Source of the DNA: Bradyrhizobium mercantei
Lineage (GTDB): Bacteria; Pseudomonadota; Alphaproteobacteria; Rhizobiales; Xanthobacteraceae
DNA length: 64,000 bases
Assembly: GCF_001982635.1 (NCBI RefSeq)
Contig: NZ_MKFI01000002.1
Location: 371,964 to 435,963 of the forward strand
Reading direction: 5' to 3'
This document shows positions 1 through 64,000 of this stretch, piece after piece; positions within the stretch are counted from its first letter, which is position 1, and the number at the start of each line of letters is the position of its first letter. The notes under the pieces are model-generated. The model did no database searches. It was not told the DNA's origin and worked only from the letters and a program-made list of their open reading frames with translations. The position numbers and the translations under genes are program-made.

Positions 1-397
1 GCAATTGCGGGAGGACGGCCATGCGGCCGACTTCCGCGCTCGACATCAGCACGGCTTCACCCGGGCCGAGCGTCACCTCCCGACCGCGTTGTGATGCGTG
101 CATGCTGCCGCTTGTTGCGATCGTCAGGGTGAGGTCGTCAGTGCCGTCGAGCAATTCGCGCGGTCGTACGACCTGCAGATTGGTGCACGCCCAGGATCCG
201 GTGCCAAGGCCAGTGCCAGGGCCGGGCAACTCACGCAACCGCGCTTCGGCATGGAATGCACCTTCGACCAGCGGCTCCGGGTCGAGCCTCATGACCAGCC
301 GTCCGACCTGTTCCCGGAAAATCGCCAATCGGTCTCGTTCGCCCCAATCAGCCGTCGAGAACCGAAATTCGATGATACCTTGCGGCTTCCTTGTCAT
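1..397 (-). CDS. AraC-type regulator, N-terminal part (cut by window edge)
   Basis: The ATG is at 397-395 on the minus strand, and the frame stays open to base 1 (132 codons visible). The residues resemble the sensing N-terminal domain of AraC/XylS regulators of the AraC-binding-like type: FREQVGRLVMRLDPEP early, then a beta-rich region ending LGPGEAVLMSSAEVG. The complete regulator at 1273-2271 has the same order (DLYGRLVLKAD, then AGDALLVSSADPV), so the two are probably paralogues. The DNA-binding helix-turn-helix lies outside the window. Ligand and targets are unknown. The gene is oriented with the DUF3574 gene, about 100 nt downstream of it. Confidence 0.75.
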   Translation of the reverse strand, partial: MTRKPQGIIEFRFSTADWGERDRLAIFREQVGRLVMRLDPEPLVEGAFHAEARLRELPGPGTGLGTGSWACTNLQVVRPRELLDGTDDLTLTIATSGSMHASQRGREVTLGPGEAVLMSSAEVGRMAVLPQL

Positions 398-496
398 CGG
401 CACATCCTCGTGGGTGGGGCCCAAGATTCTTGCCATCTGGCCAGCGACTATCGTCGCACGCGCGATGGGGATGGATATTGCGGTTACCGCGAGCGG

Positions 497-922
497 TCAG
501 AACGACGCGCAAGTGGTCGAGAGCGTGAGGCCAACCGACTGTTGATGAAAGCGCTGCCTGTACGCGGCGCCGATCTGCGTCAAGCGTGCCAAGGTCTCCG
601 GGGTCTCGGCAGCGATGATGCGCACGACAAAGGACTGCTCGCGTGTGATCCGGCCCGTGTCCGGGTCGCGCCACTGGCCGGAAGCCCTGAGCAGGGTCAA
701 GCCATCTGGAAAGCGCGGTGTCACCTCCTTCAGAAGGAAGTCCGACCACTGGGCATCCGATACGCGGCCATGTCCGGCGATACGACGTCCGAACAACAGT
801 TCGGCCTGCATCATCGACTTGCCGTTGATCAGCTGGCAGGAAGTTGCCGCGCCTTCGGCGCTGGACGTGTGACTTCCCGCAACGAGGACAAGCCACGCTG
901 CAGCCTGGATCAGTGCGCGCAT
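497..922 (-). CDS. DUF3574 domain exported protein
   Basis: A 141-residue protein. It starts MRALIQAAAWLVLVAG, a short hydrophobic signal peptide with likely cleavage after SSAEGAA. The mature part carries the DUF3574 pattern: ELLFGR near residue 45, VSDAQWSDFLLKEVTPRFPDG around 55-75, and ASGQWRD with the RITREQS segment after it. DUF3574 has no established function and is usually periplasmic. An upstream extension of the frame to 1399 exists but would remove the signal peptide and overlap the divergent AraC gene, so the start at 922 is preferred. It sits between two AraC regulators, which may control it. Confidence 0.8.
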   Translation of the reverse strand: MRALIQAAAWLVLVAGSHTSSAEGAATSCQLINGKSMMQAELLFGRRIAGHGRVSDAQWSDFLLKEVTPRFPDGLTLLRASGQWRDPDTGRITREQSFVVRIIAAETPETLARLTQIGAAYRQRFHQQSVGLTLSTTCASF

Positions 923-1272
923 GAAGTTCGGACTGTGAGCTTTGTCACTCCGGCCACGATGCCCGTGGCAAGCCTGAGGTCGCCGGGCGCGATATCGGCA
1001 CGCAAAAGAACTGCTAAAATCACCCTTTGTCCTTCTGCGAGCGGGCCAATCTTGCGCTACAGCGTTTAGTGACTTGTCCGCCCGCCGGCTTGGACAGGCG
1101 CGACAGCACATTGGATGAAAACGACTTGGCGGGTCGGTATTTCGCTTTGACAGGGCCGGGTCATTGGCTAGAAGCCCCGCGTCGCGTGCGTTCGTTGCCG
1201 CCGAACCGGGTCGCCCTGGTGAACCAGACGCAGCAATCCGGCGACATCTGTTGCGACAGCCTGAGTTTCCCC
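923..1272. other. Intergenic region between DUF3574 gene and AraC gene
   Basis: This 350-nt stretch separates two divergent genes and must carry both promoters. I see no convincing -35/-10 pair, no long inverted repeat and no plausible small ORF with a ribosome-binding site. The AraC frame is open back to 1027, so a longer N-terminus for that gene cannot be fully excluded. Confidence 0.4.
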
Positions 1273-2271
1273 ATGACCTCCCCTGCCAACGACGTTGCAG
1301 TTTCCCGGTTTTCCCTGGAAGATTTTGCCGAGCAGGACCGTATGGCCGCATGGCGTGATCTATACGGCCGGCTGGTGCTGAAGGCCGACCTCGCGCCACT
1401 GCCGGATCATTCCTTGCATGCGGACGTGACCGTGCGGATGCTGCCCGGGCTATCCATCACGTCGGCCAGCATGTCGGCGTTTCGCTACGAGCGGGGTGCC
1501 GAACAGTTGGCGGATGGCAACGACGGGCTTGTCCTGGTGATGGGTTCGCACGATGCCATGATGGTGCAGCGTGGATGTGAGGTCACGTGGCGCGCCGGTG
1601 ATGCGCTGTTGGTCAGCTCGGCGGATCCGGTCGCGATGGTCTGCCCCGCCCCGGCGAAGATTCTGTGCCTTCACGTTCCACGGCCGGCGCTGGCACCGCT
1701 GGTGAGCAGCGTCGATTCCTCCGTGATGCAGCCTATTGCGCGCTCCACCGAAGCGCTGAAATTGCTGGTGAGCTATGTTGGGGCTCTGCAGGATGATTAT
1801 GCGCTTGCCACGCCTCAGCTACAGCACCACGTGGCCTCGCATGTGCACGATCTGATCGCTGTGGCGCTCGGCGCAACGAGAGATGCCGCGGCTGTTGCCG
1901 ATGGGCGGGGTGTCCTCGCAGCGCGGCTGCGTGCCATCAAAGCCGATATCATCGACCATCTCAATCACGGCAACCTCACGGTTGCGGCCGTAGCGCGGCG
2001 GCACGGCGTCACCCCGCGCCAAGTGCAACGGATGTTTGAAGGCGACGGGACCACATTTTCACAATTCGTGCTTGGGCGCCGTCTCGCACGAGCGCATCGA
2101 TTGCTCGTCAATCCGCGCTACGCCGATCGGCCTGTGAGCGCGGTCGCCTTTGAGGTTGGTTTCGGCGACGTGTCCTATTTCAACCGCACCTTTCGCCGGC
2201 AATACGGAGCGCCCCCCTCGGACGTGCGTGAATCGGCGCGAAGAGAGCTGATCGCGAACAGTGGTTCCTGA
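1273..2271 (+). CDS. AraC family transcriptional regulator
   Basis: A 332-residue regulator starting MTSPANDVAVSRF. Residues about 10-190 form the AraC-binding-like sensor domain (RMAAWRDLYGRL, then AGDALLVSSADPV). The last 100 residues form the double helix-turn-helix: LTVAAVARRHGVTPRQVQRM as the first HTH, and VSAVAFEVGFGDVSYFNRTF as the second, the classical AraC signature. The chosen start gives the usual family length; the frame is open upstream to 1027 but without family-like sequence. The visible part of the regulator at 1-397 looks like a paralogue. Inducer and regulon are unknown; the divergent DUF3574 gene is the obvious candidate target. Confidence 0.85.
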   Translation: MTSPANDVAVSRFSLEDFAEQDRMAAWRDLYGRLVLKADLAPLPDHSLHADVTVRMLPGLSITSASMSAFRYERGAEQLADGNDGLVLVMGSHDAMMVQRGCEVTWRAGDALLVSSADPVAMVCPAPAKILCLHVPRPALAPLVSSVDSSVMQPIARSTEALKLLVSYVGALQDDYALATPQLQHHVASHVHDLIAVALGATRDAAAVADGRGVLAARLRAIKADIIDHLNHGNLTVAAVARRHGVTPRQVQRMFEGDGTTFSQFVLGRRLARAHRLLVNPRYADRPVSAVAFEVGFGDVSYFNRTFRRQYGAPPSDVRESARRELIANSGS

Positions 2272-2307
2272 TTCAATCCGGGCCGCTCGCGCTCCCACCA
2301 AATCAAA

Positions 2308-2334
2308 GGGCCGATCGCCCCAGGCGACCGGCCC
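2308..2334. terminator. Hairpin between convergent genes
   Basis: GGGCCGATCGCC and GGCGACCGGCCC form a long stem with a three-base loop, with one mismatched position. It lies between the convergent AraC gene (ends 2271) and the small exported protein gene (ends 2355). T-rich sequence follows on the minus strand (TTTGATTTGG), so it probably ends the minus-strand transcript and may serve both. Confidence 0.65.
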
Positions 2335-2354
2335 CTATCGTCATCGACAATAGC

Positions 2355-2627
2355 TTACTTCGCCATGCTGGCTTCAGCAGCCTTGCTGAGGTGCGCGCCG
2401 CATGCGCCCCACTTGTTGTTCAGCATCGCGTCCTGGGCGAGCGAGACTTCCTTCTCGGCCCCGAATTTGACCTCATTGTCAGCCATAGCTTCGACCGCGG
2501 CTTCGGTCTTGCCGAGATTGGCACCGCTGCAGCCGAGGCCCGCATGATGGCGATGAGCGGCCTGCGCGGGGGCGACAGCAAAAGCAACGGCAGCCACAGT
2601 CGCTGCTGCGATCAATGTTTTAATCAT
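2355..2627 (-). CDS. Small exported protein of unknown function
   Basis: A 90-residue protein starting MIKTLIAAATVAAVAFAVAPAQAA, a clear Sec signal peptide cleaved after AQA. The mature part is about 65 residues, alanine-rich and helical (KTEAAVEAMADNEVKF, AQDAMLNNKWGACGAHL), with two cysteines that could pair. An in-frame ATG four codons upstream (2639) is also possible. I recognise no named family. The function is unknown; a periplasmic location is likely. Confidence 0.7.
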   Translation of the reverse strand: MIKTLIAAATVAAVAFAVAPAQAAHRHHAGLGCSGANLGKTEAAVEAMADNEVKFGAEKEVSLAQDAMLNNKWGACGAHLSKAAEASMAK

Positions 2628-3373
2628 GGGATGATCCATCTCTTGTTCTTGGACAGATCCCAGCGTGATTGCGGAATCTGCAGAACAATTATTCGCTTGT
2701 TCCCGGCGCTGTTCAGAATGAACTTCACGCGATACGAATGTGATCAGCGCTGCGCGCGGATCGCGCATGCGTTGCATAGTGTTTTGATTACATGTCGGTA
2801 AGGAAGCGCTGCCGCATTTGGTCTGCCGCGGGCGTTCACTTCAACTGAACAGCATTTCCGGTAATCAGCAGAGCGTTCCACGCGACGTCCTGATCGCGAC
2901 GGAAACTTCTTCAGGCACAGGACCGAATTACCTTTCACGTCAATGCGACTGATTGACGCTCACCTCATAGGGTGTCAGCGCCGGAATGAACTGAACTAAT
3001 AATCACTTCTATTGCCAAAAGTTTGCATGCGAATCACGCATGGAGCACATCGTGGTGATCAGGGTCGCAAGTGGGCATTCCGGCTTGAATAAACGGTCCG
3101 TAATTACCACATGGTCAGGACCACAAGGTTCGTAGAATTCTTCTCAAGCATCTGATCTATATATCATTTTGTCAAAGCGGACTGTCTCTGCGGAACTTCC
3201 GTCTGCGGGCCTGATCCCGATGCGGCAAACGGTTAATCGAAACTTACCGCCGCCATGCGTTTTGAGCTTAGCTGCATCGCAACATTGGAACTACCGCACT
3301 GCACTATATCATCTATATTCACTTCAACGATGAGGCTTTGGAAAAGCTGAATCTGAACTACTAGGAGACTACC
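2628..3373. other. Long intergenic region with a perfect short dyad
   Basis: About 750 nt, less GC-rich than its neighbours, between the divergent small exported protein gene and the DUF1127 gene. It contains a perfect inverted repeat CGTCAAT-N7-ATTGACG at 2938-2958, which could be a regulator site. No ORF with a credible ribosome-binding site was found. Promoters for both flanking genes must be here, but I could not assign -35/-10 elements with confidence. Confidence 0.4.
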
Positions 3374-3526
3374 ATGTTGCTCTCGCTCATCCGCATGATC
3401 CAGGCTTTCCGGGATTATCAGCGCAATGTCAGCGAACTGTCCCAGCTCAGCGATCGCGAACTGGCCGATATCGGCCTCGACCGCTCGGACATTCCGCGCG
3501 TTGCCGCCGGTACCTACAACGGCTAA
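3374..3526 (+). CDS. DUF1127 domain small protein
   Basis: A 50-residue basic/aromatic protein, MLLSLIRMIQAFRDYQRNVS followed by ELSQLSDRELADIGLDRSDI. The second half is the YjiS-like DUF1127 motif (L..L.D.EL.DIGL.R.DI). Small DUF1127 proteins in alphaproteobacteria have been linked to RNA turnover and phosphate or stress responses; that role is not shown here. The ribosome-binding site is AGGAG (3363-3367), seven bases before the ATG. The gene is monocistronic, with its own terminator at 3555-3588. Confidence 0.88.
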   Translation: MLLSLIRMIQAFRDYQRNVSELSQLSDRELADIGLDRSDIPRVAAGTYNG

Positions 3527-3554
3527 TCGGCCGCAAGCCATCTGCTGAACGGAT

Positions 3555-3588
3555 AACGCCCGCTTCCACAGCGGGCGTTGTCGTTTTT
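3555..3588 (+). terminator. Rho-independent terminator after DUF1127 gene
   Basis: A perfect 10-bp stem, AACGCCCGCT / AGCGGGCGTT, with a TCCAC loop, followed by GTCGTTTTT. It ends the DUF1127 transcript 29 nt after the stop codon. Confidence 0.9.
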
Positions 3589-3636
3589 GGTGCGGTTTCA
3601 GATGCATATGGGATCGAAACGCGCTAACGCTGCGCG

Positions 3637-5070
3637 ATGACACCGCATCAATCCTCTTCCCAACCCGTGCACATCGTGGGCGCGGGGCTCGCCGGCTCGG
3701 AAGCCGCCTGGCAGGTCGCCAATGCCGGCGTCCGCGCCGTGCTGCATGAAATGCGCCCGCACCGGATGACCGAAGCGCACCGGACCGAGGGCTGCGCCGA
3801 ACTGGTCTGCTCGAATTCCTTCCGCTCCGACGACGCCGCCAACAACGCGGTCGGGCTGCTGCACGCCGAGATGCGGCGGCTGGGCTCGCTCATCATGCGC
3901 TCGGCCGATGCCAACCAGGTGCCCGCCGGCGGCGCGCTGGCGGTCGACCGCGACGGCTTCTCCGCCGCCGTCACCAGGGCGCTCAACGAACACCCGCTGA
4001 TCGAGATCAGCCGCGAGGAAGTCGCAGGGCTGCCGCCGGCCGACTGGAGCAACGTCATCGTCGCAACCGGTCCCCTCACCTCGGCGCCGCTCGCCGACGC
4101 GATCAGGCAGCTGACCGACGAGAACGCGCTGGCGTTCTTCGATGCGATCGCGCCGATCGTGCACAAGGATTCCATCGATATGTCGGTGGCCTGGTTTCAG
4201 TCGCGCTACGACAAGGTCGGCCCCGGCGGCACCGGCGCCGACTACATCAACTGCCCGATGACGAAGGAGCAATATGACGCCTTCGTCGCGGCGCTGCTCG
4301 ACGGCGAAAAGGTCGACTTCAAGGATTGGGAGACCAACACGCCCTATTTCGACGGCTGCCTGCCGGTCGAGGTGATGGCCGAACGCGGTCACGAGACGCT
4401 GCGCCACGGGCCGATGAAGCCGGTCGGATTGACCAATCCGCACAATCCTACCGTGAAGCCATACGCGATCGTCCAGCTGCGGCAGGACAACAAGCTCGGC
4501 ACGCTCTACAACATCGTCGGCTTCCAGACCAAGCTGAAGCATGGCGCGCAGCAGCGCGTATTCCGCACCATCCCGGGCCTTGAGAACGCCGAGTTCGCCC
4601 GCCTCGGCGGCCTGCATCGCAATACCTTCCTCAATTCGCCAAAGCTGCTCGACGCGCAGTTGCGCCTGCGCGCACAGCCGCGGCTGCGCTTCGCCGGCCA
4701 GATGACCGGCTGCGAGGGTTACGTCGAATCGGCCAGCGTCGGCCTGATCGCCGGCCTCTGCGCCGCCGCCGACATGCGCGGCACCGCGCTGACGCCACCG
4801 CCGGCCACCACCGCGCTCGGCGCGCTGCTCGGCCACATCACCGGCGGCCATATCGAAACGATCGAAGCCGGTTCGCGCTCGTTCCAGCCGATGAACATCA
4901 ATTTCGGTCTGTTCCCGCCGCTGGCCAGTGCACCGACCAAGAAGCCGGACGGCTCGCGGCTGCGCGGCAACGAGAAGACCGTCGCCAAGAAGCAGGCGCT
5001 CAGCGCGCGAGCGCTCGCCGATCTCGACCACTGGATCGCAGAACATCTGCGCGTTGCGGCAGCGGCCTGA
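3637..5070 (+). CDS. trmFO: Methylenetetrahydrofolate-tRNA-(uracil-54-C5)-methyltransferase
   Basis: A 477-residue TrmFO, the folate- and FAD-dependent enzyme that makes m5U54 (ribothymidine) in the T-loop of tRNA, in the cytoplasm. The FAD-binding Rossmann motif GAGLAG is at residues 15-20. The conserved cysteines appear at C53/C58 ([10 protein letters not shown]), C206 (YINCPMTK) and C241 ([14 protein letters not shown]); the last corresponds to the FEGCLP catalytic region of the family. The C-terminal half keeps the GCEGYVES and GLIAGL motifs. Length is slightly above the usual 430-470. The kinase-like gene follows after 5 nt, so the two may be cotranscribed. Confidence 0.95.
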
Positions 5071-5075
5071 CAGTC

Positions 5076-6179
5076 ATGAGCTTGCCGAAAGACGACGACG
5101 CCACCCTGTCGGCGCGATGGAATCAGGGCGTCCTGCTCAAGCGCGACGTGTTCTCGACCGTCGAGCGCGGCCGCTTCCGCACCGATGACGGCGAGGTCGA
5201 CGGCGTGCTGCGCCGGCTCGATCAGGTGCCGTTCTGGTCGTTCGGATTGGCGCTGCATCTGTTCTCGCGCGAACGCCGCGCGCTGACCCTGGCGCGCGAC
5301 CTCGACGTCGGGCCGAAGCTGTTGTGGGCGGGCCGGCGCGCGCTGGTGCGCGGCTTCATCGATGGCGCGGCGCTGCATCTGGCGAAGCCGCACGGCGACG
5401 TCGCCTATTTCCGTTCCGCCAAGGCCGCGTTGCGCAAACTGCATCGCGCCGGCATCTGCCACAACGACCTCGCCAAGGAGCAGAACTGGCTGGTCGGCCG
5501 CGACGGCCGCGCCTATCTCACCGACTTCCAGCTCGCCGCCTGCTTCAAGAGCCGAAGCCGGCTGTTCCGCATCGCGGCCTATGAGGATCTGCGCCACCTT
5601 CTCAAGCACAAGCGCAGCTACGCACCGGAGGCGCTGACGCCGATGGAGCGCAAGGTGCTCGCGAAGAAGTCGGCGGCCGCCAGCATCTGGCTCAAGACCG
5701 GCAAGAAGGTCTACCAGGCGATCACGCGCGGCATCTTCAATTTCACCGACCGCGAGGGCGGCGGCCGCCGCCTGGTCAACGACGCTCCGGTGCTGGTCGA
5801 TCTGATCCGCAGGAATCCCGACGTGCGCGACACCGCGATCGTCGCCTTCGCCGACCGCCGCGTCGGCGTCGGGCTTTATGCATTTGTCGAAGCGGACCAG
5901 TCCGCGCTGGAGAAGACGCTGCGCAACGAGCTTGCCGCGGCCAAGGGCGTCAAGCCGCCGGAGCACATCCAGATCGTGCACGCCTTGCCGCGCGATGCGG
6001 CCGGCAAGCCGCGCACCGAAATCCTGCAGCTCGTTGCGATGAACCAGATCGACCTGATCGAGCCGATGATGCGCAGCGACGCCGATCGCGAGTTCCTCAA
6101 GGACATCCTCGAGCAACGCAAGAATCTGCGCGATCGCTTCAATTTTGAAGTGGCCGAGATGGATCGGCCCGCCGGCTGA
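5076..6179 (+). CDS. Kinase-like protein fused to an AMP-binding-enzyme C-terminal-type domain
   Basis: A 367-residue protein. Residues about 15-215 look like a small protein-kinase/WaaP-RIO-like fold: a catalytic loop HNDLAKEQN (D131, N137; HxDxxxxN pattern) and a metal-loop motif TDFQLA (D150, with Gln where kinases have the Gly of DFG). Residues about 238-325 look like a different domain, the C-terminal cap of acyl-CoA synthetases/ANL enzymes: LIRRNPDVRDTAIVAFADRR, then VGLYAFVE, then HALPRDAAGKPRTEIL. K311 sits where ANL enzymes have their adenylation lysine. No ANL N-terminal adenylation domain is present in the gene or next to it. The gene lies 5 nt after trmFO. The substrate is unknown. 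Automated annotation would probably stop at 'serine/threonine kinase'. Confidence 0.75.
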   Translation: MSLPKDDDATLSARWNQGVLLKRDVFSTVERGRFRTDDGEVDGVLRRLDQVPFWSFGLALHLFSRERRALTLARDLDVGPKLLWAGRRALVRGFIDGAALHLAKPHGDVAYFRSAKAALRKLHRAGICHNDLAKEQNWLVGRDGRAYLTDFQLAACFKSRSRLFRIAAYEDLRHLLKHKRSYAPEALTPMERKVLAKKSAAASIWLKTGKKVYQAITRGIFNFTDREGGGRRLVNDAPVLVDLIRRNPDVRDTAIVAFADRRVGVGLYAFVEADQSALEKTLRNELAAAKGVKPPEHIQIVHALPRDAAGKPRTEILQLVAMNQIDLIEPMMRSDADREFLKDILEQRKNLRDRFNFEVAEMDRPAG

Positions 6180-6272
6180 TTTGCGCGCATCTTGCTGCGC
6201 GCGTGACCCTCGACAAATTCGGCGCAAACCCCCACTGTTGCCAAGGGCTAGCGCGCTCAAGGGACAAGTTTA

Positions 6273-6557
6273 ATGCCACTCACCCGCGGCCGTATCGGGG
6301 GATATGATTCCGAACGACTGGCGTTCGGATTCACCATGATGCACGGCGACCAGGAAGTTGAATGCCAGATCAGCGACGCCGCAATGGACGAACTGGCCGG
6401 CACGCGTGGAACAGCGAGCATGGCGCGGCAGGCGCAATTCGTCGCGTTGCGCGATGCGGTCGAGCAGATTGCATCCGACATTTATGACAGCGGCCCGATG
6501 GTCAAGGGCGTAACGGTCCGGATCTTCACCAAGCACATCTCGAAGGAGCCGAGCTAG
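6273..6557 (+). CDS. DUF1488 family protein
   Basis: A 94-residue cytoplasmic protein matching the DUF1488 pattern: early GYDSERLAFGFTM, then VECQISDAAMDEL, then FVALRDAVEQIASDIYD and a beta-strand near the C-terminus. No biochemical role is established for the family. It ends tail-to-tail with the squalene/phytoene-synthase-like gene, the two stop codons overlapping within 6554-6557. Confidence 0.8.
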   Translation: MPLTRGRIGGYDSERLAFGFTMMHGDQEVECQISDAAMDELAGTRGTASMARQAQFVALRDAVEQIASDIYDSGPMVKGVTVRIFTKHISKEPS

Positions 6558-7417
6558 CTACCGAACTCTTCGGTGCGCGCGGCTCGCCACAACGTCCAGA
6601 GCGCGCGCAGGCGTGACACCGGTTTCGGCAGGAACGGATCGTTATCGGCCCTCCTCGCCCGGTTCAGCTCGCGCCTGACATGAGCGAGCGGCAGGAAGAT
6701 CGGCCGCACGCCGGACGGCACATCGGCAAGCAGCCCGAATGCGGTCTTGAGATGGCCTTGGGCCTCGTCCGCAAGCTGATCGATCGCAGCGCGGATATTC
6801 GGCGTCGGCTTGCCGGCAAACACCTCATCCTTGCTGCTGCCGTGCTGTTGCAACAGCTGTAACGGCAGGAACAGCTGCTGCCGCGAGGCGTCGCGGCCAA
6901 GCGTCGCGATGACCTGCGCCATGCCCTGGGCAAGGCCCGCATGACGGGCCAGGTGATCGATCGCCTCCGATGGCCGCGCCACCACGCGCGTGGCCTGCGA
7001 GAACAGCGCCGCCGCGGTGGCGTCGAGATAGCCCTCGAGCGCGGCCAGCGTCGGCATCGGGTCGTTGTAGAGATCGAACTGATGCTCCTCGACCAGCTGC
7101 GAGAACGGCGACACCGGCAGGCGGTGATTGCGGATCGCATAAAGCAGTTCCGCCGCGACCGGATTGCCCTCGACGCCGCCGCGCCCCGTGCCCGCCAGCA
7201 TGTCGGTCCACCATTGCAGCCGCATCTCGCCGGGCAGCGGCTGGCTGACCTGTTCGTGCACGCGCGAGACCTCGATATTGAAGGCATACATCGCGAGCAA
7301 TGCCCGGCGTTCCGGCGCCGGCAGGAACAGGGTCGACGCGTAGCGCACGAAGTCGTGGGTCCGCACCAGATCGGCGCAGAAGGCCGCCCCGTCCTTCGGC
7401 GCCTCCGTCGCGCTCAT
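6554..7417 (-). CDS. Squalene/phytoene synthase family protein (NDUFAF6-like)
   Basis: A 287-residue protein with the trans-isoprenyl-diphosphate-synthase fold: FVRYASTLFLPAPERRALLAMYAF near the N-terminus, RLQWWTDMLAG, and ATAAALFSQATRVV. The aspartate-rich DxxxD motifs that bind diphosphate in true squalene and phytoene synthases are not clear here: the first region reads AFNIEVSRVHEQ. That resembles the mitochondrial complex I assembly factor NDUFAF6 rather than a carotenoid enzyme. Its start overlaps the stop of the Mth938-like gene by four bases, so the two are translationally coupled. Downstream of yajC-secDF. A role in respiratory complex assembly is inferred from homology and neighbours, not shown. 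Confidence 0.75.
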   Translation of the reverse strand: MSATEAPKDGAAFCADLVRTHDFVRYASTLFLPAPERRALLAMYAFNIEVSRVHEQVSQPLPGEMRLQWWTDMLAGTGRGGVEGNPVAAELLYAIRNHRLPVSPFSQLVEEHQFDLYNDPMPTLAALEGYLDATAAALFSQATRVVARPSEAIDHLARHAGLAQGMAQVIATLGRDASRQQLFLPLQLLQQHGSSKDEVFAGKPTPNIRAAIDQLADEAQGHLKTAFGLLADVPSGVRPIFLPLAHVRRELNRARRADNDPFLPKPVSRLRALWTLWRAARTEEFGS

Positions 7418-7797
7418 GGCACCGCGATCAGCGCCGCCGCGACGCGCCGCCGCTCACCCAGCATGATGTTGTAGGTGCGGATCGCGGGGCCGGTCTGCAT
7501 CGGGTCGAGCACCACCCGCACCGCGCGCAGGGCCTCGCGCAGGCCCTTCGGCGGCACCCAAACCTCGGTGCCGCTGCCGACGATCAGCGTGTCGATCGCA
7601 TTGGCGGCCGCGAACACCTTTTGCAGCGTGTATTCGTCGATGTCCTGCGGCCTGGTCACCGGCCAGGCCCAGATCGCGTCAGGCAGGCACAGCAGCGAGC
7701 CGCGGTGCGACATATCGGCAAACGCGAAGCCGCCCTTGCCGTAGGCCTCGATCGGCGCCGACCTCGGAAGATGGGGAGCGTCCGAGGAGTTGCTCAT
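7414..7797 (-). CDS. Mth938-like domain protein (NDUFAF3-like)
   Basis: A 127-residue protein with the DUF498/Mth938 fold: APIEAYGKGGFAFADMSHRG, then IDTLIVGSGTEVWVPP, then GPAIRTYNIMLGERRRVAAALI. Human NDUFAF3, a complex I assembly factor, belongs to this family. It lies 5 nt downstream of secF and overlaps the NDUFAF6-like gene, so secretion genes and two assembly-factor homologues appear to share one transcript. No catalytic residues are known for the family. Confidence 0.8.
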   Translation of the reverse strand: MSNSSDAPHLPRSAPIEAYGKGGFAFADMSHRGSLLCLPDAIWAWPVTRPQDIDEYTLQKVFAAANAIDTLIVGSGTEVWVPPKGLREALRAVRVVLDPMQTGPAIRTYNIMLGERRRVAAALIAVP

Positions 7798-7802
7798 GTC
7801 AG

Positions 7803-8831
7803 CTACTTCTTGGCTGCCGCCGCGTCCGGCTTCTTTTCCGACGCGTCCTGCGCCTCACCCCGCGTGGTGTGAACGCCGAGATAGATCAGGATCGGCGCGG
7901 CGATGAAGATCGACGTGTAGGTGCCGACCAGCACGACGCCGAACATCATCACGGCGGTGAAGCTGTGGATCGCCTGGCCGCCGAACAGCAGCAGCGCGAG
8001 CAACGCCAGCGTCACCGTGACGTGGGTGATGATCGAGCGCGACAGCGTCGAGTTGATCGATTCGTTGAGGAGCTGCGGCATCGGCATCTTCTTGTAGCGT
8101 CGCAACATCTCGCGGATGCGGTCGTAGATGACGACGGTGTCGTTGAGCGAGTAGCCGAGAATGGTCAGCAGCGCCGCGATGCTGGTGAGGTCGAAATCGA
8201 CCTGGGTGATCGACATGAAGCCGATCGTCAGCACAATGTCGTGGACGTTGGCGATCATGGCGCCGAGCGCGAACTGCCACTCGAACCGGAACCAGAGATA
8301 GATCAGGATGCCGACGATCGCGAGCATCAGGCCGAGCATGCCGAACGCGAGCAGCTCGCCGGAGACGCGCGGCCCGACCACCTCGACGCGGCGGTAGTCG
8401 ACGGAGTCGCCGAGCGCGCCGCGGACCTTGCCCACGGCCTCCTGCTGCGCGGCATCGCCGCCGGGTTGTTCGGCGACGCGGATCAGGACTTCGGCCGGCC
8501 CACCGAATTGCTGCAACTGGACCTCGCCGAGCCCGAGACCGTTCAAGGTCGTGCGCATCGCGGCAATGTCGGCGGAGCCCGACTTGGCCCGGACTTCCAA
8601 TAGCGTACCGCCCTTGAAGTCGATGCCGAAATTCAGGCCGTGGGTGAAGAACAGCGTGATGGCGAGGATCGAAAGCAGCGCGGAGATCGGGAAGCTGATG
8701 CGGCGAAAGCGCGTGAAGTCGAAATGCGTATCGTCGGGCACAATGCGCAGCGACGGCATCAGGCCGAGCGCCGCGACCACGGTCAGGACGGCGATCAGGA
8801 TGCCAAGGCCAATGAGAACGATATGGGTCAC
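7803..8831 (-). CDS. secF: Protein translocase subunit SecF
   Basis: A 342-residue inner-membrane protein of the SecDF complex, which uses the proton gradient to help pull proteins through SecYEG. The SecF signature GIDFKGGTLLEV follows the first membrane helix near residue 75, then a periplasmic domain, then five more helices. The conserved GYSLNDTVVIYDRIRE segment lies in the membrane half. The C-terminal tail is charged and alanine/lysine-rich. It is 10 nt downstream of secD, in the order yajC-secD-secF. Confidence 0.95.
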   Translation of the reverse strand: MTHIVLIGLGILIAVLTVVAALGLMPSLRIVPDDTHFDFTRFRRISFPISALLSILAITLFFTHGLNFGIDFKGGTLLEVRAKSGSADIAAMRTTLNGLGLGEVQLQQFGGPAEVLIRVAEQPGGDAAQQEAVGKVRGALGDSVDYRRVEVVGPRVSGELLAFGMLGLMLAIVGILIYLWFRFEWQFALGAMIANVHDIVLTIGFMSITQVDFDLTSIAALLTILGYSLNDTVVIYDRIREMLRRYKKMPMPQLLNESINSTLSRSIITHVTVTLALLALLLFGGQAIHSFTAVMMFGVVLVGTYTSIFIAAPILIYLGVHTTRGEAQDASEKKPDAAAAKK

Positions 8832-8841
8832 GAGAGGCCTC

Positions 8842-10443
8842 TCAGATCGGCACGGTTTGCGGCCGCTTCCACCGCACCCATGCCGCGACGATCAGGCGCG
8901 TCAGGGTAAAGGCGGTGAACACCGTGGTGATGATGCCGATGCCGAGCGTCACGGCGAAGCCGCGGACCGGGCCGGTGCCGATGTAGAACAGCACGGCGGC
9001 AGCGATGAAGGTGGTGATGTTGGAGTCGAGGATGGTCGCCAGCGCCCGCTTGAACCCGGCGTCGATCGCCGAGATCGCGTTGCGGCCGCCGCGCAGTTCC
9101 TCACGGATGCGCTCGTAGATCAGCACGTTGGAGTCGACCGCGATGCCGACGGTCAGCACGATGCCGGCGATGCCGGGCAAGGTCAGCGTGGCGTTGAGCA
9201 GCGACAGCAGCCCGAAGATCATGGCGACGTTGATGGTCACGGCGATGTTGGCGAACACGCCGAACAGCCGATAGGTGATCAGCATGAACACGATGACCAG
9301 GATCGAGCCGACATAGGCCGCGAGCTCGCCCTTCTCGATCGAGTCCTGTCCGAGGCCGGGACCGACGGTTCGCTCCTCGATCACGGTCAGCGGCGCCGGC
9401 AACGCACCGGCGCGCATCAGGATCGCCAGATCGTTGGCCGACTGCACGGTGAAGCTGCCGGAGATCTGGCCCTGTCCGCCGGTGATCGGCTCACGAATGA
9501 CGGGTGCGGAGATCACCTTGTTGTCGAGCACGATCGCAAACGGCTGGCCGACATTCTCGGCGGTCGCCTGGGCGAATTTACGCGCGCCCGATGTATTGAA
9601 CTTGAAGCTGACGATCGCCTCGCCGGTGCGCTGGTCGAAGCCGGGCTGGGCATCGGAGAGTTCGCCTCCGGACACCAGGACCTGCTTCTTCACGACATAC
9701 GGAACCGGTGGCGGCGACGCACTCATCAGCAGCTCGGAGTCCGGCGGCAAGCGGCCCTGCTGGGCCTGGTCCGGCGACACTGACGTGTCGACCATCCGGA
9801 ATTCCATCTTCGCCGTCTTGCCGAGCAGTTCCTTGAGGCGGGTCGGGTCCTGCAGGCCCGGCACCTGGACCAGGATGCGGTCCGTGCCCTGCCGCTGGAT
9901 CACCGGCTCGACCGTGCCGAGCTCGTTGACGCGCCGTTCGACGATCTGGATCGATTGCTCGATGGTCTGCCGGATGCGCTCGGTGACCGCAGCCTGCGGG
10001 ACCGACAGGCGGATCAGGCCGCCGCCGGCATCCGAAACCTCGAGGCTGCGCTGGCCGCTCGAGCCAAGCAGGCCGCCGAGCGGCTGCGACAGCTCACGGA
10101 GCTTCGACAACGCCGTCGCCAAGTCGCCTTCCTTGGAGATGCGAACTTCCACCGCGTCGTTGCGGACGTTGAGGCCGGTGTAGACGATCTTGGCCTCACG
10201 AAGCACCTTACGGGTGTCGTCGCGGATCTGGTCGAGCTTCTCCTTCTTCACATAGTTGGAGTCGACCTCGAGCAGCAGATACGAGCCGCCCTGCAAGTCG
10301 AGGCCGAGCACGAGGCGCCGCTGCGCCCAGGCCGGCCAGGTCTTCACCTGCGCCTCGGGGAAGAAATTGGGCACGGCGCACAGGCAGACCACCAGCGCTG
10401 TCAGGATGATCCCCAGCGCTCGCCACCGCGTGAAATACAACAT
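8842..10443 (-). CDS. secD: Protein translocase subunit SecD
   Basis: A 533-residue SecD. One N-terminal membrane helix is followed by LGLDLQGGSYLLLEVD, a large periplasmic P1 region, and five C-terminal helices. Membrane-half motifs include VGPGLGQDSIEKG and GIAVDSNVLIYERIREE, whose aspartate is part of the proton pathway in the family. The length is typical of alphaproteobacterial SecD. The start lies about 40 nt after the yajC stop, consistent with one transcript. Confidence 0.95.
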   Translation of the reverse strand: MLYFTRWRALGIILTALVVCLCAVPNFFPEAQVKTWPAWAQRRLVLGLDLQGGSYLLLEVDSNYVKKEKLDQIRDDTRKVLREAKIVYTGLNVRNDAVEVRISKEGDLATALSKLRELSQPLGGLLGSSGQRSLEVSDAGGGLIRLSVPQAAVTERIRQTIEQSIQIVERRVNELGTVEPVIQRQGTDRILVQVPGLQDPTRLKELLGKTAKMEFRMVDTSVSPDQAQQGRLPPDSELLMSASPPPVPYVVKKQVLVSGGELSDAQPGFDQRTGEAIVSFKFNTSGARKFAQATAENVGQPFAIVLDNKVISAPVIREPITGGQGQISGSFTVQSANDLAILMRAGALPAPLTVIEERTVGPGLGQDSIEKGELAAYVGSILVIVFMLITYRLFGVFANIAVTINVAMIFGLLSLLNATLTLPGIAGIVLTVGIAVDSNVLIYERIREELRGGRNAISAIDAGFKRALATILDSNITTFIAAAVLFYIGTGPVRGFAVTLGIGIITTVFTAFTLTRLIVAAWVRWKRPQTVPI

Positions 10444-10484
10444 CGAATTGACCTGTCAGATTCGGCAAAAGGCTTCCGCGGCGA

Positions 10485-10841
10485 TCAGCTCGCGGACGCC
10501 TCGTCCTTGGCGTCGCCCTTCGCCGGCTCACCCTTGGTCCGCACGCCCGAGATCATCTGGCGCATCTGCCGCACGCGCACCCCGTCCGAGATCTCGAACT
10601 CGATCTGGTCGTCGTCGACCACCTTGGTCACCTTGCCGACGAGGCCGCCCGAGGTCACCACAGTGTCGCCGCGGCGGATGTTCTTCACGAGGTCGGCGTG
10701 ATCGCGCACCTTCTTCTGCTGCGGGCGCAGAATCAGGAAGTACATGATGACGAAGATCAGCGCGAATGGCAGCAGCGACATCAACATGCTGTTGGTGTCA
10801 CCACTTGCTCCAGCCTGAGCAAACGCAGGAGTAATCAGCAT
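10485..10841 (-). CDS. yajC: Preprotein translocase accessory subunit YajC
   Basis: A 118-residue single-span membrane protein, MLITPAFAQAGASGDTNSML followed by LLPFALIFVIMYFLILRPQQ. The RPQQKK sequence after the helix and a small beta-rich cytoplasmic domain (RRGDTVVTSGGLVGKVTKV) are the YajC signature. It partners SecDF. The frame continues upstream to 10916 but without family sequence, so the start at 10841 is preferred. First gene of the yajC-secD-secF group. Confidence 0.93.
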   Translation of the reverse strand: MLITPAFAQAGASGDTNSMLMSLLPFALIFVIMYFLILRPQQKKVRDHADLVKNIRRGDTVVTSGGLVGKVTKVVDDDQIEFEISDGVRVRQMRQMISGVRTKGEPAKGDAKDEASAS

Positions 10842-11031
10842 TCGGACGATCCTCGGATAAGACGGGAAAGAACCGGCAGCGCCCTCGGATTCGAGGCGGT
10901 ATGGCGGTCCGGACAAATTCGCGCGGACTATAGCGGCCGCGGTCCCAATTGCAACGTTAACGGACCTTCATTTAGGGCGCTTGCGGGACCGCCGCCAGCC
11001 CGATAAGGCTGCGCCGTCAGGAACTGGACAA

Positions 11032-12027
11032 ATGCCGAAAAAAGCCAAGAAATCCACTGGTAAAACGACCAGTAAAACAAGCAGCAAAACTGCCCCCAAA
11101 GCTGCCGCCAAGCGCGCCGCAAACGCCGCGACAAAACGCCCGGAAACGGCGCTCGATGGTGCGGCCGCCGAGCGGATCGCGAACGCCCTGGAGGCCATTG
11201 CCAGCCGCCTCGCGGACGCCTCCCCGGCTCCCGATCCGGCCGAGACGTTCGGCGCCGCGGACGCCTTCGTCTGGCATCCGGACGGACGCCTCGCCCCGGT
11301 GCCGCGCGTCAGCCGCGTCGAGATCAGCCTGCTCAAGGGCGTCGACCGGATGCGCGATATCCTGATGGAGAATACCGAGCGCTTCGCCGACGGCCTGCCC
11401 GCCAACAACGCGCTGCTCTGGGGCGCCCGCGGCATGGGCAAGTCGTCGCTGGTCAAGGCCACCCATGCCAGCATCAATGTCGACCGCAAGCCGGCCGACC
11501 GGCTCAAGCTGATCGAGATCCACCGCGAGGACATCGAGAGCCTGCCCGGCCTGATGGAGCTGCTGCGCGGCTCCTCCTTCCGCTTCATCGTGTTCTGCGA
11601 CGACCTCTCCTTCGACGGCAACGATGCCTCCTACAAATCGCTGAAGGCGGTGCTGGAAGGCGGCATCGAGGGCCGCCCCGACAACGTCATCCTCTATGCG
11701 ACCTCGAACCGTCGGCATCTGTTGGCGCGCGAGATGATCGAGAACGAACGCTCGACTGCGATCAATCCGGGCGAGGCGGTCGAGGAGAAGGTGTCGCTGT
11801 CGGATCGCTTCGGGCTCTGGCTCGGCTTCCACCGCTGCAGCCAGGACGAATACCTCGCAATGGTGAAAGGCTATTGCGACCACTATGGCATCAAGATCGC
11901 CGACGACGAACTCGAACGCGAGGCGCTCGAATGGTCGACCACCCGCGGCTCGCGGTCGGGCCGCGTCGCCTGGCAGTACACGCAGGAGCTCGCGGGCCGG
12001 CTCGGCGTACGGCTGAGCGGGAAATAA
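11032..12027 (+). CDS. DUF815 AAA+ family ATPase
   Basis: A 331-residue protein with a lysine/alanine-rich, probably disordered tail (residues 1-35), then a DUF815 ATPase. The P-loop is GARGMGKSS (131-139) and Walker B is RFIVFCDDLSF (184-194), preceded by IEIHREDIESL. Also typical is the SNRRHLL sensor segment in the C-terminal half. The start is the ATG at 11032; the upstream in-frame extension has no ATG and is low-complexity. Divergent from yajC with about 190 nt between. DUF815 proteins resemble DnaA/ClpX-like AAA+ enzymes but have no settled function. Confidence 0.85.
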   Translation: MPKKAKKSTGKTTSKTSSKTAPKAAAKRAANAATKRPETALDGAAAERIANALEAIASRLADASPAPDPAETFGAADAFVWHPDGRLAPVPRVSRVEISLLKGVDRMRDILMENTERFADGLPANNALLWGARGMGKSSLVKATHASINVDRKPADRLKLIEIHREDIESLPGLMELLRGSSFRFIVFCDDLSFDGNDASYKSLKAVLEGGIEGRPDNVILYATSNRRHLLAREMIENERSTAINPGEAVEEKVSLSDRFGLWLGFHRCSQDEYLAMVKGYCDHYGIKIADDELEREALEWSTTRGSRSGRVAWQYTQELAGRLGVRLSGK

Positions 12028-12097
12028 TCTCGAATCAGCTTCGAGCAATCTCGCAGGCGCCCTTCTGAATTCGGCTCGGCATGAGTACACTGTGGTC

Positions 12098-12571
12098 ATG
12101 CCGGCCGATCCAAGCGCCACTGCGAGACAATGCGGCGAGTGTACAGCTTGCTGCGACGGCTGGCTGAGAATCCGGATTCGCGATCACGACGTCTATCCCG
12201 GGCATCCGTGCCGGTTCAGTTGCGCGGGCAAATGCACGATCTACGACGAGCGCCCGGTCGACCCTTGCCGGAATTTCGTCTGCGGCTGGCTTGCGCCGAC
12301 GAGCCCGCTACCTGACTGGATGCGTCCGGACAAATCCAATCTCATCTTTCTTCCCGCGAGCTTCACCTGGCGGACGATTGCAGTGGATGTCGCAGTCGCC
12401 GTTGGGGCGCGCCCGAAGGCGAAGGCACGCGCGTGGATCGAGGCCTTCAGCCGGGACGCACGACGCCCCCTCCTGCTCCAATCGGATGGGGAATGGCACG
12501 CACACGGACCACCCGCATTCCTGCGTGACATGGTCGAGCGTCTCGCCGGCGGCCGCGACCCGCTGCGGTAA
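12098..12571 (+). CDS. YkgJ family cysteine cluster protein
   Basis: A 157-residue protein with the CxxCxxCC-type motif near the N-terminus (CGECTACCDG), then HPCRFSCAGKCTIYDERPVDPC and FVCGW. This spacing of eight or more cysteines defines the YkgJ/UPF0153 family, thought to bind zinc or an iron-sulfur cluster; the function is unknown. A GTG two codons upstream (12092) is an alternative start. It follows the DUF815 gene by 70 nt on the same strand. Confidence 0.8.
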   Translation: MPADPSATARQCGECTACCDGWLRIRIRDHDVYPGHPCRFSCAGKCTIYDERPVDPCRNFVCGWLAPTSPLPDWMRPDKSNLIFLPASFTWRTIAVDVAVAVGARPKAKARAWIEAFSRDARRPLLLQSDGEWHAHGPPAFLRDMVERLAGGRDPLR

Positions 12572-12901
12572 TATAAAACCGTAATATTGGCATCCAATAT
12601 GCCAAATATCGCTACTCTTTCCGCGATGCGGTAATAGTACGTCAGCAGACGTGCCTTATTTTTTCACCCAAATTATCTATTTAGATTCAAGCCAATCCGT
12701 TGGACATGCGAATTATTCCGAACTCGGCATGCGACAATTTGATGCAGTGCAATAGTATTATGGTACCATTAATGTCACAGCGCAGCTTTTCTTGACGGTA
12801 CCCGCTTCCGCTACGTGTATTTGGCATTTGGTATACATTAACGTTTCCTCACTTTGCAGCGCTCGGCACCCTGCCGAGGCGATTGGCAAGGGGGGAAACA
12901 G
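12572..12901 (+). promoter_or_regulatory. Porin upstream region with candidate promoter and dyad
   Basis: A 330-nt AT-rich stretch. It holds a perfect dyad ATATTGG-CAT-CCAATAT at 12584-12600, just after the YkgJ gene. A sigma-70-like promoter candidate is TTGACG (12792-12797) with TGTATT (12816-12821), spacing 18, about 80 nt before the porin ATG. The porin ribosome-binding site is the run AAGGGGGG just before 12902. The promoter call is by eye only. Confidence 0.4.
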
Positions 12902-14527
12902 ATGAAGAAGGCACTTCTCGCTGGAACGGCATACACCGCGATCTGCCTCGCGCTCGGGCAGCAGCCGGTGCAGGCAGCAACACTCGATGACGTGATGGCG
13001 CGTCTCGACGCACTCGAGCGCAACAACGCGAAACTCGCCAAGGAGAACGCGCAACTCAGGGATCGCGTGAATCACATCGCTAGCCATCCGGCCGAGCCCG
13101 CTTCGACAGCCTCGCCGCCAAAGGGAAACCCGGTGCAGCACGCCTCTGTCGCGCCTTCCCCGAAGCAGCCGCCGGAGCGTCCCATCGTCAGCATCGGCGG
13201 CGCGCCGCTCTACAGCAAGGCGCCGGGTGGCAACGCCTTCGTCGACAACACGACCGTCACGCTCTACGGCCACGTGGATCTGTCGGGTGACCTCTTCAAC
13301 CCCGGCGTGTTCGATCAAGGCACCAAGACCGGAGTGGCGAGCAACCTCACCTTTTTCGGCATTCACGCGCGCCATGATCTTGAACCGTATGGCTACGCCG
13401 GGTGGGCCGCCGTCGCGCAGTTTGAATCGCTCGTCGAGGCCGCCGCAGTTCCGACCGAACGCGCCGCGTTTGGAACGCGCGACAGCTTCATCGGGATGCA
13501 AACGCCGTGGGGCACCATCAAGGCCGGCAAATCAGATACGCCCTACAAGAAATCCACATCGAAGTTCGATCCGTTCTCGGCGACGCTCGGCGACTACAAC
13601 TCGATCATGGGCAACACCGGCGGCGACCTGCGCGCCGAGTTCGATTGGCGCGCAGCGCATGCGGTCTGGTACGAATCGCCGGTCTGGAACGGCTTCCAGG
13701 CAACCTTGATGGCCTCGCCGGGACAGAACACCTCACGCGACAACAGCGATTTCGCGCTCGGCGACTTCAACTGCCCCGGCACGTCCGCACGCGGCAGCGG
13801 CAGCGGCTTCCCGCTGACGTCGGCGCCGGAAGGCTGCACCGACGGCTCCTACGGCAATCTCTACAGCGCATCACTGACCTACAACCAGGGACCGTTCACG
13901 GCGGTCGCAGCCTACGAGATGCATGAGGGCACCAACCGTACCGGCGACGAGGCCGTCACGCCGCTGAGCAATGGCGGCGTCTTGATCGTGCCGCCGGGGG
14001 CCGTCGGTATTGCAAATGAATGGGCCGCGAAGATCGGTGCCGGCTATCGCTTCGACGACGGCATCGGCAAGCTGCAACTCTACGGCATCTACGAGGTCAT
14101 GCGGCGCGAGAACACCGTGGCCGACTTCAACGAGCGGTCGCGCGACGGTTACTTCATAAGTGCCACTCAGAGTATCGGCGCCTGGGATGTCAGCGGGTCA
14201 TGGGCGCACGCGAACGCCTCACCCGGCTCGCCCGGGACAGGCGTGTTCAACAACTACACCGTCACTCCGGCAGCAGGATCGGCCGACTTTGCCCTCAACA
14301 CGTTGGACAGCAGCGCCGATCAGTATGCAGCGGGCGTCAAGTACCATTTCAGCCCGGTGGTGGCCTGGTATCTCGTCGGCAGTTACCTGCGCAACGGCCC
14401 CGGCGCACATTACTGCCTTGGCGTGAGCGGTCACGGCTATGGCGTATGCGGTCGCGACGCCAACAACAACGTGGTCGCAGGCAACAAGGCAAGCGCCGTC
14501 ACGACCGGCATGACGTTCGACTTCTAG
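12902..14527 (+). CDS. Outer-membrane porin
   Basis: A 541-residue protein. The signal peptide MKKALLAGTAYTAICLALGQ ends at VQAAT. Next comes a coiled-coil segment (about residues 28-55: LDDVMARLDALERNNAKLAK), a proline-rich linker, then the barrel beginning TVTLYGHVDLSGDLF. The barrel shows the classic neisserial/Burkholderia-type porin pattern (SNLTFFGIHARHDLEPYGYA, FIGMQTPWGTIKAGKSDTPY) and ends in a C-terminal Phe (TTGMTFDF) for BAM recognition. The coiled coil before the barrel may trimerise or contact peptidoglycan. Monocistronic, with its own terminator. Substrate preference cannot be read from sequence. Confidence 0.88.
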   Translation: MKKALLAGTAYTAICLALGQQPVQAATLDDVMARLDALERNNAKLAKENAQLRDRVNHIASHPAEPASTASPPKGNPVQHASVAPSPKQPPERPIVSIGGAPLYSKAPGGNAFVDNTTVTLYGHVDLSGDLFNPGVFDQGTKTGVASNLTFFGIHARHDLEPYGYAGWAAVAQFESLVEAAAVPTERAAFGTRDSFIGMQTPWGTIKAGKSDTPYKKSTSKFDPFSATLGDYNSIMGNTGGDLRAEFDWRAAHAVWYESPVWNGFQATLMASPGQNTSRDNSDFALGDFNCPGTSARGSGSGFPLTSAPEGCTDGSYGNLYSASLTYNQGPFTAVAAYEMHEGTNRTGDEAVTPLSNGGVLIVPPGAVGIANEWAAKIGAGYRFDDGIGKLQLYGIYEVMRRENTVADFNERSRDGYFISATQSIGAWDVSGSWAHANASPGSPGTGVFNNYTVTPAAGSADFALNTLDSSADQYAAGVKYHFSPVVAWYLVGSYLRNGPGAHYCLGVSGHGYGVCGRDANNNVVAGNKASAVTTGMTFDF

Positions 14528-14538
14528 ATCAAGCAAAA

Positions 14539-14573
14539 CGGGGGAGGCTTGCGCCTCCCCCGCTGTCTTTGTT
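14539..14573 (+). terminator. Rho-independent terminator after porin
   Basis: A perfect 10-bp stem CGGGGGAGGC / GCCTCCCCCG with a TTGC loop, followed by a T-rich tract (TGTCTTTGTTG). It lies 12 nt past the porin stop. Confidence 0.9.
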
Positions 14574-14612
14574 GTGAGACTTGGAAGTCCCTTGGAAGTC
14601 CGGACGCGTAAC

Positions 14613-16001
14613 TTACGCGCCGTTGAGGAACTGGAGCGGATCGACCGGAGACGATCCCTTGCGAATTTCGAAGTGGAGCTGCGGCGAGCCCGCCTCGCCT
14701 GACTGGCCCGACTTGGCAATCACCTGGCCGCGCTTGATGGTGTCGCCCCGCTTCACCAGGATCTCGCTCGCATGGGCGTAGGCGGTGACGTAGCCGTTGG
14801 AGTGGCGCACCAGCACGAGGTTGCCGTAGCCCTTCAGCTCATTGCCGGAGTAAGCGACGACGCCATCTTCGGCAGCTTTCACCGGCGTGCCTTCAGGGAC
14901 TGCGACGTTGATGCCGTCATTGACCTTGCCGTTGGTCTTCGAGCCGTAGGCGGTGATGACCTTGCCGCGTACCGGCCAGCGGAAGGTCGGCAGCGCACTG
15001 GTGGTCTCGGCCGGCTTGGCCGCTTGTGTCTCCACGACCGCTGCCGGCTGTTCGACACTGGCGGTCGGCTGGACCAACCGGGCACTCTGCTGCGGCAGCG
15101 CGCTGGCGACGACCTTCGGGGCCGCCACGGCCGGCGCCGGAGCAACAGCAGCGACCGGGGCCGCAGCCATAGGCTGCGCAACGGGCGCAGGAGCCGCCAT
15201 CGCGGTCTTGGCGCCGGGCACGACGAGCTTCATGCCGAGGCTCAAACGAGCCGACTGGTCGAGATTGTTGGCGCGGGCGAGCTCGGCCACCGGGATATGG
15301 TGCTGGCGCGCGATGCTGTGCAGCGTGTCACCGCGATTGACGTAGTGGACGCCGGCAGGCGCTGCGGCCGCCACGGCGACAGGCCGCGCGGCCGGGGCGG
15401 CCATCGCAGGCGCCGCGGCAACGGCCCCCGGACGCGGAATGATCAGCTGCTGGCCCGGCGACAGCGCGCGCGGTCCCTTGTAGCCGTTGGCGCGCAGGAT
15501 CTCGGCGGTCGACACGTTGTAGCGGCGCGCCAGTACTTCCAGCGTGTCGCTGGTGCCGACGATGATCGTGGTGCCGGCGTGCCCGGCATGGGCCGCTGCG
15601 ACCGAATGCGGAACACTGCCGGTGGCTTCGATCTGCGGGCGCGCGGGCGGCGGCGTGTAGGACGACATCCCGCGCCCGCCGCCGGAGACGCCGGCGTTCG
15701 CATTGGCGACCGGATAGGACTGCGGCGCTGCGGCGACCGGCGGCGGCAACGGCTGCGACTGATACTGCGAATACTGCGGCTGCGTTCGCGGCCGCGCGTA
15801 TTGCGGCAGCTCGCGCGGCTGCGGCGCCTGCACGGTGCCGGTCGGCTGCGGATCAAACGCAAACGGATTTTGCGAGTAGGAGTTTTGCGAGAAGCGCGAC
15901 GACATATCGGCGCTGCAACCGGCAAAAGCCATGGACATCAGCGTCAGCACCGCAACCTGCGGTACGCGACGCGAGCGAAGCAACTCAACAACCCCAGACA
16001 T
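14613..16001 (-). CDS. nlpD: NlpD-like LysM/LytM lipoprotein (degenerate M23 domain)
   Basis: A 462-residue envelope protein. Lipobox FAGC at 26-29 predicts a lipoprotein. Two LysM peptidoglycan-binding domains lie at about 144-190 (TLEVLARRYNVSTAEIL) and 218-262 (DTLHSIARQHHIPVAEL), separated by Ala/Pro linkers. The C-terminal LytM/M23 domain spans about 340-455. The zinc-binding HxxxD of active M23 enzymes reads N361-D-G-I-N365, and the HxH motif reads Q441-L-H443, so two to three ligands are missing. This matches the NlpD/EnvC-type amidase activators rather than a hydrolase. The surE-pcm-nlpD neighbourhood supports the name. Likely role: activating AmiC-type amidases at division. Confidence 0.88.
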   Translation of the reverse strand: MSGVVELLRSRRVPQVAVLTLMSMAFAGCSADMSSRFSQNSYSQNPFAFDPQPTGTVQAPQPRELPQYARPRTQPQYSQYQSQPLPPPVAAAPQSYPVANANAGVSGGGRGMSSYTPPPARPQIEATGSVPHSVAAAHAGHAGTTIIVGTSDTLEVLARRYNVSTAEILRANGYKGPRALSPGQQLIIPRPGAVAAAPAMAAPAARPVAVAAAAPAGVHYVNRGDTLHSIARQHHIPVAELARANNLDQSARLSLGMKLVVPGAKTAMAAPAPVAQPMAAAPVAAVAPAPAVAAPKVVASALPQQSARLVQPTASVEQPAAVVETQAAKPAETTSALPTFRWPVRGKVITAYGSKTNGKVNDGINVAVPEGTPVKAAEDGVVAYSGNELKGYGNLVLVRHSNGYVTAYAHASEILVKRGDTIKRGQVIAKSGQSGEAGSPQLHFEIRKGSSPVDPLQFLNGA

Positions 16002-16111
16002 GGTTACTCACTCGTACGCAACAAAAGACTGTTTTGAGTAAACACGTACCGAGTAAATAACCGCTTAACCCTGGGAATAAGGCGTTGGCGCCAAGCAGCA
16101 AATCGCCGAAT

Positions 16112-16768
16112 TTACAATTCGCGCGCGATTCCCGGCAGCGCCGGCACGAAGCGGACGTCGACCAATTCCTTGCGGTCGAAACCGTTCTCCGTCCGTACCA
16201 TGCGGATCAGGGTCTGGGTGCCCTGGTGCGGTCCGACCGGGGCGATCAGGACGCCATCAGGCTCGAGCCGCTCCAGCAGCTTCTCCGGGATCTGCTCCAT
16301 CGCCGCGGTGACGATGATGCGGTCAAAATCGCCCGCGCCCGGTGGGATATCGAAGCCGTCTCCGAGCAGCACCTCGACGTTGTAATAGCCCAACTTCTCG
16401 AGGCGCTTGCGGGCGCCGTCGGCCAGCGTCCGGTAACGCTCGATGGTCAGGACCTGCTTGCACAGGCGGGACAGCACGGCGGCCTGGTAACCCGAGCCGG
16501 TGCCGATCTCGAGCACGCGGTGATCCCTTTGCAAATGCAGCTGCTCGGTCATGTAGGCCACCACGAAGGGCTGGCTGATGGTCTGTCCGCAGGCGATCGC
16601 GAGCGCACTGTCGCGATAGGCGTAGTTGCGATCGCGGGGATCGACGAACAGCTCGCGCGGCACCTCCTCCATGGTGCGCAACACCGCCTGATCGCTCACC
16701 CCTCGCCGCCGCAGGGTGAGCTGAAACATCATCTTCTCGGTCGGATCGGGCTTCAGGGCCATGTTCAT
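16112..16768 (-). CDS. pcm: Protein-L-isoaspartate O-methyltransferase
   Basis: About 218 residues. It methylates L-isoaspartyl residues in aged proteins using S-adenosylmethionine, starting their repair. Visible motifs: [13 protein letters not shown] (substrate region), [16 protein letters not shown] (SAM-binding motif I), VLLGDGF and DRIIVTAA, and a C-terminal [10 protein letters not shown]. The start is set at 16768, five bases after an AGAGA ribosome-binding site; the ATG two codons further on is equally possible. The frame is open to 16918, but that part is not family-like. Between surE and nlpD in the usual proteobacterial order, though a response regulator gene is inserted between pcm and surE. 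Confidence 0.92.
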
Positions 16769-17144
16769 CAGCGTCTCTGGGCAGCAGCGCGGAATCTTGC
16801 TCCAGCTTGATGCCATTGAAATCCGAAATACCGCGTTAAGGAAAAATTTCCCGTCGCGTTTGTTCCCGGCCAGGAACCATAGCCGGATTTCACCTTGGCG
16901 CCGGCCCGGCCGCTCCACATATAACCAGTCATGACCCGCGGTCAGTGCCTGGGCGGTGCGAACCGGGGCTCTCGCCGAGCCGCCACCGATGGTTGGCTGC
17001 TGAGCGAATCTTGCCCAACATGTCAGTCAAGGCGATCCCGGCGAACGCTGTTGCGCGCTGGAAAGGGACGAATTCCCAAACGTTTGCATTGCGCCTCGAA
17101 GTGTTATTTGCGAGCCTTATTCAGGGACGGGCAAGGATTCCATC

Positions 17145-17522
17145 ATGACAGCGATACGGCCGGCGGGCTGTTCAGTTTTCCTCGTGGAGGACGAGGTCAT
17201 GATCCGGATGATGGTCGCCGATATGCTGGAGGAGCTCGGCCACAGCGTCGCGGCCGAGGCCGGCGAAATCGGTGAGGCGGTCAAGCTCGCCCAATCGACC
17301 GAATTCGACCTCGCGATCCTCGACGTCAACGTCAACGGCAAGGTGATCACCCCGGTCGCTGAGCTGATCAACGCCCGCAACCGCCCCTTCATCTTCGCGA
17401 CCGGTTACGGCTCGTCCGGCCTGCCGCCGGAATATCGCGACCGTCCGGCGCTGCAAAAACCCTTCCAGCTGGAAACGCTGGCCCAGATGATCTCCAGCGC
17501 GATGAAGAGTGCGCCGGTCTGA
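17145..17522 (+). CDS. Single-domain response regulator
   Basis: A 125-residue protein consisting only of a receiver domain. Acidic pair E15-D16 (LVEDEV), phospho-acceptor D60 (LAILDVNVNG), T86 (FATGYG) and K105 (LQKPF) are all present, so it should be phosphorylatable. No output domain follows. Such CheY/DivK-like proteins act by protein contact or as phosphate sinks. No histidine kinase is nearby, so the partner is unknown. It is encoded opposite to its neighbours pcm and surE. Confidence 0.88.
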   Translation: MTAIRPAGCSVFLVEDEVMIRMMVADMLEELGHSVAAEAGEIGEAVKLAQSTEFDLAILDVNVNGKVITPVAELINARNRPFIFATGYGSSGLPPEYRDRPALQKPFQLETLAQMISSAMKSAPV

Positions 17523-17545
17523 TCGTCAGATATTGCGCGTAGCCG

Positions 17546-17650
17546 CGTAGCCCGGATGAACGAAGCGATATCCCGGACTACTGCTCGCGCTGCCCCCGGA
17601 TATCGCGGAGCCTGTCATCGGGCGCGCGTTCGCGCGACCGGGTGGCTACG
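17546..17650. repeat. Palindromic intergenic repeat (REP-like)
   Basis: Outer arms CGTAGCC (17546-17552) and GGCTACG (17644-17650) enclose nested palindromes: CCCGGATGAACGAAGCGATATC near one end, and GCGCGCGTTCGCGCG near the other. Similar 'GTAGCCCGGATG...' and 'CATCGGGCGCGCGTTCGCGCG' elements are, to my knowledge, common between genes in Bradyrhizobium. It fills the gap between the convergent response regulator and surE genes and may act as a bidirectional terminator. Confidence 0.7.
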
Positions 17651-17654
17651 AAGA

Positions 17655-18422
17655 TCATTTCAGCGTATCGATCAGCGTTTCCGAAAACACTTCATCGGTG
17701 CGGTCGAGCCGCAGCGGCGTCACCGAGACGTACCGTGCGGCCAGCGCCGCAAGATCGGTGCCTTCGGCCGGCGTATCCATCATCGCCGCGCGCTCGAAGC
17801 CGATCCAGAAATACGGATTGCCGCGGCCGTCGTGCCGGCGATCGATCTTCAGAAAACCCTGATTGCGCTTGCCCTGCCGCGTGATCCTGATGCCCTTGAC
17901 GTCATCGGGCATGCAGGACGGGAAGTTGACGTTGATGACGGTGTTCCTCGGCACGCCCGCGCCGATCACCTTGCGGATGATGTCGGGCCCGAATTTCAGC
18001 GCGGTGTCCCACAGCGGCGCGTTGCGCGTCTCGATCGAAAATTCCTGCGACAGTGCAAATGACGGGAAGCCGAGGATGGTGCCTTCCAGCGCACCGGCGA
18101 TGGTGCCGGAATAGACCACGTCCTCGGCGACGTTGCGGCCCTTGTTGACGCCGCTCAGCACGAGATCCGGCAGCTTGTCTCCGAGAATGTGGCGCGCGCC
18201 CATGATGACGCAATCGGTCGGCGTACCGCGCACCGCGAAGTGACGCGGGCTGACTTCACGCAGACGCAGTGGATCGTTGAGCGACAGCGAATGCGAGACG
18301 CCGGACTGATCGAGTTCGGGGGCGACGATCCAGACGTCATCGGACAATGCGCGCGCGATCTGCTCGACGACCTGCAGGCCTGGCGCGTGGATGCCGTCAT
18401 CATTGGTGCAGAGAATTCGCAT
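17655..18422 (-). CDS. surE: 5'/3'-nucleotidase SurE
   Basis: A 255-residue divalent-metal nucleotidase that removes phosphate from nucleoside monophosphates and also acts on exopolyphosphate in some species; cytoplasmic. N-terminal [10 protein letters not shown] contains the metal-binding Asp pair D8-D9; [16 protein letters not shown] supplies the Ser ligand, and [20 protein letters not shown] supplies the Asn and the phosphate loop. Length is normal for the family. Downstream of serS and the proline-rich gene on the same strand. Confidence 0.95.
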
Positions 18423-18501
18423 CCGTCAAAGTGCCTTCTGTTCCGATTCGACGCGGGCCTATCGAGCTACGGCGTCTTGAGTTGATTGCCGTCTTAACCG
18501 G

Positions 18502-19533
18502 CTAGGACCGCGGAGGCAAACCCGGCGAAGGCCCGTGCCATCGCGCCGACGTCACGCGCCACGGACGCACAAATCGGCCGCTGCCGGCAATCTTGCGCTC
18601 GAACACCGGCCAGGCCGGTTTGGCCGGCTGCCGAACAACCGTGATCAGAGGCGCCGGCCGCGGCACCTCGGTTTTTTTGACCGGTGTGGCCTGACGCACC
18701 TCGGCCCTCACAACCCGCGACATGACAGCTTCTGACCTGGGGGGCTCGGGCTTTGCAGGTTCGGGCTTGGCAGGTTCGGGCTTCAGAGCCGCAGGCTTGA
18801 AAACCGCAACCTCGGGAGCTTCGACCTTGGGCGGCTCAGCCCGCCGAGCTTCAGGCCTGCGCGCCTCAGGAGCATTTGGTGCGGTTTGGCGAATCTCAGG
18901 CTCAGGAGGCTTCGGAAGCTCCGGTTTGGACAGCTCGGATCTGATGGGATCGGTCTTGATGAGATCGGTCTTGGCGGGCGCAATCGTGACAGGCTCAGTC
19001 GGAGCTGCAAACGCGAGGGGTTCAGGCTTGGGCGGCTCGGGGGCGACCGAAGCCGCCTCTGGAAGCTCGGGCGCGACGCGGTCGACCTTCGAAGGCTCGA
19101 GATCGGGCGGCTCGGGTCTGGGCGGTGCCGCTGCGGGAATCTCGGCCGGATCTGCGCCCGGCGCCGGTGCAGCCGATTTCGATTTCAGCCTGGCCAGCAG
19201 CTCCTCGATCGAGGGCACCGATGTCGCGTCGAGCGGCGCACGCGGCGCGGCCGGCGGCGGCGTCCGCACCGGAGGCGCCGGCGGCGCGAGTGCCGATGGT
19301 GGCAGGTCGGCCGGCGCCAATTGGGCGAACTTGCCGCGCGCGATCTCGAGCGCCTTGTCGAAGTCGGGCCTGTCGATCCAGGCCTTCGTCTGCACCTCGG
19401 TCACGCGCGCCTCCCACAGGCGCGCGGCCTCGATGTCGTAATAGCCCATCTGCTTCTGATTGATCAGTTGCAGGCCGTGACCCGTGACGGCCCATTGTCG
19501 ACCAAGCCAGTGGATGTCACGGTGCAGCGGCAT
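18502..19533 (-). CDS. Proline-rich protein of unknown function
   Basis: A 343-residue protein. The first ~75 residues look folded: MPLHRDIHWLGRQWAVTGHG, YYDIEAARLWEARV, WIDRPDFDKALEIARGKF. The remainder is low-complexity, rich in Pro, Glu, Lys and Ala (KPEPAKPEPAKPEP and similar), then a basic C-terminus (FERKIAGSGRFVRPWR). No domain recognised. It starts 17 nt after the serS stop, so is probably cotranscribed with serS and surE. An ATG/GTG further upstream would run into serS. The charged Pro repeats suggest a spacer or scaffold. Codon pattern agrees with neighbours, so I take it as a real gene. Confidence 0.7.
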   Translation of the reverse strand: MPLHRDIHWLGRQWAVTGHGLQLINQKQMGYYDIEAARLWEARVTEVQTKAWIDRPDFDKALEIARGKFAQLAPADLPPSALAPPAPPVRTPPPAAPRAPLDATSVPSIEELLARLKSKSAAPAPGADPAEIPAAAPPRPEPPDLEPSKVDRVAPELPEAASVAPEPPKPEPLAFAAPTEPVTIAPAKTDLIKTDPIRSELSKPELPKPPEPEIRQTAPNAPEARRPEARRAEPPKVEAPEVAVFKPAALKPEPAKPEPAKPEPPRSEAVMSRVVRAEVRQATPVKKTEVPRPAPLITVVRQPAKPAWPVFERKIAGSGRFVRPWRVTSARWHGPSPGLPPRS

Positions 19534-19549
19534 CACACTGGCCCTCGCC

Positions 19550-20944
<1,395 letters not shown>

Positions 20945-20954
20945 CTACCACGAC

Positions 20955-21054
20955 CGTCATCACCCGCGAAAGCGGGTGATCCGGTATTCCAGAGACGTCA
21001 ATGTGTGACGGAGGGGGCCCAGCGTCCTGGATACCCCGCTCTCGCGGGGTATGG
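20955..21054. repeat. Paired palindromic intergenic repeat
   Basis: Two small hairpins: ATCACCCGC-GAAA-GCGGGTGAT (20959-20980) and ATACCCCGC-TCTC-GCGGGGTAT (21031-21052), joined by TATTCCAGAGACG and CGTCCTGGAT segments. This is the layout of a well-known family of short interspersed repeats in Bradyrhizobium intergenic DNA, as I recall it. It lies between serS and tatC and could end the tat transcript. Confidence 0.75.
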
Positions 21055-21079
21055 CACTGGATGGGTGACCGAGACGGCC

Positions 21080-21877
21080 CTACTCGGCCGGGTTGGTCGC
21101 CCCGGACGAGGCGCTCGACGTCGCGGCCTTCTTCTCCACAATGCGGACCGCGATGATCGCGCCCTCGTAGAGCGCGAGCAGCGGGACCGCGAGCGAGGCC
21201 TGGCTGAGCACGTCGGGCGGCGTCAGCACCGCGGCGATGATGAAGGCGATCACGATGAAGTAGCGCCGCTTCTCCCGCAGCATCTTCGAGGTGACGATGC
21301 CGATGCGGCCGAGCAGCGTCAGGATCACCGGCAGCTGGAACGCGATGCCGAAGGCGAAGATCAGCGACATCATCAGCGAGAGATACTCGCCGACCTTGGG
21401 CAGCAGCTGGATCTGCGCGGTCTCCGCGCCGCCGGCCTGCTGCATGCCGAGCGAGAACCGCACCAGCATCGGCAGCACGACGAAATAGACCAGCGCCGCG
21501 CCCATCACGAAAAACACCGGGGTCGCGACCAGGTACGGCAGGAAGGCGTTGCGCTCATGCCGGTAGAGGCCGGGCGCGACGAATTTGTAGATTTGCGTCG
21601 CGACGATCGGAAACGAGATGAAGCCCGCGCCGAACAGCGCAAGCTTCAGCTGGGTGATGAAATATTCCAGCAGTGCGGTGTAGATGAACTTGGAATTCTC
21701 AGGTCCCGCGATCCAGACGAAGGGCCAGACCAGCACGTTGTAGATCTGCTTGGCGAAGAAGAAGCAGATGATGAACGCCACGCCGAAGCCGAGCAGCGCC
21801 TTGATCAGCCGCGAGCGCAGCTCGATCAGGTGATCCATCAAGGGGGCCTTTGAGGCCTCGATGTCTTCGTCGCTCAT
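21080..21877 (-). CDS. tatC: Sec-independent translocase TatC
   Basis: A 265-residue six-span inner-membrane protein and the receptor for twin-arginine signal peptides. It begins with the conserved cytoplasmic [15 protein letters not shown], and has [17 protein letters not shown] and [16 protein letters not shown] in membrane regions. The family glutamate (E in LIELR) is present. Start overlaps the tatB stop by four bases (ATGA). The C-terminal tail is short and polar. Confidence 0.95.
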
Positions 21878-22374
21878 GACGCCCTCACGTCCTTGAGCAC
21901 GTCGGGCTGTGCCTCCGTCGCGTCCTGCGGCTGAGGCTCCGGCTTCACCTCTGCGGTGATCGCCAGCGGTTCGTTGGTGGCCGCATGCGCCTCAGCCTCG
22001 ACGAAGGTTTCCGGCGTCGGCTCGGCCGGAGTCGTGGGGGTCACCGGGGCGTCGATCGCGGAGGCGACCTGCGCATCGACCGGCTTGTCGATTTGCAGGG
22101 CGTCGCTGACGTCCTTTTGCAGCGAGGTCATGATGTTGCCGCTGGTGATGCCGGTCGCGGCTTCCCTGACCTCGTCAAAGCTCTTCTTGAGGTCGGCCAT
22201 CTCGGCCTCGCGCATGGCTTCCTGGAACTGGCCCTGGAATTCGGAGGCCATCTTGCGGGCCTTGCCCATCCATTGCCCGACCATCCGCAGCACGCCCGGC
22301 AGTTCTTTCGGGCCGATGGCGATCAGCGCGACGACCGCGATGACGACCAGTTCACTCCACCCGATATCGAACAT
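21874..22374 (-). CDS. tatB: Sec-independent translocase TatB
   Basis: A 166-residue protein, [20 protein letters not shown] then [20 protein letters not shown]: one N-terminal membrane helix, the Gly-Pro hinge and a long amphipathic helix. The C-terminal ~70 residues are Pro/Thr/Glu-rich and probably disordered. TatB binds the signal peptide together with TatC. Coupled to tatC by overlap; separated from tatA by about 160 nt. Confidence 0.93.
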
Positions 22375-22532
22375 GGATTCTTCCGCCTACGCGCCGCCAT
22401 CGGCCCCACCGCTCCCAACAGGATGTGGGGCTGCCGGCGTCTTTTCTCAATCGGCGTCCATAGCGCGTCTGTGCGACGGCGTCACCGTTTCGCGCAAAGA
22501 AAAACGTCGAAATATGTGTCAGTACAAGCGCG

Positions 22533-22766
22533 TTAGACGGCCTTGCTGCCGACGTCCTGGCGCGCGGCCGACGGCGCCGCATTGTGATCGATCGACTTGG
22601 TGGGCTCGGTCTTCTCCGCAACCTTGTCGTCGTCCTGCATGCCCTTCTTGAACGCCTTGATACCCTGGGCGACGTCACCCATCAGGTCCGAAATCTTGCC
22701 GCGTCCGAACAGCAGCAGGACCACTGCGATCACGACGATCCAGTGCCAAATGCTCAACGAACCCAT
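22533..22766 (-). CDS. tatA: Sec-independent translocase TatA
   Basis: A 77-residue pore-forming subunit, [20 protein letters not shown] then [20 protein letters not shown]: membrane helix, F-G hinge and amphipathic helix with the conserved FKKG. The start at 22766 follows a strong GGAGGG ribosome-binding site. The frame extends to 22808 but would add residues before the membrane helix. First gene of tatABC; the 158-nt gap before tatB is longer than usual and holds no ORF. Confidence 0.94.
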
Positions 22767-22913
22767 CCTGCAACCCTCCAGAAATGGCCGGCGGACCGGC
22801 CTGAACATGGCCGGAAGTTAGGCCCGCGGGGTGTCAAAAACAAGGACCTCTGCCGCGGCAAATCGCTGTCGCGGCTACGTAATATTGCTAGGCTTAACCG
22901 GGAATATTCCGCC

Positions 22914-23831
22914 CTATTCGCCCTTCTCGGCGCCGTCGTGATCGCCCGCCTCGTCGGCGCGTTCGTCCGGCTCGTCGGCGTCGGGCTCCTCGGCGGGCTC
23001 GGCCGCGTCGGGTTCGTCCGTCTCCATCTCTGCGACGACTTCCGCTTCGGCTTCGATTTCCGCCTCGGCCGACGTTTCAAGCTCGGCAGCCGCCTCGCTC
23101 TCGGCCTGCGGTTCCTCCTCGGCCTCCGGCTCGACGGCCGGTGCGAGCAGCAGTTCCAGCGTATCGCCGGGCTCGAGCGGCTCCTCGTCCTCCCGCAGCG
23201 CCGCGTCATCCGACGGCGACGGAACGGAGAATCCGGTCGGCAGACGCGAGTCGAGCAGGCCGGTGCCCTTCAGTTCCTCGAGCCCCGGAAGATCGCCGAG
23301 CGCTTCGAGGCTGAACTGCGACAGGAACCCGTCCGTGGTTCCGAAGGTCAGTGGACGGCCGGGCGTCTTGCGGCGGCCGCGCGGGCGAATCCAGCCGGTC
23401 TCCAGCAGCACGTCGATCGTTCCCTTCGAGGTGACGACGCCGCGGATCTCTTCGATCTCGGCGCGGGTCACCGGCTGGTGATAGGCGACGATCGCCAGCA
23501 CCTCGATCGCGGCACGCGACAGCTTCCTCGTCTCGGTGCTCTCGCGCGTCATCAGCCACGACAGATCGCCCGCGGTCCGGAACGTCCACTTGTTGGCGAC
23601 CCGAACCAGGTTGACGCCACGCGGGGCGTATTCCGCCTGCAACTGCGCGAGCGCCTGCTTGATATCGACGCCGTCGGGCATCCGCTTTGCGAGCGTCGCC
23701 TGATCGATCGGTTCGGCCGATGCAAACAACAGGGCTTCCAGGAGCCGCAATTCCTCAGGACGCGCCACCGGATCCATAGGAGAAACCTCCTCCTCGGGCT
23801 CTTCTCTGCGCACTTCCGCCAAGCTTGCCAT
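22914..23831 (-). CDS. scpB: Segregation and condensation protein B
   Basis: A 305-residue protein. The winged-helix core (about residues 25-215) has EELRLLEALLFASAEPID, IEVLAIVAYHQPVTRAEIEE and TFGTTDGFLSQFSLEALGDL. ScpB pairs with ScpA and SMC in the condensin complex. The ATG at 23831 follows AAGGAG with good spacing; the frame is open further only to a TTG at 23861. The C-terminal ~90 residues are an unusually long acidic tail, almost all Glu, Ala, Asp and Pro, likely disordered. Confidence 0.92.
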   Translation of the reverse strand: MASLAEVRREEPEEEVSPMDPVARPEELRLLEALLFASAEPIDQATLAKRMPDGVDIKQALAQLQAEYAPRGVNLVRVANKWTFRTAGDLSWLMTRESTETRKLSRAAIEVLAIVAYHQPVTRAEIEEIRGVVTSKGTIDVLLETGWIRPRGRRKTPGRPLTFGTTDGFLSQFSLEALGDLPGLEELKGTGLLDSRLPTGFSVPSPSDDAALREDEEPLEPGDTLELLLAPAVEPEAEEEPQAESEAAAELETSAEAEIEAEAEVVAEMETDEPDAAEPAEEPDADEPDERADEAGDHDGAEKGE

Positions 23832-23853
23832 GGGCTTGCTCTCCTTCTTCCAC

Positions 23854-24675
23854 TTACTCAACCGACAGGTCCGGCGCGGCCATTGCGGCTTGCGCTTGAC
23901 GCTTTCGGAAATAGATCGGCGCGAACGCCTGCTTCTGGTTGATTTCCATCTCGCCTTCGCGAACCAGCTCGAGGGCGGCAGCGAAGCTCGAGGCGAACAC
24001 CGTCGCCTTCTGCTTGGGATCGGCGACGTAATTCATCAGATACTCGTCGAGGCAGCTCCAGTCCTCAGCGAGGCCAACCAGCCGCTCCAGCGAGGCGCGC
24101 GCTTCTGCGAGTGACCACACGGTACGCTTTTGCAGATGAACCGTGGTCAGCACGCGTGATGCGCGCTGCGTGGCGTAGGCCGACAGCAGGTCGTACAGCG
24201 TCGCGGTGAATTTCGGATGCTTGATCTCGGCGATCGATTCCGGATTGCCGCGCGGAAAGATATCGCGCTGGAACTGCGGCCGGTTCATCAGCCGGTTCGC
24301 CGCCTCGCGGATCGCTTCCAGCCTGCGCAGCCGGTTGGCGAGCGCAGTCGCCATTTCCTCGGCGCTCGGCCCCTCCGCGCTCGGCGGTTCGGGCAGCAAC
24401 AGCCGCGACTTCAGGAACGCAAGCCAGGCCGCCATCACCAGATAGTCGGCCGCGAGTTCGAGACGGATTTTGCGCGCCGCCTCGATGAACGAGAGATACT
24501 GGTCGGCAAGCGCAAGGATCGAGATCTTCGACAGGTCGACCTTCTGCTGCCGCGCCAGCGTCAACAGCAGGTCGAGCGGGCCTTCATACCCTTCGACGTC
24601 GACCACCAGCGCCGGTTCACCCTCGGCGAGGTCGGCCGGCCGCCCGGTGTCAAACGATAGAATTTCAGCGGTCAT
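23854..24675 (-). CDS. scpA: Segregation and condensation protein A
   Basis: A 273-residue kleisin subunit of the SMC complex. The N-terminal SMC-neck-binding part is YEGPLDLLLTLARQQKVDLS; a middle helical region includes LVMAAWLAFLKSRLLLPEP; the C-terminal winged helix contains FAAALELVREGEMEINQKQA and YFRKR. Coupled to nagZ by a four-base overlap upstream and followed by scpB, the usual arrangement in alphaproteobacteria. Confidence 0.94.
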   Translation of the reverse strand: MTAEILSFDTGRPADLAEGEPALVVDVEGYEGPLDLLLTLARQQKVDLSKISILALADQYLSFIEAARKIRLELAADYLVMAAWLAFLKSRLLLPEPPSAEGPSAEEMATALANRLRRLEAIREAANRLMNRPQFQRDIFPRGNPESIAEIKHPKFTATLYDLLSAYATQRASRVLTTVHLQKRTVWSLAEARASLERLVGLAEDWSCLDEYLMNYVADPKQKATVFASSFAAALELVREGEMEINQKQAFAPIYFRKRQAQAAMAAPDLSVE

Positions 24676-25694
24676 GCCGTCCCTACCCGATCCAACAACG
24701 CATCCAGTTCAGCCCGTGCCGCCTGCCGGTCGAGCGGCTCAGGCTGCTTCCGCGCAGCGAGCGCAGCATTGGCGCGCTCAAGCGCCTTGCCGGTCAGTTC
24801 CGGCGTCTCCCGCGCGACCTCGCGCATCTCGTCGATATTGCCGTTGCAGTGCAGAATCATGTCGCAACCGGCGGTGACGATGGCGCGGGTCCGCTCGGCA
24901 ATTGATCCGGCCAGCGCATTCATCGACACGTCATCACTCATCAACAAACCCTGAAACCCGATCAGGCCGCGAATCACCTGTTCGATGATTGTCGCAGAAG
25001 TCGTTGCCGGATGGGCGGGGTCCAGCGCGCTAAACACAACATGTGCAGTCATCGCCATCGGCAGGTCGGCCAGCGGCTGGAACGCGGCAAAATCGGTCCG
25101 TTCCAGCTCGGCTTTGGCGGTATCGACCGTCGGAAGCCGGAAATGGCTGTCCGCCGTGGCCCGGCCGTGGCCGGGAATATGCTTGAGAACCGGCAGCACA
25201 CCGCCCTGTTCCAGGCCTTCCGTGACCGCACGGGCAATTGCCGCGACCTTGTCCGGTTCGGTTCCATAAGCCCGGTTGCCGATGACCGCGTCGGCGCCCG
25301 CCACCGGAACATCGGCCAAAGGCAGGCAATCGACGGTGATCCCGAGATCGATCAGATCGGCCGCAATCAGCCGCGAGGTCAGCCTGGCGGCCGCAAGCCC
25401 GAGCTTCGGGTCGAGGTCGTAGAGCACACTGAAGCTCGCGCCCGGCGGATAGAGCGGCCAATGCGGCGGCGCGAGCCGCTGCACCCGCCCGCCTTCCTGG
25501 TCGATCAGGACCGGAGCCTCGGCGAAGCCGGCGGCGGACCTGAGTTCCCCAACGAGAGCCAAGACTTGCGCCGGACTCTCGATGTTGCGCTTGAACAGGA
25601 TGAAGCCCCATGGCCGCTCGGCGCGAATGAATTCGCGTTCAGCGTCATTGAGGGTCAGCCCTGATATGCCCGTGATGAATGCGCGGTTCGTCAT
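24672..25694 (-). CDS. nagZ: Beta-N-acetylhexosaminidase (NagZ type)
   Basis: A 340-residue GH3 enzyme that removes N-acetylglucosamine from anhydro-muropeptides during cell-wall recycling in the cytoplasm. The hallmark KHIPGHGRATADSHFRLPTV contains the catalytic Asp-His pair region of NagZ, and LLMSDDVSMNAL contains the nucleophile Asp. Length is normal. Sits between the SPOR-domain gene and scpA; coupled to scpA. In many bacteria NagZ links wall recycling to AmpC induction, but no ampR/ampC is seen here. Confidence 0.92.
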   Translation of the reverse strand: MTNRAFITGISGLTLNDAEREFIRAERPWGFILFKRNIESPAQVLALVGELRSAAGFAEAPVLIDQEGGRVQRLAPPHWPLYPPGASFSVLYDLDPKLGLAAARLTSRLIAADLIDLGITVDCLPLADVPVAGADAVIGNRAYGTEPDKVAAIARAVTEGLEQGGVLPVLKHIPGHGRATADSHFRLPTVDTAKAELERTDFAAFQPLADLPMAMTAHVVFSALDPAHPATTSATIIEQVIRGLIGFQGLLMSDDVSMNALAGSIAERTRAIVTAGCDMILHCNGNIDEMREVARETPELTGKALERANAALAARKQPEPLDRQAARAELDALLDRVGTA

Positions 25695-25740
25695 TCGGCC
25701 GATTAGGCCGTATGCAGCTCACGGGTCAAGGAAACGGCCT

Positions 25741-27210
25741 TTAATTTCTTTGGATGAGGCACTGCGGCCCACCGGCCGACATCAGGCTTTTGCACACCTG
25801 GCTCGCTTCTTCCGATGACGCGAACGGACCGGCGAAGGCACGGTAATAGACGCCCTTCTCGCCGAGATCGACGCGTTTCACCACCAAAGGCTGCGACCCG
25901 AGCACGCTGCGATATTTGCCCTGCAATGTCCGATAGGACGCCTGCGCGTCCGCCTCGTTCTTCTGCGACGACACCTGGACCAGATATCCACCGCCACCAA
26001 CCGAGGCCGTCGAGGTCGACGCTACCCGGGTCGGAGGTGCAGCAGGCACCGGAGCCGGGTCGGCCTGGCCCGGAGCCAGCGACATCGGCGCGTTCACGCT
26101 GGCGTTGGCTGCGGCCGGGTTGCCGCGCGAAATCGCCTGCTTCGCGGCGGCTGCAGGCTTGGTCGCCGGCGGAGCAGCCGCGGCCTGCGCGCCATCGGGC
26201 GTATCGCCCTTGACCGACAGGGTGCGGATCTTGCGCGGCTCGTTGTTGGGCAAGGTCCCGTTCGCGCTGAGCGGCGCCGGCGCGGGCTGCGCCGTCTGCA
26301 CGCTGGCCGGCGGCGGCGGATTGGCATTCGCGTTCAGCGGCGGAAACACCACACGCGGTCCGGCGGTCTTCGAATTGACGTCGACCGGGGTCTCTTCGCG
26401 CGACACGATCTTCTCGCCGCCGTCACCCGTCGCCATACGATCCGGCGTCTTGGCCGACGCATCGGCCTGGACCGGGATCACCTTGGTCGGCGTGTTGTCC
26501 GCCTTGATGATCGGCGGCTCGCCGCTGCGGGGCGAGCCGACATAGTTGCGATACGCGAGCGCACCGCCGGTGCCGACCACCGCAAGCGCCACGACCGCAG
26601 CAACCGTCATCAGGCCGCTGCTGCGCCGCCGCGGCTCCGGTTCTTCCTCATCGGCCTCGTAAGCATAGGGGTCGTCCGGGTAAGCCGGCTCCCGTTGCAA
26701 ATCCTGTTCGCCGGCTTCCAGCTGGCCATACAGCGCGTCGTCATAGCGCGACGGATCCTGATTCTGACCGCCATAGTGCGGCTCGTCGTCAAAGGCCTCG
26801 GGCTGCCGGGGCGGTTCGACCGGCCGATAGGTTGCGACCGGCTCGGGCGCCGGCGGCTGCGCCTGCCGCGCGGCATAACGGTGCAACGGATGCACTGGCT
26901 CCGGCTGGTAGTCCGGCTCGGGCTCTTCGTATTCGGTGTGCTGCACGGGAGGCGGAACGACCGCCTCCTGCCGCGCTCGCTGCATCCAGGGCGGCGGGCC
27001 CGCACGCGGCGTCTCGTCCTCTTCAGCCTGCTGCTCATATTGTTGCGGCCGGGCATTGGCGCGCGACTGCAACGGCCGCGGCGGCGGCTTGTTGGCGGTG
27101 CCGAATGGATCCGTCTGGCCGATCAGCCGCGCCAGTTCGGCAAGCGGATCGCTCTCGGCCTTCGGAGCCGTGTCGGCGGGAAAATGTCGGTCCTGATATC
27201 GATCAGCCAT
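25741..27210 (-). CDS. SPOR domain membrane protein
   Basis: A 489-residue protein. N-terminal ~200 residues are polar and rich in Pro, Gln and Glu (cytoplasmic, low complexity). A membrane helix GLMTVAAVVALAVVGTGGAL follows near residue 225. Next is a long Pro/Ala-rich periplasmic linker, and at the C-terminus a SPOR domain (GGYLVQVSSQKNEADAQASY ... YYRAFAGPFASSEEASQVC), which binds denuded glycan strands at the septum. The MADRYQ start at 27210 is preferred; the frame is open to 27255. Likely a division-site protein. Downstream of argS. Confidence 0.9.
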   Translation of the reverse strand: MADRYQDRHFPADTAPKAESDPLAELARLIGQTDPFGTANKPPPRPLQSRANARPQQYEQQAEEDETPRAGPPPWMQRARQEAVVPPPVQHTEYEEPEPDYQPEPVHPLHRYAARQAQPPAPEPVATYRPVEPPRQPEAFDDEPHYGGQNQDPSRYDDALYGQLEAGEQDLQREPAYPDDPYAYEADEEEPEPRRRSSGLMTVAAVVALAVVGTGGALAYRNYVGSPRSGEPPIIKADNTPTKVIPVQADASAKTPDRMATGDGGEKIVSREETPVDVNSKTAGPRVVFPPLNANANPPPPASVQTAQPAPAPLSANGTLPNNEPRKIRTLSVKGDTPDGAQAAAAPPATKPAAAAKQAISRGNPAAANASVNAPMSLAPGQADPAPVPAAPPTRVASTSTASVGGGGYLVQVSSQKNEADAQASYRTLQGKYRSVLGSQPLVVKRVDLGEKGVYYRAFAGPFASSEEASQVCKSLMSAGGPQCLIQRN

Positions 27211-27287
27211 TGTGATGATGCATCCCCTTCGGGACAGCGCCAACTTCGCCGGCACAGCCGGTCCGAACGAGTTGGCCCCTGCCAGAT

Positions 27288-27315
27288 GCCCTCACAAATC
27301 CCCACTCGTGAGGGC
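27288..27315. repeat. Inverted repeat between argS and SPOR gene
   Basis: GCCCTCAC (27288-27295) and GTGAGGGC (27308-27315), 8-bp perfect arms with a 12-nt loop. It sits just after the argS stop, without a T-run on the minus strand, so it may be a weak attenuator or an mRNA-stabilising stem rather than a full terminator. Confidence 0.5.
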
Positions 27316-27328
27316 CTAATGCCCCTGC

Positions 27329-29125
27329 CTACCGCATCTCGGTCGGAGCGTGGACGCCTAGAACAGCTAAGCCCGATGCCAGAACCGAGACGACGCCCTG
27401 AACCATTGCCAGTCGCGCCCTCGTGATCTCTGCATCATTATTGATAATGAAGCGTAAATAGGGCAAATCGCGCCCCTTGGTCCAAAGCGCATGAAATTCA
27501 CTGGCCAAATCATAGAGATAAAAAGCGATTCGGTGCGGCTCATGTGCCACCGCCGCAGCCTCGATCATCCGGGGATAAAGCGCAAGCCGCTTGAGCAGGT
27601 CGAGCTCGGCCGGGTCGGTCAGCCGTTCGACCGTAGCATTACGGAGATAGGCCAGCCGGGCCTCGTCGGTCGCGGGTAGATCCGGAACCGCCTCCTCCCG
27701 CGCGTTGCGGAAGATCGAGTGGCCGCGGGCGTGGCCGTACTGGACGTAGAAGACGGCGTTGTCCTTTGACTGCTCGATCACCTTGGCAAGGTCGAAATCG
27801 AGCACCGCGTCGTTCTTGCGGAACAGCATCATGAATCGCACGGCGTCCGAGCCGACCTCGTCGACCACCTCGCGCAGCGTGACGAATTCGCCGGACCGTT
27901 TCGACATCTTCACCGGCTCGCCGTCGCGCAGCAGCTTGACGAGCTGCACGATCTTGACGTCGAGCACGGCCTTGCCCGCGGTCACCGCCTTCACGGCCGC
28001 CTGCATGCGCTTGATGTAGCCGCCGTGATCGGCGCCGAACACGTCGATCAGATTGGTGAAGCCGCGCTCGAACTTGTTGCGGTGGTTGGCGATGTCGGAG
28101 GCGAAATAGGTATACGAGCCGTCCGACTTGATCAGCGGACGATCGACATCGTCGCCATAGGCGGTGGCGCGAAACAGCGACTGCTCGCGGTCTTCATAAT
28201 CCTCGACCGGCTTGCCCTTCGGCGGCGGCAGCCGGCCCTCGTAGATGTCGCCCTTGGCGCGCAGGAAATCGATGGTCTCGGCGACCTTGTTGTTGCCTGA
28301 TGTGATCAGCGAGCGCTCGGAGAAGAACACGTCGTGATGGATGTTGAGCGCGGCGAGATCGCCCTTGATCATCTCCATCATCATGGCGATCGCCTTGTCG
28401 CGCACGATCGGTAGCCATTCGGCTTCCTTCATGTCGAGCAGCTTCTCGCCATACTCCCCGGCAAGCGCTTCGCCGACCGGCACCAGATAATCGCCGGGAT
28501 AGAGCCCTTCCGGGATCGCGCCGATGTTCTGCCCCAGTGCCTCGCGGTAGCGCAGGAACGCCGAGCGCGCGAGCACGTCGACCTGGGCGCCGGCATCGTT
28601 GATGTAATATTCGCGGCAGACATCGAAGCCCGCGAATTGCAGCAGGCTGCACAGCGCATCGCCGAACACGGCGCCGCGGCAATGGCCGACATGCATCGGT
28701 CCGGTCGGATTGGCCGAGACGTATTCGACATTGACCTTCTCGGCCTTGCCGATGTCGCTGCGTCCATAGGCCGAGCCCGCGGCCAGCACGGCGCGCAGCG
28801 CGTCGGCCCAGACCTGCGGTTTCAGGGTCAGGTTGATGAAGCCGGGTCCGGCGACATCGACGGAGGCGACCAGCGCGTCGGCGCGCAGCCGCTTGGCGAT
28901 CTTGTCGGCAAGCTCGCGCGGCTTGGCCTTGGCATCCTTGGCGAGCACCATCGCCGCATTGGTCGCCATGTCGCCATGGCTGGCATCGCGCGGCGGCTCC
29001 ACCACGACGCGGGACAGATCGATCCCGGCGGGCCAGTTGTCCTCGGCTCCGACAGCGGCACAGATCGCGTGCACGCGCGTCAGCATGTCGGCAAAAAGGT
29101 GTGGTGAAGCAGTGATGTCGGCCAT
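27329..29125 (-). CDS. argS: Arginyl-tRNA synthetase
   Basis: A 598-residue class I synthetase that charges tRNA-Arg. The N-terminal Add1 domain precedes the HIGH-like motif in [20 protein letters not shown]. The KMSK motif is [13 protein letters not shown], followed by the helical anticodon-binding domain with conserved C-terminal VRRL-like features (here [20 protein letters not shown]). Starts 10 nt after the dgt stop, so probably one transcript dgt-argS-SPOR-nagZ-scpA-scpB. Confidence 0.96.
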
Positions 29126-29134
29126 GGCAGGGCG

Positions 29135-30343
29135 CTAACGCAAATCCGGGGTCGAGTCAAAAAGCCTTTGGTGTTCGATCAGGGCGAAACGGTCGGTCAT
29201 CCCGGCAATGAAATTGCCGATCCGCCTGTTCCGCGCGCTCGCGGTCTCCTGCACGCTCCCCTCGATCCATTCCGCCGGCAGGTCGCCGGGTGACTGCCGG
29301 TAGCGCTCGAACAGATTACGGACCACCTGCTCCGCCTCCCGCATCACGATCATCACCCGCGGATGGCGATACATCCGCCGGAACAGGAACGCCTTGATTG
29401 CCGCCTCCTGCTCGACCACCTCAGGCGGAAACGCGATCAGCGGCGCGTTGTGGCGGCGCACGTCCTGGGCCGATTGCGGCTGGGCAGCCGCAAGACGCCT
29501 GCTCGCCTCGTTGAAGACCGCGCTGATGAAATGTGAGATCAGCTCACGCACCAGCTCGGCGCCGCGCCGGACCTCATCGAGCCCGGGGTAATGACGGTCG
29601 ATCTCGGCGATGATCTCTGATGTCAGCGGCATCTCCTTGAGATCGTCGACCGCAAACAGGCCGGCGCGCAAGCCGTCGTCGATATCGTGGGCGTCATAGG
29701 CGATATCGTCGGCGAAGGCCGCGATCTGGGCCTCGAGCGAGGCATAGCTCCAGAGCTCGAGGTCGTAGGTCTTGTTGTAGTCGGCGATCCCGACCGGAAT
29801 GCCGCTGTCCAGATAGCGCCCGGCCGGCGCGCCGTTGCGTTCGGTCAGCGGGCCATTGTGCTTGACGATCCCCTCGAGCGATTCCCAGGTCAGGTTCAGG
29901 CCGCCGAATTCGGGATAGCGGTGCTCCAGCGAGGTGACGACCCGCAGCGCCTGGGCGTTGTGGTCGAAGCCACCATCCTCTTTCAGGCATTCGTCGAGCG
30001 CCCGCTCCCCGGCATGGCCGAACGGCGGATGGCCGAGGTCGTGCGCGAGCGCCAGCGTCTCGGTCAGATCCTCATCGACGCCGAGCTGGCGGGCCAGCGC
30101 GCGGGCGATCTGCGCCACCTCCAGCGAATGGGTCAGCCGCGTGCGGTAGTGATCGCCCTCGTGGAAGACGAAGACCTGGGTCTTGTGCTTGAGGCGGCGG
30201 AACGCCGTCGAGTGGATCACCCGGTCGCAATCGCGCCGGAACGGGCTGCGGGTCCGGCTCGGCGGCTCCGTGACCAGCCGGCCACGGCTGCGGTCGGGGT
30301 CGCAGGCATAAGGCGCACGGGGGGCAGCCATTCCGACCGACAC
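29135..30343 (-). CDS. dgt: dGTP triphosphohydrolase-like protein (dGTPase)
   Basis: A 402-residue HD-superfamily enzyme that splits dGTP (or dNTPs generally) to the nucleoside and triphosphate. HD-domain metal ligands appear as [18 protein letters not shown] and [40 protein letters not shown] is the dNTPase N-terminal signature, and [20 protein letters not shown] supplies the last Asp ligand. It belongs to the shorter 'type 2' dGTPases typical of alphaproteobacteria. Divergent from the IscA-type gene. Confidence 0.93.
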
Positions 30344-30481
30344 TGTATTTTAGTCCTTATCCATTTGATTCCACGGTCCGACGCACTTAACTATGTCTGA
30401 GGCGGCCGACCAAATGAATTGGGTATGACGCCGGGCATGATCCGCTCCGATCGTGCTCAAATAGGGTTTCGGAGACCGACC

Positions 30482-30811
30482 ATGACTGCTGCCATCACTG
30501 TCAGCGAACGGGCCGCCCGCCGTATCGGGCAGATCCTCAGCAAGGAAGGCGACGGCGCCAAGCTGCGCATTTCCGTCGAAGGCGGCGGCTGCTCCGGTTT
30601 CCAGTACAAGTTCGACGTCGAGCGCACCCAGGCCGATGACGACCTCGTGATCGAGCGCGACAGCGCCGTGGTGCTGATCGATCCCGCCTCGGTCCCGTTC
30701 CTGGCGGGCTCGGAAGTCGACTTCGTCGACGACCTAATCGGCGCCTCGTTCCGCGTCGTCAACCCGAACGCCACCGCCTCCTGCGGCTGCGGCACCAGCT
30801 TCTCGATCTAA
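30482..30811 (+). CDS. erpA: HesB/IscA-type iron-sulfur cluster carrier (ErpA-like)
   Basis: A 109-residue A-type carrier. Cluster-ligand cysteines are C37 (EGGGCSGFQY) and C101/C103 (ASCGCGTSF). It receives [4Fe-4S] clusters from the assembly machinery and passes them to apo-enzymes. The start at 30482 gives the family length; the frame is open to 30419. Divergent from dgt, as in many alphaproteobacteria. The specific symbol is tentative: IscA and ErpA are hard to separate by sequence alone. Confidence 0.85.
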   Translation: MTAAITVSERAARRIGQILSKEGDGAKLRISVEGGGCSGFQYKFDVERTQADDDLVIERDSAVVLIDPASVPFLAGSEVDFVDDLIGASFRVVNPNATASCGCGTSFSI

Positions 30812-30874
30812 CGCCCCACGCCGCCAGGCAGTTTCTCGACGCGCGCCGGTAACGGGTTCGCGTGAGGGATGACG

Positions 30875-33800
30875 CTATTCCGCCGCGACCACCTGCGGCC
30901 GCTCCACCTCGCCATCCGCCTCGGCCTGCGGATCGAGCTTGCGCCGCAGCCGGCGGTCGATGCGGTCGAGATAGATGTAGATGACCGGCGTGATGAACAG
31001 CGTCAGCAGCTGCGATACGCAGAGGCCGCCGACCACGGCGACGCCGAGCGGCTGACGCAGTTCGGCGCCGGCACCCGCGCCCAGCGCGATCGGCAGCGTG
31101 CCGAAGATCGCAGCGAACGTCGTCATCATGATCGGGCGGAAGCGCAGCAGCGCCGCCTCGCGGATCGCGTGCTCGGCACTGAGGCCGACACGGCGGCGCT
31201 CCAGCGCGAAGTCGACCATCATGATGGCATTCTTCTTGACGATGCCGACCAGCATCACGATGCCGATCATCGCAATCACCGACAGCTCCATGCCGAACAG
31301 CATCAGCGTCAGGATCGCGCCGATGCCGGCCGACGGCAGGCCGGAGATGATGGTGATCGGGTGGATGAAGCTCTCGTAGAGAATGCCGAGGATCACGAAC
31401 GCCGCGAACACCGCGGCGAGGATCAGGACACCCTGCCCGCGCAGCGAATCCTGGAACACCTGCGCGGTGCCGGAGAAGCCGGTCGCAATCGTCGGCGGCA
31501 AATTCGCGCTCTGCTCGAGCTCGGTGATCTTGTCGACGGCATAACCGAGCGAATTGCCGGGCGCGAGATTGAACGAGATCGTCACCGCCGGCTGCTGGCC
31601 CTGGTGGTTGATCTGTAATGGCCCGACCGTCGGCACCAGCCGCGCCACCGCATCCAGCGGAATGGTCTGGCCGTTCGCCGTCTTCATGTAGAGTTTTGAG
31701 AGATCGGACGGATCGACGCGGAATTGCGGCTGCACCTCGAGGATGATCTGGTAATCGTTCGACGGCATGTAGATGGTGCCGACCTGCCGCGCGCCATAGG
31801 CGTTGTAGAGCTGGTTGCGGACCTGGTCGACGGTGACGCCGTAGACCGCCGCCTTCTCGCGGTCGATGTCGACCGTCATCTGCGGGTTCTTGATGTAGAG
31901 GTCGGTCGTGACGTCGAGCAGGCCCGGGATCTTCTCGATCTTGTCGCGCATCTCTGGCGCCAGCCGGTACAGCGCCTCGGTATCGCCGCTCTGCATCACA
32001 TACTGGTACTGGCTCTTCGAGATGCGGCCGCCGATGTTGAGGTTCTGGATGCTCTGGAAGAACGCCTGCATGCCGGGGATCTCGCGGGCCTTCTGCCGGA
32101 GACGGCCGACCACGACGGCGGCGCTGTCGCGCATCTTCTGCGGCTTCAGCGCGATGAACAGGCGGCCGTAATTTGCGGTCGGATTCGGACCGCCGGAGCC
32201 GACCGTGGAGTTGATGTACTCGATCGCCGGATCGGTCCGGAGCACCTCGACCAGCGCCTGCTGCCGCACCTTCATCGCCTCGAACGAGGTGTCGGTCGCG
32301 GCCTCCGTCACGCCGATCAGGAAGCCGGTGTCCTCCTGCGGAAAGAAGCCCTTCGGCACGATCATGTAGAGATAGATGGTGCCGCCGAGCGTCGCGAGCG
32401 TCACCACCAGCATCAGGGCCTTCCTGGCCAGCACCCAGTCGAGCGCCCATTCATAGGCGCGCAGCCAGGCTTCGAACATCGCCTCGAATGCCCGCAGCAC
32501 GATGTTCGGCCGCTTGGTCGCATCATGCGCGCGCAGCACGCGGGCGCACAGCATCGGCGTCAGGGTCAGCGACACGAAACCGGAGACGATGATGGCGACC
32601 GAGATCGTGACCGCGAATTCGCGGAACACGCGGCCGACGATGCCGCCCATCAAGAGCACCGGGATGAACACGGCGATCAGCGAGAAGGTGATCGAGATGA
32701 TGGTGAAGCCGATCTCGCGGGCGCCCTTCAGTGCCGCCTCGAACGGCTTCATGCCGTGCTCGATATGGCGGACGATGTTCTCCAGCATGACGATGGCGTC
32801 GTCGACCACGAAGCCGACCGAGAGCGTCAGCGCCAGCAGCGTCATGTTGTTGATGGAGTAATCCAGCGCGTACATCGCCGCACAGGTGCCGAACAGCGAG
32901 ATCGGCACCGCCAGCGCCGGAATGAAGGTCGCCGACGCCGAGCGCAGGAACAGGAAGATCACGAGGATCACGAGCCCGATCGCGATCAGCAGGGTTTCCT
33001 CGACGTCGCTGACCGCCTGCCGGATCGAAACCGAGCGATCCATCATGACCTGCATGGTCACCGAGGGCGGGATCGCGGCGCGCAATGACGGCAGCTTGGC
33101 GAGGACGGCGTCGACCACCGCGACCGTGTTCGCGTCGGGCTGCTTCTGGATCGCGAGCACGATCGCGCGCTCGTCGTTCATCCAGGTCGCGATCTTGTCG
33201 TTCTCGACGCTGTCATAGACCTTGGCGATCTCGTCGAGCCGGACCGGCGACCCGTTGCGCCAGGCGACATAGATCTGGCGGTAGTCGGCCGCCTTGTCCA
33301 TCTGGCCGGAGGCCTGCAGCGCAACGTCCTGCTTCGGTCCGTTCAGCGTGCCGACCGGGGTCGAGGAATTGGCGCGCGACACCGCCGAGCGGATATCCTC
33401 CATCGAGACGCCGCGGGCGGCCGCGGCCTCCGGGTCGGCCTGGACGCGGATCGCAAATTTCTGCGCGCCATAGATCAAGACCTGGGCGACGCCCGGCAAT
33501 TGCGACAGCGCCTGCCCGATCGTGATGTCGCCGTACTCATTGACCGCTGACAGCGGCAGCGTCGCCGATCCCAGCGAGACGAACAGCACCGGGAAATCCG
33601 CCGGGTTCACCTTCCGGAAGCTCGGCGGAATCGTCATCTCGATCGGCAGCCGGCGCTGCGCGATCGTCAAAGCCGTCTGCACGTCGAGCGCGGCGGCGTC
33701 GATGTTGCGGTTGAGGTCGAACTGGATCGTGATGACGCTGGTGCCCTGCGAGGAGTTCGAAGACATCGAGGAGATGCCGGCGATGGTGGAGAGCTGGCGC

Positions 33801-34003
33801 TCGATGATCCCGGCGACCGAGGCCGCCATGGTGTCGGCGCTGGCGCCCGGCAGGGTCGCGGTGACCGCAATCGTCGGGAAGTCGACCTTGGGCAGCGCCG
33901 AGACCGGCAGCAGGCGGAAGCCGAACACGCCGAATGCGATGATCGACGCCGTGATCAGCGTCGTCATGACCGGGCGGCGGATGCAGAGCTCGGAGAGCGT
34001 CAT
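30875..34003 (-). CDS. RND multidrug efflux permease (MdtB/MdtC-like)
   Basis: A 1042-residue inner-membrane proton/drug antiporter with 12 membrane helices and two periplasmic porter loops. It begins MTLSELCIRRPVMTTLITAS, and the proton-relay Asp pair lies in TM4 (LTLSVGFVVDDAIVMLENIV). SNSSQGTSVITIQFDLNRNI and the SAGIGAILTLMLFGMELSVI region are typical. Resembles the MdtBC/MuxBC subgroup. Adjacent membrane-fusion protein starts three bases upstream; no outer-membrane channel gene is nearby, so a TolC elsewhere would be used. Substrates unknown. Confidence 0.93.
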   Translation of the reverse strand: MTLSELCIRRPVMTTLITASIIAFGVFGFRLLPVSALPKVDFPTIAVTATLPGASADTMAASVAGIIERQLSTIAGISSMSSNSSQGTSVITIQFDLNRNIDAAALDVQTALTIAQRRLPIEMTIPPSFRKVNPADFPVLFVSLGSATLPLSAVNEYGDITIGQALSQLPGVAQVLIYGAQKFAIRVQADPEAAAARGVSMEDIRSAVSRANSSTPVGTLNGPKQDVALQASGQMDKAADYRQIYVAWRNGSPVRLDEIAKVYDSVENDKIATWMNDERAIVLAIQKQPDANTVAVVDAVLAKLPSLRAAIPPSVTMQVMMDRSVSIRQAVSDVEETLLIAIGLVILVIFLFLRSASATFIPALAVPISLFGTCAAMYALDYSINNMTLLALTLSVGFVVDDAIVMLENIVRHIEHGMKPFEAALKGAREIGFTIISITFSLIAVFIPVLLMGGIVGRVFREFAVTISVAIIVSGFVSLTLTPMLCARVLRAHDATKRPNIVLRAFEAMFEAWLRAYEWALDWVLARKALMLVVTLATLGGTIYLYMIVPKGFFPQEDTGFLIGVTEAATDTSFEAMKVRQQALVEVLRTDPAIEYINSTVGSGGPNPTANYGRLFIALKPQKMRDSAAVVVGRLRQKAREIPGMQAFFQSIQNLNIGGRISKSQYQYVMQSGDTEALYRLAPEMRDKIEKIPGLLDVTTDLYIKNPQMTVDIDREKAAVYGVTVDQVRNQLYNAYGARQVGTIYMPSNDYQIILEVQPQFRVDPSDLSKLYMKTANGQTIPLDAVARLVPTVGPLQINHQGQQPAVTISFNLAPGNSLGYAVDKITELEQSANLPPTIATGFSGTAQVFQDSLRGQGVLILAAVFAAFVILGILYESFIHPITIISGLPSAGIGAILTLMLFGMELSVIAMIGIVMLVGIVKKNAIMMVDFALERRRVGLSAEHAIREAALLRFRPIMMTTFAAIFGTLPIALGAGAGAELRQPLGVAVVGGLCVSQLLTLFITPVIYIYLDRIDRRLRRKLDPQAEADGEVERPQVVAAE

Positions 34004-34006
34004 CGG

Positions 34007-35140
34007 TCAGGCTCCGGCCTTGCGCGCGCGGAGCTCGACCCGCGATCCCTCCGACAGCAACAGCTGGCCGTCGACCACGACGCTTTCATCGCCTGCCAAT
34101 CCGTCCGAGATCACCGATGAGCCCTGGAAGGTGCGATCGACCTTGACCGGCTGGACCTTGGCGACGCCGTCCTTCACGACGAAGACGAAATTGCCGTTCT
34201 GGCTGCGCTGGACTGCAACAGTCGGCACCACGACGGCGTCCTCGCTGCGGATGATCAGCTTGGTCTGCACGATGGTGCCGGGCCACAGCGTCTCGCTGGC
34301 ATTGTTCATGATGCCGCGCACGGTGACCATGCCGGTGGTCGCATCGACCGCGTTCTCGACCATCGCGACCTTGCCGCTCTCGGAGCGCTGGTGGCCGGGA
34401 ATTGTCGCGATCACCTTGGAATCGCCCTTCCCCATGGCGTCGCGCAGGTCGACCAGCGCGCGCTGGGGGATCGCGAAGGTGACGTAGACCGGCGCCATCT
34501 GGTTGATGACCGCGAGCGGCTGGGTATCGGCGGGACGCACGAAATTGCCGACCTTGACGTTGGCGGCGCTGATGCGCCCCGCGAACGGGGCGCGGATCAC
34601 CGTGTAGCTCTTCTGGACGCGGAGGTTTTCCAGCGCGAACTGGTCGGCCTTGATGGTGCCGATCAGGACGTCGGACTGGGTCTTGGCGTTGTCGAGATTG
34701 ACCTGGGTGGTCGCGCCCTTGCCGACCAGCTCGGTGTAGCGGCGGAGATCGCGCTGCGCGCCCTCGAGCTGGGCCTGGTCACGGGCCAGCACGCCCTCGG
34801 CCTGCTCGATCTGGGCGTCGATCTGCCGCGCGTCAAGCATGAACAGCAGGTCGCCTTCATTGACCTTGGCGCCGTCCTCGAAATGCACCGAGACGATGGT
34901 GGTCTCCAGCCGCGACTTCAGCGCGACGCTGGAGATCGGCGTGACCTGTCCGATCGCGTCGACATCGACCGGCACCGATCGGCGTTCCGCCTTGGCCAGA
35001 TCCACCGAGACCACGCGTGGCCGCGGCGTCCCTTGCGCGGTGGCGGGACCGCCACCCATCCATGAAGAGCGGGTCATGTAAGCCGCCCCGGCCGCAATGC
35101 CGAGAACGGCGACAGTCAGAACCAAATTGCGTTTTTTCAT
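34007..35140 (-). CDS. RND efflux periplasmic adaptor (membrane fusion protein)
   Basis: A 377-residue adaptor. N-terminal MKKRNLVLTVAVLGIAAGAA anchors it in the inner membrane. Then come the lipoyl-like half (SVHFEDGAKVNEGDLLFMLD), a coiled-coil hairpin (IEQAEGVLARDQAQLEGAQR) and the second lipoyl half plus beta-barrel (VIRAPFAGRISAANVKVGNF, LWPGTIVQTKLIIR). It bridges the RND pump and the outer-membrane channel. First gene of the pump operon, with its stop 3 nt before the permease start. Confidence 0.92.
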   Translation of the reverse strand: MKKRNLVLTVAVLGIAAGAAYMTRSSWMGGGPATAQGTPRPRVVSVDLAKAERRSVPVDVDAIGQVTPISSVALKSRLETTIVSVHFEDGAKVNEGDLLFMLDARQIDAQIEQAEGVLARDQAQLEGAQRDLRRYTELVGKGATTQVNLDNAKTQSDVLIGTIKADQFALENLRVQKSYTVIRAPFAGRISAANVKVGNFVRPADTQPLAVINQMAPVYVTFAIPQRALVDLRDAMGKGDSKVIATIPGHQRSESGKVAMVENAVDATTGMVTVRGIMNNASETLWPGTIVQTKLIIRSEDAVVVPTVAVQRSQNGNFVFVVKDGVAKVQPVKVDRTFQGSSVISDGLAGDESVVVDGQLLLSEGSRVELRARKAGA

Positions 35141-35364
35141 AAGTTTTGCACGTGCGCCACAGGCCACCCTTGAAGGCCGGGACGCGTCGTCACTCCCCCG
35201 TCGGCAATTGTTACGCCTTGTTTCCGGACAGGGTTAGCACAGGCGGACAGCCCATGGTATGCCACATAAGTGAAATAGTACGGCCTTCGGTCCGATCCCC
35301 GTGCGCGTATCGCCGGACATTCGGGCGTACCGTTTCGCCTTCAGGCCCTCCGAATCGCGACCTC

Positions 35365-35790
35365 ATGCCCGCTTCAGTCCTCATCTGCACCTGGGAACAA
35401 GCCCGCGAACGCGCCGCTGCGATCCGGTACAACGTCTTTGTCGAAGAACAGGGCGTGCCGGTCGAACTGGAGTGGGACGACATGGACATGCCGAGCTGGC
35501 ACGCGCTGGCGTTGACCGATGAAGGCATGGCCGTGGCGACCGGCCGGCTGCTGCCCGACGGCCATATCGGCCGGATGGCCGTGCTCAAAATGGCACGCGG
35601 AACGGGCGTCGGCGCGCGCGTGCTGGACGCGCTGATGGCCAAGGCGGCCGAACTCGGCTATCCCGAATTGATCCTCAACGCGCAGACACACGCGGAGCCG
35701 TTCTACGCGCGCGCCGGGTTCGAGCGGGTCGGCGACGAGTTCGAGGACGCCGGCATCCCACACATCGAGATGCGGAAACGTTTGAGCTAG
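35365..35790 (+). CDS. GNAT family N-acetyltransferase (ElaA-like)
   Basis: A 141-residue GNAT-fold protein. IRYNVFVEEQGVPVELEWDD is the ElaA/YjdJ-type signature; IGRMAVLKMARGTGVGARVL contains the acetyl-CoA-binding Q/RxxGxG/A loop (ARGTGVGA). HAEPFYARAGFERVGDEF is the final GNAT beta-bulge. The substrate is unknown. The start at 35365 fits the family; the frame is open to 35146. Lies divergent from the RND operon and 43 nt before xthA on the same strand. Confidence 0.85.
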   Translation: MPASVLICTWEQARERAAAIRYNVFVEEQGVPVELEWDDMDMPSWHALALTDEGMAVATGRLLPDGHIGRMAVLKMARGTGVGARVLDALMAKAAELGYPELILNAQTHAEPFYARAGFERVGDEFEDAGIPHIEMRKRLS

Positions 35791-35833
35791 CCGAAGCGCT
35801 TACCAACGCGCCGCGTCAAATAAAGGACTTCCG

Positions 35834-36631
35834 ATGACCGTTCGCATCGCCACCTGGAACGTCAATTCGGTCCGGCAACGGATCGAATTGTTGGTCAGCT
35901 GGCTGAAGGAGTGTTCTCCCGACATCGTCTGCCTGCAGGAGATCAAGTGCGTCGACGATGCGTTTCCGCGGCTCGAGGTCGAGGCGCTCGGCTATAACGT
36001 CGTCACCCACGGCCAGAAGACCTTCAATGGCGTCGCGCTGCTCTCCAAGCTGCCGTTCGACGAGACCAAGTCGGGCCTCGCCGGCGACGACGAGGACGCC
36101 CATGCCCGCTTCCTCGAGGGCGTGGTCACGCTGAAGCAGGGCGTGGTGCGGGTGGCGTGCCTTTATTTGCCCAACGGCAACCCCGCCAATACCGACAAAT
36201 ATCCGTACAAGCTCAAATGGATGTCGCGGCTTCTTGAGTACGCGAAGGAACGGCTTAAGGCCGAGGAGCCGCTGATCCTGGCCGGCGACTATAACGTCAT
36301 CCCGGCGGCCCGCGACGTCTATAATCCGGCCGCCTGGGCCGGTGACGCCCTGTTCCGCCCCGAGACCCGCGAGGCCTTCCAGTCGCTGCTCGGCCTCGGC
36401 CTGACCGATGCGCTGCGGGCGGTCAATGACGAGCCCGGCCAGTACACCTTCTGGGACTACCAGGCCGGCGCCTGGCAGAAGAACTGGGGGCTACGGATCG
36501 ATCACCTGTTGATGTCGCCGCAGGCCAGCGACCGCCTGATCGATGTGGGCATCGACAGCTACGTCCGCGCCTGGGAGAAGCCGTCCGACCATGTCCCGGT
36601 GTGGGCCGATCTCGATTTCGAGACTGCCTGA
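35834..36631 (+). CDS. xthA: Exodeoxyribonuclease III
   Basis: A 265-residue endonuclease/exonuclease/phosphatase-fold enzyme for base-excision repair: AP-site cleavage and 3' end trimming. Motifs: TWNVNSVRQR, CLQEIKCVDD (metal-binding Glu), GDYNVIPAARDVYNP (Asp/Asn), and C-terminal SDHVPVWADLDF (catalytic His). Length is standard. The ribosome-binding site AAAGGA is a few bases before the ATG. Confidence 0.95.
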   Translation: MTVRIATWNVNSVRQRIELLVSWLKECSPDIVCLQEIKCVDDAFPRLEVEALGYNVVTHGQKTFNGVALLSKLPFDETKSGLAGDDEDAHARFLEGVVTLKQGVVRVACLYLPNGNPANTDKYPYKLKWMSRLLEYAKERLKAEEPLILAGDYNVIPAARDVYNPAAWAGDALFRPETREAFQSLLGLGLTDALRAVNDEPGQYTFWDYQAGAWQKNWGLRIDHLLMSPQASDRLIDVGIDSYVRAWEKPSDHVPVWADLDFETA

Positions 36632-36669
36632 AGGTTGCCGGCCGCCCGGGATATCAATCCCGGCGGCCT

Positions 36670-37509
36670 CTAGTCGCGACGCCCCTGCACCCAGTGCTCG
36701 AGCATCTGCAGCGCCATCGCGCGGTCGTCCTCGGAGGCCTTTGCGATCGCCCGGTTGTAGCTTTCCTTGATCCAGGCTTCCTCGGGCGTCGCGCTGTCGC
36801 GCGCCAAGGTCAGCCACATCAGGCCGCGGGCCCGCTGCGGCGGCAGCCGGTCGCCGTTGAACAGCATCTGGCCGAGCAGCGCCTGCGCCTGATGCTGGCC
36901 CTTCTGAGCCGCAAGCCCGAGCCAGCGTGCGCCATAGCGGAAATCGTCCCGCGAGGCGTCCGGCGTCTTCAGGTACAGCCGGGCCAGGTCGTACTGGGCG
37001 TCGGCGTTGCCGAAATAGGACGCCGCATAGGAGAACATCTCCCGCGCCCGCTCGGTATCCGCCTTCACCTTGGAATTGGGAATGCCGCTCAGATAGTAGC
37101 GGCCGAGCGCCACGAAGGCGTTGGCCACGATCGAGGCCTGCGGCGCCGACGGGGAATCCTCGGCATGCGCATTGGCGATCCGGCTGAAATACTCGAAGGC
37201 GCGTAGGTCGTCCTGGATGACGCCGTCGCCCTCGGCGTACATCTTGCCGAGCTTCCACTGCGCCACGGGGTGACCGCCCTCGGCCTGGTATTGCAGCGTC
37301 GAGAACGAGGAGGTCGGAGACGTTGCGGTCGGGGTAACCGGCGCTGTGCCGGCCCGCTTCAGCGCGGCAGCCGTCCCCGGCTGCGGGGAAACCACAGGAA
37401 GAACGGTATCCTGGGGGTTGACCGGTGCTCCGTCGAATCCGAATCCGGGGCCCGCCACCGGAATGGCCCCTAACGCAAACGCAAAAATCGTACGCCTAAA
37501 CGTCCGCAT
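36670..37509 (-). CDS. Sel1-like repeat protein, exported
   Basis: A 279-residue protein. Signal peptide [20 protein letters not shown], then a Pro/Thr linker, then Sel1-type repeats from about residue 85: [40 protein letters not shown] and [20 protein letters not shown]. Sel1 repeats are protein-interaction scaffolds. The last helix region ([20 protein letters not shown]) is charged. Its start overlaps the end of ilvD by 14 nt, so it may be translated from the ilvD transcript; a connection in function is not evident. Confidence 0.85.
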
Positions 37510-39220
37510 AACACTGTTTCTCGTGCGCGCCACCCGGATGGGTGACTGCGCCATCCACCGCCGGCCCCACTTGCTCGGCGTACTTCCACAGCGCACCAGT
37601 TGTATGGTTCGTCGCGCGAGGGGCCCATTTGGTCTTACGATTTGCGAGTTCGGCGTCGCTCAATTTTACGTTAAGGGTGCCGGCGACCGCATCGATCTCG
37701 ATGATGTCGCCGTCTTGCAACAACCCGATCGGCCCACCGACGGCCGCTTCAGGTCCAATATGTCCGATGCAGAAGCCACGGGTGGCGCCGGAGAACCGGC
37801 CATCGGTGATCAGGGCAATCTTGCCGCCCATCCCCTGCCCGGTCAGCGCCGCCGTCGTCGCCAGCATCTCCCGCATGCCGGGACCGCCCTTCGGCCCCTC
37901 GTAGCGGATCACAATCACTTCGCCTTCCTTGTAGGTGCGCTTCTGCACCGCCTCGAAGGCGTCTTCCTCGCGGTCGAAGCACCGGGCCGGACCGGTGAAC
38001 TTCAGGTTGGACATTCCCGCGACCTTCACGATCGCACCCTCCGGAGCGAGATTACCCTTCAGCCCGACCACCCCACCTGTGACGGTGATAGGATTGTCGG
38101 CGGGCCGCACCACGTCCTGGTGCGGATTCCATTTCACGCTTTTGAGGTTTTCGGCGATCGTTCGGCCAGTGACGGTCAGGCAATTCCCGTGCAGGTGGCC
38201 ATTGTCGAGCAGCGTCTTCATCAGCAGCGGAATGCCACCTACTTCAAACATGTCTTTGGCAACATAACGGCCGCCCGGCTTCAAATCCGCGACGTAAGGA
38301 GTCTTTTTGAAGATTTCGGCAACGTCGAACAAATTGAATTTAATGCCGCACTCATGGGCGATCGCCGGCAGGTGCAGCGCAGCATTGGTCGAACCACCTG
38401 AGGCTGCAACCACGGCCGCAGCATTTTCAAGGGCTTCGCGGGTCACGATGTCGCGGGGCCGGATGTTTTTCTCGATCAGCTCCATCACCTTCTCGCCGGC
38501 GGCGGCGCAGAAGGAGTCGCGGATCTCGTAGGGCGCCGGGGCCCCGGCCGAGTACGGAAGCGCCAGCCCAATCGCCTCGGACACGGTCGCCATGGTGTTG
38601 GCGGTGAACTGGGCGCCGCAGGCGCCGGCCGACGGGCACGCCACCCGCTCGATCTCGTCGAGGTCCTCGTCCGACATGGCGCCGACCGAGTGCTTGCCGA
38701 CCGCCTCGAACATGTCCTGCACGGTGACCGGCTGCCCGCGGAAGTTGCCCGGCAGGATCGAGCCGCCATAGATGAAGATCGAGGGCACGTTGAGGCGGAC
38801 CATCGCCATCATCATGCCCGGCAGCGACTTGTCGCAGCCGGCGAGCCCGACCAGCGCGTCGTAGGAATGGCCGCGCACGGTCAGTTCGACCGAATCGGCG
38901 ATGCATTCGCGCGACGGCAGCGACGAGCGCATGCCGTCATGGCCCATCGCGATGCCGTCGGTCACGGTGATGGTGCAGAACTCGCGCGGGGTGCCGCCGG
39001 CGGATGCCACGCCCTTCTTCACCGCCTGCGCCTGGCGCATCAGCGAAATGTTGCAGGGGGCCGCTTCATTCCAACATGAAGCAACGCCGACAAAGGGTTG
39101 ATGAATCTGGGCTGTCGTCAGCCCCATCGCATAGAGATAGGAACGATGCGGTGCGCGCTCGGGGCCCTCCGTCACATGACGGCTCGGCAGCCTGCCCTTG
39201 ATGTTCGTCTTGGCGTCCAT
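37496..39220 (-). CDS. ilvD: Dihydroxy-acid dehydratase
   Basis: A 574-residue enzyme of branched-chain amino acid synthesis: it dehydrates 2,3-dihydroxy acids to 2-keto acids. Iron-sulfur cluster cysteines occur in [23 protein letters not shown] and [20 protein letters not shown], and [19 protein letters not shown] is the C-terminal signature. The C-terminal-coding part (roughly 37500-38450) is clearly lower in GC than the N-terminal part: 24/60 in 38281-38340 against 45/60 in 38521-38580. This could be a recombination boundary, although the protein itself looks intact. Sel1 gene follows with overlap. Confidence 0.94.
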
Positions 39221-39622
39221 CGCGACCCTGTTCCGACGCTCGTTTCCCGCGCTCTTTCCTCCATCAACGCCGGAACCCGAAAAAATGTCCCGTCGTCGGA
39301 GCGCTGGCTCTTCAGCTTGGTGAATATCCTTTCATGTCAGGGTGTGGCTAAAAAGCGGCGTGACTACGGATGGGCTGCTTTTAGGGTTAAATGTTCAGGT
39401 ATCGTTGCAACAACGCAACAATCGTGGCCGCCGGGCAACCATGTATTATCAGTCCTTATGGGAACCCTGACACGAGTCTGACAAGGCAGCCGTAAAGTAG
39501 TTGTCTTGGAATTAGGTTCGCTTTGGTTGTGAACCGACCGACGAGCACGAGATACAGCTTCGCGAGCCCCGGAATGACGAGTCTGTGGGATGGGTGGCGC
39601 TTCGCTCGATCCACCCTGCAAT
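39221..39622. other. Intergenic region before ilvD, with repeat fragment
   Basis: About 400 nt between the ilvD start and the end of the diguanylate cyclase gene, both on the minus strand. The part near the cyclase gene (about 39556-39620) resembles a palindromic intergenic repeat: GCGAGCCCCGGAATGACGAG, then GGGTGG (39592-39597) and CCACCC (39611-39616). The part near ilvD must hold the ilvD promoter. I see no branched-chain leader peptide or attenuator. Confidence 0.45.
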
Positions 39623-41251
39623 CTACTCGGCCGCCAGCTTCGGTGGCGCCGGAGGCGTCCAGCACTGCGTACGATTGCGGCCGCCTTCCTTGGCCTGGTA
39701 GAGCGCGGCATCGGCGGCCTTCATCAGGGCATCGATCCCGGACATGCTTGTAATGGCCTCGGCAACGCCGACGCTCACCGTCAGTCGCACCGGACGATCA
39801 TCCGCCGGCAACGTCAACGCTTCCGCCCGCTTTCGAATCCGCTCGGCGACCGTCCGTGCGCGCGACAACGTCGTTTCCGGCAGCAGAACCGCGAACTCCT
39901 CGCCGCCGACACGGCCGACGACGTCGGACTTGCGCTTGCCGCGCGTGCAGATTTCGGCGACGGCCTTGATGGCCTCGTCGCCGACCGCATGGCCGAACCG
40001 GTCATTGATGCTCTTGAAGTGATCGACATCGACCATCAGGACGGACACGGAACGATAGTAGCGCTGGAACCGGCTCCACTCGGCATCCAGCGTCGTCAGG
40101 AAGTGCCTGCGATTGAACAGCCCGGTGAGCGGATCGGTGGTCGCGAGCACCTCGAGCTGTCGTGCATTGTGGACAAGATCGGTGACGTCGACAAAGGTCA
40201 GCATCCGGCCGCCGTTCGCCATCGTCGAGCAATGGACCCTGATATTGCGGCCGTCCGGCGTCTGCACGTCGCGCTTGTGATCGCCTGCCTTGATCTCGGC
40301 GATCCGCTTCGCCGGAAAAGCCTTGATCTGCTCAGGGGTCGCGCCGCTCGGCACTGCCCGTCGATTGCGCGTGATAAGCGTGATGTAGGGAGGATGTCGC
40401 GCGACCTCCTCCTCGCTCACCTCCCAGAAATCCCGCATTCTCCGATTGAGGAAAATCGCATTGAGATCGCGATCGAGCAGGACGACGCCGTCCTCGACGT
40501 TCTCGAGCGCACCGGTCAGCACCTTCAGCTTGTCCGATGCGTGCACGATATCGGTCACGGGCGTGTAGCTCACCATCCGGCCGCCGTCGGGCAGCGGCGT
40601 GCACTGACATCGCACCACATCGCCATTGCTGCGCCTGAGATCAATCGGATTTACGTCGCCGACGCTCACGAGGCGGACGCGTTCGGCAACATAGGCCTGA
40701 AGCTGCGCAGCCGGCAGCTCATAGGCCATGGTCTTGCAGCCGTGATGCATCAGGTCGGTGAAGGTGGGGTTGCGGTCGGCAACCTCGTCCGGAAGCGTCC
40801 ACATTCTCCGGAACGCACGGTTGATGAACAGGGCCTTCAGCTCCGCGTCCAGCAGCAGGATGCCGACCGGGATCTGATCGAGCGCTGCGCGCAGCGCCAG
40901 CATGTGCCCGCGCAGGATATCGCCGCTGCGCCGCTCAGGAATGGCGGCCGGCGCAGAAGCAGCAGGCGTGGACGCGGGCGCGGGAGCCGCAGCGTTGGCC
41001 CGCTGCTCCTCAAAGACCAGGCCGAGCTGCCGGTCCGATTGCCACAGCCGTTTGCACGGCCGCACCTGATGGCTTCCGACAAGCAACAGCTGAACGTGGT
41101 CGGGAATCCCGATCGTGGTTTCGAGTTCGACGGTCGCTCCCGCGTCGGTGAGCTGCCGGACCGTGCAATCGAAGGCCGACCGGCCGAAGTTGAAGACGAT
41201 CTTTCCGGCCAAGAATGTTCGGCCCCGAGACGCTGACACCTGTCCGGACAT
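39623..41251 (-). CDS. Diguanylate cyclase with PilZ and two PAS domains
   Basis: A 542-residue protein. Residues about 10-85 look like a PilZ-type c-di-GMP-binding domain (FNFGRSAFDCTVRQLTDAGA; the RxxxR motif is partial). An Ala/Pro linker follows, then two PAS-like domains (ALDQIPVGILLLDAELKALF and ALENVEDGVVLLDRDLNAIF). The C-terminal GGDEF domain begins ATTDPLTGLFNRRHFL; the active-site motif is GGEEF, with an RxxD inhibitory site (RKSD) in the usual place. It should make c-di-GMP from two GTP. No membrane segment or signal peptide is evident. The signal sensed by the PAS domains is unknown. Confidence 0.88.
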   Translation of the reverse strand: MSGQVSASRGRTFLAGKIVFNFGRSAFDCTVRQLTDAGATVELETTIGIPDHVQLLLVGSHQVRPCKRLWQSDRQLGLVFEEQRANAAAPAPASTPAASAPAAIPERRSGDILRGHMLALRAALDQIPVGILLLDAELKALFINRAFRRMWTLPDEVADRNPTFTDLMHHGCKTMAYELPAAQLQAYVAERVRLVSVGDVNPIDLRRSNGDVVRCQCTPLPDGGRMVSYTPVTDIVHASDKLKVLTGALENVEDGVVLLDRDLNAIFLNRRMRDFWEVSEEEVARHPPYITLITRNRRAVPSGATPEQIKAFPAKRIAEIKAGDHKRDVQTPDGRNIRVHCSTMANGGRMLTFVDVTDLVHNARQLEVLATTDPLTGLFNRRHFLTTLDAEWSRFQRYYRSVSVLMVDVDHFKSINDRFGHAVGDEAIKAVAEICTRGKRKSDVVGRVGGEEFAVLLPETTLSRARTVAERIRKRAEALTLPADDRPVRLTVSVGVAEAITSMSGIDALMKAADAALYQAKEGGRNRTQCWTPPAPPKLAAE

Positions 41252-41644
41252 GGCGAGAATCCACCTGGAGCAATTGCGAGCTCGCTCACCTCAGCACTTT
41301 TGAGTCACCAAGCGATGAACGCTTTCGGAGGATTTTGAATCGGGAACCGAGGACGCAGGCCGTGTGCGCCGCAACACTGGTTCCATCCGAACGGCCAGTC
41401 CACGAGGCGATCTGTGTCGCTGCCCACTCCGGAGTACAAGCCGCTCCACAATCTCGCCGCCGAAGGCGGCGTGCGGGATTTCGACCGATCGGATCGGCCG
41501 CCTCTCGGCCAGCCCCAATCACCAACAAACGGTCAAGGTTGCTGTCGAGAAGAATTTAGTTCTATCGTATAATTATGCTGCACTAGACGCAGTCGGAGGA
41601 GTAGCGTCGCAGCTCCCTCAGTAACAGTCAGGGAAGCGCCCGCC
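41252..41644. other. Intergenic region, nothing recognised
   Basis: About 390 nt between the divergent cyclase gene and the small 60-residue gene. The frames here read as shadows. AGTCGGAGGAG (41591-41601) precedes the small gene by about 45 nt. I see no assignable promoter or repeat. Confidence 0.35.
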
Positions 41645-41827
41645 ATGTCTGCTCTTCAAGCGAAGCTGGAACGATTTGAGATCCTCGCCAACGAATGCGA
41701 GCTGATCGCTAGCAGGACGCTGGATGGGAGTAACCGCGAACTGTACCAGCGGCTGGGCGGGCACTATCGCGAGCTGGCCACCGATATGCGGGCCGTGATC
41801 GCGACGATCGACGCGACGGCGGCATAA
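41645..41827 (+). CDS. Small helical protein of unknown function
   Basis: A 60-residue, mainly helical protein: MSALQAKLERFEILANECEL, ASRTLDGSNRELYQRLGGHY, RELATDMRAVIATIDATAA. No transmembrane segment. Its codon use resembles the neighbours, and a strong terminator follows immediately (41834-41860), which supports a real gene. The family is not recognised. Confidence 0.65.
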   Translation: MSALQAKLERFEILANECELIASRTLDGSNRELYQRLGGHYRELATDMRAVIATIDATAA

Positions 41828-41833
41828 GAAAAA

Positions 41834-41860
41834 GGGCCGCTCGAAAACAACAAGCGGCCC
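41834..41860 (+). terminator. Terminator after small gene
   Basis: GGGCCGCT / AGCGGCCC stem (41834-41841 and 41853-41860) with an 11-nt loop, 7 nt after the stop codon. The run AAAAA lies before the stem, so the hairpin with flanking A/T could work on both strands. No long T-run follows on the plus strand. Confidence 0.65.
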
Positions 41861-42061
41861 AAGTCTAGGGAGGAAACGCCCTCAAGGAGGGCGGCGCTGG
41901 CGCAAGGCGCCGGCGCACGATGCGTATATGGGGTGAGCGTCCGGCTTCGGGAGCCCGGACTGCGCAAGTCAGGCACGCCCTTGTGCGCCTTGAATCTGTG
42001 CTTCGCAGTGCATAGCTGCCATTGGACAGGTTGGCCCATCATCTGCACCGCGGATATGAAC

Positions 42062-42122
42062 GATGGGTTTCGCTTCCGCCTTCGCTCTTGGAGCTACGGC
42101 GGACAAGTCGCTCTCACCCATC
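42062..42122. repeat. Palindromic intergenic repeat
   Basis: GATGGGTTTCGCTTCCGC at one end and GTCGCTCTCACCCATC at the other make a dyad typical of the repeats near 17.5 and 39.6 kb. It lies just after the HMG-CoA lyase stop. The rest of the 41861-42129 gap holds further inverted sequence (CCGGCTTCGGGAGCCCGG) and no ORF. Confidence 0.6.
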
Positions 42123-42129
42123 CTGAAAA

Positions 42130-43044
42130 CTACAAGGCGCTGAGCCGCTTCCGTTTCGCGTTGAGCGCTGAGGCGACGCGGCTGACTGGCGGGCGGCCGA
42201 GCAGCCCGGCGACCTCGTTTGTCGTGGCCAGCAGCTTGTCCATATCGATCCCGGTTTTCACGCCCATGCCTTCCAGCATGTAGACGACATCCTCCGTCGC
42301 GACGTTGCCGGTGGCGCCCGGCGCATAGGGGCAGCCACCGAGGCCGCCGGCGGCGGCGTCGATGACCCGCACGCCCTCTTCCATGCCAGCATAGAGATTG
42401 GCGAGCGCCTGGCCGTAGGTGTCGTGGAAGTGCATCGCGAGGTTGGCCACGGGAAGCTCGGCGCCGACCGCGCGCAGCATCTCCCTGGCCTTGAGCGGCG
42501 TGCCGACGCCGATGGTGTCGCCGAGCGAGATCTCGTAGCAGCCGAGATCCCACAGGGTCACGGCGAGGTCGGCCACCGCCTTCGGCTTGATCTCGCCGTC
42601 GAACGGACAGCCCAGCACGCAGGAGACATAGCCGCGCACCTTGACGCCGTCGACCTTGGCGCGCGCCAGCACCGGCCTGAAGCGCTCGATCGACTCCGCG
42701 ATCGAGCAGTTGATGTTGGCACGCGAAAAGCCTTCCGAAGCCGCCGCGAACACCGAGACCACCTGGGCGCCGGCCGCACGCGCGGCGTCATAGCCCTTCT
42801 CGTTCGGCACCAGCACGTGGAATTCGGCATCCTTGACTTGGCTGACGCCGCGCAGCACCTCATCGGAGCTTGCCATCTGCGGGATCGCCTTCGGTGACAC
42901 GAAGGCGCCGACCTCGACGGTGTTGAGCCCCGCCGCCACCAGCGCCTCGACGAAGGCGATGCGCGCCGCGATGCTGACCGGCGTCTTCTCGTTCTGCAGG
43001 CCGTCGCGCGGCCCCATCTCGACGATGTGGACCTGACTGCTCAT
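42130..43044 (-). CDS. Hydroxymethylglutaryl-CoA lyase
   Basis: A 304-residue TIM-barrel enzyme that splits HMG-CoA to acetoacetate and acetyl-CoA, the last step of leucine breakdown. N-terminal VHIVEMGPRDGLQNE has the metal/substrate Arg-Asp motif; GLGGCPYAPGATGN has the catalytic cysteine loop; MHFHDTYGQALANL supplies the metal His pair. Start ATG overlaps the mccA stop (ATGA), so it is coupled. Symbols hmgL, mvaB and liuE are all used for this family. Confidence 0.95.
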   Translation of the reverse strand: MSSQVHIVEMGPRDGLQNEKTPVSIAARIAFVEALVAAGLNTVEVGAFVSPKAIPQMASSDEVLRGVSQVKDAEFHVLVPNEKGYDAARAAGAQVVSVFAAASEGFSRANINCSIAESIERFRPVLARAKVDGVKVRGYVSCVLGCPFDGEIKPKAVADLAVTLWDLGCYEISLGDTIGVGTPLKAREMLRAVGAELPVANLAMHFHDTYGQALANLYAGMEEGVRVIDAAAGGLGGCPYAPGATGNVATEDVVYMLEGMGVKTGIDMDKLLATTNEVAGLLGRPPVSRVASALNAKRKRLSAL

Positions 43045-45050
43045 GGCGCGGCCGCAGGTTCGACTTCGGCAAGCTCGACGCCTTCGCCGACGATGTCGCC
43101 GACCTTGCATTTGAGCTTCTTCAGCACGCCGGCGTAGGGCGCACGCAGCGTCTGCTCCATCTTCATCACCTCTAGCGTAAGGATCGGGGAACCCTTCTCC
43201 AGGGTCGCGCCCTCCTCGGCCAGCAGCGCGACCACGGTGCCGGGCAACGGTGCCACGATCTTGTCCTCACCAACCTGCTCCTCGCTCTCACCGCCGAACG
43301 GATCGACCCAGTGCAAATCGAAGCGGCCGTTGCGGGTGCGCAGGTAAAGCTCGTGGCCCTCGATGACGGAGGCAACGCGCGACTTGAGGCCGTTGAGCGT
43401 CAGGTCGAAGCCGTCATCGCCGGGCGATGAGATGGCAAACGCGAACTCGCGCCCGCCGACCGACAGCGTCGATGGTCCGTTGCCATAGTGCAGCGTGATG
43501 GTCTGCGCGGGCTCATGGCCCTGCCGCAACAAGAACACCCGCTGGCGGCGGCCGACCGGCATCCAGCCGAACGCCTGCCAGGGCGAATTCGCCTCGCGCC
43601 GCGCGGCCTTTTGCTCGTCATTGACGATGGCTGCCACCGCTGCACAAAGTTCGAACTCGCCGGCCGCGCCGGTGCCGGCCGTCAGGTTCTTCAGCTCCCG
43701 CTCGATGAAGCCGGTATCGATCGCATTGGCACGGGTGGCCGGATGCGTCACCAGCGCCGACAGGAACGGAATGTTGGTGACGATGCCGCGGACATCGGTC
43801 TGCTCAAGCCCGCGATTGAGCTTCTCGATGGCGCCCTCGCGGGTCGGCGCCCAGGCGATCACCTTGGCGAGCATCGCGTCGTAGTAAGGCGAGACGTTGT
43901 CGCCGCTGCGATAGCCGGCATCGATACGCAGGCCGTCGCCGTCCTGCGGCGTCCGCCAGGTCTTGATGCGGCCGACCGAGGGCATGAAGTTCTTCTGCGG
44001 GTTTTCCGCGTAAACGCGCGCCTCGATGGCGTGCCCGTTCAGCCTGATCTCATTCTGCTTCAGCGGCAGCGCCTCGCCGAAGGCGACGCGCAGCTGCCAT
44101 TCCACGAGATCGACGCCGGTAATCAGCTCGGTGACGGGATGCTCGACCTGAAGGCGGGTGTTCATCTCGATGAAGAACACGTCCTTGCCGTCGGAGACGA
44201 ACTCGATGGTGCCGGCGCCGACATAGTTGACCGCACCGGCCGCCTTGCGCGCGGCCTCGCAGACCGTCTCGCGCTGCGCTGCGTTCAGCGTCGGCGACGG
44301 TGCTTCCTCGATCACCTTCTGGTGGCGCCGTTGCAGCGTGCATTCGCGCTCCCACAGCGAGAGCAGATTACCGTGGCTGTCGCCGATGATCTGCACCTCG
44401 ATGTGGCGCGGGTTCTGCACGTATTTCTCGATCAGCATGCGGTCATCGCCGAACGCCGCCTTGGCCTCGCGCTTGGCGCTGGTGATCGCTGCCGACAATT
44501 CAGCCGCCGAATTGACCACGCGCATGCCGCGGCCGCCGCCGCCGGCCGACGCCTTGACCAGTACTGGGAAGCCGATCCGGTTGGCGGCTTCCGCCAGGAT
44601 CGCCTCGTCCTGCGCCTCGCCGTGATAGCCCGGCACCAGCGGCACACCGGCCTTCTCCATCAGCGCCTTCGAGCCTGATTTCGAGCCCATCGCCGTCATC
44701 ATCCCGGCGGTCGGGCCGACAAACACCAAACCAGCGTCAAGACAGGCCTGCGCGAACTCGGCATTCTCCGACAGGAAGCCGTAGCCGGGATGCACGGCCT
44801 CGGCGCCGGTCTCCTTCGCCGCGGCGATCACGCGCTCGATGTCGAGATAGCTGTCGCGCGCCCGCGCCGGGCCGAGCAACACGGCCTCGTCGGCGAGCGC
44901 GACATGCATCGCATCGCGGTCGGCCTCGGAATAGACCGCGACGGTGCGCAGCCCCATGGCGCGCGCCGAGCGGATGACGCGGCAGGCGATCTCGCCGCGG
45001 TTGGCGATCAGAAGCGTGCGGAAGCGCCGGTAGAGTTTTGAGCGGTCCAT
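43041..45050 (-). CDS. mccA: Methylcrotonyl-CoA carboxylase alpha (biotin) subunit
   Basis: A 669-residue three-part subunit: biotin carboxylase (LLIANRGEIACRVIRSARAM; ATP-grasp ASAGGGGRGMRVV; catalytic EMNTRLQVEHPVTE), a BT linker, and a C-terminal biotin-carrier domain with the biotinylation site EVMKMEQ. It carboxylates biotin for mccB to make 3-methylglutaconyl-CoA. The alternative GTG start at 45068 overlaps the mccB stop; the ATG at 45050 follows an AGGA. Named from the flanking mccB, ivd and HMG-CoA lyase; an isolated subunit could be mistaken for acetyl- or propionyl-CoA carboxylase. Confidence 0.92.
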   Translation of the reverse strand: MDRSKLYRRFRTLLIANRGEIACRVIRSARAMGLRTVAVYSEADRDAMHVALADEAVLLGPARARDSYLDIERVIAAAKETGAEAVHPGYGFLSENAEFAQACLDAGLVFVGPTAGMMTAMGSKSGSKALMEKAGVPLVPGYHGEAQDEAILAEAANRIGFPVLVKASAGGGGRGMRVVNSAAELSAAITSAKREAKAAFGDDRMLIEKYVQNPRHIEVQIIGDSHGNLLSLWERECTLQRRHQKVIEEAPSPTLNAAQRETVCEAARKAAGAVNYVGAGTIEFVSDGKDVFFIEMNTRLQVEHPVTELITGVDLVEWQLRVAFGEALPLKQNEIRLNGHAIEARVYAENPQKNFMPSVGRIKTWRTPQDGDGLRIDAGYRSGDNVSPYYDAMLAKVIAWAPTREGAIEKLNRGLEQTDVRGIVTNIPFLSALVTHPATRANAIDTGFIERELKNLTAGTGAAGEFELCAAVAAIVNDEQKAARREANSPWQAFGWMPVGRRQRVFLLRQGHEPAQTITLHYGNGPSTLSVGGREFAFAISSPGDDGFDLTLNGLKSRVASVIEGHELYLRTRNGRFDLHWVDPFGGESEEQVGEDKIVAPLPGTVVALLAEEGATLEKGSPILTLEVMKMEQTLRAPYAGVLKKLKCKVGDIVGEGVELAEVEPAAAP

Positions 45051-45064
45051 GGTCAGATCCTGGG

Positions 45065-46669
45065 TCACATCCTGAACAGGCCGAATTTCGTCGGCTCGAT
45101 CGGCGCATTGGCGGCGGCCGACAGGCCGAGCCCGAGTACCAGGCGGGTGTCGGCGGGATCGATCACGCCGTCGTCCCAGAGCCGCGCGGTCGCGTAATAG
45201 GGATTGCCCTGCTTCTCGTATTGCGCGCGGATCGGCTCGCGGAATTTGTCTTCTTCATCCGCAGACCAGCTCTCGCCCTTGGCCTCGATGCCGTCGCGCC
45301 GCACTTGACTGAGCACCATCGAGGCCTGCTCGCCGCCCATCACCGAGATGCGGGCGTTGGGCCACAGCCAGAGGAAGCGCGGGCTGTAGGCGCGGCCGCA
45401 CATGCCGTAATTGCCGGCGCCGTAGGAGCCGCCGATCACGACGGTGAATTTCGGCACGCCGGCGGTCGCAACCGCCGTCACCAGCTTGGCACCGTCGCGC
45501 GCGATGCCGCCGGCCTCATACTTCTTGCCGACCATGAAGCCGGTGATGTTCTGCAGGAACACCAGCGGAATGCCGCGCTGGCAGCACAGCTCGATGAAAT
45601 GCGCGCCCTTCAGCGAGCTTTCGCTGAACAGGATGCCGTTGTTGGCGATGATGCCGACCGGATAGCCCCAGATGTGGGCGAAGCCGCAGATCAGCGTGGT
45701 GCCGTAGAGCTTCTTGAACTCGTCGAATTCGGAGCCGTCGACGATCCGCGCGATGATGTCGTGCACGTCGAACGGCTTGCGGCCGTCAGCGGAGACCACG
45801 CCGTAGATCTCCTCGGCCGGAAACAGCGGCTCCTGCGGAGGCCGCATGTTGAGCTGTGCCTTCGCCGGTTGCTTCAGCGTGCCGACGATGCGGCGCGCGA
45901 TCCCGATCGCGTGCGCATCGTTCTGCGCGTAGTGATCGGTCACGCCCGACTGGCGGGAATGGACATCGGCGCCGCCGAGCTCTTCGGCAGTGACGACCTC
46001 GCCGGTCGCGGCCTTCACCAGCGGCGGGCCGCCGAGGAAGATCGTGCCCTGGTTGCGCACGATGATGCTCTCGTCGGACATGGCAGGCACGTAGGCGCCG
46101 CCCGCGGTGCAGGAGCCCATCACGATCGCGATCTGCGGGATGCCCTGCGAGGACATCTGGGCCTGGTTGTAGAAGATGCGGCCGAAATGCCGCTCGTCGG
46201 GAAAGATTTCGTCCTGTAGCGGCAGGAAGGCGCCGCCGGAATCCACCATGTAGACGCAGGGCAGATTGTTCTGCCGCGCAATGTCCTGGGCGCGCAGATG
46301 CTTCTTCACCGTCAGCGGATAATAGGTGCCGCCCTTGATGGTCGCATCATTGGCGACGATGATGCATTCGCGGCCCGCGATGCGCCCGACGCCGGTGATG
46401 ACGCTGGCCGAATGCACGTCCCCGCCATAGAGCCCGTTGGCGGCAAGCGGCGACAGCTCGAGGAACGCGGTGCCGGGATCGACCAGGAGATCGACGCGGT
46501 CGCGCGCCAGCATCTTGCCGCGCGAGGTGTGGCGCTTGCGCGAGGTCTCGCCGCCGCCGCCGGAAACCTGCTTGAGCTTGTCGCGGAGCTCCGCGACCAG
46601 GCCCCGCATCACCTCGGCGTTGCGGGCGAATTCTGAAGATGTGGGATCGATCGTCGAATGAAGCGGCAT
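45065..46669 (-). CDS. mccB: Methylcrotonyl-CoA carboxylase beta (carboxyltransferase) subunit
   Basis: A 534-residue carboxyltransferase. The N-terminal half has [20 protein letters not shown] and [14 protein letters not shown]; the C-terminal half has [20 protein letters not shown] and the CoA-site [20 protein letters not shown], characteristic of methylcrotonyl/geranyl carboxylases. It moves the carboxyl group from biotin onto 3-methylcrotonyl-CoA. The gene is followed directly by mccA; ivd lies upstream with a repeat between. Confidence 0.94.
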
Positions 46670-46742
46670 CGGTGTTGCACGTTTCGTTGGAGGACACGGT
46701 AGGACTACGAGCGGAGGACTCTTCTGCCACCGTTGATGCGGT

Positions 46743-46795
46743 GACGCCCCTCACCCCAACCCTCTCCCCGCAAGAGCGGGGCGAGGGAGAGAAGA
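46743..46795. repeat. REP-like palindrome between ivd and mccB
   Basis: CTCACCCCAACCCTCTCCCC, then GCAAGAGCGGGGCGAGGGAG: the 'ccctctcccc-gcaagagc-ggggcgaggg' repeat found between genes in many alpha- and betaproteobacteria. It lies inside the liu transcript and may stabilise ivd mRNA or attenuate mcc expression. Confidence 0.7.
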
Positions 46796-46797
46796 GA

Positions 46798-47970
46798 CTA
46801 GGCCGTCTTGGCGAACAGCTCGCGGCCGATCAGCATGCGGCGGATTTCGCTGGTGCCGGCGCCGATCTCGTAGAGTTTTGCGTCACGCAGCAAGCGGCCC
46901 GTGGGGTAATCGTTGATGTAGCCGTTGCCGCCGAGCAGCTGGATCGCATCCAGCGCGCATTGGGTGGCCTTCTCGGCGGCATAGAGGATGGCGCCGGCGG
47001 CGTCCTCGCGCGTGGTCTCGCCGCGGTCGCAGGCCTTCGCCACGGCGTACACGTAGGCGCGCGAGGCGTTCATCGTGGTGTACATGTCGGCGATCTTGCC
47101 CTGCACCAGCTGGAACGAGCCGATCGGCTCGCCGAACTGCTTGCGCTCGTGGACGTAGGGCAGCACGACGTCCATGCAGGCCTGCATGATGCCGATCGGC
47201 CCCGCCGCCAGCACCGCGCGCTCATAGTCGAGGCCAGACATCAGCACGTTGACGCCGCGGCCGACCTCGGAGAGCACGTTCTCCTCCGGCACCTCGCAAT
47301 TCTCGAACACCAGCTCGCAGGTGTCGGAGCCGCGCATGCCGAGCTTGTCGAGCTTCTGCGCGGTCGAGAATCCCTTCATGCCCTTCTCGATGATGAAGGC
47401 GGTGATGCCGCGCGGGCCGGCATTCGCATCGGTCTTGGCATAGACCACGAGCGTATCGGCGACCGGGCCGTTGGTGATCCACATCTTGTTGCCGTTGAGG
47501 ACGAAGCGGTCGCCCTTCTTGTCGGCGCGGGTCTTCATCGAGACCACGTCCGAACCGGCGCCGGGCTCCGACATCGCCAGCGACCCGACATGCTCGCCCG
47601 AGATCAGCTTGGGCAGATATTTGCGCTTCTGCGCCTCGTTGCCGTTGCGGCGGATCTGGTTGACGCAGAGGTTGGAATGCGCGCCGTAGGACAGGCCGAC
47701 GGAGGCCGAGGCGCGCGATATCTCCTCCACCGCGATGCAGTGCTCGAGATAGCCGAGGCCCGACCCGCCATACTCTTCCTCGACGGTGATGCCGTGCAGC
47801 CCGAGCGCGCCGATCCTGGGCCAGAGGTCGCGCGGAAACTGGTTGCTGCGATCGATCTCGGCGGCGCGCGGCGCGATCTCGTTGGTCGAGAAATCATGCA
47901 CCGTCTCGCGGATCGCATCCGCGGTCTCGCCAAGGTCGAAATTGAAGATTGCCGCCTGGTTCGAGGCCAT
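46798..47970 (-). CDS. ivd: Isovaleryl-CoA dehydrogenase
   Basis: A 390-residue acyl-CoA dehydrogenase that converts isovaleryl-CoA to 3-methylcrotonyl-CoA with [23 protein letters not shown] and [17 protein letters not shown] are FAD/substrate motifs. The catalytic Glu of the isovaleryl group is in [13 protein letters not shown], and [20 protein letters not shown] closes the protein. The start at 47970 follows GGGAGGGATC. First gene of the cluster, divergent from tetR. Confidence 0.94.
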
Positions 47971-48001
47971 GATCCCTCCCGTGAGATTCATCCTGCAATT
48001 A

Positions 48002-48013
48002 AACGATCATACG
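48002..48013. promoter_or_regulatory. Candidate operator, ivd side
   Basis: AACGATCATACG, flanked so that AAACG and CGTTT are inverted. It lies 32 nt upstream of the ivd ATG, on the ivd side of the divergent ivd-tetR gap. It matches the box at 48104-48115 under the pattern WACGRTCRTWCG, the type of small dyad bound by TetR acyl-CoA-responsive regulators. By-eye call. Confidence 0.45.
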
Positions 48014-48103
48014 TTTTTTTCTTTGCTTCGCAAGCAATCGTGCTATGGTTCGGGCATGAAATCCGCAGTTCGTTGAATTCACTGGGGTTTCATGCGATAT
48101 ACA

Positions 48104-48115
48104 TACGGTCGTTCG
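48104..48115. promoter_or_regulatory. Candidate operator, tetR side
   Basis: TACGGTCGTTCG, containing the perfect palindrome ACGGTCGT only in part (ACG-GT-CGT). It is 47 nt before the tetR start. Nine of 12 positions equal the other box, and the three differences are A/G or A/T changes that keep the WACGRTCRTWCG pattern. Confidence 0.45.
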
Positions 48116-48161
48116 CTTGTTTCCTCCGTATTCCGGCAAGCCAACACCCTCCGAGGCCCCG

Positions 48162-48815
48162 ATGGCACGCACGATCGGCTCACATGGCCCCACCACGCTG
48201 GAGGCGATCCGCAAGGCCGGCGTGCGCCTGATCTTCGAGCGCGGCTATGAAGCCATGAGCCTGCGCCAGCTCGCCGCCGAGGTCGGCATCCAGGCCGGCT
48301 CACTCTACAACCATATCTCAACCAAGCAGGACCTGCTGTTCGATCTGGTTCAGGACCATATCAACGATTTGCTGCGCGAGCTCGATCTGGCGCTGGCGGG
48401 CAAGGCCGATCCTGTCGAGAAGCTGCGCGCCTTCGTGGCCTTCCACGTCACCTATCACATGACCCGCAAGCGCGAGGTCTTCATCGCCAATTCCGAGCTG
48501 CGCAGCCTCGATGCCAAGAACTACGACGCCGTGGTGGCGCTGCGCGGCGCCTATGAGGCGCGGCTGGCGCAGATCCTGACCGACGGCGTGGCGGACGGCG
48601 TGTTCGAGGTCATCGACATCCAGGTCGCGACCTTCGCGATCCTGGCGCTGCTGACCGGGCTGTGCACCTGGTATCGCCCCGGCGGACGGCTGACCCGCGA
48701 CGCCATCATCGCGGCGCATGAGAAGCTGGTGCTGTCGGGCGTCGCGCCGCGGGCCGAGACCGGTCAGGCGAGCCACGGCAGCAGGACCCCGCGGACCGCG
48801 GTTGCGGGTTCGTGA
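48162..48815 (+). CDS. TetR family transcriptional regulator
   Basis: A 217-residue TetR regulator. HTH at about 15-60: TTLEAIRKAGVRLIFERGYE, MSLRQLAAEVGIQAGSLYNH, with ISTKQDLLFDLVQDHI. The C-terminal ligand domain is helical (LRAFVAFHVTYHMTRKREVF). The start gives a normal length; the frame is open to 48117. It is divergent from ivd and so the likely repressor of leucine/isovalerate catabolism, released by an acyl-CoA. Its stop overlaps the start of the Lrp-type gene. Confidence 0.88.
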   Translation: MARTIGSHGPTTLEAIRKAGVRLIFERGYEAMSLRQLAAEVGIQAGSLYNHISTKQDLLFDLVQDHINDLLRELDLALAGKADPVEKLRAFVAFHVTYHMTRKREVFIANSELRSLDAKNYDAVVALRGAYEARLAQILTDGVADGVFEVIDIQVATFAILALLTGLCTWYRPGGRLTRDAIIAAHEKLVLSGVAPRAETGQASHGSRTPRTAVAGS

Positions 48816-49312
48816 CTGTGACAGAGCGCCCACAATTCGATGACATCGATCTGCGGATCCTGGCCGAGTTGCAGCGCGACGGCCGGATCAGGATCAACGA
48901 GCTCGCCGAGCGCGTCGGCATCACCGCCCCGCCCTGCCTGCGCCGGGTCCGCGCGTTGCGCAGCCGCGGAGTGGTGCAGGCGGTCCGCGCCACGCTCGAC
49001 GAGCGCATGCTCGGCTACGAGGTGACCACGTTCGTGCTGATCCAGCTCGACAGCCAGAACCTGGTGGCGATCGAGGCGTTCGAGGCGGCGGTCGCGGCCG
49101 TGCCGCGCTTCCTGCAATGCTGGCGGATCTCGGGCGACGCCGATTTCATGCTGCGATGCGTTGCGCCCAGCGTCGACGACATGCGTCAGCAGCTGCTGCA
49201 ATTCGCCGGCCTGCCCAACGTGCGGAAGATCAGAAGCTTCCCGGTGCTCGGCGTCTCCAAGGACGCGCCACTGCCGATCCCGGGCGCCCTCGCCGCGAAC
49301 CCGGCCAGCTGA
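48812..49312 (+). CDS. Lrp/AsnC family transcriptional regulator
   Basis: A 166-residue regulator starting at a GTG whose last two bases are in the tetR stop (GTGA), so coupled to tetR. N-terminal HTH FDDIDLRILAELQRDGRIRI, NELAERVGITAPPCLRRVRA; C-terminal RAM/AsnC ligand domain (YEVTTFVLIQLDSQNLVAIE, CWRISGDADFMLRC). Lrp-type proteins sense amino acids, often leucine or its neighbours, which suits a leucine degradation cluster. A second GTG at 48818 could also serve. Confidence 0.88.
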   Translation: MTVTERPQFDDIDLRILAELQRDGRIRINELAERVGITAPPCLRRVRALRSRGVVQAVRATLDERMLGYEVTTFVLIQLDSQNLVAIEAFEAAVAAVPRFLQCWRISGDADFMLRCVAPSVDDMRQQLLQFAGLPNVRKIRSFPVLGVSKDAPLPIPGALAANPAS

Positions 49313-49351
49313 TCGCCGGCCCCGGCGAGGCCAGACTTAGTGCGTCCAACC

Positions 49352-49657
49352 TTAGTGCGTCCACGGCTCCCAGCGGCGGAACGCGAAATTGTCGGCATAG
49401 GCGATCTGCCGGTGCGCCGAATCCTTCGGCTCGATCACCTGGTAGGCGATGCCCTTGCGCTCGCAATAAGCGACCGCCTCTTCCTTGGTGTCGAAATGCA
49501 GCGTCAGCTGCTGCTTCATGTCGGTCGACGAGGTCCAGCCCATCAAGGGCTCCACGGTGCGCGGCTGCTCCGGCTCGAAGTCCAATTGCCACGCCTTGGT
49601 CTTGGCACGTCCCGATTGCATCGCGTTTTTGGCGGGCTTAAAAATGCGTGCGGTCAT
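49352..49657 (-). CDS. NDUFS4-like complex I accessory subunit
   Basis: A 101-residue protein of the 'ETC complex I subunit' (NDUFS4, 18-kDa) family: MTARIFKPAKNAMQSGRAKT, WQLDFEP, PLMGWTSSTDMKQQLTLHFD and ADNFAFRRWEPWTH. In alphaproteobacteria and mitochondria it binds the peripheral arm of NADH dehydrogenase. The frame is open to 49732, but family members begin at MTARIF. A 13-bp tandem duplicate of the 3' end (CTTAGTGCGTCCA at 49336 and 49351) sits directly after the stop. Confidence 0.9.
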   Translation of the reverse strand: MTARIFKPAKNAMQSGRAKTKAWQLDFEPEQPRTVEPLMGWTSSTDMKQQLTLHFDTKEEAVAYCERKGIAYQVIEPKDSAHRQIAYADNFAFRRWEPWTH

Positions 49658-49805
49658 GGATGGTCGGCCCCGTGGGATATGCGACATGGAAGCGATTTGA
49701 AGGAAACCGCCGGGATAGTATAGAGACACCATTCAACGAATGAATCGGTGATTCCTCGATCTCGGAGGTAACCTTCGCCGGACCGGTATAGTCATTCTAC
49801 CGCGC

Positions 49806-49870
49806 TGTGACAATCTGGCCCCGGGAGGCTTCCATATGGACTCCCCTCGGCCCGCGGCCAGATTGTCACA
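49806..49870. repeat. Long perfect inverted repeat before opgC
   Basis: TGTGACAATCTGGCC (49806-49820) and GGCCAGATTGTCACA (49856-49870) are perfect 15-bp arms. The 35-nt interior has a second nested dyad centred on TCCATATGGA. It lies 45 nt upstream of the opgC ATG. It could be a terminator for something upstream, a regulatory RNA hairpin or the remnant of a small element; no T-run follows the right arm. Confidence 0.85.
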
Positions 49871-49914
49871 CCACGGTCTTCTCGACAGCATCATCTCGAG
49901 GAAACGGCGCTCCC

Positions 49915-51078
49915 ATGGAAATCCACGCTCACCTGCCTGAAAAAGGACGTGACCTCCGGCTCGACCTGTTCCGCGGGATCGCCAACTGGTACATCTACCT
50001 GGACCACATCCCCGACAACGTCGTGAACTGGATCACGACGCGGAATTACGGCTTCAGCGACGCTGCGGACCTGTTCGTCTTCATCTCCGGCTACACCGCA
50101 TCCTTCGTCTATGCCCGCATGATGCTGGAGCGCGGCTTCATCGTCGGTGCGACAAGGCTGACCAAGCGGGTCTGGCAGCTCTACGTCGCCCACATCATCC
50201 TGTTCGTGATCTACATCGCTTCGATCAGCTACCTGGCGCTGCGCTTCGGCGATTCCGAGATCATCAACGAGTTCAACGTCGCCGGCCTCGTCGACAACGC
50301 CACCGAGACGCTGCGCCAGGGCCTGTTCCTGAAATTCAAGCCGGTCAATCTCGACGTGCTGCCGCTCTACATCGTGCTGATGGGCCTGTTCCCGCCGGTG
50401 CTGTGGTTCATGCTGCGGCAACCGAACTGGACCATGCTAGCCTCGATCGCGCTGTGGCTGGTGTCGCGCCACATGGGCTGGAACCTGCCGGCCTACCCGG
50501 CCGGCACCTGGTACTTCAATCCGTTCGCCTGGCAGGTGCTGTTCGTGTTCGGCTCGTGGTGCGCGATGGGCGGCGCGCGCCAGAACATGCACATCATCAA
50601 TTCGCGCTACACGCTGTGGTTCTGCATCGCCTACATGATCTTCGCGCTGATCATGACCATGGCCGGACGCTTCCCGGAATTCGGCGCCCAGTTCCCGGAC
50701 TGGCTGTATTCGGCGTTCAACCCGAACGACAAGACCAACCTCGCGCCCTACCGCTTCCTGCACTTCGTGGTGATCACGGTGCTCGTCATCCGCTTCATCC
50801 CGAAGGACTGGGCGGCGCTGGAGTGGAAGGTGTTCGATCCCCTGATCGTCTGCGGCCAGCAGTCGCTCGCGGTGTTCTGCGTCGGCGTGTTCCTGTCCTT
50901 TGTCGGACATTTCGAGCTCTCGATGAGCTCGGGCTCGCTGTTCGCGCAGATCTTCGTCAGCATCTCCGGCATCGCGATCATGACGATCGTGGCCTATTAC
51001 ATCTCGTGGTCGAAGCGGCAGGACAAGCCGGTCAAGCCGCCGGCGCCGAAGCCCGCGGCACCGGCGAAGGCGGCGTAA
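49915..51078 (+). CDS. OpgC domain protein (glucan succinyltransferase-like)
   Basis: A 387-residue inner-membrane protein with about 10 helices. LRLDLFRGIANWYIYLDHIP and FSDAADLFVFISGYTASFVY are the OpgC signature; a WNLPAYPAGTWYFNPFAWQV segment and a Pro/Ala/Lys-rich tail (PVKPPAPKPAAPAKAA) follow. OpgC succinylates osmoregulated periplasmic glucans in the family. The start at 49915 gives the family N-terminus; the frame is open to 49807 across the hairpin. No opgG/opgH nearby. Convergent with the carbamoyltransferase. Confidence 0.88.
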   Translation: MEIHAHLPEKGRDLRLDLFRGIANWYIYLDHIPDNVVNWITTRNYGFSDAADLFVFISGYTASFVYARMMLERGFIVGATRLTKRVWQLYVAHIILFVIYIASISYLALRFGDSEIINEFNVAGLVDNATETLRQGLFLKFKPVNLDVLPLYIVLMGLFPPVLWFMLRQPNWTMLASIALWLVSRHMGWNLPAYPAGTWYFNPFAWQVLFVFGSWCAMGGARQNMHIINSRYTLWFCIAYMIFALIMTMAGRFPEFGAQFPDWLYSAFNPNDKTNLAPYRFLHFVVITVLVIRFIPKDWAALEWKVFDPLIVCGQQSLAVFCVGVFLSFVGHFELSMSSGSLFAQIFVSISGIAIMTIVAYYISWSKRQDKPVKPPAPKPAAPAKAA

Positions 51079-51138
51079 GTTCCTTTACCCAAGCATGGCC
51101 TTCTCGGAAAACCGCTTCACACGTTTCCGGGCCATGCT

Positions 51139-52959
51139 TCAGCTGCCTCCCCGGCTGCCGTCCGCCGTGGTCGAGGAGACGATGGTGGCGACGTCGCCGA
51201 ACGTCGTCATCACGGGTGTCACGACCTTGTGCATGGCGGTCTTCGACACCAGCGTGTCGTGCATCACGAGGTGGTCGATCCCCGTCGTGAGGAAGCAGCT
51301 CACCGCGTCCTGCGGCGTCTCGATGATCGGCTCGCCCTTGACGTTGAACGAGGTGTTGATCAGGACCGGCACGCCGGTCAGCGCCTCGAACTCCTTGAGC
51401 AGGCGGTAGAGCATCGGGTTGGTCTCTTCCCGCACGCTCTGCACCCGCGCCGAGCCGTCGACATGCACGATCGCCGGGATCCTGTCGCGCCATTCGGGGC
51501 GCACCGGCTTTGCGATCAGCATGTAGGGCGAGTCCTCCTCGCCCTCGAAGATCTCCTTCATGCGCTCCGCCAGCACGATCGGCGCGAACGGACGGAACGC
51601 CTGGCGGTGCTTCACCCGGCTGTTGAGGATGTCCTTCATCTCGGCCTTGCGCGGATCGGCGATCAGGCTGCGGTTGCCGAGCGCACGCGGGCCGAATTCG
51701 GAACGGTCCTGAAACCAGCCGATCACCCGCTGGTCTGCGAGCAGTTTTGCGGTATCGCGGCAGACATTGTCGCTGCGTTTGGCATCGACCTGGATCCGGA
51801 CCAGGAAGCTTTGCAGCGCGGCCGCGACCTCGGCGCCGCTGTAGGGCCGGCCGACATAGGCGTGGTCCATCACGAACGAGCGGCGCTGCTTGAGGAGCTC
51901 GAGCCAGCCGTAATAGGCGCAGCCGATCGCGATGCCGTCGTCACCGGCGGCGGGCTGGATCCAGACATTCTCGAAACCGGCCTCGCGCGCGACGCGCCCG
52001 TTGGCCACGCAGTTCAGCGCGACGCCGCCGGCGATGCAGAGGTTCTTCGCACCGGTGGTCTCGCGCAGCCAGCGCGCCCGCGCCAGCAGCACATTCTCGG
52101 TGTCGTCCTGCACCCGCCAGGCGATGTCCTCCCAGTGCCGCATCGTCGGGCTCTTGTCCCAGCTGCCGCCGTCGAGCACGAAGGGCTGCTGGTTGTCGGC
52201 GCCCCAGAACGGCACGTTGAGCCTGCCGTCCTTCATCTCGAGGAGACTGCCGACCTGCTCGCGGCGGCCATAGGGTGCGAGCCCCATCAGCTCGCCGCAT
52301 TTGTTCCAGTCGCCGAACACGTAGGTCGAGACCCGGCTGTACAGCGCGCCCAAGCCCGGCATGTTGTAGAACTCGTCCGACAACAGCCCGCGCGCCGGCT
52401 CCATGAACACCTTCTTCAGGCATTCGAGCCTCGTATCGTCGAACCTGTAGTAGCTCTCGGACTCGCGGGCGAGCGGCGACGCGCCGTCCTGCGGATAGGA
52501 CTCCATCGCGTCGGCCTGATAGTTGCCGACGCCGTCGACGATCATCACGACGCCGTCCTTGAACGGCGACACCGCGAACGCGCTGTAGGCATGCGCGAGG
52601 TGATGCGAGATCGACACCACCTTGTCGGATTTGGAACGAAACAGCGGATGCTTGATGGCCTCGTTGCGCTCGGCAATCGGCAGGAAGCCCGGCATGTCCT
52701 GGTGGAGCATCCGCTCCTCCATCTCGGGCACCGGCAGGATGTAGCTGTTGCGCACCACGAGATCGACGTCGTCGAGCGTGATGCCTTCGGCCGACAGGCA
52801 GTAGTCGATGACTTCCTTGTAGAAGCCGGAGGCGTGCTTCTCGCGGGTGATGCGCTCCTTGGAGATCGCGTAGGCGATCGCACCGTCACGCAGCAGGCAG
52901 GCGCTCACGTCATGGTCGTAGACGTTGAGACCAAGGACGTAGGTGTGTTGTTTCGGCAT
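51139..52959 (-). CDS. NodU/CmcH family carbamoyltransferase
   Basis: A 606-residue O-carbamoyltransferase. N-terminal VLGLNVYDHDVSACLLRDGA (Kae1/ASKHA fold) and HHLAHAYSAFAVSPF (metal ligands) are followed by GVALNCVANGRVAREAGFEN and the C-terminal catalytic domain FGPRALGNRSLIADPR, PVLINTSFNVKGEPI. These enzymes transfer carbamoyl from carbamoyl phosphate via a carbamoyl-adenylate to a sugar or polyketide hydroxyl. NodU does this on Nod factors, but no nod gene or nod-box is here, so the substrate is unknown. The start at 52959 is an ATG; a GTG lies two codons upstream. Confidence 0.9.
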   Translation of the reverse strand: MPKQHTYVLGLNVYDHDVSACLLRDGAIAYAISKERITREKHASGFYKEVIDYCLSAEGITLDDVDLVVRNSYILPVPEMEERMLHQDMPGFLPIAERNEAIKHPLFRSKSDKVVSISHHLAHAYSAFAVSPFKDGVVMIVDGVGNYQADAMESYPQDGASPLARESESYYRFDDTRLECLKKVFMEPARGLLSDEFYNMPGLGALYSRVSTYVFGDWNKCGELMGLAPYGRREQVGSLLEMKDGRLNVPFWGADNQQPFVLDGGSWDKSPTMRHWEDIAWRVQDDTENVLLARARWLRETTGAKNLCIAGGVALNCVANGRVAREAGFENVWIQPAAGDDGIAIGCAYYGWLELLKQRRSFVMDHAYVGRPYSGAEVAAALQSFLVRIQVDAKRSDNVCRDTAKLLADQRVIGWFQDRSEFGPRALGNRSLIADPRKAEMKDILNSRVKHRQAFRPFAPIVLAERMKEIFEGEEDSPYMLIAKPVRPEWRDRIPAIVHVDGSARVQSVREETNPMLYRLLKEFEALTGVPVLINTSFNVKGEPIIETPQDAVSCFLTTGIDHLVMHDTLVSKTAMHKVVTPVMTTFGDVATIVSSTTADGSRGGS

Positions 52960-53167
52960 GGGCACTCTTCAGGAAGGATTCTGAAACGCTCAGAGAACAG
53001 GATCGTGTCGACTTCAAGTTCTCGATGGCATTTTCCGCGGCTCGCAAATCTCTGCTTCTGCGATGCACAAATCAAACCGGCGCAGTGCAAGATGAACAGA
53101 ATGAACGGCGGATGAACGACAAGATGAGCGCAGCAACCACATCATCCTTTGCAGGTAGGAACGTAAC

Positions 53168-53196
53168 TTGACCTTACCTGTTGGCCTCAATAGAGT
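53168..53196 (+). promoter_or_regulatory. Candidate promoter for the Gly/Arg-rich gene
   Basis: TTGACC (53168-53173) and TAGAGT (53191-53196) with a 17-nt spacer, about 130 nt before the ATG at 53326. By-eye sigma-70-type match; divergent from the carbamoyltransferase. Confidence 0.4.
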
Positions 53197-53325
53197 CGTT
53201 AAAGCTCGCAAGAACCTTAGTGAAAATATTGTCTTAGCATGCTCGAACCGGATGCCGGTCTCGCGCGTCTAAGCGAGACAGCCAGCATCAGTTCAGATGT
53301 TTGGAAGTGACTGGAGATCTTCAGA

Positions 53326-53592
53326 ATGACTAAACGCTACAATATCCTGACTCGTTGCCTTGCAGCAGTCGCTTTGTTGTTCGTCTATGTCGCAAGCACC
53401 TCTGCCATCCTGGTCGGCGCCACCACATCGTCCGCGCAGGCCTACTGGCGCGGCGGCGGACGTGGCTATGGCTATCGCGGCGGCTGGGGTCGCGGCCGCG
53501 GATGGGGCTATGGCCGCGGCTATGGCTACGGTGGTTACGTCGGTCCTCGTTGCTGGTGGACCCCGCGTGGTGTTCGCGTTTGCCGGTGGTAA
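53326..53592 (+). CDS. Small exported Gly/Arg/Tyr-rich protein
   Basis: An 88-residue protein with a signal peptide (LAAVALLFVYVASTSAILVG) cleaved near SSAQA. The mature 45 residues are mostly Gly, Arg, Tyr and Trp (WRGGGRGYGYRGGWGRGRGW), ending with a short Cys-containing tail GPRCWWTPRGVRVCRW. It is strongly basic. Two cysteines may pair. Function unknown; low-complexity secreted proteins of this kind are frequent in Bradyrhizobium. A strong terminator follows. Confidence 0.8.
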   Translation: MTKRYNILTRCLAAVALLFVYVASTSAILVGATTSSAQAYWRGGGRGYGYRGGWGRGRGWGYGRGYGYGGYVGPRCWWTPRGVRVCRW

Positions 53593-53643
53593 CAACCGCC
53601 GACACTCAAGCACATTACCGATACAAGCGATTTTGAAGACATA

Positions 53644-53682
53644 AATCAGGTGCGTTGGTCCCGGCGCACCTGATTTTCTTTT
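53644..53682 (+). terminator. Rho-independent terminator
   Basis: Perfect 11-bp stem AATCAGGTGCG / CGCACCTGATT, loop TTGGTCCCGG, followed by TTCTTTTGG. It ends the Gly/Arg-rich gene about 50 nt past its stop. Confidence 0.9.
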
Positions 53683-53711
53683 GGAGCGTGCCCGCTCGCG
53701 GCACGCAAGAA

Positions 53712-53739
53712 AGAGCCCCGGGAGACGCGCCGGGGCTCT
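53712..53739 (-). terminator. Terminator, minus strand
   Basis: Stem AGAGCCCCGG / CCGGGGCTCT with an 8-nt loop. On the minus strand TTTCTTGCG follows, so it probably ends the transcript from the cyclase gene, 165 nt after that stop. Confidence 0.75.
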
Positions 53740-53903
53740 AGTCACGGGAGAGAACGCTTCAGAAATCGGGACGCGGGGACGAGCCGCCAGCCCGATCACC
53801 CAATGCATCTACGACGTGCATCTGAGCAGATTCGGCTGCTTCAAGCTGTAGCCGTGCCGCAACAACCCACCGGAATGAACAGGCTGTCCACCGGTTCCCG
53901 CGC

Positions 53904-54680
53904 CTAGCCGTCAAGGATCGCAACCGCCCTCGTCCAGCCTGCCGACGCGCGCTCGATCTTCACCGGGAAGCACGACACCATGAAGCCGGCCGGCGGCAAA
54001 AGCTCCAGGTTGTGCAGCTTCTCGATGTGGCAGTAGCCGATGTGCCGCCCGGCCTTGTGGCCTTCCCAGATCAGGCTGGCGTCTTTCGTCTCGGCGTATC
54101 GCTTCGCCGTGAAGACGAACGGCGCGTCCCAGCTCCAGCCGTCGATGCCGGTCAGCCGCACGCCGCGCTCGAGCAGATACATCGTTGCCTCGTAGCCCAT
54201 GCCGCAGCCCGAATTGACGTAATCGGCCTGGCCGTATTTCGCGCCGGCGCTGGTGTTGACGACGACGATCTCGAGCGGCGACAGCGTATGGCCGATCCGC
54301 TTCAGCTCGGCTTCGACGTCGCCTGCGGTCGCGACGTAGCCGTCGGGCAGATGCCTGAAGTCGAGCTTCACGCCCGGCTGGAAGCACCACTCCAGCGGCA
54401 CCTCGTCGATGGTCCAGGACCGCTCGCCGCGGTTCATGGTCGGATGGAAATGCCAGGGCGCATCGAGATGCGTGCCGTTGTGGGTGGAGAGCGAGACCTG
54501 CTCGACCGCCCAGCCCTGCCCGTCCGGCAGATCGGCGGCCTTCAGCCCATCGAAGAACTGCAGCATGCGCGGCAGCCCCTGCTGATGGTCGATATACTGG
54601 ATGGTCGGATGATTGCCCGGCGGATCGGCCGGGACGTCGTTCTGCAGGGGGACGGAGATATCGATCAGTCTGCGCGCCAT
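53904..54680 (-). CDS. Cyclase family / kynurenine formamidase-like hydrolase
   Basis: A 258-residue protein with the metal motif HNGTHLDAPWHFHP, the HxGTHxDxPxH signature of the cyclase/KynB superfamily (zinc-dependent amide or ester hydrolases). TGIDGWSWDAPF and PAGFMVSCFPVKIE are C-terminal motifs. The true substrate cannot be told: kynurenine formamidase, isatin hydrolase and unknown relatives share the motif. No tryptophan catabolism genes are near. The start at 54680 follows GAGGAGGCACC. Confidence 0.85.
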   Translation of the reverse strand: MARRLIDISVPLQNDVPADPPGNHPTIQYIDHQQGLPRMLQFFDGLKAADLPDGQGWAVEQVSLSTHNGTHLDAPWHFHPTMNRGERSWTIDEVPLEWCFQPGVKLDFRHLPDGYVATAGDVEAELKRIGHTLSPLEIVVVNTSAGAKYGQADYVNSGCGMGYEATMYLLERGVRLTGIDGWSWDAPFVFTAKRYAETKDASLIWEGHKAGRHIGYCHIEKLHNLELLPPAGFMVSCFPVKIERASAGWTRAVAILDG

Positions 54681-54757
54681 GGTGCCTCCTCGCGGAATTG
54701 TTCTTGTCAGGCAGAGCTTGCGATGCCGGCGCCGAACGCTCGGCAGGATGTTCTTCC

Positions 54758-57343
54758 CTAATCGGGAACGACAAACGTCTCCGGCGCCAGGCCGGCCTGG
54801 CCGCGTTGATACATAGCGATGTAGGCCGCCTCGATCTGCCTGGTAAAGCGCTTTGTATCGAACAGCGGCGCGGTCAGGCGATTCTGCGCGAGCTTCGTCT
54901 TTATCGCCTTGAGCGTCTCCGGCTGCCTTGCGATCTCGATCGCCAGATCTTCATAGGCTTTTGAGTTGTGCGTGATCAGTTCCGGCAAGCCGACTGCGTT
55001 CAGCAGGCTCGCAGCGACCCTGCCCGCCAGGGCCTCGCCGGCCTGCGTCAACACCGGCAAGCCTGCCCAAAGCGCATCGCTCGCCGTGGTGTGCGCATTG
55101 AACGGCAAGGTGTCGAGAAACAGGTCCGCCGCACGATGGCGGGCCAGATGATCCGAGAGCGACGCCACGCGCTTGGCGAATACGATACGCTCGGCGCTGA
55201 CGCCTCGTGCTTCCGCGTCCTTCTTCAGATTGATTGCCGCGGTGGCGTTGTCCTCGCGGAGCCAGAGCACACTTCCCGGCACCTTGCTCAGGATCCGCAT
55301 CCAGAGATCGAAGACGACCGGCGTGATCTTGTAGAGGTTATTGAAGCAGCAGAAGACAAAGCCATGCTCGGGGAGTCCGCATTCCTCCCTGGTGAACACC
55401 GTCTCCGATATCGCCCGCGTTGAATCATTCGCCTGGTAGCTGTTCGGGAGATACGCAATCTTTTCCGAGAAATCGCCCTGCTGCGCGTCCGGAATGATGG
55501 TGCGATCCGCAATGATGTAGTCGATGACGTCTGCGCCTGATGTGCCGGGATAGCCGAGATAGCCGACCTGGATCGGTGCCGGCCGCTGCGCGAAGATGTT
55601 TGTACGACTGCCGCGGGTGTAGCCGTTCAGGTCGACCAGGATGTCGATCTCCGCAGCCCTCAGCTTCGCAGCGACTTCGGCGTCACTGAGCAGGCTGGCT
55701 TCAAGGAACTCGCCGAAAGCACCTTGCAGGCGTCGCCGCATCGCGGAGTCATTGGCCGGACCAATCGAGACTGCCGTCGTTTCGAACCTAGATGTGTCGT
55801 GATTTTCAAACATGCCGGCCGTCAGATGGGCGACCGGATGTTCCTGAAAATCAGACGACACATAGGCAATGCGGATCTTGTCGTGCTGGTAGATTTCACC
55901 ATTCCAGAGCAGGGTTTTGGCTGGCGGGTGCCACTTGCCGACCCAGCGCCTCGCATAGTCGTACTGGTCCTTGCCGGACGGACTGACCGCAACAAACGTA
56001 AATGGATCGGTGAATGGCTTGTCGTCTCGGGCCGCGCCGATCACTTGATTGCAGTCGGAGGCGAAGCTCTCCCACCTGCAAAGATTCATCTTGAGCTGCA
56101 GATGAACGCCTTCGAGACCCGCCAGATCAGGCTTCAGCGCCAACGCCTTGTCATAGGCGGCAAGGGCCTCGTCATAGCGTCCCCGATCCGTGAAGACATT
56201 GCCGCGGCCGCACCACGCCTCGGTTAGTTCAGGATCGAATGCCAGCGCCTTGTCGTGGGCGGCAAGAGCTTCGTCAAATCGCTTCAGCTTGTGGAGCACA
56301 TTGCCGCGACCAAGCCATGCTCCGGCAAGATCGGGCTTGAGTGCGAGTGCCTTGTCGTAGGTGGCGAGGGCTTCGCCGTAGCGATCCAGTTTAAGCAGGC
56401 AAAGGCCGCGGCCGAGCCATGCCTCCGCCAGATCGGGCTTGAGCTTCAATGCTCGCTCGCAGGCGGCAAGGGCTTCGTCATAACGCTCCAGTTCGACGAA
56501 TACGTTGCCGAGGCTGAGCCACGCCTGCATCAGATCTGGCTTCAGTGAAAGCGCCTTGTCGTACGGCGCAAGAGCCTCGTCTTGACGATCCAGTTTGACG
56601 AGCAGATTGCCGCGACCGAGCCAGGCCTCAGCCAGATTGGATTTCAGCGCGAGCGCCTTGTCGTAGGCCGCGCCGGCTTCGTCATATCGCTTGAGCTCGG
56701 TGAGCAGGTTGCCACGACCAAGCCACGCTTCAGGCAGGTCAGGCTTGAGCGCCAGCACCTTGTCGAACCCCGCAAGGGCGTCGTCGAGACGCGCCAGTCT
56801 AAACAGGACGTCTCCCCTGGCGAGCCATGCTTCGATCAGGTCCGGCTTGATTGCCAGCGTCTTGTCGTAAGCGGCAAGAGCTTCACCGTAGCGCTGCTGG
56901 CTGGCCAGCAGATGACCGAGCCACGGGGCGGCCGCGCCTGGCTCGAGTGCGAGCGCCTTGTCATAGGCCGCGAGCGCCTCGGCGTAGCGCTGTAGCTTGA
57001 CCAGTGAATGGCAGCGGCCAAGCCATGCCTCCGCCAGGTTGGGCCTCAATGCGATGACCTTGTCGTAGGCGGCAAGCGCCCTGTCGAAGCGCCCCAGGTT
57101 GGTCAGGAGATGACCGAGCCACGGCCCCACCAGATCCGGCTTCAATGCGATCGCCCTGTCGAACGCGGCGACGGCTTCGTCATGCCGCCCCATTCCCGCG
57201 AACGCATTGCCCCGGCCGAGCCACGCCTCAGCCAGGTCGGGCTTGAGTGCCAGCGCCTTGTCAAAATGCGCGACCGCCTCGAGTGGCCTCCCGCCATTCA
57301 TGGCATTGATGGCATTTTGGTATGCTTTTTTCGCCGCGCTCAT
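54758..57343 (-). CDS. TPR-GT41 family glycosyltransferase (O-GlcNAc-transferase-like)
   Basis: An 861-residue protein. Residues about 5-430 are 12 TPR units of 34 residues, each ending in a variant of YDKALALKPDL (FDKALALKPDL, YDKVIALRPNL, CERALKLKPDL and so on). The rest is the OGT-like catalytic region (GT41): YVSSDFQEHPVAHLTAGMFE, DILVDLNGYTRGSRTNIFAQ, PIQVGYLGYPGTSGADVIDY and the UDP-binding DTLPFNAHTTASDALWAGLP. The family catalytic His is present in DFQEHPVAH. Bacterial members glycosylate proteins, adhesins or flagellin; the acceptor is not known here. The start at 57343 gives a complete first TPR. Nothing else is in its operon. Confidence 0.9.
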   Translation of the reverse strand: MSAAKKAYQNAINAMNGGRPLEAVAHFDKALALKPDLAEAWLGRGNAFAGMGRHDEAVAAFDRAIALKPDLVGPWLGHLLTNLGRFDRALAAYDKVIALRPNLAEAWLGRCHSLVKLQRYAEALAAYDKALALEPGAAAPWLGHLLASQQRYGEALAAYDKTLAIKPDLIEAWLARGDVLFRLARLDDALAGFDKVLALKPDLPEAWLGRGNLLTELKRYDEAGAAYDKALALKSNLAEAWLGRGNLLVKLDRQDEALAPYDKALSLKPDLMQAWLSLGNVFVELERYDEALAACERALKLKPDLAEAWLGRGLCLLKLDRYGEALATYDKALALKPDLAGAWLGRGNVLHKLKRFDEALAAHDKALAFDPELTEAWCGRGNVFTDRGRYDEALAAYDKALALKPDLAGLEGVHLQLKMNLCRWESFASDCNQVIGAARDDKPFTDPFTFVAVSPSGKDQYDYARRWVGKWHPPAKTLLWNGEIYQHDKIRIAYVSSDFQEHPVAHLTAGMFENHDTSRFETTAVSIGPANDSAMRRRLQGAFGEFLEASLLSDAEVAAKLRAAEIDILVDLNGYTRGSRTNIFAQRPAPIQVGYLGYPGTSGADVIDYIIADRTIIPDAQQGDFSEKIAYLPNSYQANDSTRAISETVFTREECGLPEHGFVFCCFNNLYKITPVVFDLWMRILSKVPGSVLWLREDNATAAINLKKDAEARGVSAERIVFAKRVASLSDHLARHRAADLFLDTLPFNAHTTASDALWAGLPVLTQAGEALAGRVAASLLNAVGLPELITHNSKAYEDLAIEIARQPETLKAIKTKLAQNRLTAPLFDTKRFTRQIEAAYIAMYQRGQAGLAPETFVVPD
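56108..57334. repeat. Tandem TPR-coding DNA repeats (12 units, ~102 bp)
   Basis: The TPR part of the GT41 gene is a visible DNA tandem array: a core like AAGGCGCTGGCGCTCAAGCC recurs (on the minus strand) about every 102 bp. The units are alike enough in sequence for slipped-strand or unequal recombination, so copy number may vary between strains. Confidence 0.75.
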
Positions 57344-57570
57344 CCTGCGTCCCGTCGTTCAAGGAGCGGGACACTAGCAGGCAACCAGAACGGGACAAGG
57401 TTCCCGCATCGCGTTGCCGCCGCACGAACGACGCTTGCGCGATCACCCGTCCCCGCCAGCCTGCGCGCGCACGCCGCATCCGCCCGCGGCCGCGGCGGGG
57501 CCTGCGACATTACAACGGCGCGCAAGGCCGTCATGAGGTTGAACCTATCCTCCGCCCGGACGACCCATTG

Positions 57571-57647
57571 GCACTGGGGATTTCAGGGCCCAGTATTCCG
57601 ACGGCGCCGTCTGGACGAACATATTCCGTCCAGGCGGCGTTGTTGCG
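57571..57647. repeat. Structured interspersed repeat, copy A
   Basis: It has GGACGAACATATTCCGTC (57613-57630), identical over 18 nt to copy B at 62545-62562, plus the shared blocks ATTTCAGGGCC upstream and GCGGCG.TGTTGC downstream. In this copy CTGGACG-AACATATTC-CGTCCAG makes a perfect 7-bp stem. It lies 3' of tRNA-Pro. Confidence 0.8.
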
Positions 57648-57728
57648 TCAGGCAAGACAATCAAAGCCTGCTCGCACGGCGGCCGCGACTTGCCGCGGCA
57701 GGTCTTGCGGTGAAGCCCTGGGATGGGA

Positions 57729-57805
57729 TGGTCGGGGCAGCTGGATTCGAACCAACGACCTGCAGTACCCAAAACTGCCGCGCTACCAGGCTGCGCTATA
57801 CCCCG
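57729..57805 (-). tRNA. tRNA-Pro (anticodon UGG)
   Basis: Reading the minus strand: acceptor 5' CGGGGTA pairs with 3' TGCCCCG, then A and encoded CCA. D-arm GCGCAGCCTGGTAGCGC, anticodon arm GCAGT-TTTGGGT-ACTGC with anticodon TGG, T-arm GTTGG-TTCGAAT-CCAGC. The 5' C of tRNA-Pro is present. It reads proline CCN codons, mainly CCA/CCG. No integrated element adjoins it. Confidence 0.97.
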
Positions 57806-57925
57806 ACATTTCCGAGAGGCCCCGTGGATACACGCTTAGGCCAGCGCCAGCAAGGCGCCGGTGCGGGGCTTGCGGCGGTGAAATCGGCACTGGTCTCCGC
57901 CGGAAAATCGCGTCGAAACAGCGCC

Positions 57926-58405
57926 CTATCGGCCGCCGAACAGTGGATGCCCGACCCGGTCGCCGGGCTGGATGCCGTATTTCTGCGCGGTGCCAGCAAT
58001 GACCTCGAGCACGCCCTTGGCGAGCCCGCGCGACGGAATGATCTTGGTCGAGAGCGGCTCGGTGTTTTCAGCGATCCTCAGGATCCGCCCGTCGGCACGG
58101 ATGAAGATCATGTCGAGCGAGATGTAGGTGTTCTTCATCCACATCGACACCTCCTGCTCCGGCGTGAAGTCGAACAGCATGCCTTTGCCGTCCGCGAGCT
58201 CCTTCCGGTACATCAGGCCGGTCTCCTTCTCCTGCTCGGTGGTCGCCATTTCGACCGAGAAGACGTGCACGCCTGATTTTGTGACGATCTCAAGCGGCTG
58301 GACGCTGGCGGCCTGCGCGGCCTGGGTCAGCAGCGCCCCGACCATCATGACGAGGCAGGCCAGCAGCGACGGACGCAGCCGCCCAACAATGCGAACGAAA
58401 TTCAT
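57926..58405 (-). CDS. DUF192 exported protein
   Basis: A 159-residue protein with signal peptide (LLACLVMMVGALLTQAAQAA) and a DUF192 beta-barrel: HVFSVEMATTEQEKETGLMY, GMLFDFTPEQEVSMWMKNTY, LDMIFIRADGRIL and GVLEVIAGTAQKYGIQPGDR. The family has no established function and may bind a metal or carbohydrate. It follows the double cold-shock gene, as in other alphaproteobacteria. Confidence 0.88.
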   Translation of the reverse strand: MNFVRIVGRLRPSLLACLVMMVGALLTQAAQAASVQPLEIVTKSGVHVFSVEMATTEQEKETGLMYRKELADGKGMLFDFTPEQEVSMWMKNTYISLDMIFIRADGRILRIAENTEPLSTKIIPSRGLAKGVLEVIAGTAQKYGIQPGDRVGHPLFGGR

Positions 58406-58526
58406 CGACGAATACTCACACCGGGGAAGATTTTCCGGCGGGACCCTAACCCGATGATTGCGGCAAATGCCAGAGCCCAAGCGGCTCGCCGGCGGCTCAC
58501 GTTTCCGTCAGGGAAGCCGATGGGAT

Positions 58527-59189
58527 TTAGTGCGACGACAGCGCCGAGGGGCCGGTCTCCGGATGGATCTCGGCGGCCATCATGCCCTTGGAGCCGGGCC
58601 CGAACCGCACCAGCACATATTGGCCGGGGCGCAGCTCGGTCATGCCGAAGCGGCGCAGCGTCTCCATGTGCACGAAGATGTCGGGCGTGCCCTCGCCGCA
58701 AGTCACGAAGCCGAAGCCGCGCAGCCGGTTGAACCACTTGACCTGTGCACGTTCGAGCCCGCTGGTCGCGGTCACCGTGACATGGGTTCGCGGCGGCAGC
58801 ATCTGCGCCGGATGGATCGCGGTCGACTCGTCCATCGAGACGATGCGGAAAGCCTGGTAGCCCTTCGCGCGCTGCACGCATTCGACGACGAGCCGCGCGC
58901 CCTCATAGGCGGTCTGATAGCCGTCGCGCCGCAGCACCGTGACGTGGAGCAGGATGTCGGGCCAGCCATTATCGGGGACGATGAAGCCGTATCCCTTCGA
59001 GGCGTCGAACCATTTGATGACGCCGGAGACTTCGACGAGGTTGGCCGCGGCGTCGCCGAGACCGGAGAAGGCATCCATCGCCGGATCGCGCGGCGCGTTG
59101 CCGTACTCGCCTTGTCCAATCCTGCTTTGCCCAACTCCGCCGATCGGCGGTCCGCCGAGCTTCTTGGACTCAAATCCGTCCGACCCCAT
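58527..59189 (-). CDS. Double cold-shock-domain protein
   Basis: A 220-residue protein with two CSD (OB-fold) domains: about residues 55-115 (GVIKWFDASKGYGFIVPDNG, DILLHVTVLRR) and 145-210 (AQVKWFNRLRGFGFVTCGEG, DIFVHMETLRR). RNP motifs KGYGFI and RGFGFV are both present, so both should bind single-stranded nucleic acid. The N-terminal ~50 residues are Gly-rich and polar. The start 59189 is an ATG; another five codons upstream (59204) also works. Followed by DUF192. Confidence 0.88.
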   Translation of the reverse strand: MGSDGFESKKLGGPPIGGVGQSRIGQGEYGNAPRDPAMDAFSGLGDAAANLVEVSGVIKWFDASKGYGFIVPDNGWPDILLHVTVLRRDGYQTAYEGARLVVECVQRAKGYQAFRIVSMDESTAIHPAQMLPPRTHVTVTATSGLERAQVKWFNRLRGFGFVTCGEGTPDIFVHMETLRRFGMTELRPGQYVLVRFGPGSKGMMAAEIHPETGPSALSSH

Positions 59190-59399
59190 GACCCCGGACC
59201 CCACACATCAAATGCAGATCGCCGACATTGCGGCGCACCCTGTACACGCTGCTCTCCATGACCAACTCACTCGGACTGATTTTGGACGCTGCGCGAATCT
59301 CTCAACCAAAAGATAACACTCCCGCTTGCCGGGCATAGCTAAAAAACGATTCTTGCGGGAACTATGAACAGGCTTGCACAGCCGCGAATCAATCAGGCG

Positions 59400-60158
59400 T
59401 CAATTGCCTACGAAAGGACCAAGCGTGTCGCCGATGTCGTGGCGGATCACCAGGTCGGCGAGGTCGTCCTGATCGGTCGGCTCGTTGTTGATGATCACGA
59501 GCCGCGCGCCGCTCTCCTTCGCCATCATCGGAAAGCCCGCGGCGGGCCACACCACCAGCGACGACCCGATCGCCAGAAACAGGTCGCAGTGCCGCGCGAG
59601 TTCCGCCGCTCGGCGCATCGCATCCTCGGGCATCGATTGTCCGAACGAGATCGTCGCGGTCTTCACCGGGTCGCCGCAGTCCGCGCAGTCGGGTGCATGA
59701 CCGGTCTTGTCGAAATGCTGCTGCACCCACGAGAGGCCGTAGTCCTTGCTGCACCCGATGCAGCGGGCGTAGGTCGTGTTGCCGTGCAGCTCGATCACGT
59801 CATCGGATTTGAAGCCCGACGTCTGATGCAGATTGTCGATGTTCTGCGTGATGATGCCGGGAATCTTGCCCGCCCGGTAGAGCGAGGCCAGCGCGCGATG
59901 CCCGCGACCGGGCTTAGCTGCGGCAAACGTCGGTTCCATCGCGAAGCGGCGGCGCCACGACTCGTCGCGCGCCTCCTGACTGGCGACAAACTCGTCGAAC
60001 GGAATCGGCCGGTTGCGCGTCCACAGTCCGCCCGGCGAGCGGAAGTCGGGAATGCCGCACTCGGTGGAGATGCCGGCCCCGGTGAAGGGCACGATCGACG
60101 ACGCCTCGGCAATCATGTTGCCGAGCTGCTCGACGCCGCTGCGCAGGTCTTTTGCCAT
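59400..60158 (-). CDS. NAD-dependent protein deacylase (sirtuin)
   Basis: A 252-residue Sir2 protein that removes acyl groups from lysine using NAD. FTGAGISTECGIPDFRSPGG (NAD loop), ITQNIDNLHQTSG (catalytic region), VIELHGNTTYARCIGC with the catalytic His and first two zinc Cys, and DCADCG with the other two, then IGSSLVVWPAAGF. The start is uncertain: a 15-nt repeat near 60150-60180 gives ATGs at 60158 and 60173, and the frame is open to 60200. Confidence 0.9.
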   Translation of the reverse strand: MAKDLRSGVEQLGNMIAEASSIVPFTGAGISTECGIPDFRSPGGLWTRNRPIPFDEFVASQEARDESWRRRFAMEPTFAAAKPGRGHRALASLYRAGKIPGIITQNIDNLHQTSGFKSDDVIELHGNTTYARCIGCSKDYGLSWVQQHFDKTGHAPDCADCGDPVKTATISFGQSMPEDAMRRAAELARHCDLFLAIGSSLVVWPAAGFPMMAKESGARLVIINNEPTDQDDLADLVIRHDIGDTLGPFVGN

Positions 60159-60380
60159 CGAGCCCTTTGCCATCGAGTCTTTTGCGATCACTGGAAACAA
60201 TCCGGTTGGACGATGCGACTATAGCACGATCGAACCGATTGCGAGCTCAACCATGACGCGAGCGATCGGGCCGCCTACCGCCTTGGCATCATCACAATCC
60301 CGCAATCCCTGCTCCGCATTCACGCCCAATTCGCCGACGCCAATGCGCGCGGGATAGGACCATGATCAAGAGGATGGGCA

Positions 60381-60542
60381 ATGACCGATCTGGAAGACCG
60401 TGTCGCGCGCGAGCGCGAAGAGATCGTCGCGCGCGTTGCCAGCTTCCGGGCGACCCAGCGGAAGTTCGAGCGCGATCGCGAAGAGTACTACGACAACACG
60501 CTCGGCAATGTCTGGAGTGGATTTCAGCGCAAGAGCGCTTGA
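60381..60542 (+). CDS. Small charged protein of unknown function
   Basis: A 53-residue protein: MTDLEDRVAREREEIVARVA, SFRATQRKFERDREEYYDNT, LGNVWSGFQRKSA. Mostly one charged amphipathic helix, then an aromatic tail. The ribosome-binding site AGAGGA lies about 8 nt before the ATG. No family recognised; the clean frame and RBS support a gene, but it could be a chance ORF. Confidence 0.55.
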   Translation: MTDLEDRVAREREEIVARVASFRATQRKFERDREEYYDNTLGNVWSGFQRKSA

Positions 60543-60623
60543 TAAGGCGCATGCCGCGCGCTCCGCGGACAGTCGATGCGGGCGCACTCATTTGGCGCTG
60601 ACACCGTGACGCGCAAATGAGAA

Positions 60624-60648
60624 AGCCCGGAGCGGTGTGCTCCGGGCT
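60624..60648 (-). terminator. Terminator, minus strand
   Basis: AGCCCGGAGC / GCTCCGGGCT stem (10 bp, 5-nt loop). On the minus strand TTTCTCATTT follows, so it ends the Tyr/Gly-rich gene, 10 nt after its stop. Confidence 0.85.
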
Positions 60649-60656
60649 CGTCGCCA

Positions 60657-60929
60657 TTACCAATAATGGCGGTAGTAGTGGTGCCGATAATACGGCCGGC
60701 CATAATAGGCGTATCCGTCGTCGTAATAGCCATAGCGCGGGCCGTAGTAACCGTAGCCGGGCCCGTAGTAGCGTGGGCCGTAATAGGCACCGGCCGCGCC
60801 CGCGGCGAGTGCGCCGGCGGCCAGACCGAAGGCCAGGCCAGGTCCGATGTGACGCGCCTGCGCCGGCGCACTGACCATCGTTGCGCCGACCGCGGCAACC
60901 GTCGCCAAAACTGCCAATACCTTTCTCAT
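60657..60929 (-). CDS. Small exported Tyr/Gly-rich protein
   Basis: A 90-residue protein with signal peptide MRKVLAVLATVAAVGATMVS, cleaved near APAQA. A hydrophobic Gly/Ala stretch (GLAFGLAAGALAAGAAGAYY) could be a membrane helix. The rest is Tyr, Gly, Pro and His-rich (YYGPRYYGPGYGYYGPRYGY, YYRHHYYRHYW). Envelope-associated proteins of this composition are common in rhizobia; function unknown. Has its own terminator. Confidence 0.8.
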   Translation of the reverse strand: MRKVLAVLATVAAVGATMVSAPAQARHIGPGLAFGLAAGALAAGAAGAYYGPRYYGPGYGYYGPRYGYYDDGYAYYGRPYYRHHYYRHYW

Positions 60930-61112
60930 CGCAACCTCCTCACGTAAGTTCGCAGGGCTAACGCCGGCTCGTTGGGATGGTTGCAGCGAAGCTCAGTCCG
61001 GGCGCGCGTTCCGGTTCCACAGCCATGCGATTGCGCAAAGCTACCATCGGTTAGCGCGGGAACAAAAATGCAACCTCAGAGATTAGCTTGTGAATATGCG
61101 AGGTTGGCACTG

Positions 61113-61214
61113 ATGCCGGCGTGGATGGAACTGCTGCTGAATGTGATGGGCTTTGCCGGTTTCGTCGGCATCGCGATGTATCACAAGCACCCGAACGGGA
61201 AGCTGCCGGACTGA
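61113..61214 (+). CDS. Small membrane protein (33 aa), tentative
   Basis: 33 residues: MPAWMELLLNVMGFAGFVGI then AMYHKHPNGKLPD. One membrane helix, with a short basic tail. GAGG lies about 9 nt before the ATG. The frame is open further to an ATG at 61068. I recall similar short proteins in related genomes, but cannot check it; treat as likely but not certain. Confidence 0.5.
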   Translation: MPAWMELLLNVMGFAGFVGIAMYHKHPNGKLPD

Positions 61215-61232
61215 GCGTCGGCAGGACGCTTC

Positions 61233-61418
61233 TCAATTCGCCTTGCGTGGCTCTCCCGCCGTGCGGGTCAGCCGGTCGGCCTTCACAAGCACCTTGCCGC
61301 TGTCCGGCTGCGGCCGCAGCCAGAAGCTGATCACGACAAAAGCGGAACAGAACAGCAGGCCCACCACCATCACTCGCCGGTGGGTCGGTCGATCCGCGCT
61401 GTGGAACGATGGCATCAT
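61233..61418 (-). CDS. Small membrane-anchored protein of unknown function
   Basis: A 61-residue protein: MMPSFHSADRPTHRR, then the helix VMVVGLLFCSAFVVISFWLR and a tail PQPDSGKVLVKADRLTRTAG. A single-span (N-in) protein with a short periplasmic tail. The frame continues to 61442, but the first MM pair at 61418 is preferred. No family recognised. Confidence 0.65.
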   Translation of the reverse strand: MMPSFHSADRPTHRRVMVVGLLFCSAFVVISFWLRPQPDSGKVLVKADRLTRTAGEPRKAN

Positions 61419-61502
61419 GGCTGTCACCCGCGGCCATCCCAATCACAATCGCAGGTGGCAGCAACAACAGGCTGCGCTTAACCTAACCAGGTAGGGTTAG
61501 CG

Positions 61503-61539
61503 GCGATCGGGTCCTGCCTCGTTCGATGCACCCGATCGC
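61503..61539. repeat. Inverted repeat, 10-bp arms
   Basis: GCGATCGGGT (61503-61512) and ACCCGATCGC (61530-61539), perfect, with a 17-nt loop; next to it CTAACC-AGGTA-GGGTTAG (61482-61499) is another small dyad. It is between the GrlR-like gene and the small membrane gene. No T-run, so the role is uncertain. Confidence 0.6.
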
Positions 61540-61663
61540 TGTGGCGTCCACAGGATATCCCATGCTTGTCCGCAGCAAATTCACAGCGTCAGCGGCACCA
61601 TTTCCCCAGCAAATTTCGGCTCTTGCTGCGCAATCGTCCACAGCCTGCATCGCGTGCGCACGG

Positions 61664-62011
61664 TCAAGCATCCGCCAGCCATTTCAGGGTCGCCTGGAAG
61701 CCCAGGCTGCGGGTGCCGACCAACACGGTGCCGAACACCTCGGCCTCGCCGCCGCTGAAGGTACCGGAAAAGCCGCTCGTGACCTCCTGCCCCGCGAACA
61801 GCGGACGGGCGAACGGGTCGGAAAACGGCGAATGCTGATTGGTGCTGAGGTGCCCCTTCCAGGTCCCCTCGCCGACCGTGTAGGCGCCGATCGACCAGAA
61901 ATACGGCCCGCCGCCGACCAACAGACCATCGCGCAGGATCAGGACTCCGCTGTCGCGGCCGCGCACGCCGTCGGTCATATGGATATGGATCGAATAGAGC
62001 CCATTCTTCAT
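61664..62011 (-). CDS. GrlR-like regulatory protein
   Basis: A 115-residue beta-rich protein with the GrlR-family layout: MKNGLYSIHIHMTDGVRGRD, GVLILRDGLLVGGGPYFWSI, YTVGEGTWKGHLSTNQHS, then VTSGFSGTFSGGEAEVFGTV. GrlR in enteropathogens is an anti-activator of type III secretion genes; many alphaproteobacterial relatives occur without such systems. None is in this window, so the role here is unknown. Ends in LKWLADA. Confidence 0.75.
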   Translation of the reverse strand: MKNGLYSIHIHMTDGVRGRDSGVLILRDGLLVGGGPYFWSIGAYTVGEGTWKGHLSTNQHSPFSDPFARPLFAGQEVTSGFSGTFSGGEAEVFGTVLVGTRSLGFQATLKWLADA

Positions 62012-62181
62012 CGGTCACGCCGCCGGTCCCCGAAGGCACCCCAGTATGGCCCCAACCCGGACGGCGCGCGAGCGGCCGAGGCCGCCAGGGCCCGCGATTC
62101 GTCACAAAAGGCGCCGGTTCCGGGCGCTTACAAATCGTTAAGAAAGCCCTGACAAGGTTCGACCACCGGAGGGAGAGAGCC

Positions 62182-62355
62182 ATGCTCGTTTACCCCGTAC
62201 CCGTCGAAGTGACGCAAGCCAGAGTGCACCTCGTTCTCGATCAGACGGCGAAGGAGCAGCCGCGCATCATCAATGAGGATGTGCTTGACGTCTTCGCCGC
62301 CAAGAACCAGGCCGACCGTGACGCCGTCGAGACCATTCTCGACATCAAGGTGTGA
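62182..62355 (+). CDS. Small protein (57 aa) of unknown function
   Basis: 57 residues: MLVYPVPVEVTQARVHLVLD, QTAKEQPRIINEDVLDVFAA, KNQADRDAVETILDIKV. A strong ribosome-binding site GGAGGGAGAG precedes the ATG by five bases. It has no membrane segment and reads as a folded alpha/beta or helical protein. Not recognised as a family member, but the RBS and codon use make it likely real. Confidence 0.65.
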   Translation: MLVYPVPVEVTQARVHLVLDQTAKEQPRIINEDVLDVFAAKNQADRDAVETILDIKV

Positions 62356-62502
62356 GACCGGCATCGGGCTAAAGATCCTTGCTTTCGGCCGAGTGCGATG
62401 CGCCGGCGCGGCTCTCGCTTGAGCAGCACTGAATCGCCCGCGCTGCAACGCGAGGAGCCAATCGCTCAAATTTGAACCTTACGCGCGGTGCCAAGACAAA
62501 AT

Positions 62503-62579
62503 GACGCTGGGAATTTCAGGGCCAGCATTAGGCACAGCGCTGTGGGACGAACATATTCCGTCTACGCGGCGCTGTTGCA
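62503..62579. repeat. Structured interspersed repeat, copy B
   Basis: It shares with copy A (57571-57647) the 18-mer GGACGAACATATTCCGTC (62545-62562) and flanking blocks, same orientation, 4.9 kb apart. CAGCGC before and GCGCTG after also form an outer stem in this copy. Confidence 0.8.
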
Positions 62580-62659
62580 TTTTACAAATTCAACCTTAAG
62601 TTTGATCCCCAACAGTTGGCGGCTCACGCCCTGAGAGATCCCCAGTCCGTCAACTGGGA

Positions 62660-62693
62660 AAGCCCCGCATCCAGCCTGCGGGGCTTTCTATTT
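62660..62693 (+). terminator. Terminator-like hairpin 1
   Basis: AAGCCCCGCA / TGCGGGGCTT, perfect 10-bp stem, followed by TCTATTT. A second small stem CCCAGT / ACTGGG precedes it. No protein gene ends here. Confidence 0.8.
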
Positions 62694-62791
62694 CCAGGAC
62701 CAGACTCTTCGATCCGGAGGAACCTTCTGCACCGCGAGCCGTTGGATGCCCGGTTGCCGGTACGATCTCCCCAAGGCCTGCTGGCATCAGA

Positions 62792-62825
62792 CCTCGCGAG
62801 CCCACTCGCGGGGTTTTGCTTTTTA
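62792..62825 (+). terminator. Terminator-like hairpin 2
   Basis: CCTCGCGAG / CTCGCGGGG with a CCCA loop, followed by TTTTGCTTTTTAG. No protein gene ends here. Confidence 0.75.
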
Positions 62826-62909
62826 GAGGACGTCCAACCTCGCGCGTCCTTGATTGGCTGTGATGGGCAATCGATGAGATAGAGGCGCAGCCTCCAAGGC
62901 TCGACCACG

Positions 62910-62950
62910 AAAGCCCTGTCCCGGATTTTTCCCGGGCGGGGCTTTCTCGT
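62910..62950 (+). terminator. Terminator-like hairpin 3
   Basis: AAAGCCC...CCCGG / CCGGG...GGGCTTT long imperfect stem with an ATTTTTC loop, followed by CTCGTT. No protein gene ends here. Confidence 0.7.
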
Positions 62951-63177
62951 TACTGGTCTCGTGCGAGCATGTCGCCGGCGCGTCCGTTCGCGGCAGGCTG
63001 CGCGATGGCGCGGTCGCTCAACGGCAGTGCGCGCTCGCGAAAGCTTGAGAATGCGGAGGCGGCGTGCAGTCGGCAAAACGCGTGCGCCCCCCTGCCCCGC
63101 GCCGCGTTTAGCTGCTATTTCTTGGCCGTCTCGCCCGAGCCCAAACAAAATCTCTGAATTCCCAGGAGGACAAGAAA

Positions 63178-63630
63178 ATGCGCTATCTGCACACCATGCT
63201 GCGCGTCCGCAATCTCGACGTCGCGATGAAATTCTATCAGGACGCGCTGGGGCTGAAGGAAGTGCGCCGTATCGACAATGAGAAGGGCCGCTTCACGCTG
63301 GTGTTTCTCTGCGCGGAGGAAGACCTCCATCTGCTCAAGTCGCTGCCGCAGACCCGCGGTGCACCGCTGGTCGAGCTGACCTACAATTGGGACGAGGAGA
63401 AGTACGGCGAGGACCGCCATTTCGGCCACCTCGCCTACGAGGTCGACGACATCTACGCGACCTGCGAGAGGCTGATGAAGATGGGCGTCACCATCAATCG
63501 TCCGCCGCGCGACGGCAACATGGCGTTCGTCCGTTCGCCGGACCTGCACTCGATCGAGATCCTGCAGAAGGGCGACCCGAAGGCGCCGGCCGAACCGTGG
63601 GCGTCGATGCCGAACACCGGCCACTGGTAA
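63178..63630 (+). CDS. gloA: Lactoylglutathione lyase (glyoxalase I)
   Basis: A 150-residue VOC enzyme that turns the methylglyoxal-glutathione hemithioacetal into S-lactoylglutathione. It begins MRYLHTMLRVRNLDVAMKFY; metal ligands H5, E66 (VELTYNW), H84 (HFGHLAYEV) and E127 (SIEIL) are all present, which supports an active nickel/zinc glyoxalase I. A strong CCAGGAGGACA ribosome-binding site precedes it. Monocistronic. Confidence 0.92.
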   Translation: MRYLHTMLRVRNLDVAMKFYQDALGLKEVRRIDNEKGRFTLVFLCAEEDLHLLKSLPQTRGAPLVELTYNWDEEKYGEDRHFGHLAYEVDDIYATCERLMKMGVTINRPPRDGNMAFVRSPDLHSIEILQKGDPKAPAEPWASMPNTGHW

Positions 63631-63749
63631 ACACCGCACCCGCGCGCACGTTCCTATCTGCGCCGCTCGCCCGGTGAGGAGCGATCGCGAGGAACGTGCC
63701 GCGGCCGTTGACGTTGCCTCCTCACAATCGACTGCGAGGAGGCAATGAG

Positions 63750-63830
63750 ATGGGAAAAGGAATTTTACTTTGGCTGTTGGGTGTACCGATTCCGGTGATC
63801 ATCGTGTTGTGGTTGTTGTTCGGTCACTGA
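63750..63830 (+). CDS. 26-residue membrane microprotein
   Basis: MGKGILLWLLGVPIPVIIVL then WLLFGH. It starts at 63750 after GAGGAGGCAATGAG, and a strong terminator follows 26 nt after the stop. It is essentially one membrane helix with a Gly-Lys start and a His end. I recall a recurring family of 'MGKGILLWLLG' microproteins in rhizobia, which I cannot confirm here. Too short for usual gene callers. Confidence 0.75.
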   Translation: MGKGILLWLLGVPIPVIIVLWLLFGH

Positions 63831-63856
63831 CTGCGTTCTAATGCCTGCGTATGAGC

Positions 63857-63891
63857 GAGGCTCTGCCGCGATGCGGCGGAGCCTCTTTTTT
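63857..63891 (+). terminator. Terminator after microprotein
   Basis: GAGGCTCTGCCGC / GCGGCGGAGCCTC, 13 pairs with a GAT loop, then TTTTTTG. One of the best terminators in the window. Confidence 0.92.
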
Positions 63892-63977
63892 GCTCTCGAT
63901 ACAATTCATCACGGGCTTTTCCCTGACGCTTCAGCTAAGAACGCGCGCAAAGCAAAACAGCGGGAAAGAAACGCGTG

Positions 63978-64000
63978 ATGGACAGCAAACTGACGATCTG
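63978..64000 (+). CDS. Possible start of a gene cut by the window edge
   Basis: ATG at 63978 with GGGAAAGAAA just upstream (MDSKLTI...). Seven codons are visible, so no function can be given. A chance ATG remains possible. Confidence 0.3.

What the first reader, a model, noticed from the sequence alone, without database searches (positions are those of the whole stretch)
5076..6179. Kinase-like fold fused to an acyl-CoA-synthetase-type C-terminal domain
Seen: residues 129-137 and 150-152 carry a HxDxxxxN catalytic loop and a D-F-Q metal-loop, and residues about 238-325 read like the C-terminal cap of ANL enzymes, with a Lys (K311) in the LPRDAAGK position. Known: the ANL cap normally works only with a large N-terminal adenylation domain, which is absent. 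Inference: the cap may have been reused, for example as an adenylate- or acyl-sensing domain for a small kinase, or it is a structural lookalike. Automated annotation would probably report only the kinase. The gene is 5 nt after trmFO, so it may be tied to tRNA or growth control.
Basis: partly seen in the sequence, partly recalled or inferred. Interest (0 to 1): 0.6.

Follow-up and report, generated by a model that had tools for sequence, protein, structure and literature searches.

The report
Kinase fused to dead acetyl-CoA-synthetase cap
A small bacterial kinase carries, fused to its end, a copy of the moving cap of acetyl-CoA synthetase that has lost its catalytic parts but is kept by evolution, so it probably now serves to regulate the kinase or guide it to its target.

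Summary
The 367-aa ORF at 5076-6179 is a two-domain protein. Residues 1-230 are a small kinase whose catalytic residues are invariant in 161 of 161 distinct fused sequences and 6 of 6 kinase-only ones. Residues ~228-357 descend from the C-terminal domain of acetyl-CoA synthetase (Acs ~528-647), by profile, fold search and tree. NCBI already has a full-length family, PRK09188, named only as a kinase; five paper searches found no description of the fusion.

The catalytic-lysine position K311 is Lys in 83 of 89 sequences of the Bradyrhizobium set but in 10 of 72 outside it. The position of Acs R584 (CoA-binding, recalled) is not Arg in 44 of 49 representatives.

The cap is still selected: dN/dS 0.05-0.47 in 10 pairs, invariant fold residues, and two proteins with tandem caps.

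The gene lies 5 nt after trmFO; that arrangement is widespread but not obligatory: one genome rated 100% complete has the kinase and no trmFO match.

Most likely: an active kinase with a catalytically dead Acs cap reused for docking or regulation. The substrate is unknown.

The parts
5076..6179 (+). whole fusion gene, 367 aa, NCBIfam PRK09188 (NF006620)
5076..5765 (+). kinase half, residues 1-230; same extent as the stand-alone PRK12274-type kinases (218-238 aa, start codons chosen by script) of other families
5139..5141 (+). K22, invariant, in the stretch where a Gly-rich loop would be expected (role inferred)
   Evidence: 161 of 161 fused and 6 of 6 kinase-only
5211..5213 (+). R46, invariant Arg at or next to the usual beta-3 Lys position (assignment inferred from spacing to E66)
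   Evidence: 161 of 161 and 6 of 6; alignment to StkP
5271..5273 (+). E66, invariant, candidate alpha-C Glu (role inferred)
   Evidence: 161 of 161 and 6 of 6
5460..5486 (+). catalytic loop HNDLAKEQN, residues 129-137
   Evidence: H129, D131, K134, N137 161 of 161
5523..5531 (+). DFQ metal-binding motif, residues 150-152
   Evidence: D150 and Q152 161 of 161; F151 49 of 49 representatives
5757..6146 (+). Acs-derived cap, residues about 228-357, aligned to S. enterica Acs about 528-647
5985..6014 (+). remnant of the ANL A10 loop, LPRDAAGKPR, residues 304-313; P305, R306, G310 and R313 kept in the family, K311 not
6117..6137 (+). conserved tail RKNLRDR, residues 348-354, corresponding to the last residues of Acs
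   Evidence: R348 160 of 161, N350 158 of 161; Acs match runs to or near its end
3637..5070 (+). trmFO, upstream neighbour in a widespread tight arrangement

Best explanation
An enzymatically active small kinase (distantly related to protein, RIO and Kdo/Bud32-type kinases) whose ancestor captured the last ~120 residues of an acetyl-CoA synthetase. Shown: kinase catalytic residues are invariant; the cap is Acs-derived; most members lost the Lys and Arg used for adenylation and CoA binding, yet the cap is under purifying selection and occurs in tandem in two proteins. Inferred: the kinase phosphorylates a substrate (protein or small molecule, unknown), and the cap works as a non-catalytic docking or regulatory module. 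In Acs this domain swings onto another domain and is also bound by an acetyltransferase; its best-kept loop, the A10 remnant LPRxxxGxxR, and the tail RxNLxDR would now contact either the kinase's own cleft or a partner protein.
For: H129, D131, K134, N137, D150 and also K22, R46, E66: 161 of 161 distinct fused sequences (the window's included) and 6 of 6 kinase-only. Cap profile against solved structures: the 16 best sequences are all acetyl-CoA synthetases, E 8e-15 to 5e-10 (best 60 of 98 shown). Among the 30 best AMP-binding_C places of the own genome the 3 Acs copies score 65-66 bits, the next 41. Fold search of the weak whole model: about 228-350 matches Acs, best Z 8.8 over 111 residues. 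Tree: 49 caps plus 21 Acs separate from 26 other ANL caps, 100/87*; kinase tree separates 49 fused from 6 kinase-only rows by one branch, 99/97*. Kinase-only relatives end near the junction. Lost: Acs K609 position Lys in 4 of 49, R584 position Arg in 5 of 49. Kept: Y268, Q299, P305 161 of 161; R313 157 of 161. dN/dS of the cap 0.05-0.47 in 10 pairs. Tandem caps in L181 and L193.
Against: No activity, ligand or partner is shown. The whole-protein model is poor (mean pLDDT 47.7) and the cap-only model reaches 64.0, so kinase-cap contacts cannot be read. Of 1000 chains aligned only 8 reach Z 8, and the tool warns that Z under 8 may mean only a common arrangement. The pair with L134 has a cap dN/dS of 0.47, twice its kinase value of 0.22. 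One origin of all caps has weak support (31/88; 32% of bootstrap trees), because L137 lies unresolved beside Acs.
Confidence: 0.55

Rival explanations
1. Adenylate, acyl-AMP or acyl-CoA sensor: the cap still binds an Acs ligand and tunes the kinase.
For: The domain is from an acyl-CoA-forming enzyme; the A10 loop residues P305 (161 of 161) and G310 (159 of 161) are kept.
Against: K311 varies outside Bradyrhizobium (10 K of 72); the R584 equivalent is Arg in 5 of 49; the sequence match starts at Acs about 528, after the A8 hinge (position recalled), though some structural alignments start at 519-520; in Acs most of the ligand site lies in the missing N-terminal domain (recalled).
Confidence: 0.13
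2. Acs mimic read by the lysine acylation machinery: in Bradyrhizobium K311 in the motif PX4GK is acetylated by a Pat-type acetyltransferase and thereby switches the kinase.
For: PX4GK is kept in 83 of 89 sequences of the Bradyrhizobium set; PMC11619455 (passages) gives PX4GK as the acetylation motif of this enzyme family; the isolated S. enterica Acs C-terminal domain is a Pat substrate (PMC4053389, passages) and has been solved with a Pat domain (4u5y, title).
Against: Lys is missing in 62 of 72 homologues outside that set, so it cannot be the shared function; the 64 set members in alignment A1 are 82-98% identical to the window protein, so keeping K may be mere relatedness; in PMC4053389 the S. 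lividans domain was not acetylated, so the motif alone does not decide.
Confidence: 0.1
3. The cap docks on acetyl-CoA synthetase itself (or another ANL N-terminal domain) and brings the kinase to it as substrate.
For: Acs origin of the cap and retention of much of the A10 loop, which in Acs faces the N-terminal domain (mechanism recalled).
Against: Not tested here; the residues K609, R584 and R606 are lost in most caps; Acs is widespread (recalled), so co-occurrence would tell little.
Confidence: 0.1
4. Accessory to TrmFO: the pair acts in tRNA methylation or its control.
For: In 154 of 159 loci with both genes in view the kinase starts -4 to 80 nt after the trmFO stop, 13 of them with a 4-nt overlap; in four loci of two other families it lies on the other side of trmFO.
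Against: 47 of 132 family genomes with trmFO have no kinase match; G298 (100% complete, one contig) has the kinase and no trmFO match; in G206, G251 and G326 the two are on different contigs.
Confidence: 0.07
5. Passenger domain: the cap only stabilises the protein.
For: Catalytic residues of the cap are lost in most members.
Against: R306, R313, R348 and N350 are nearly invariant (157, 157, 160 and 158 of 161) and two tandem duplications were kept.
Confidence: 0.05

Closest known systems
NCBIfam PRK09188 / NF006620, 'serine/threonine protein kinase' (equivalog)
   Same: Full-length match 1-359, 598 bits, over the cut-off of 490; this protein is a member
   Different: The family name mentions only the kinase; the Acs-derived half and its loss of catalysis are not in the name, and no paper holding either accession was found
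NCBIfam PRK12274 / NF008910, stand-alone kinase of 219 aa
   Same: Kinase half homologous, 187 bits; all ten kinase positions examined are identical in 6 of 6
   Different: Lacks the cap; found in two other families of the phylum; own protein far under the cut-off of 372
Acetyl-CoA synthetase AcsA, C-terminal domain (for example 4u5y chain D)
   Same: Sequence profile and fold over about 100-120 residues, including the C-terminal tail
   Different: No N-terminal adenylation domain; A10 Lys and the R584 Arg lost in most members; no recognisable A8 hinge (its position recalled)
Kdo/WaaP, RIO, Bud32 and StkP-type kinases
   Same: Catalytic loop and DFx motif; weak profile matches
   Different: The Pkinase and Kdo matches of the window protein are below curated cut-offs, as is Bud32 (24.3 against 125); DFQ for DFG, Arg at the beta-3 position; no such cap known to me (recalled)

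Membership tests
PRK09188 (NF006620) | score over curated cut-off, full length | tested here: met
   598.1 bits against 490, residues 1-359
Protein kinase (Pfam PF00069) | score over gathering cut-off | tested here: not met
   24.4 against 31.7 bits
Protein kinase (Pfam PF00069) | catalytic Asp, Asn and metal Asp conserved | tested here: met
   D131, N137, D150 161 of 161
Protein kinase (Pfam PF00069) | beta-3 Lys and DFG | tested here: not met
   Arg at R46 (position assigned by inference) and DFQ, invariant
Protein kinase (Pfam PF00069) | phosphorylates Ser/Thr of proteins | not testable with these tools
   needs biochemistry
Kdo/WaaP kinase (PF06293) | score over gathering cut-off | tested here: not met
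   13.6 against 21.3 bits
RIO kinase (PF01163) | profile match | tested here: inconclusive
   6 of 29 kinase halves match at E 0.01 or better, best 8e-5; the window's own does not
ANL enzyme C-terminal domain (PF13193) | profile match | tested here: met
   25.2 against 24.5 bits for the cap alone, 24 of 26 caps match at E 0.01; on the whole protein 22.6, under the cut-off
ANL enzyme C-terminal domain (PF13193) | cap fold | tested here: met
   about 228-350 aligned to Acs, Z up to 8.8, from a model of low confidence
Acetyl-CoA synthetase | N-terminal adenylation domain | tested here: not met
   kinase in its place; no AMP-binding N-domain among Pfam matches up to E 1
Acetyl-CoA synthetase | catalytic Lys 609 of A10 and Arg 584 | tested here: not met
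   Lys 4 of 49, Arg 5 of 49 representatives; the window protein has K311 but Ala 287 at the Arg position

The most novel reading that the evidence does not exclude
A kinase that acquired the moving half of acetyl-CoA synthetase as a built-in decoy of that enzyme: the cap recruits the kinase to acyl-CoA synthetases or to the acetyltransferase and deacetylase that handle them, wiring phosphorylation to acetyl-CoA metabolism; in Bradyrhizobium K311 would add an acetylation switch.
Probability: 0.15. Interest if true: 0.8.

Novelty: new variant of a known kind. Interest (0 to 1): 0.5.

Why it matters
ANL caps are known as halves of enzymes. Here one was cut out of a central metabolic enzyme, lost its catalytic residues in most members, and is kept as part of a kinase in 91 of 149 sampled genomes of the window's family and in a few other families of its class. 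It gives a clean case of a catalytic domain turned into a non-catalytic module, and a testable possible link between phosphorylation and acetyl-CoA metabolism in Bradyrhizobium and its relatives.

Tried and rejected
A cap-only job (32 sequences) reached 64.0 and was not searched by fold. No kinase chain is among the 50 rows shown in either fold search; the kinase half is therefore untested by fold, not shown to lack one. Neighbours of kinases away from trmFO were varied (HutD, pseudouridine synthase and DUF2867 by Pfam; flagellar and transporter genes by sight) and gave no common partner. No plasmid record matched the kinase half at E 1e-8. The 2005 survey PMC1262709 (passages) reports a RIO1 homologue in B. 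japonicum; whether it is this protein is unknown. PMC8409312 (passages) lists kinase and AMP-binding_C clans in one table of domain translocations, without this fusion in the passages seen. A second origin of the L137 fusion was considered: its cap is nearest to Acs, but its kinase branches at the base of the fused group; left open. Chance resemblance was rejected.

Full report
What is there. The ORF at 5076-6179 (+) encodes 367 residues and starts 5 nt after the trmFO stop codon. NCBIfam PRK09188, an equivalog named 'serine/threonine protein kinase', covers residues 1-359 at 598 bits against a cut-off of 490, so the full-length protein belongs to a known, named family. Pfam by its own cut-offs would report neither half on the whole protein (Pkinase 24.4 against 31.7; AMP-binding_C 22.6 against 24.5); the cap alone passes (25.2), as does its place in the genome search (26.1).

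The kinase half. Residues 1-230 correspond to stand-alone kinases of 218-238 aa (PRK12274 type) in two other families of the phylum, 43-50% identical over the matched stretch, which stop near the junction. Three weaker matches (L157-L159) entered no count. In 167 distinct sequences (161 fused, the window's included, and 6 kinase-only) K22, D24, R46, E66, H129, D131, K134, N137, D150 and Q152 never vary. The loop is HxDxxxxxN and the metal motif DFQ; the usual beta-3 Lys position seems to be an Arg (inferred from spacing and the StkP alignment). Weak profile links go to StkP, Rio2, Kdo/WaaP and Bud32. An active kinase is the simplest reading; that its substrate is a protein is not shown.

The cap half. 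A profile of 26 caps (of 49 fused representatives) finds acetyl-CoA synthetases first in the PDB, E 8e-15. Against 30 of the 47 AMP-binding_C places in the own genome (the 30 fetched), a profile of the 49 caps gives the three Acs copies 65-66 bits, aligned to or near their C-terminal ends, and the best other cap 41. The fold search, from a model of low overall confidence (pLDDT 47.7; blocks 50-84 between residues 241 and 350), lists Acs entries first, best Z 8.8, model 235-350. In a tree of 96 rows (49 caps, 21 Acs, 26 other ANL) caps and Acs form one side of a branch, 100/87*; 48 caps form a clade, 100/100*; L137 is unresolved beside Acs, so that one side for all 49 caps has only 31/88 support and appears in 32% of bootstrap trees. 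Two rows were left out of that tree, L015 (an Acs cut short) and L237 (an ANL cap below the match threshold), and the tool warns of few columns. In the kinase tree the 49 fused rows are separated from 6 kinase-only rows by one branch, 99/97*. One fusion event is the simplest account, not proven.

What the cap lost and kept. Numbered as S. enterica Acs by counting from K609, across indels: K609 is Lys in 4 of 49 representatives, R584 Arg in 5, R606 Arg in 4; Y560, Q597, P603 and L615 are kept in 49 of 49, G608 in 47. K311 over all 161 fused sequences: Lys 83 of 89 in the Bradyrhizobium set (the window, related-loci loci, three of them titled only by a higher taxon, and same-genus genomes) and 10 of 72 outside, where 15 residue types occur. 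Near-invariant residues unlike Acs, or in its tail, are R306 (157 of 161), R313 (157), R348 (160) and N350 (158); the last two are shared with Acs. dN/dS by counting in 10 pairs: cap 0.05-0.47, kinase 0.11-0.24; the highest cap value, 0.47, is from one pair (L134). Two proteins, L181 and L193, carry two caps in tandem, both of this family. The domain is therefore catalytically degenerate but maintained.

Distribution and neighbourhood. Full-length family matches: 91 of 149 family genomes at E 1e-40, a few of them cut by contig ends; 11 of 199 genomes drawn across the order, own genome included, 7 of them over the cut-off; two further genomes of the class, G426 and G896. No plasmid match to the kinase half. 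In 154 of 159 loci with both genes the kinase starts -4 to 80 nt after trmFO (127 within 20 nt, 13 with a 4-nt overlap); in one more it lies after trmFO but the gap was not measurable by the script; in 4 it precedes trmFO. The 159 are not independent: many are Bradyrhizobium and some are second fetches of one genome; among L160-L207 alone it is 39 loci, 29 within 20 nt. The wider order trmFO-kinase-SQS_PSY-DUF498-SecF-SecD-YajC is common (names of SQS_PSY and DUF498 by Pfam; trmFO; Sec names by sight). But 47 of 132 genomes with trmFO have no kinase match, and 6 of 91 with the kinase have no trmFO match; of these six, two (G293, G302) show a piece of trmFO beside the kinase on a short contig and G298 is rated 100% complete on one contig. 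So the pair is probably co-expressed where adjacent (inferred), without obligate dependence.

Mechanism. In Acs this domain rotates by about 140 degrees between two states, and the isolated S. enterica domain is acetylated by a Pat (PMC4053389, passages) and has been solved in complex with one (4u5y, title). I propose that the fused copy keeps that gift for docking: it regulates the kinase in cis or presents it to a partner. Ligand sensing through the old active-site residues is unlikely. K311 in a PX4GK motif (motif from PMC11619455, passages) could be an acetylation site in Bradyrhizobium.

Literature. Five searches found no description: family accessions (0 papers), kinase plus AMP-binding plus Bradyrhizobium (0), AMP-binding C-terminal plus kinase plus fusion (3; PMC8409312 checked by passages, the other two seen in the listing), trmFO plus kinase (64 papers holding 3 of 4 terms, 10 listed; PMC1262709 checked by passages) and ANL plus kinase domain (0). 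Two more searches concerned Acs acetylation. The library holds only open-licence papers.

Noticed in passing
L181:4981-6399 and L193:5755-7179: PRK09188-type kinases with two Acs-derived caps in tandem (474 and 476 aa); the second cap is up to 60% (L181) and 50% (L193) identical to single caps of other members.
   Followed up: partly
L217, L218, L219: The window's genome holds three acetyl-CoA synthetase genes whose caps have the same profile score of 97.2 bits.
   Followed up: no
L169 / L214 (G298): Genome rated 100% complete with the kinase fusion and no trmFO match; five further genomes of its genus code (g121) also lack a trmFO match.
   Followed up: partly
L137 / L200 (G426): A fusion whose cap still reads much like an Acs tail (acetate--CoA ligase 91 bits), either the slowest member or a second fusion.
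   Followed up: partly
window 6554-7797: An SQS_PSY gene and a DUF498 gene sit beside secF-secD-yajC in an order shared by many relatives.
   Followed up: no
window 6273-6557: Small DUF1488 ORF between the fusion gene and the SQS_PSY gene, matched in only part of the related loci.
   Followed up: no
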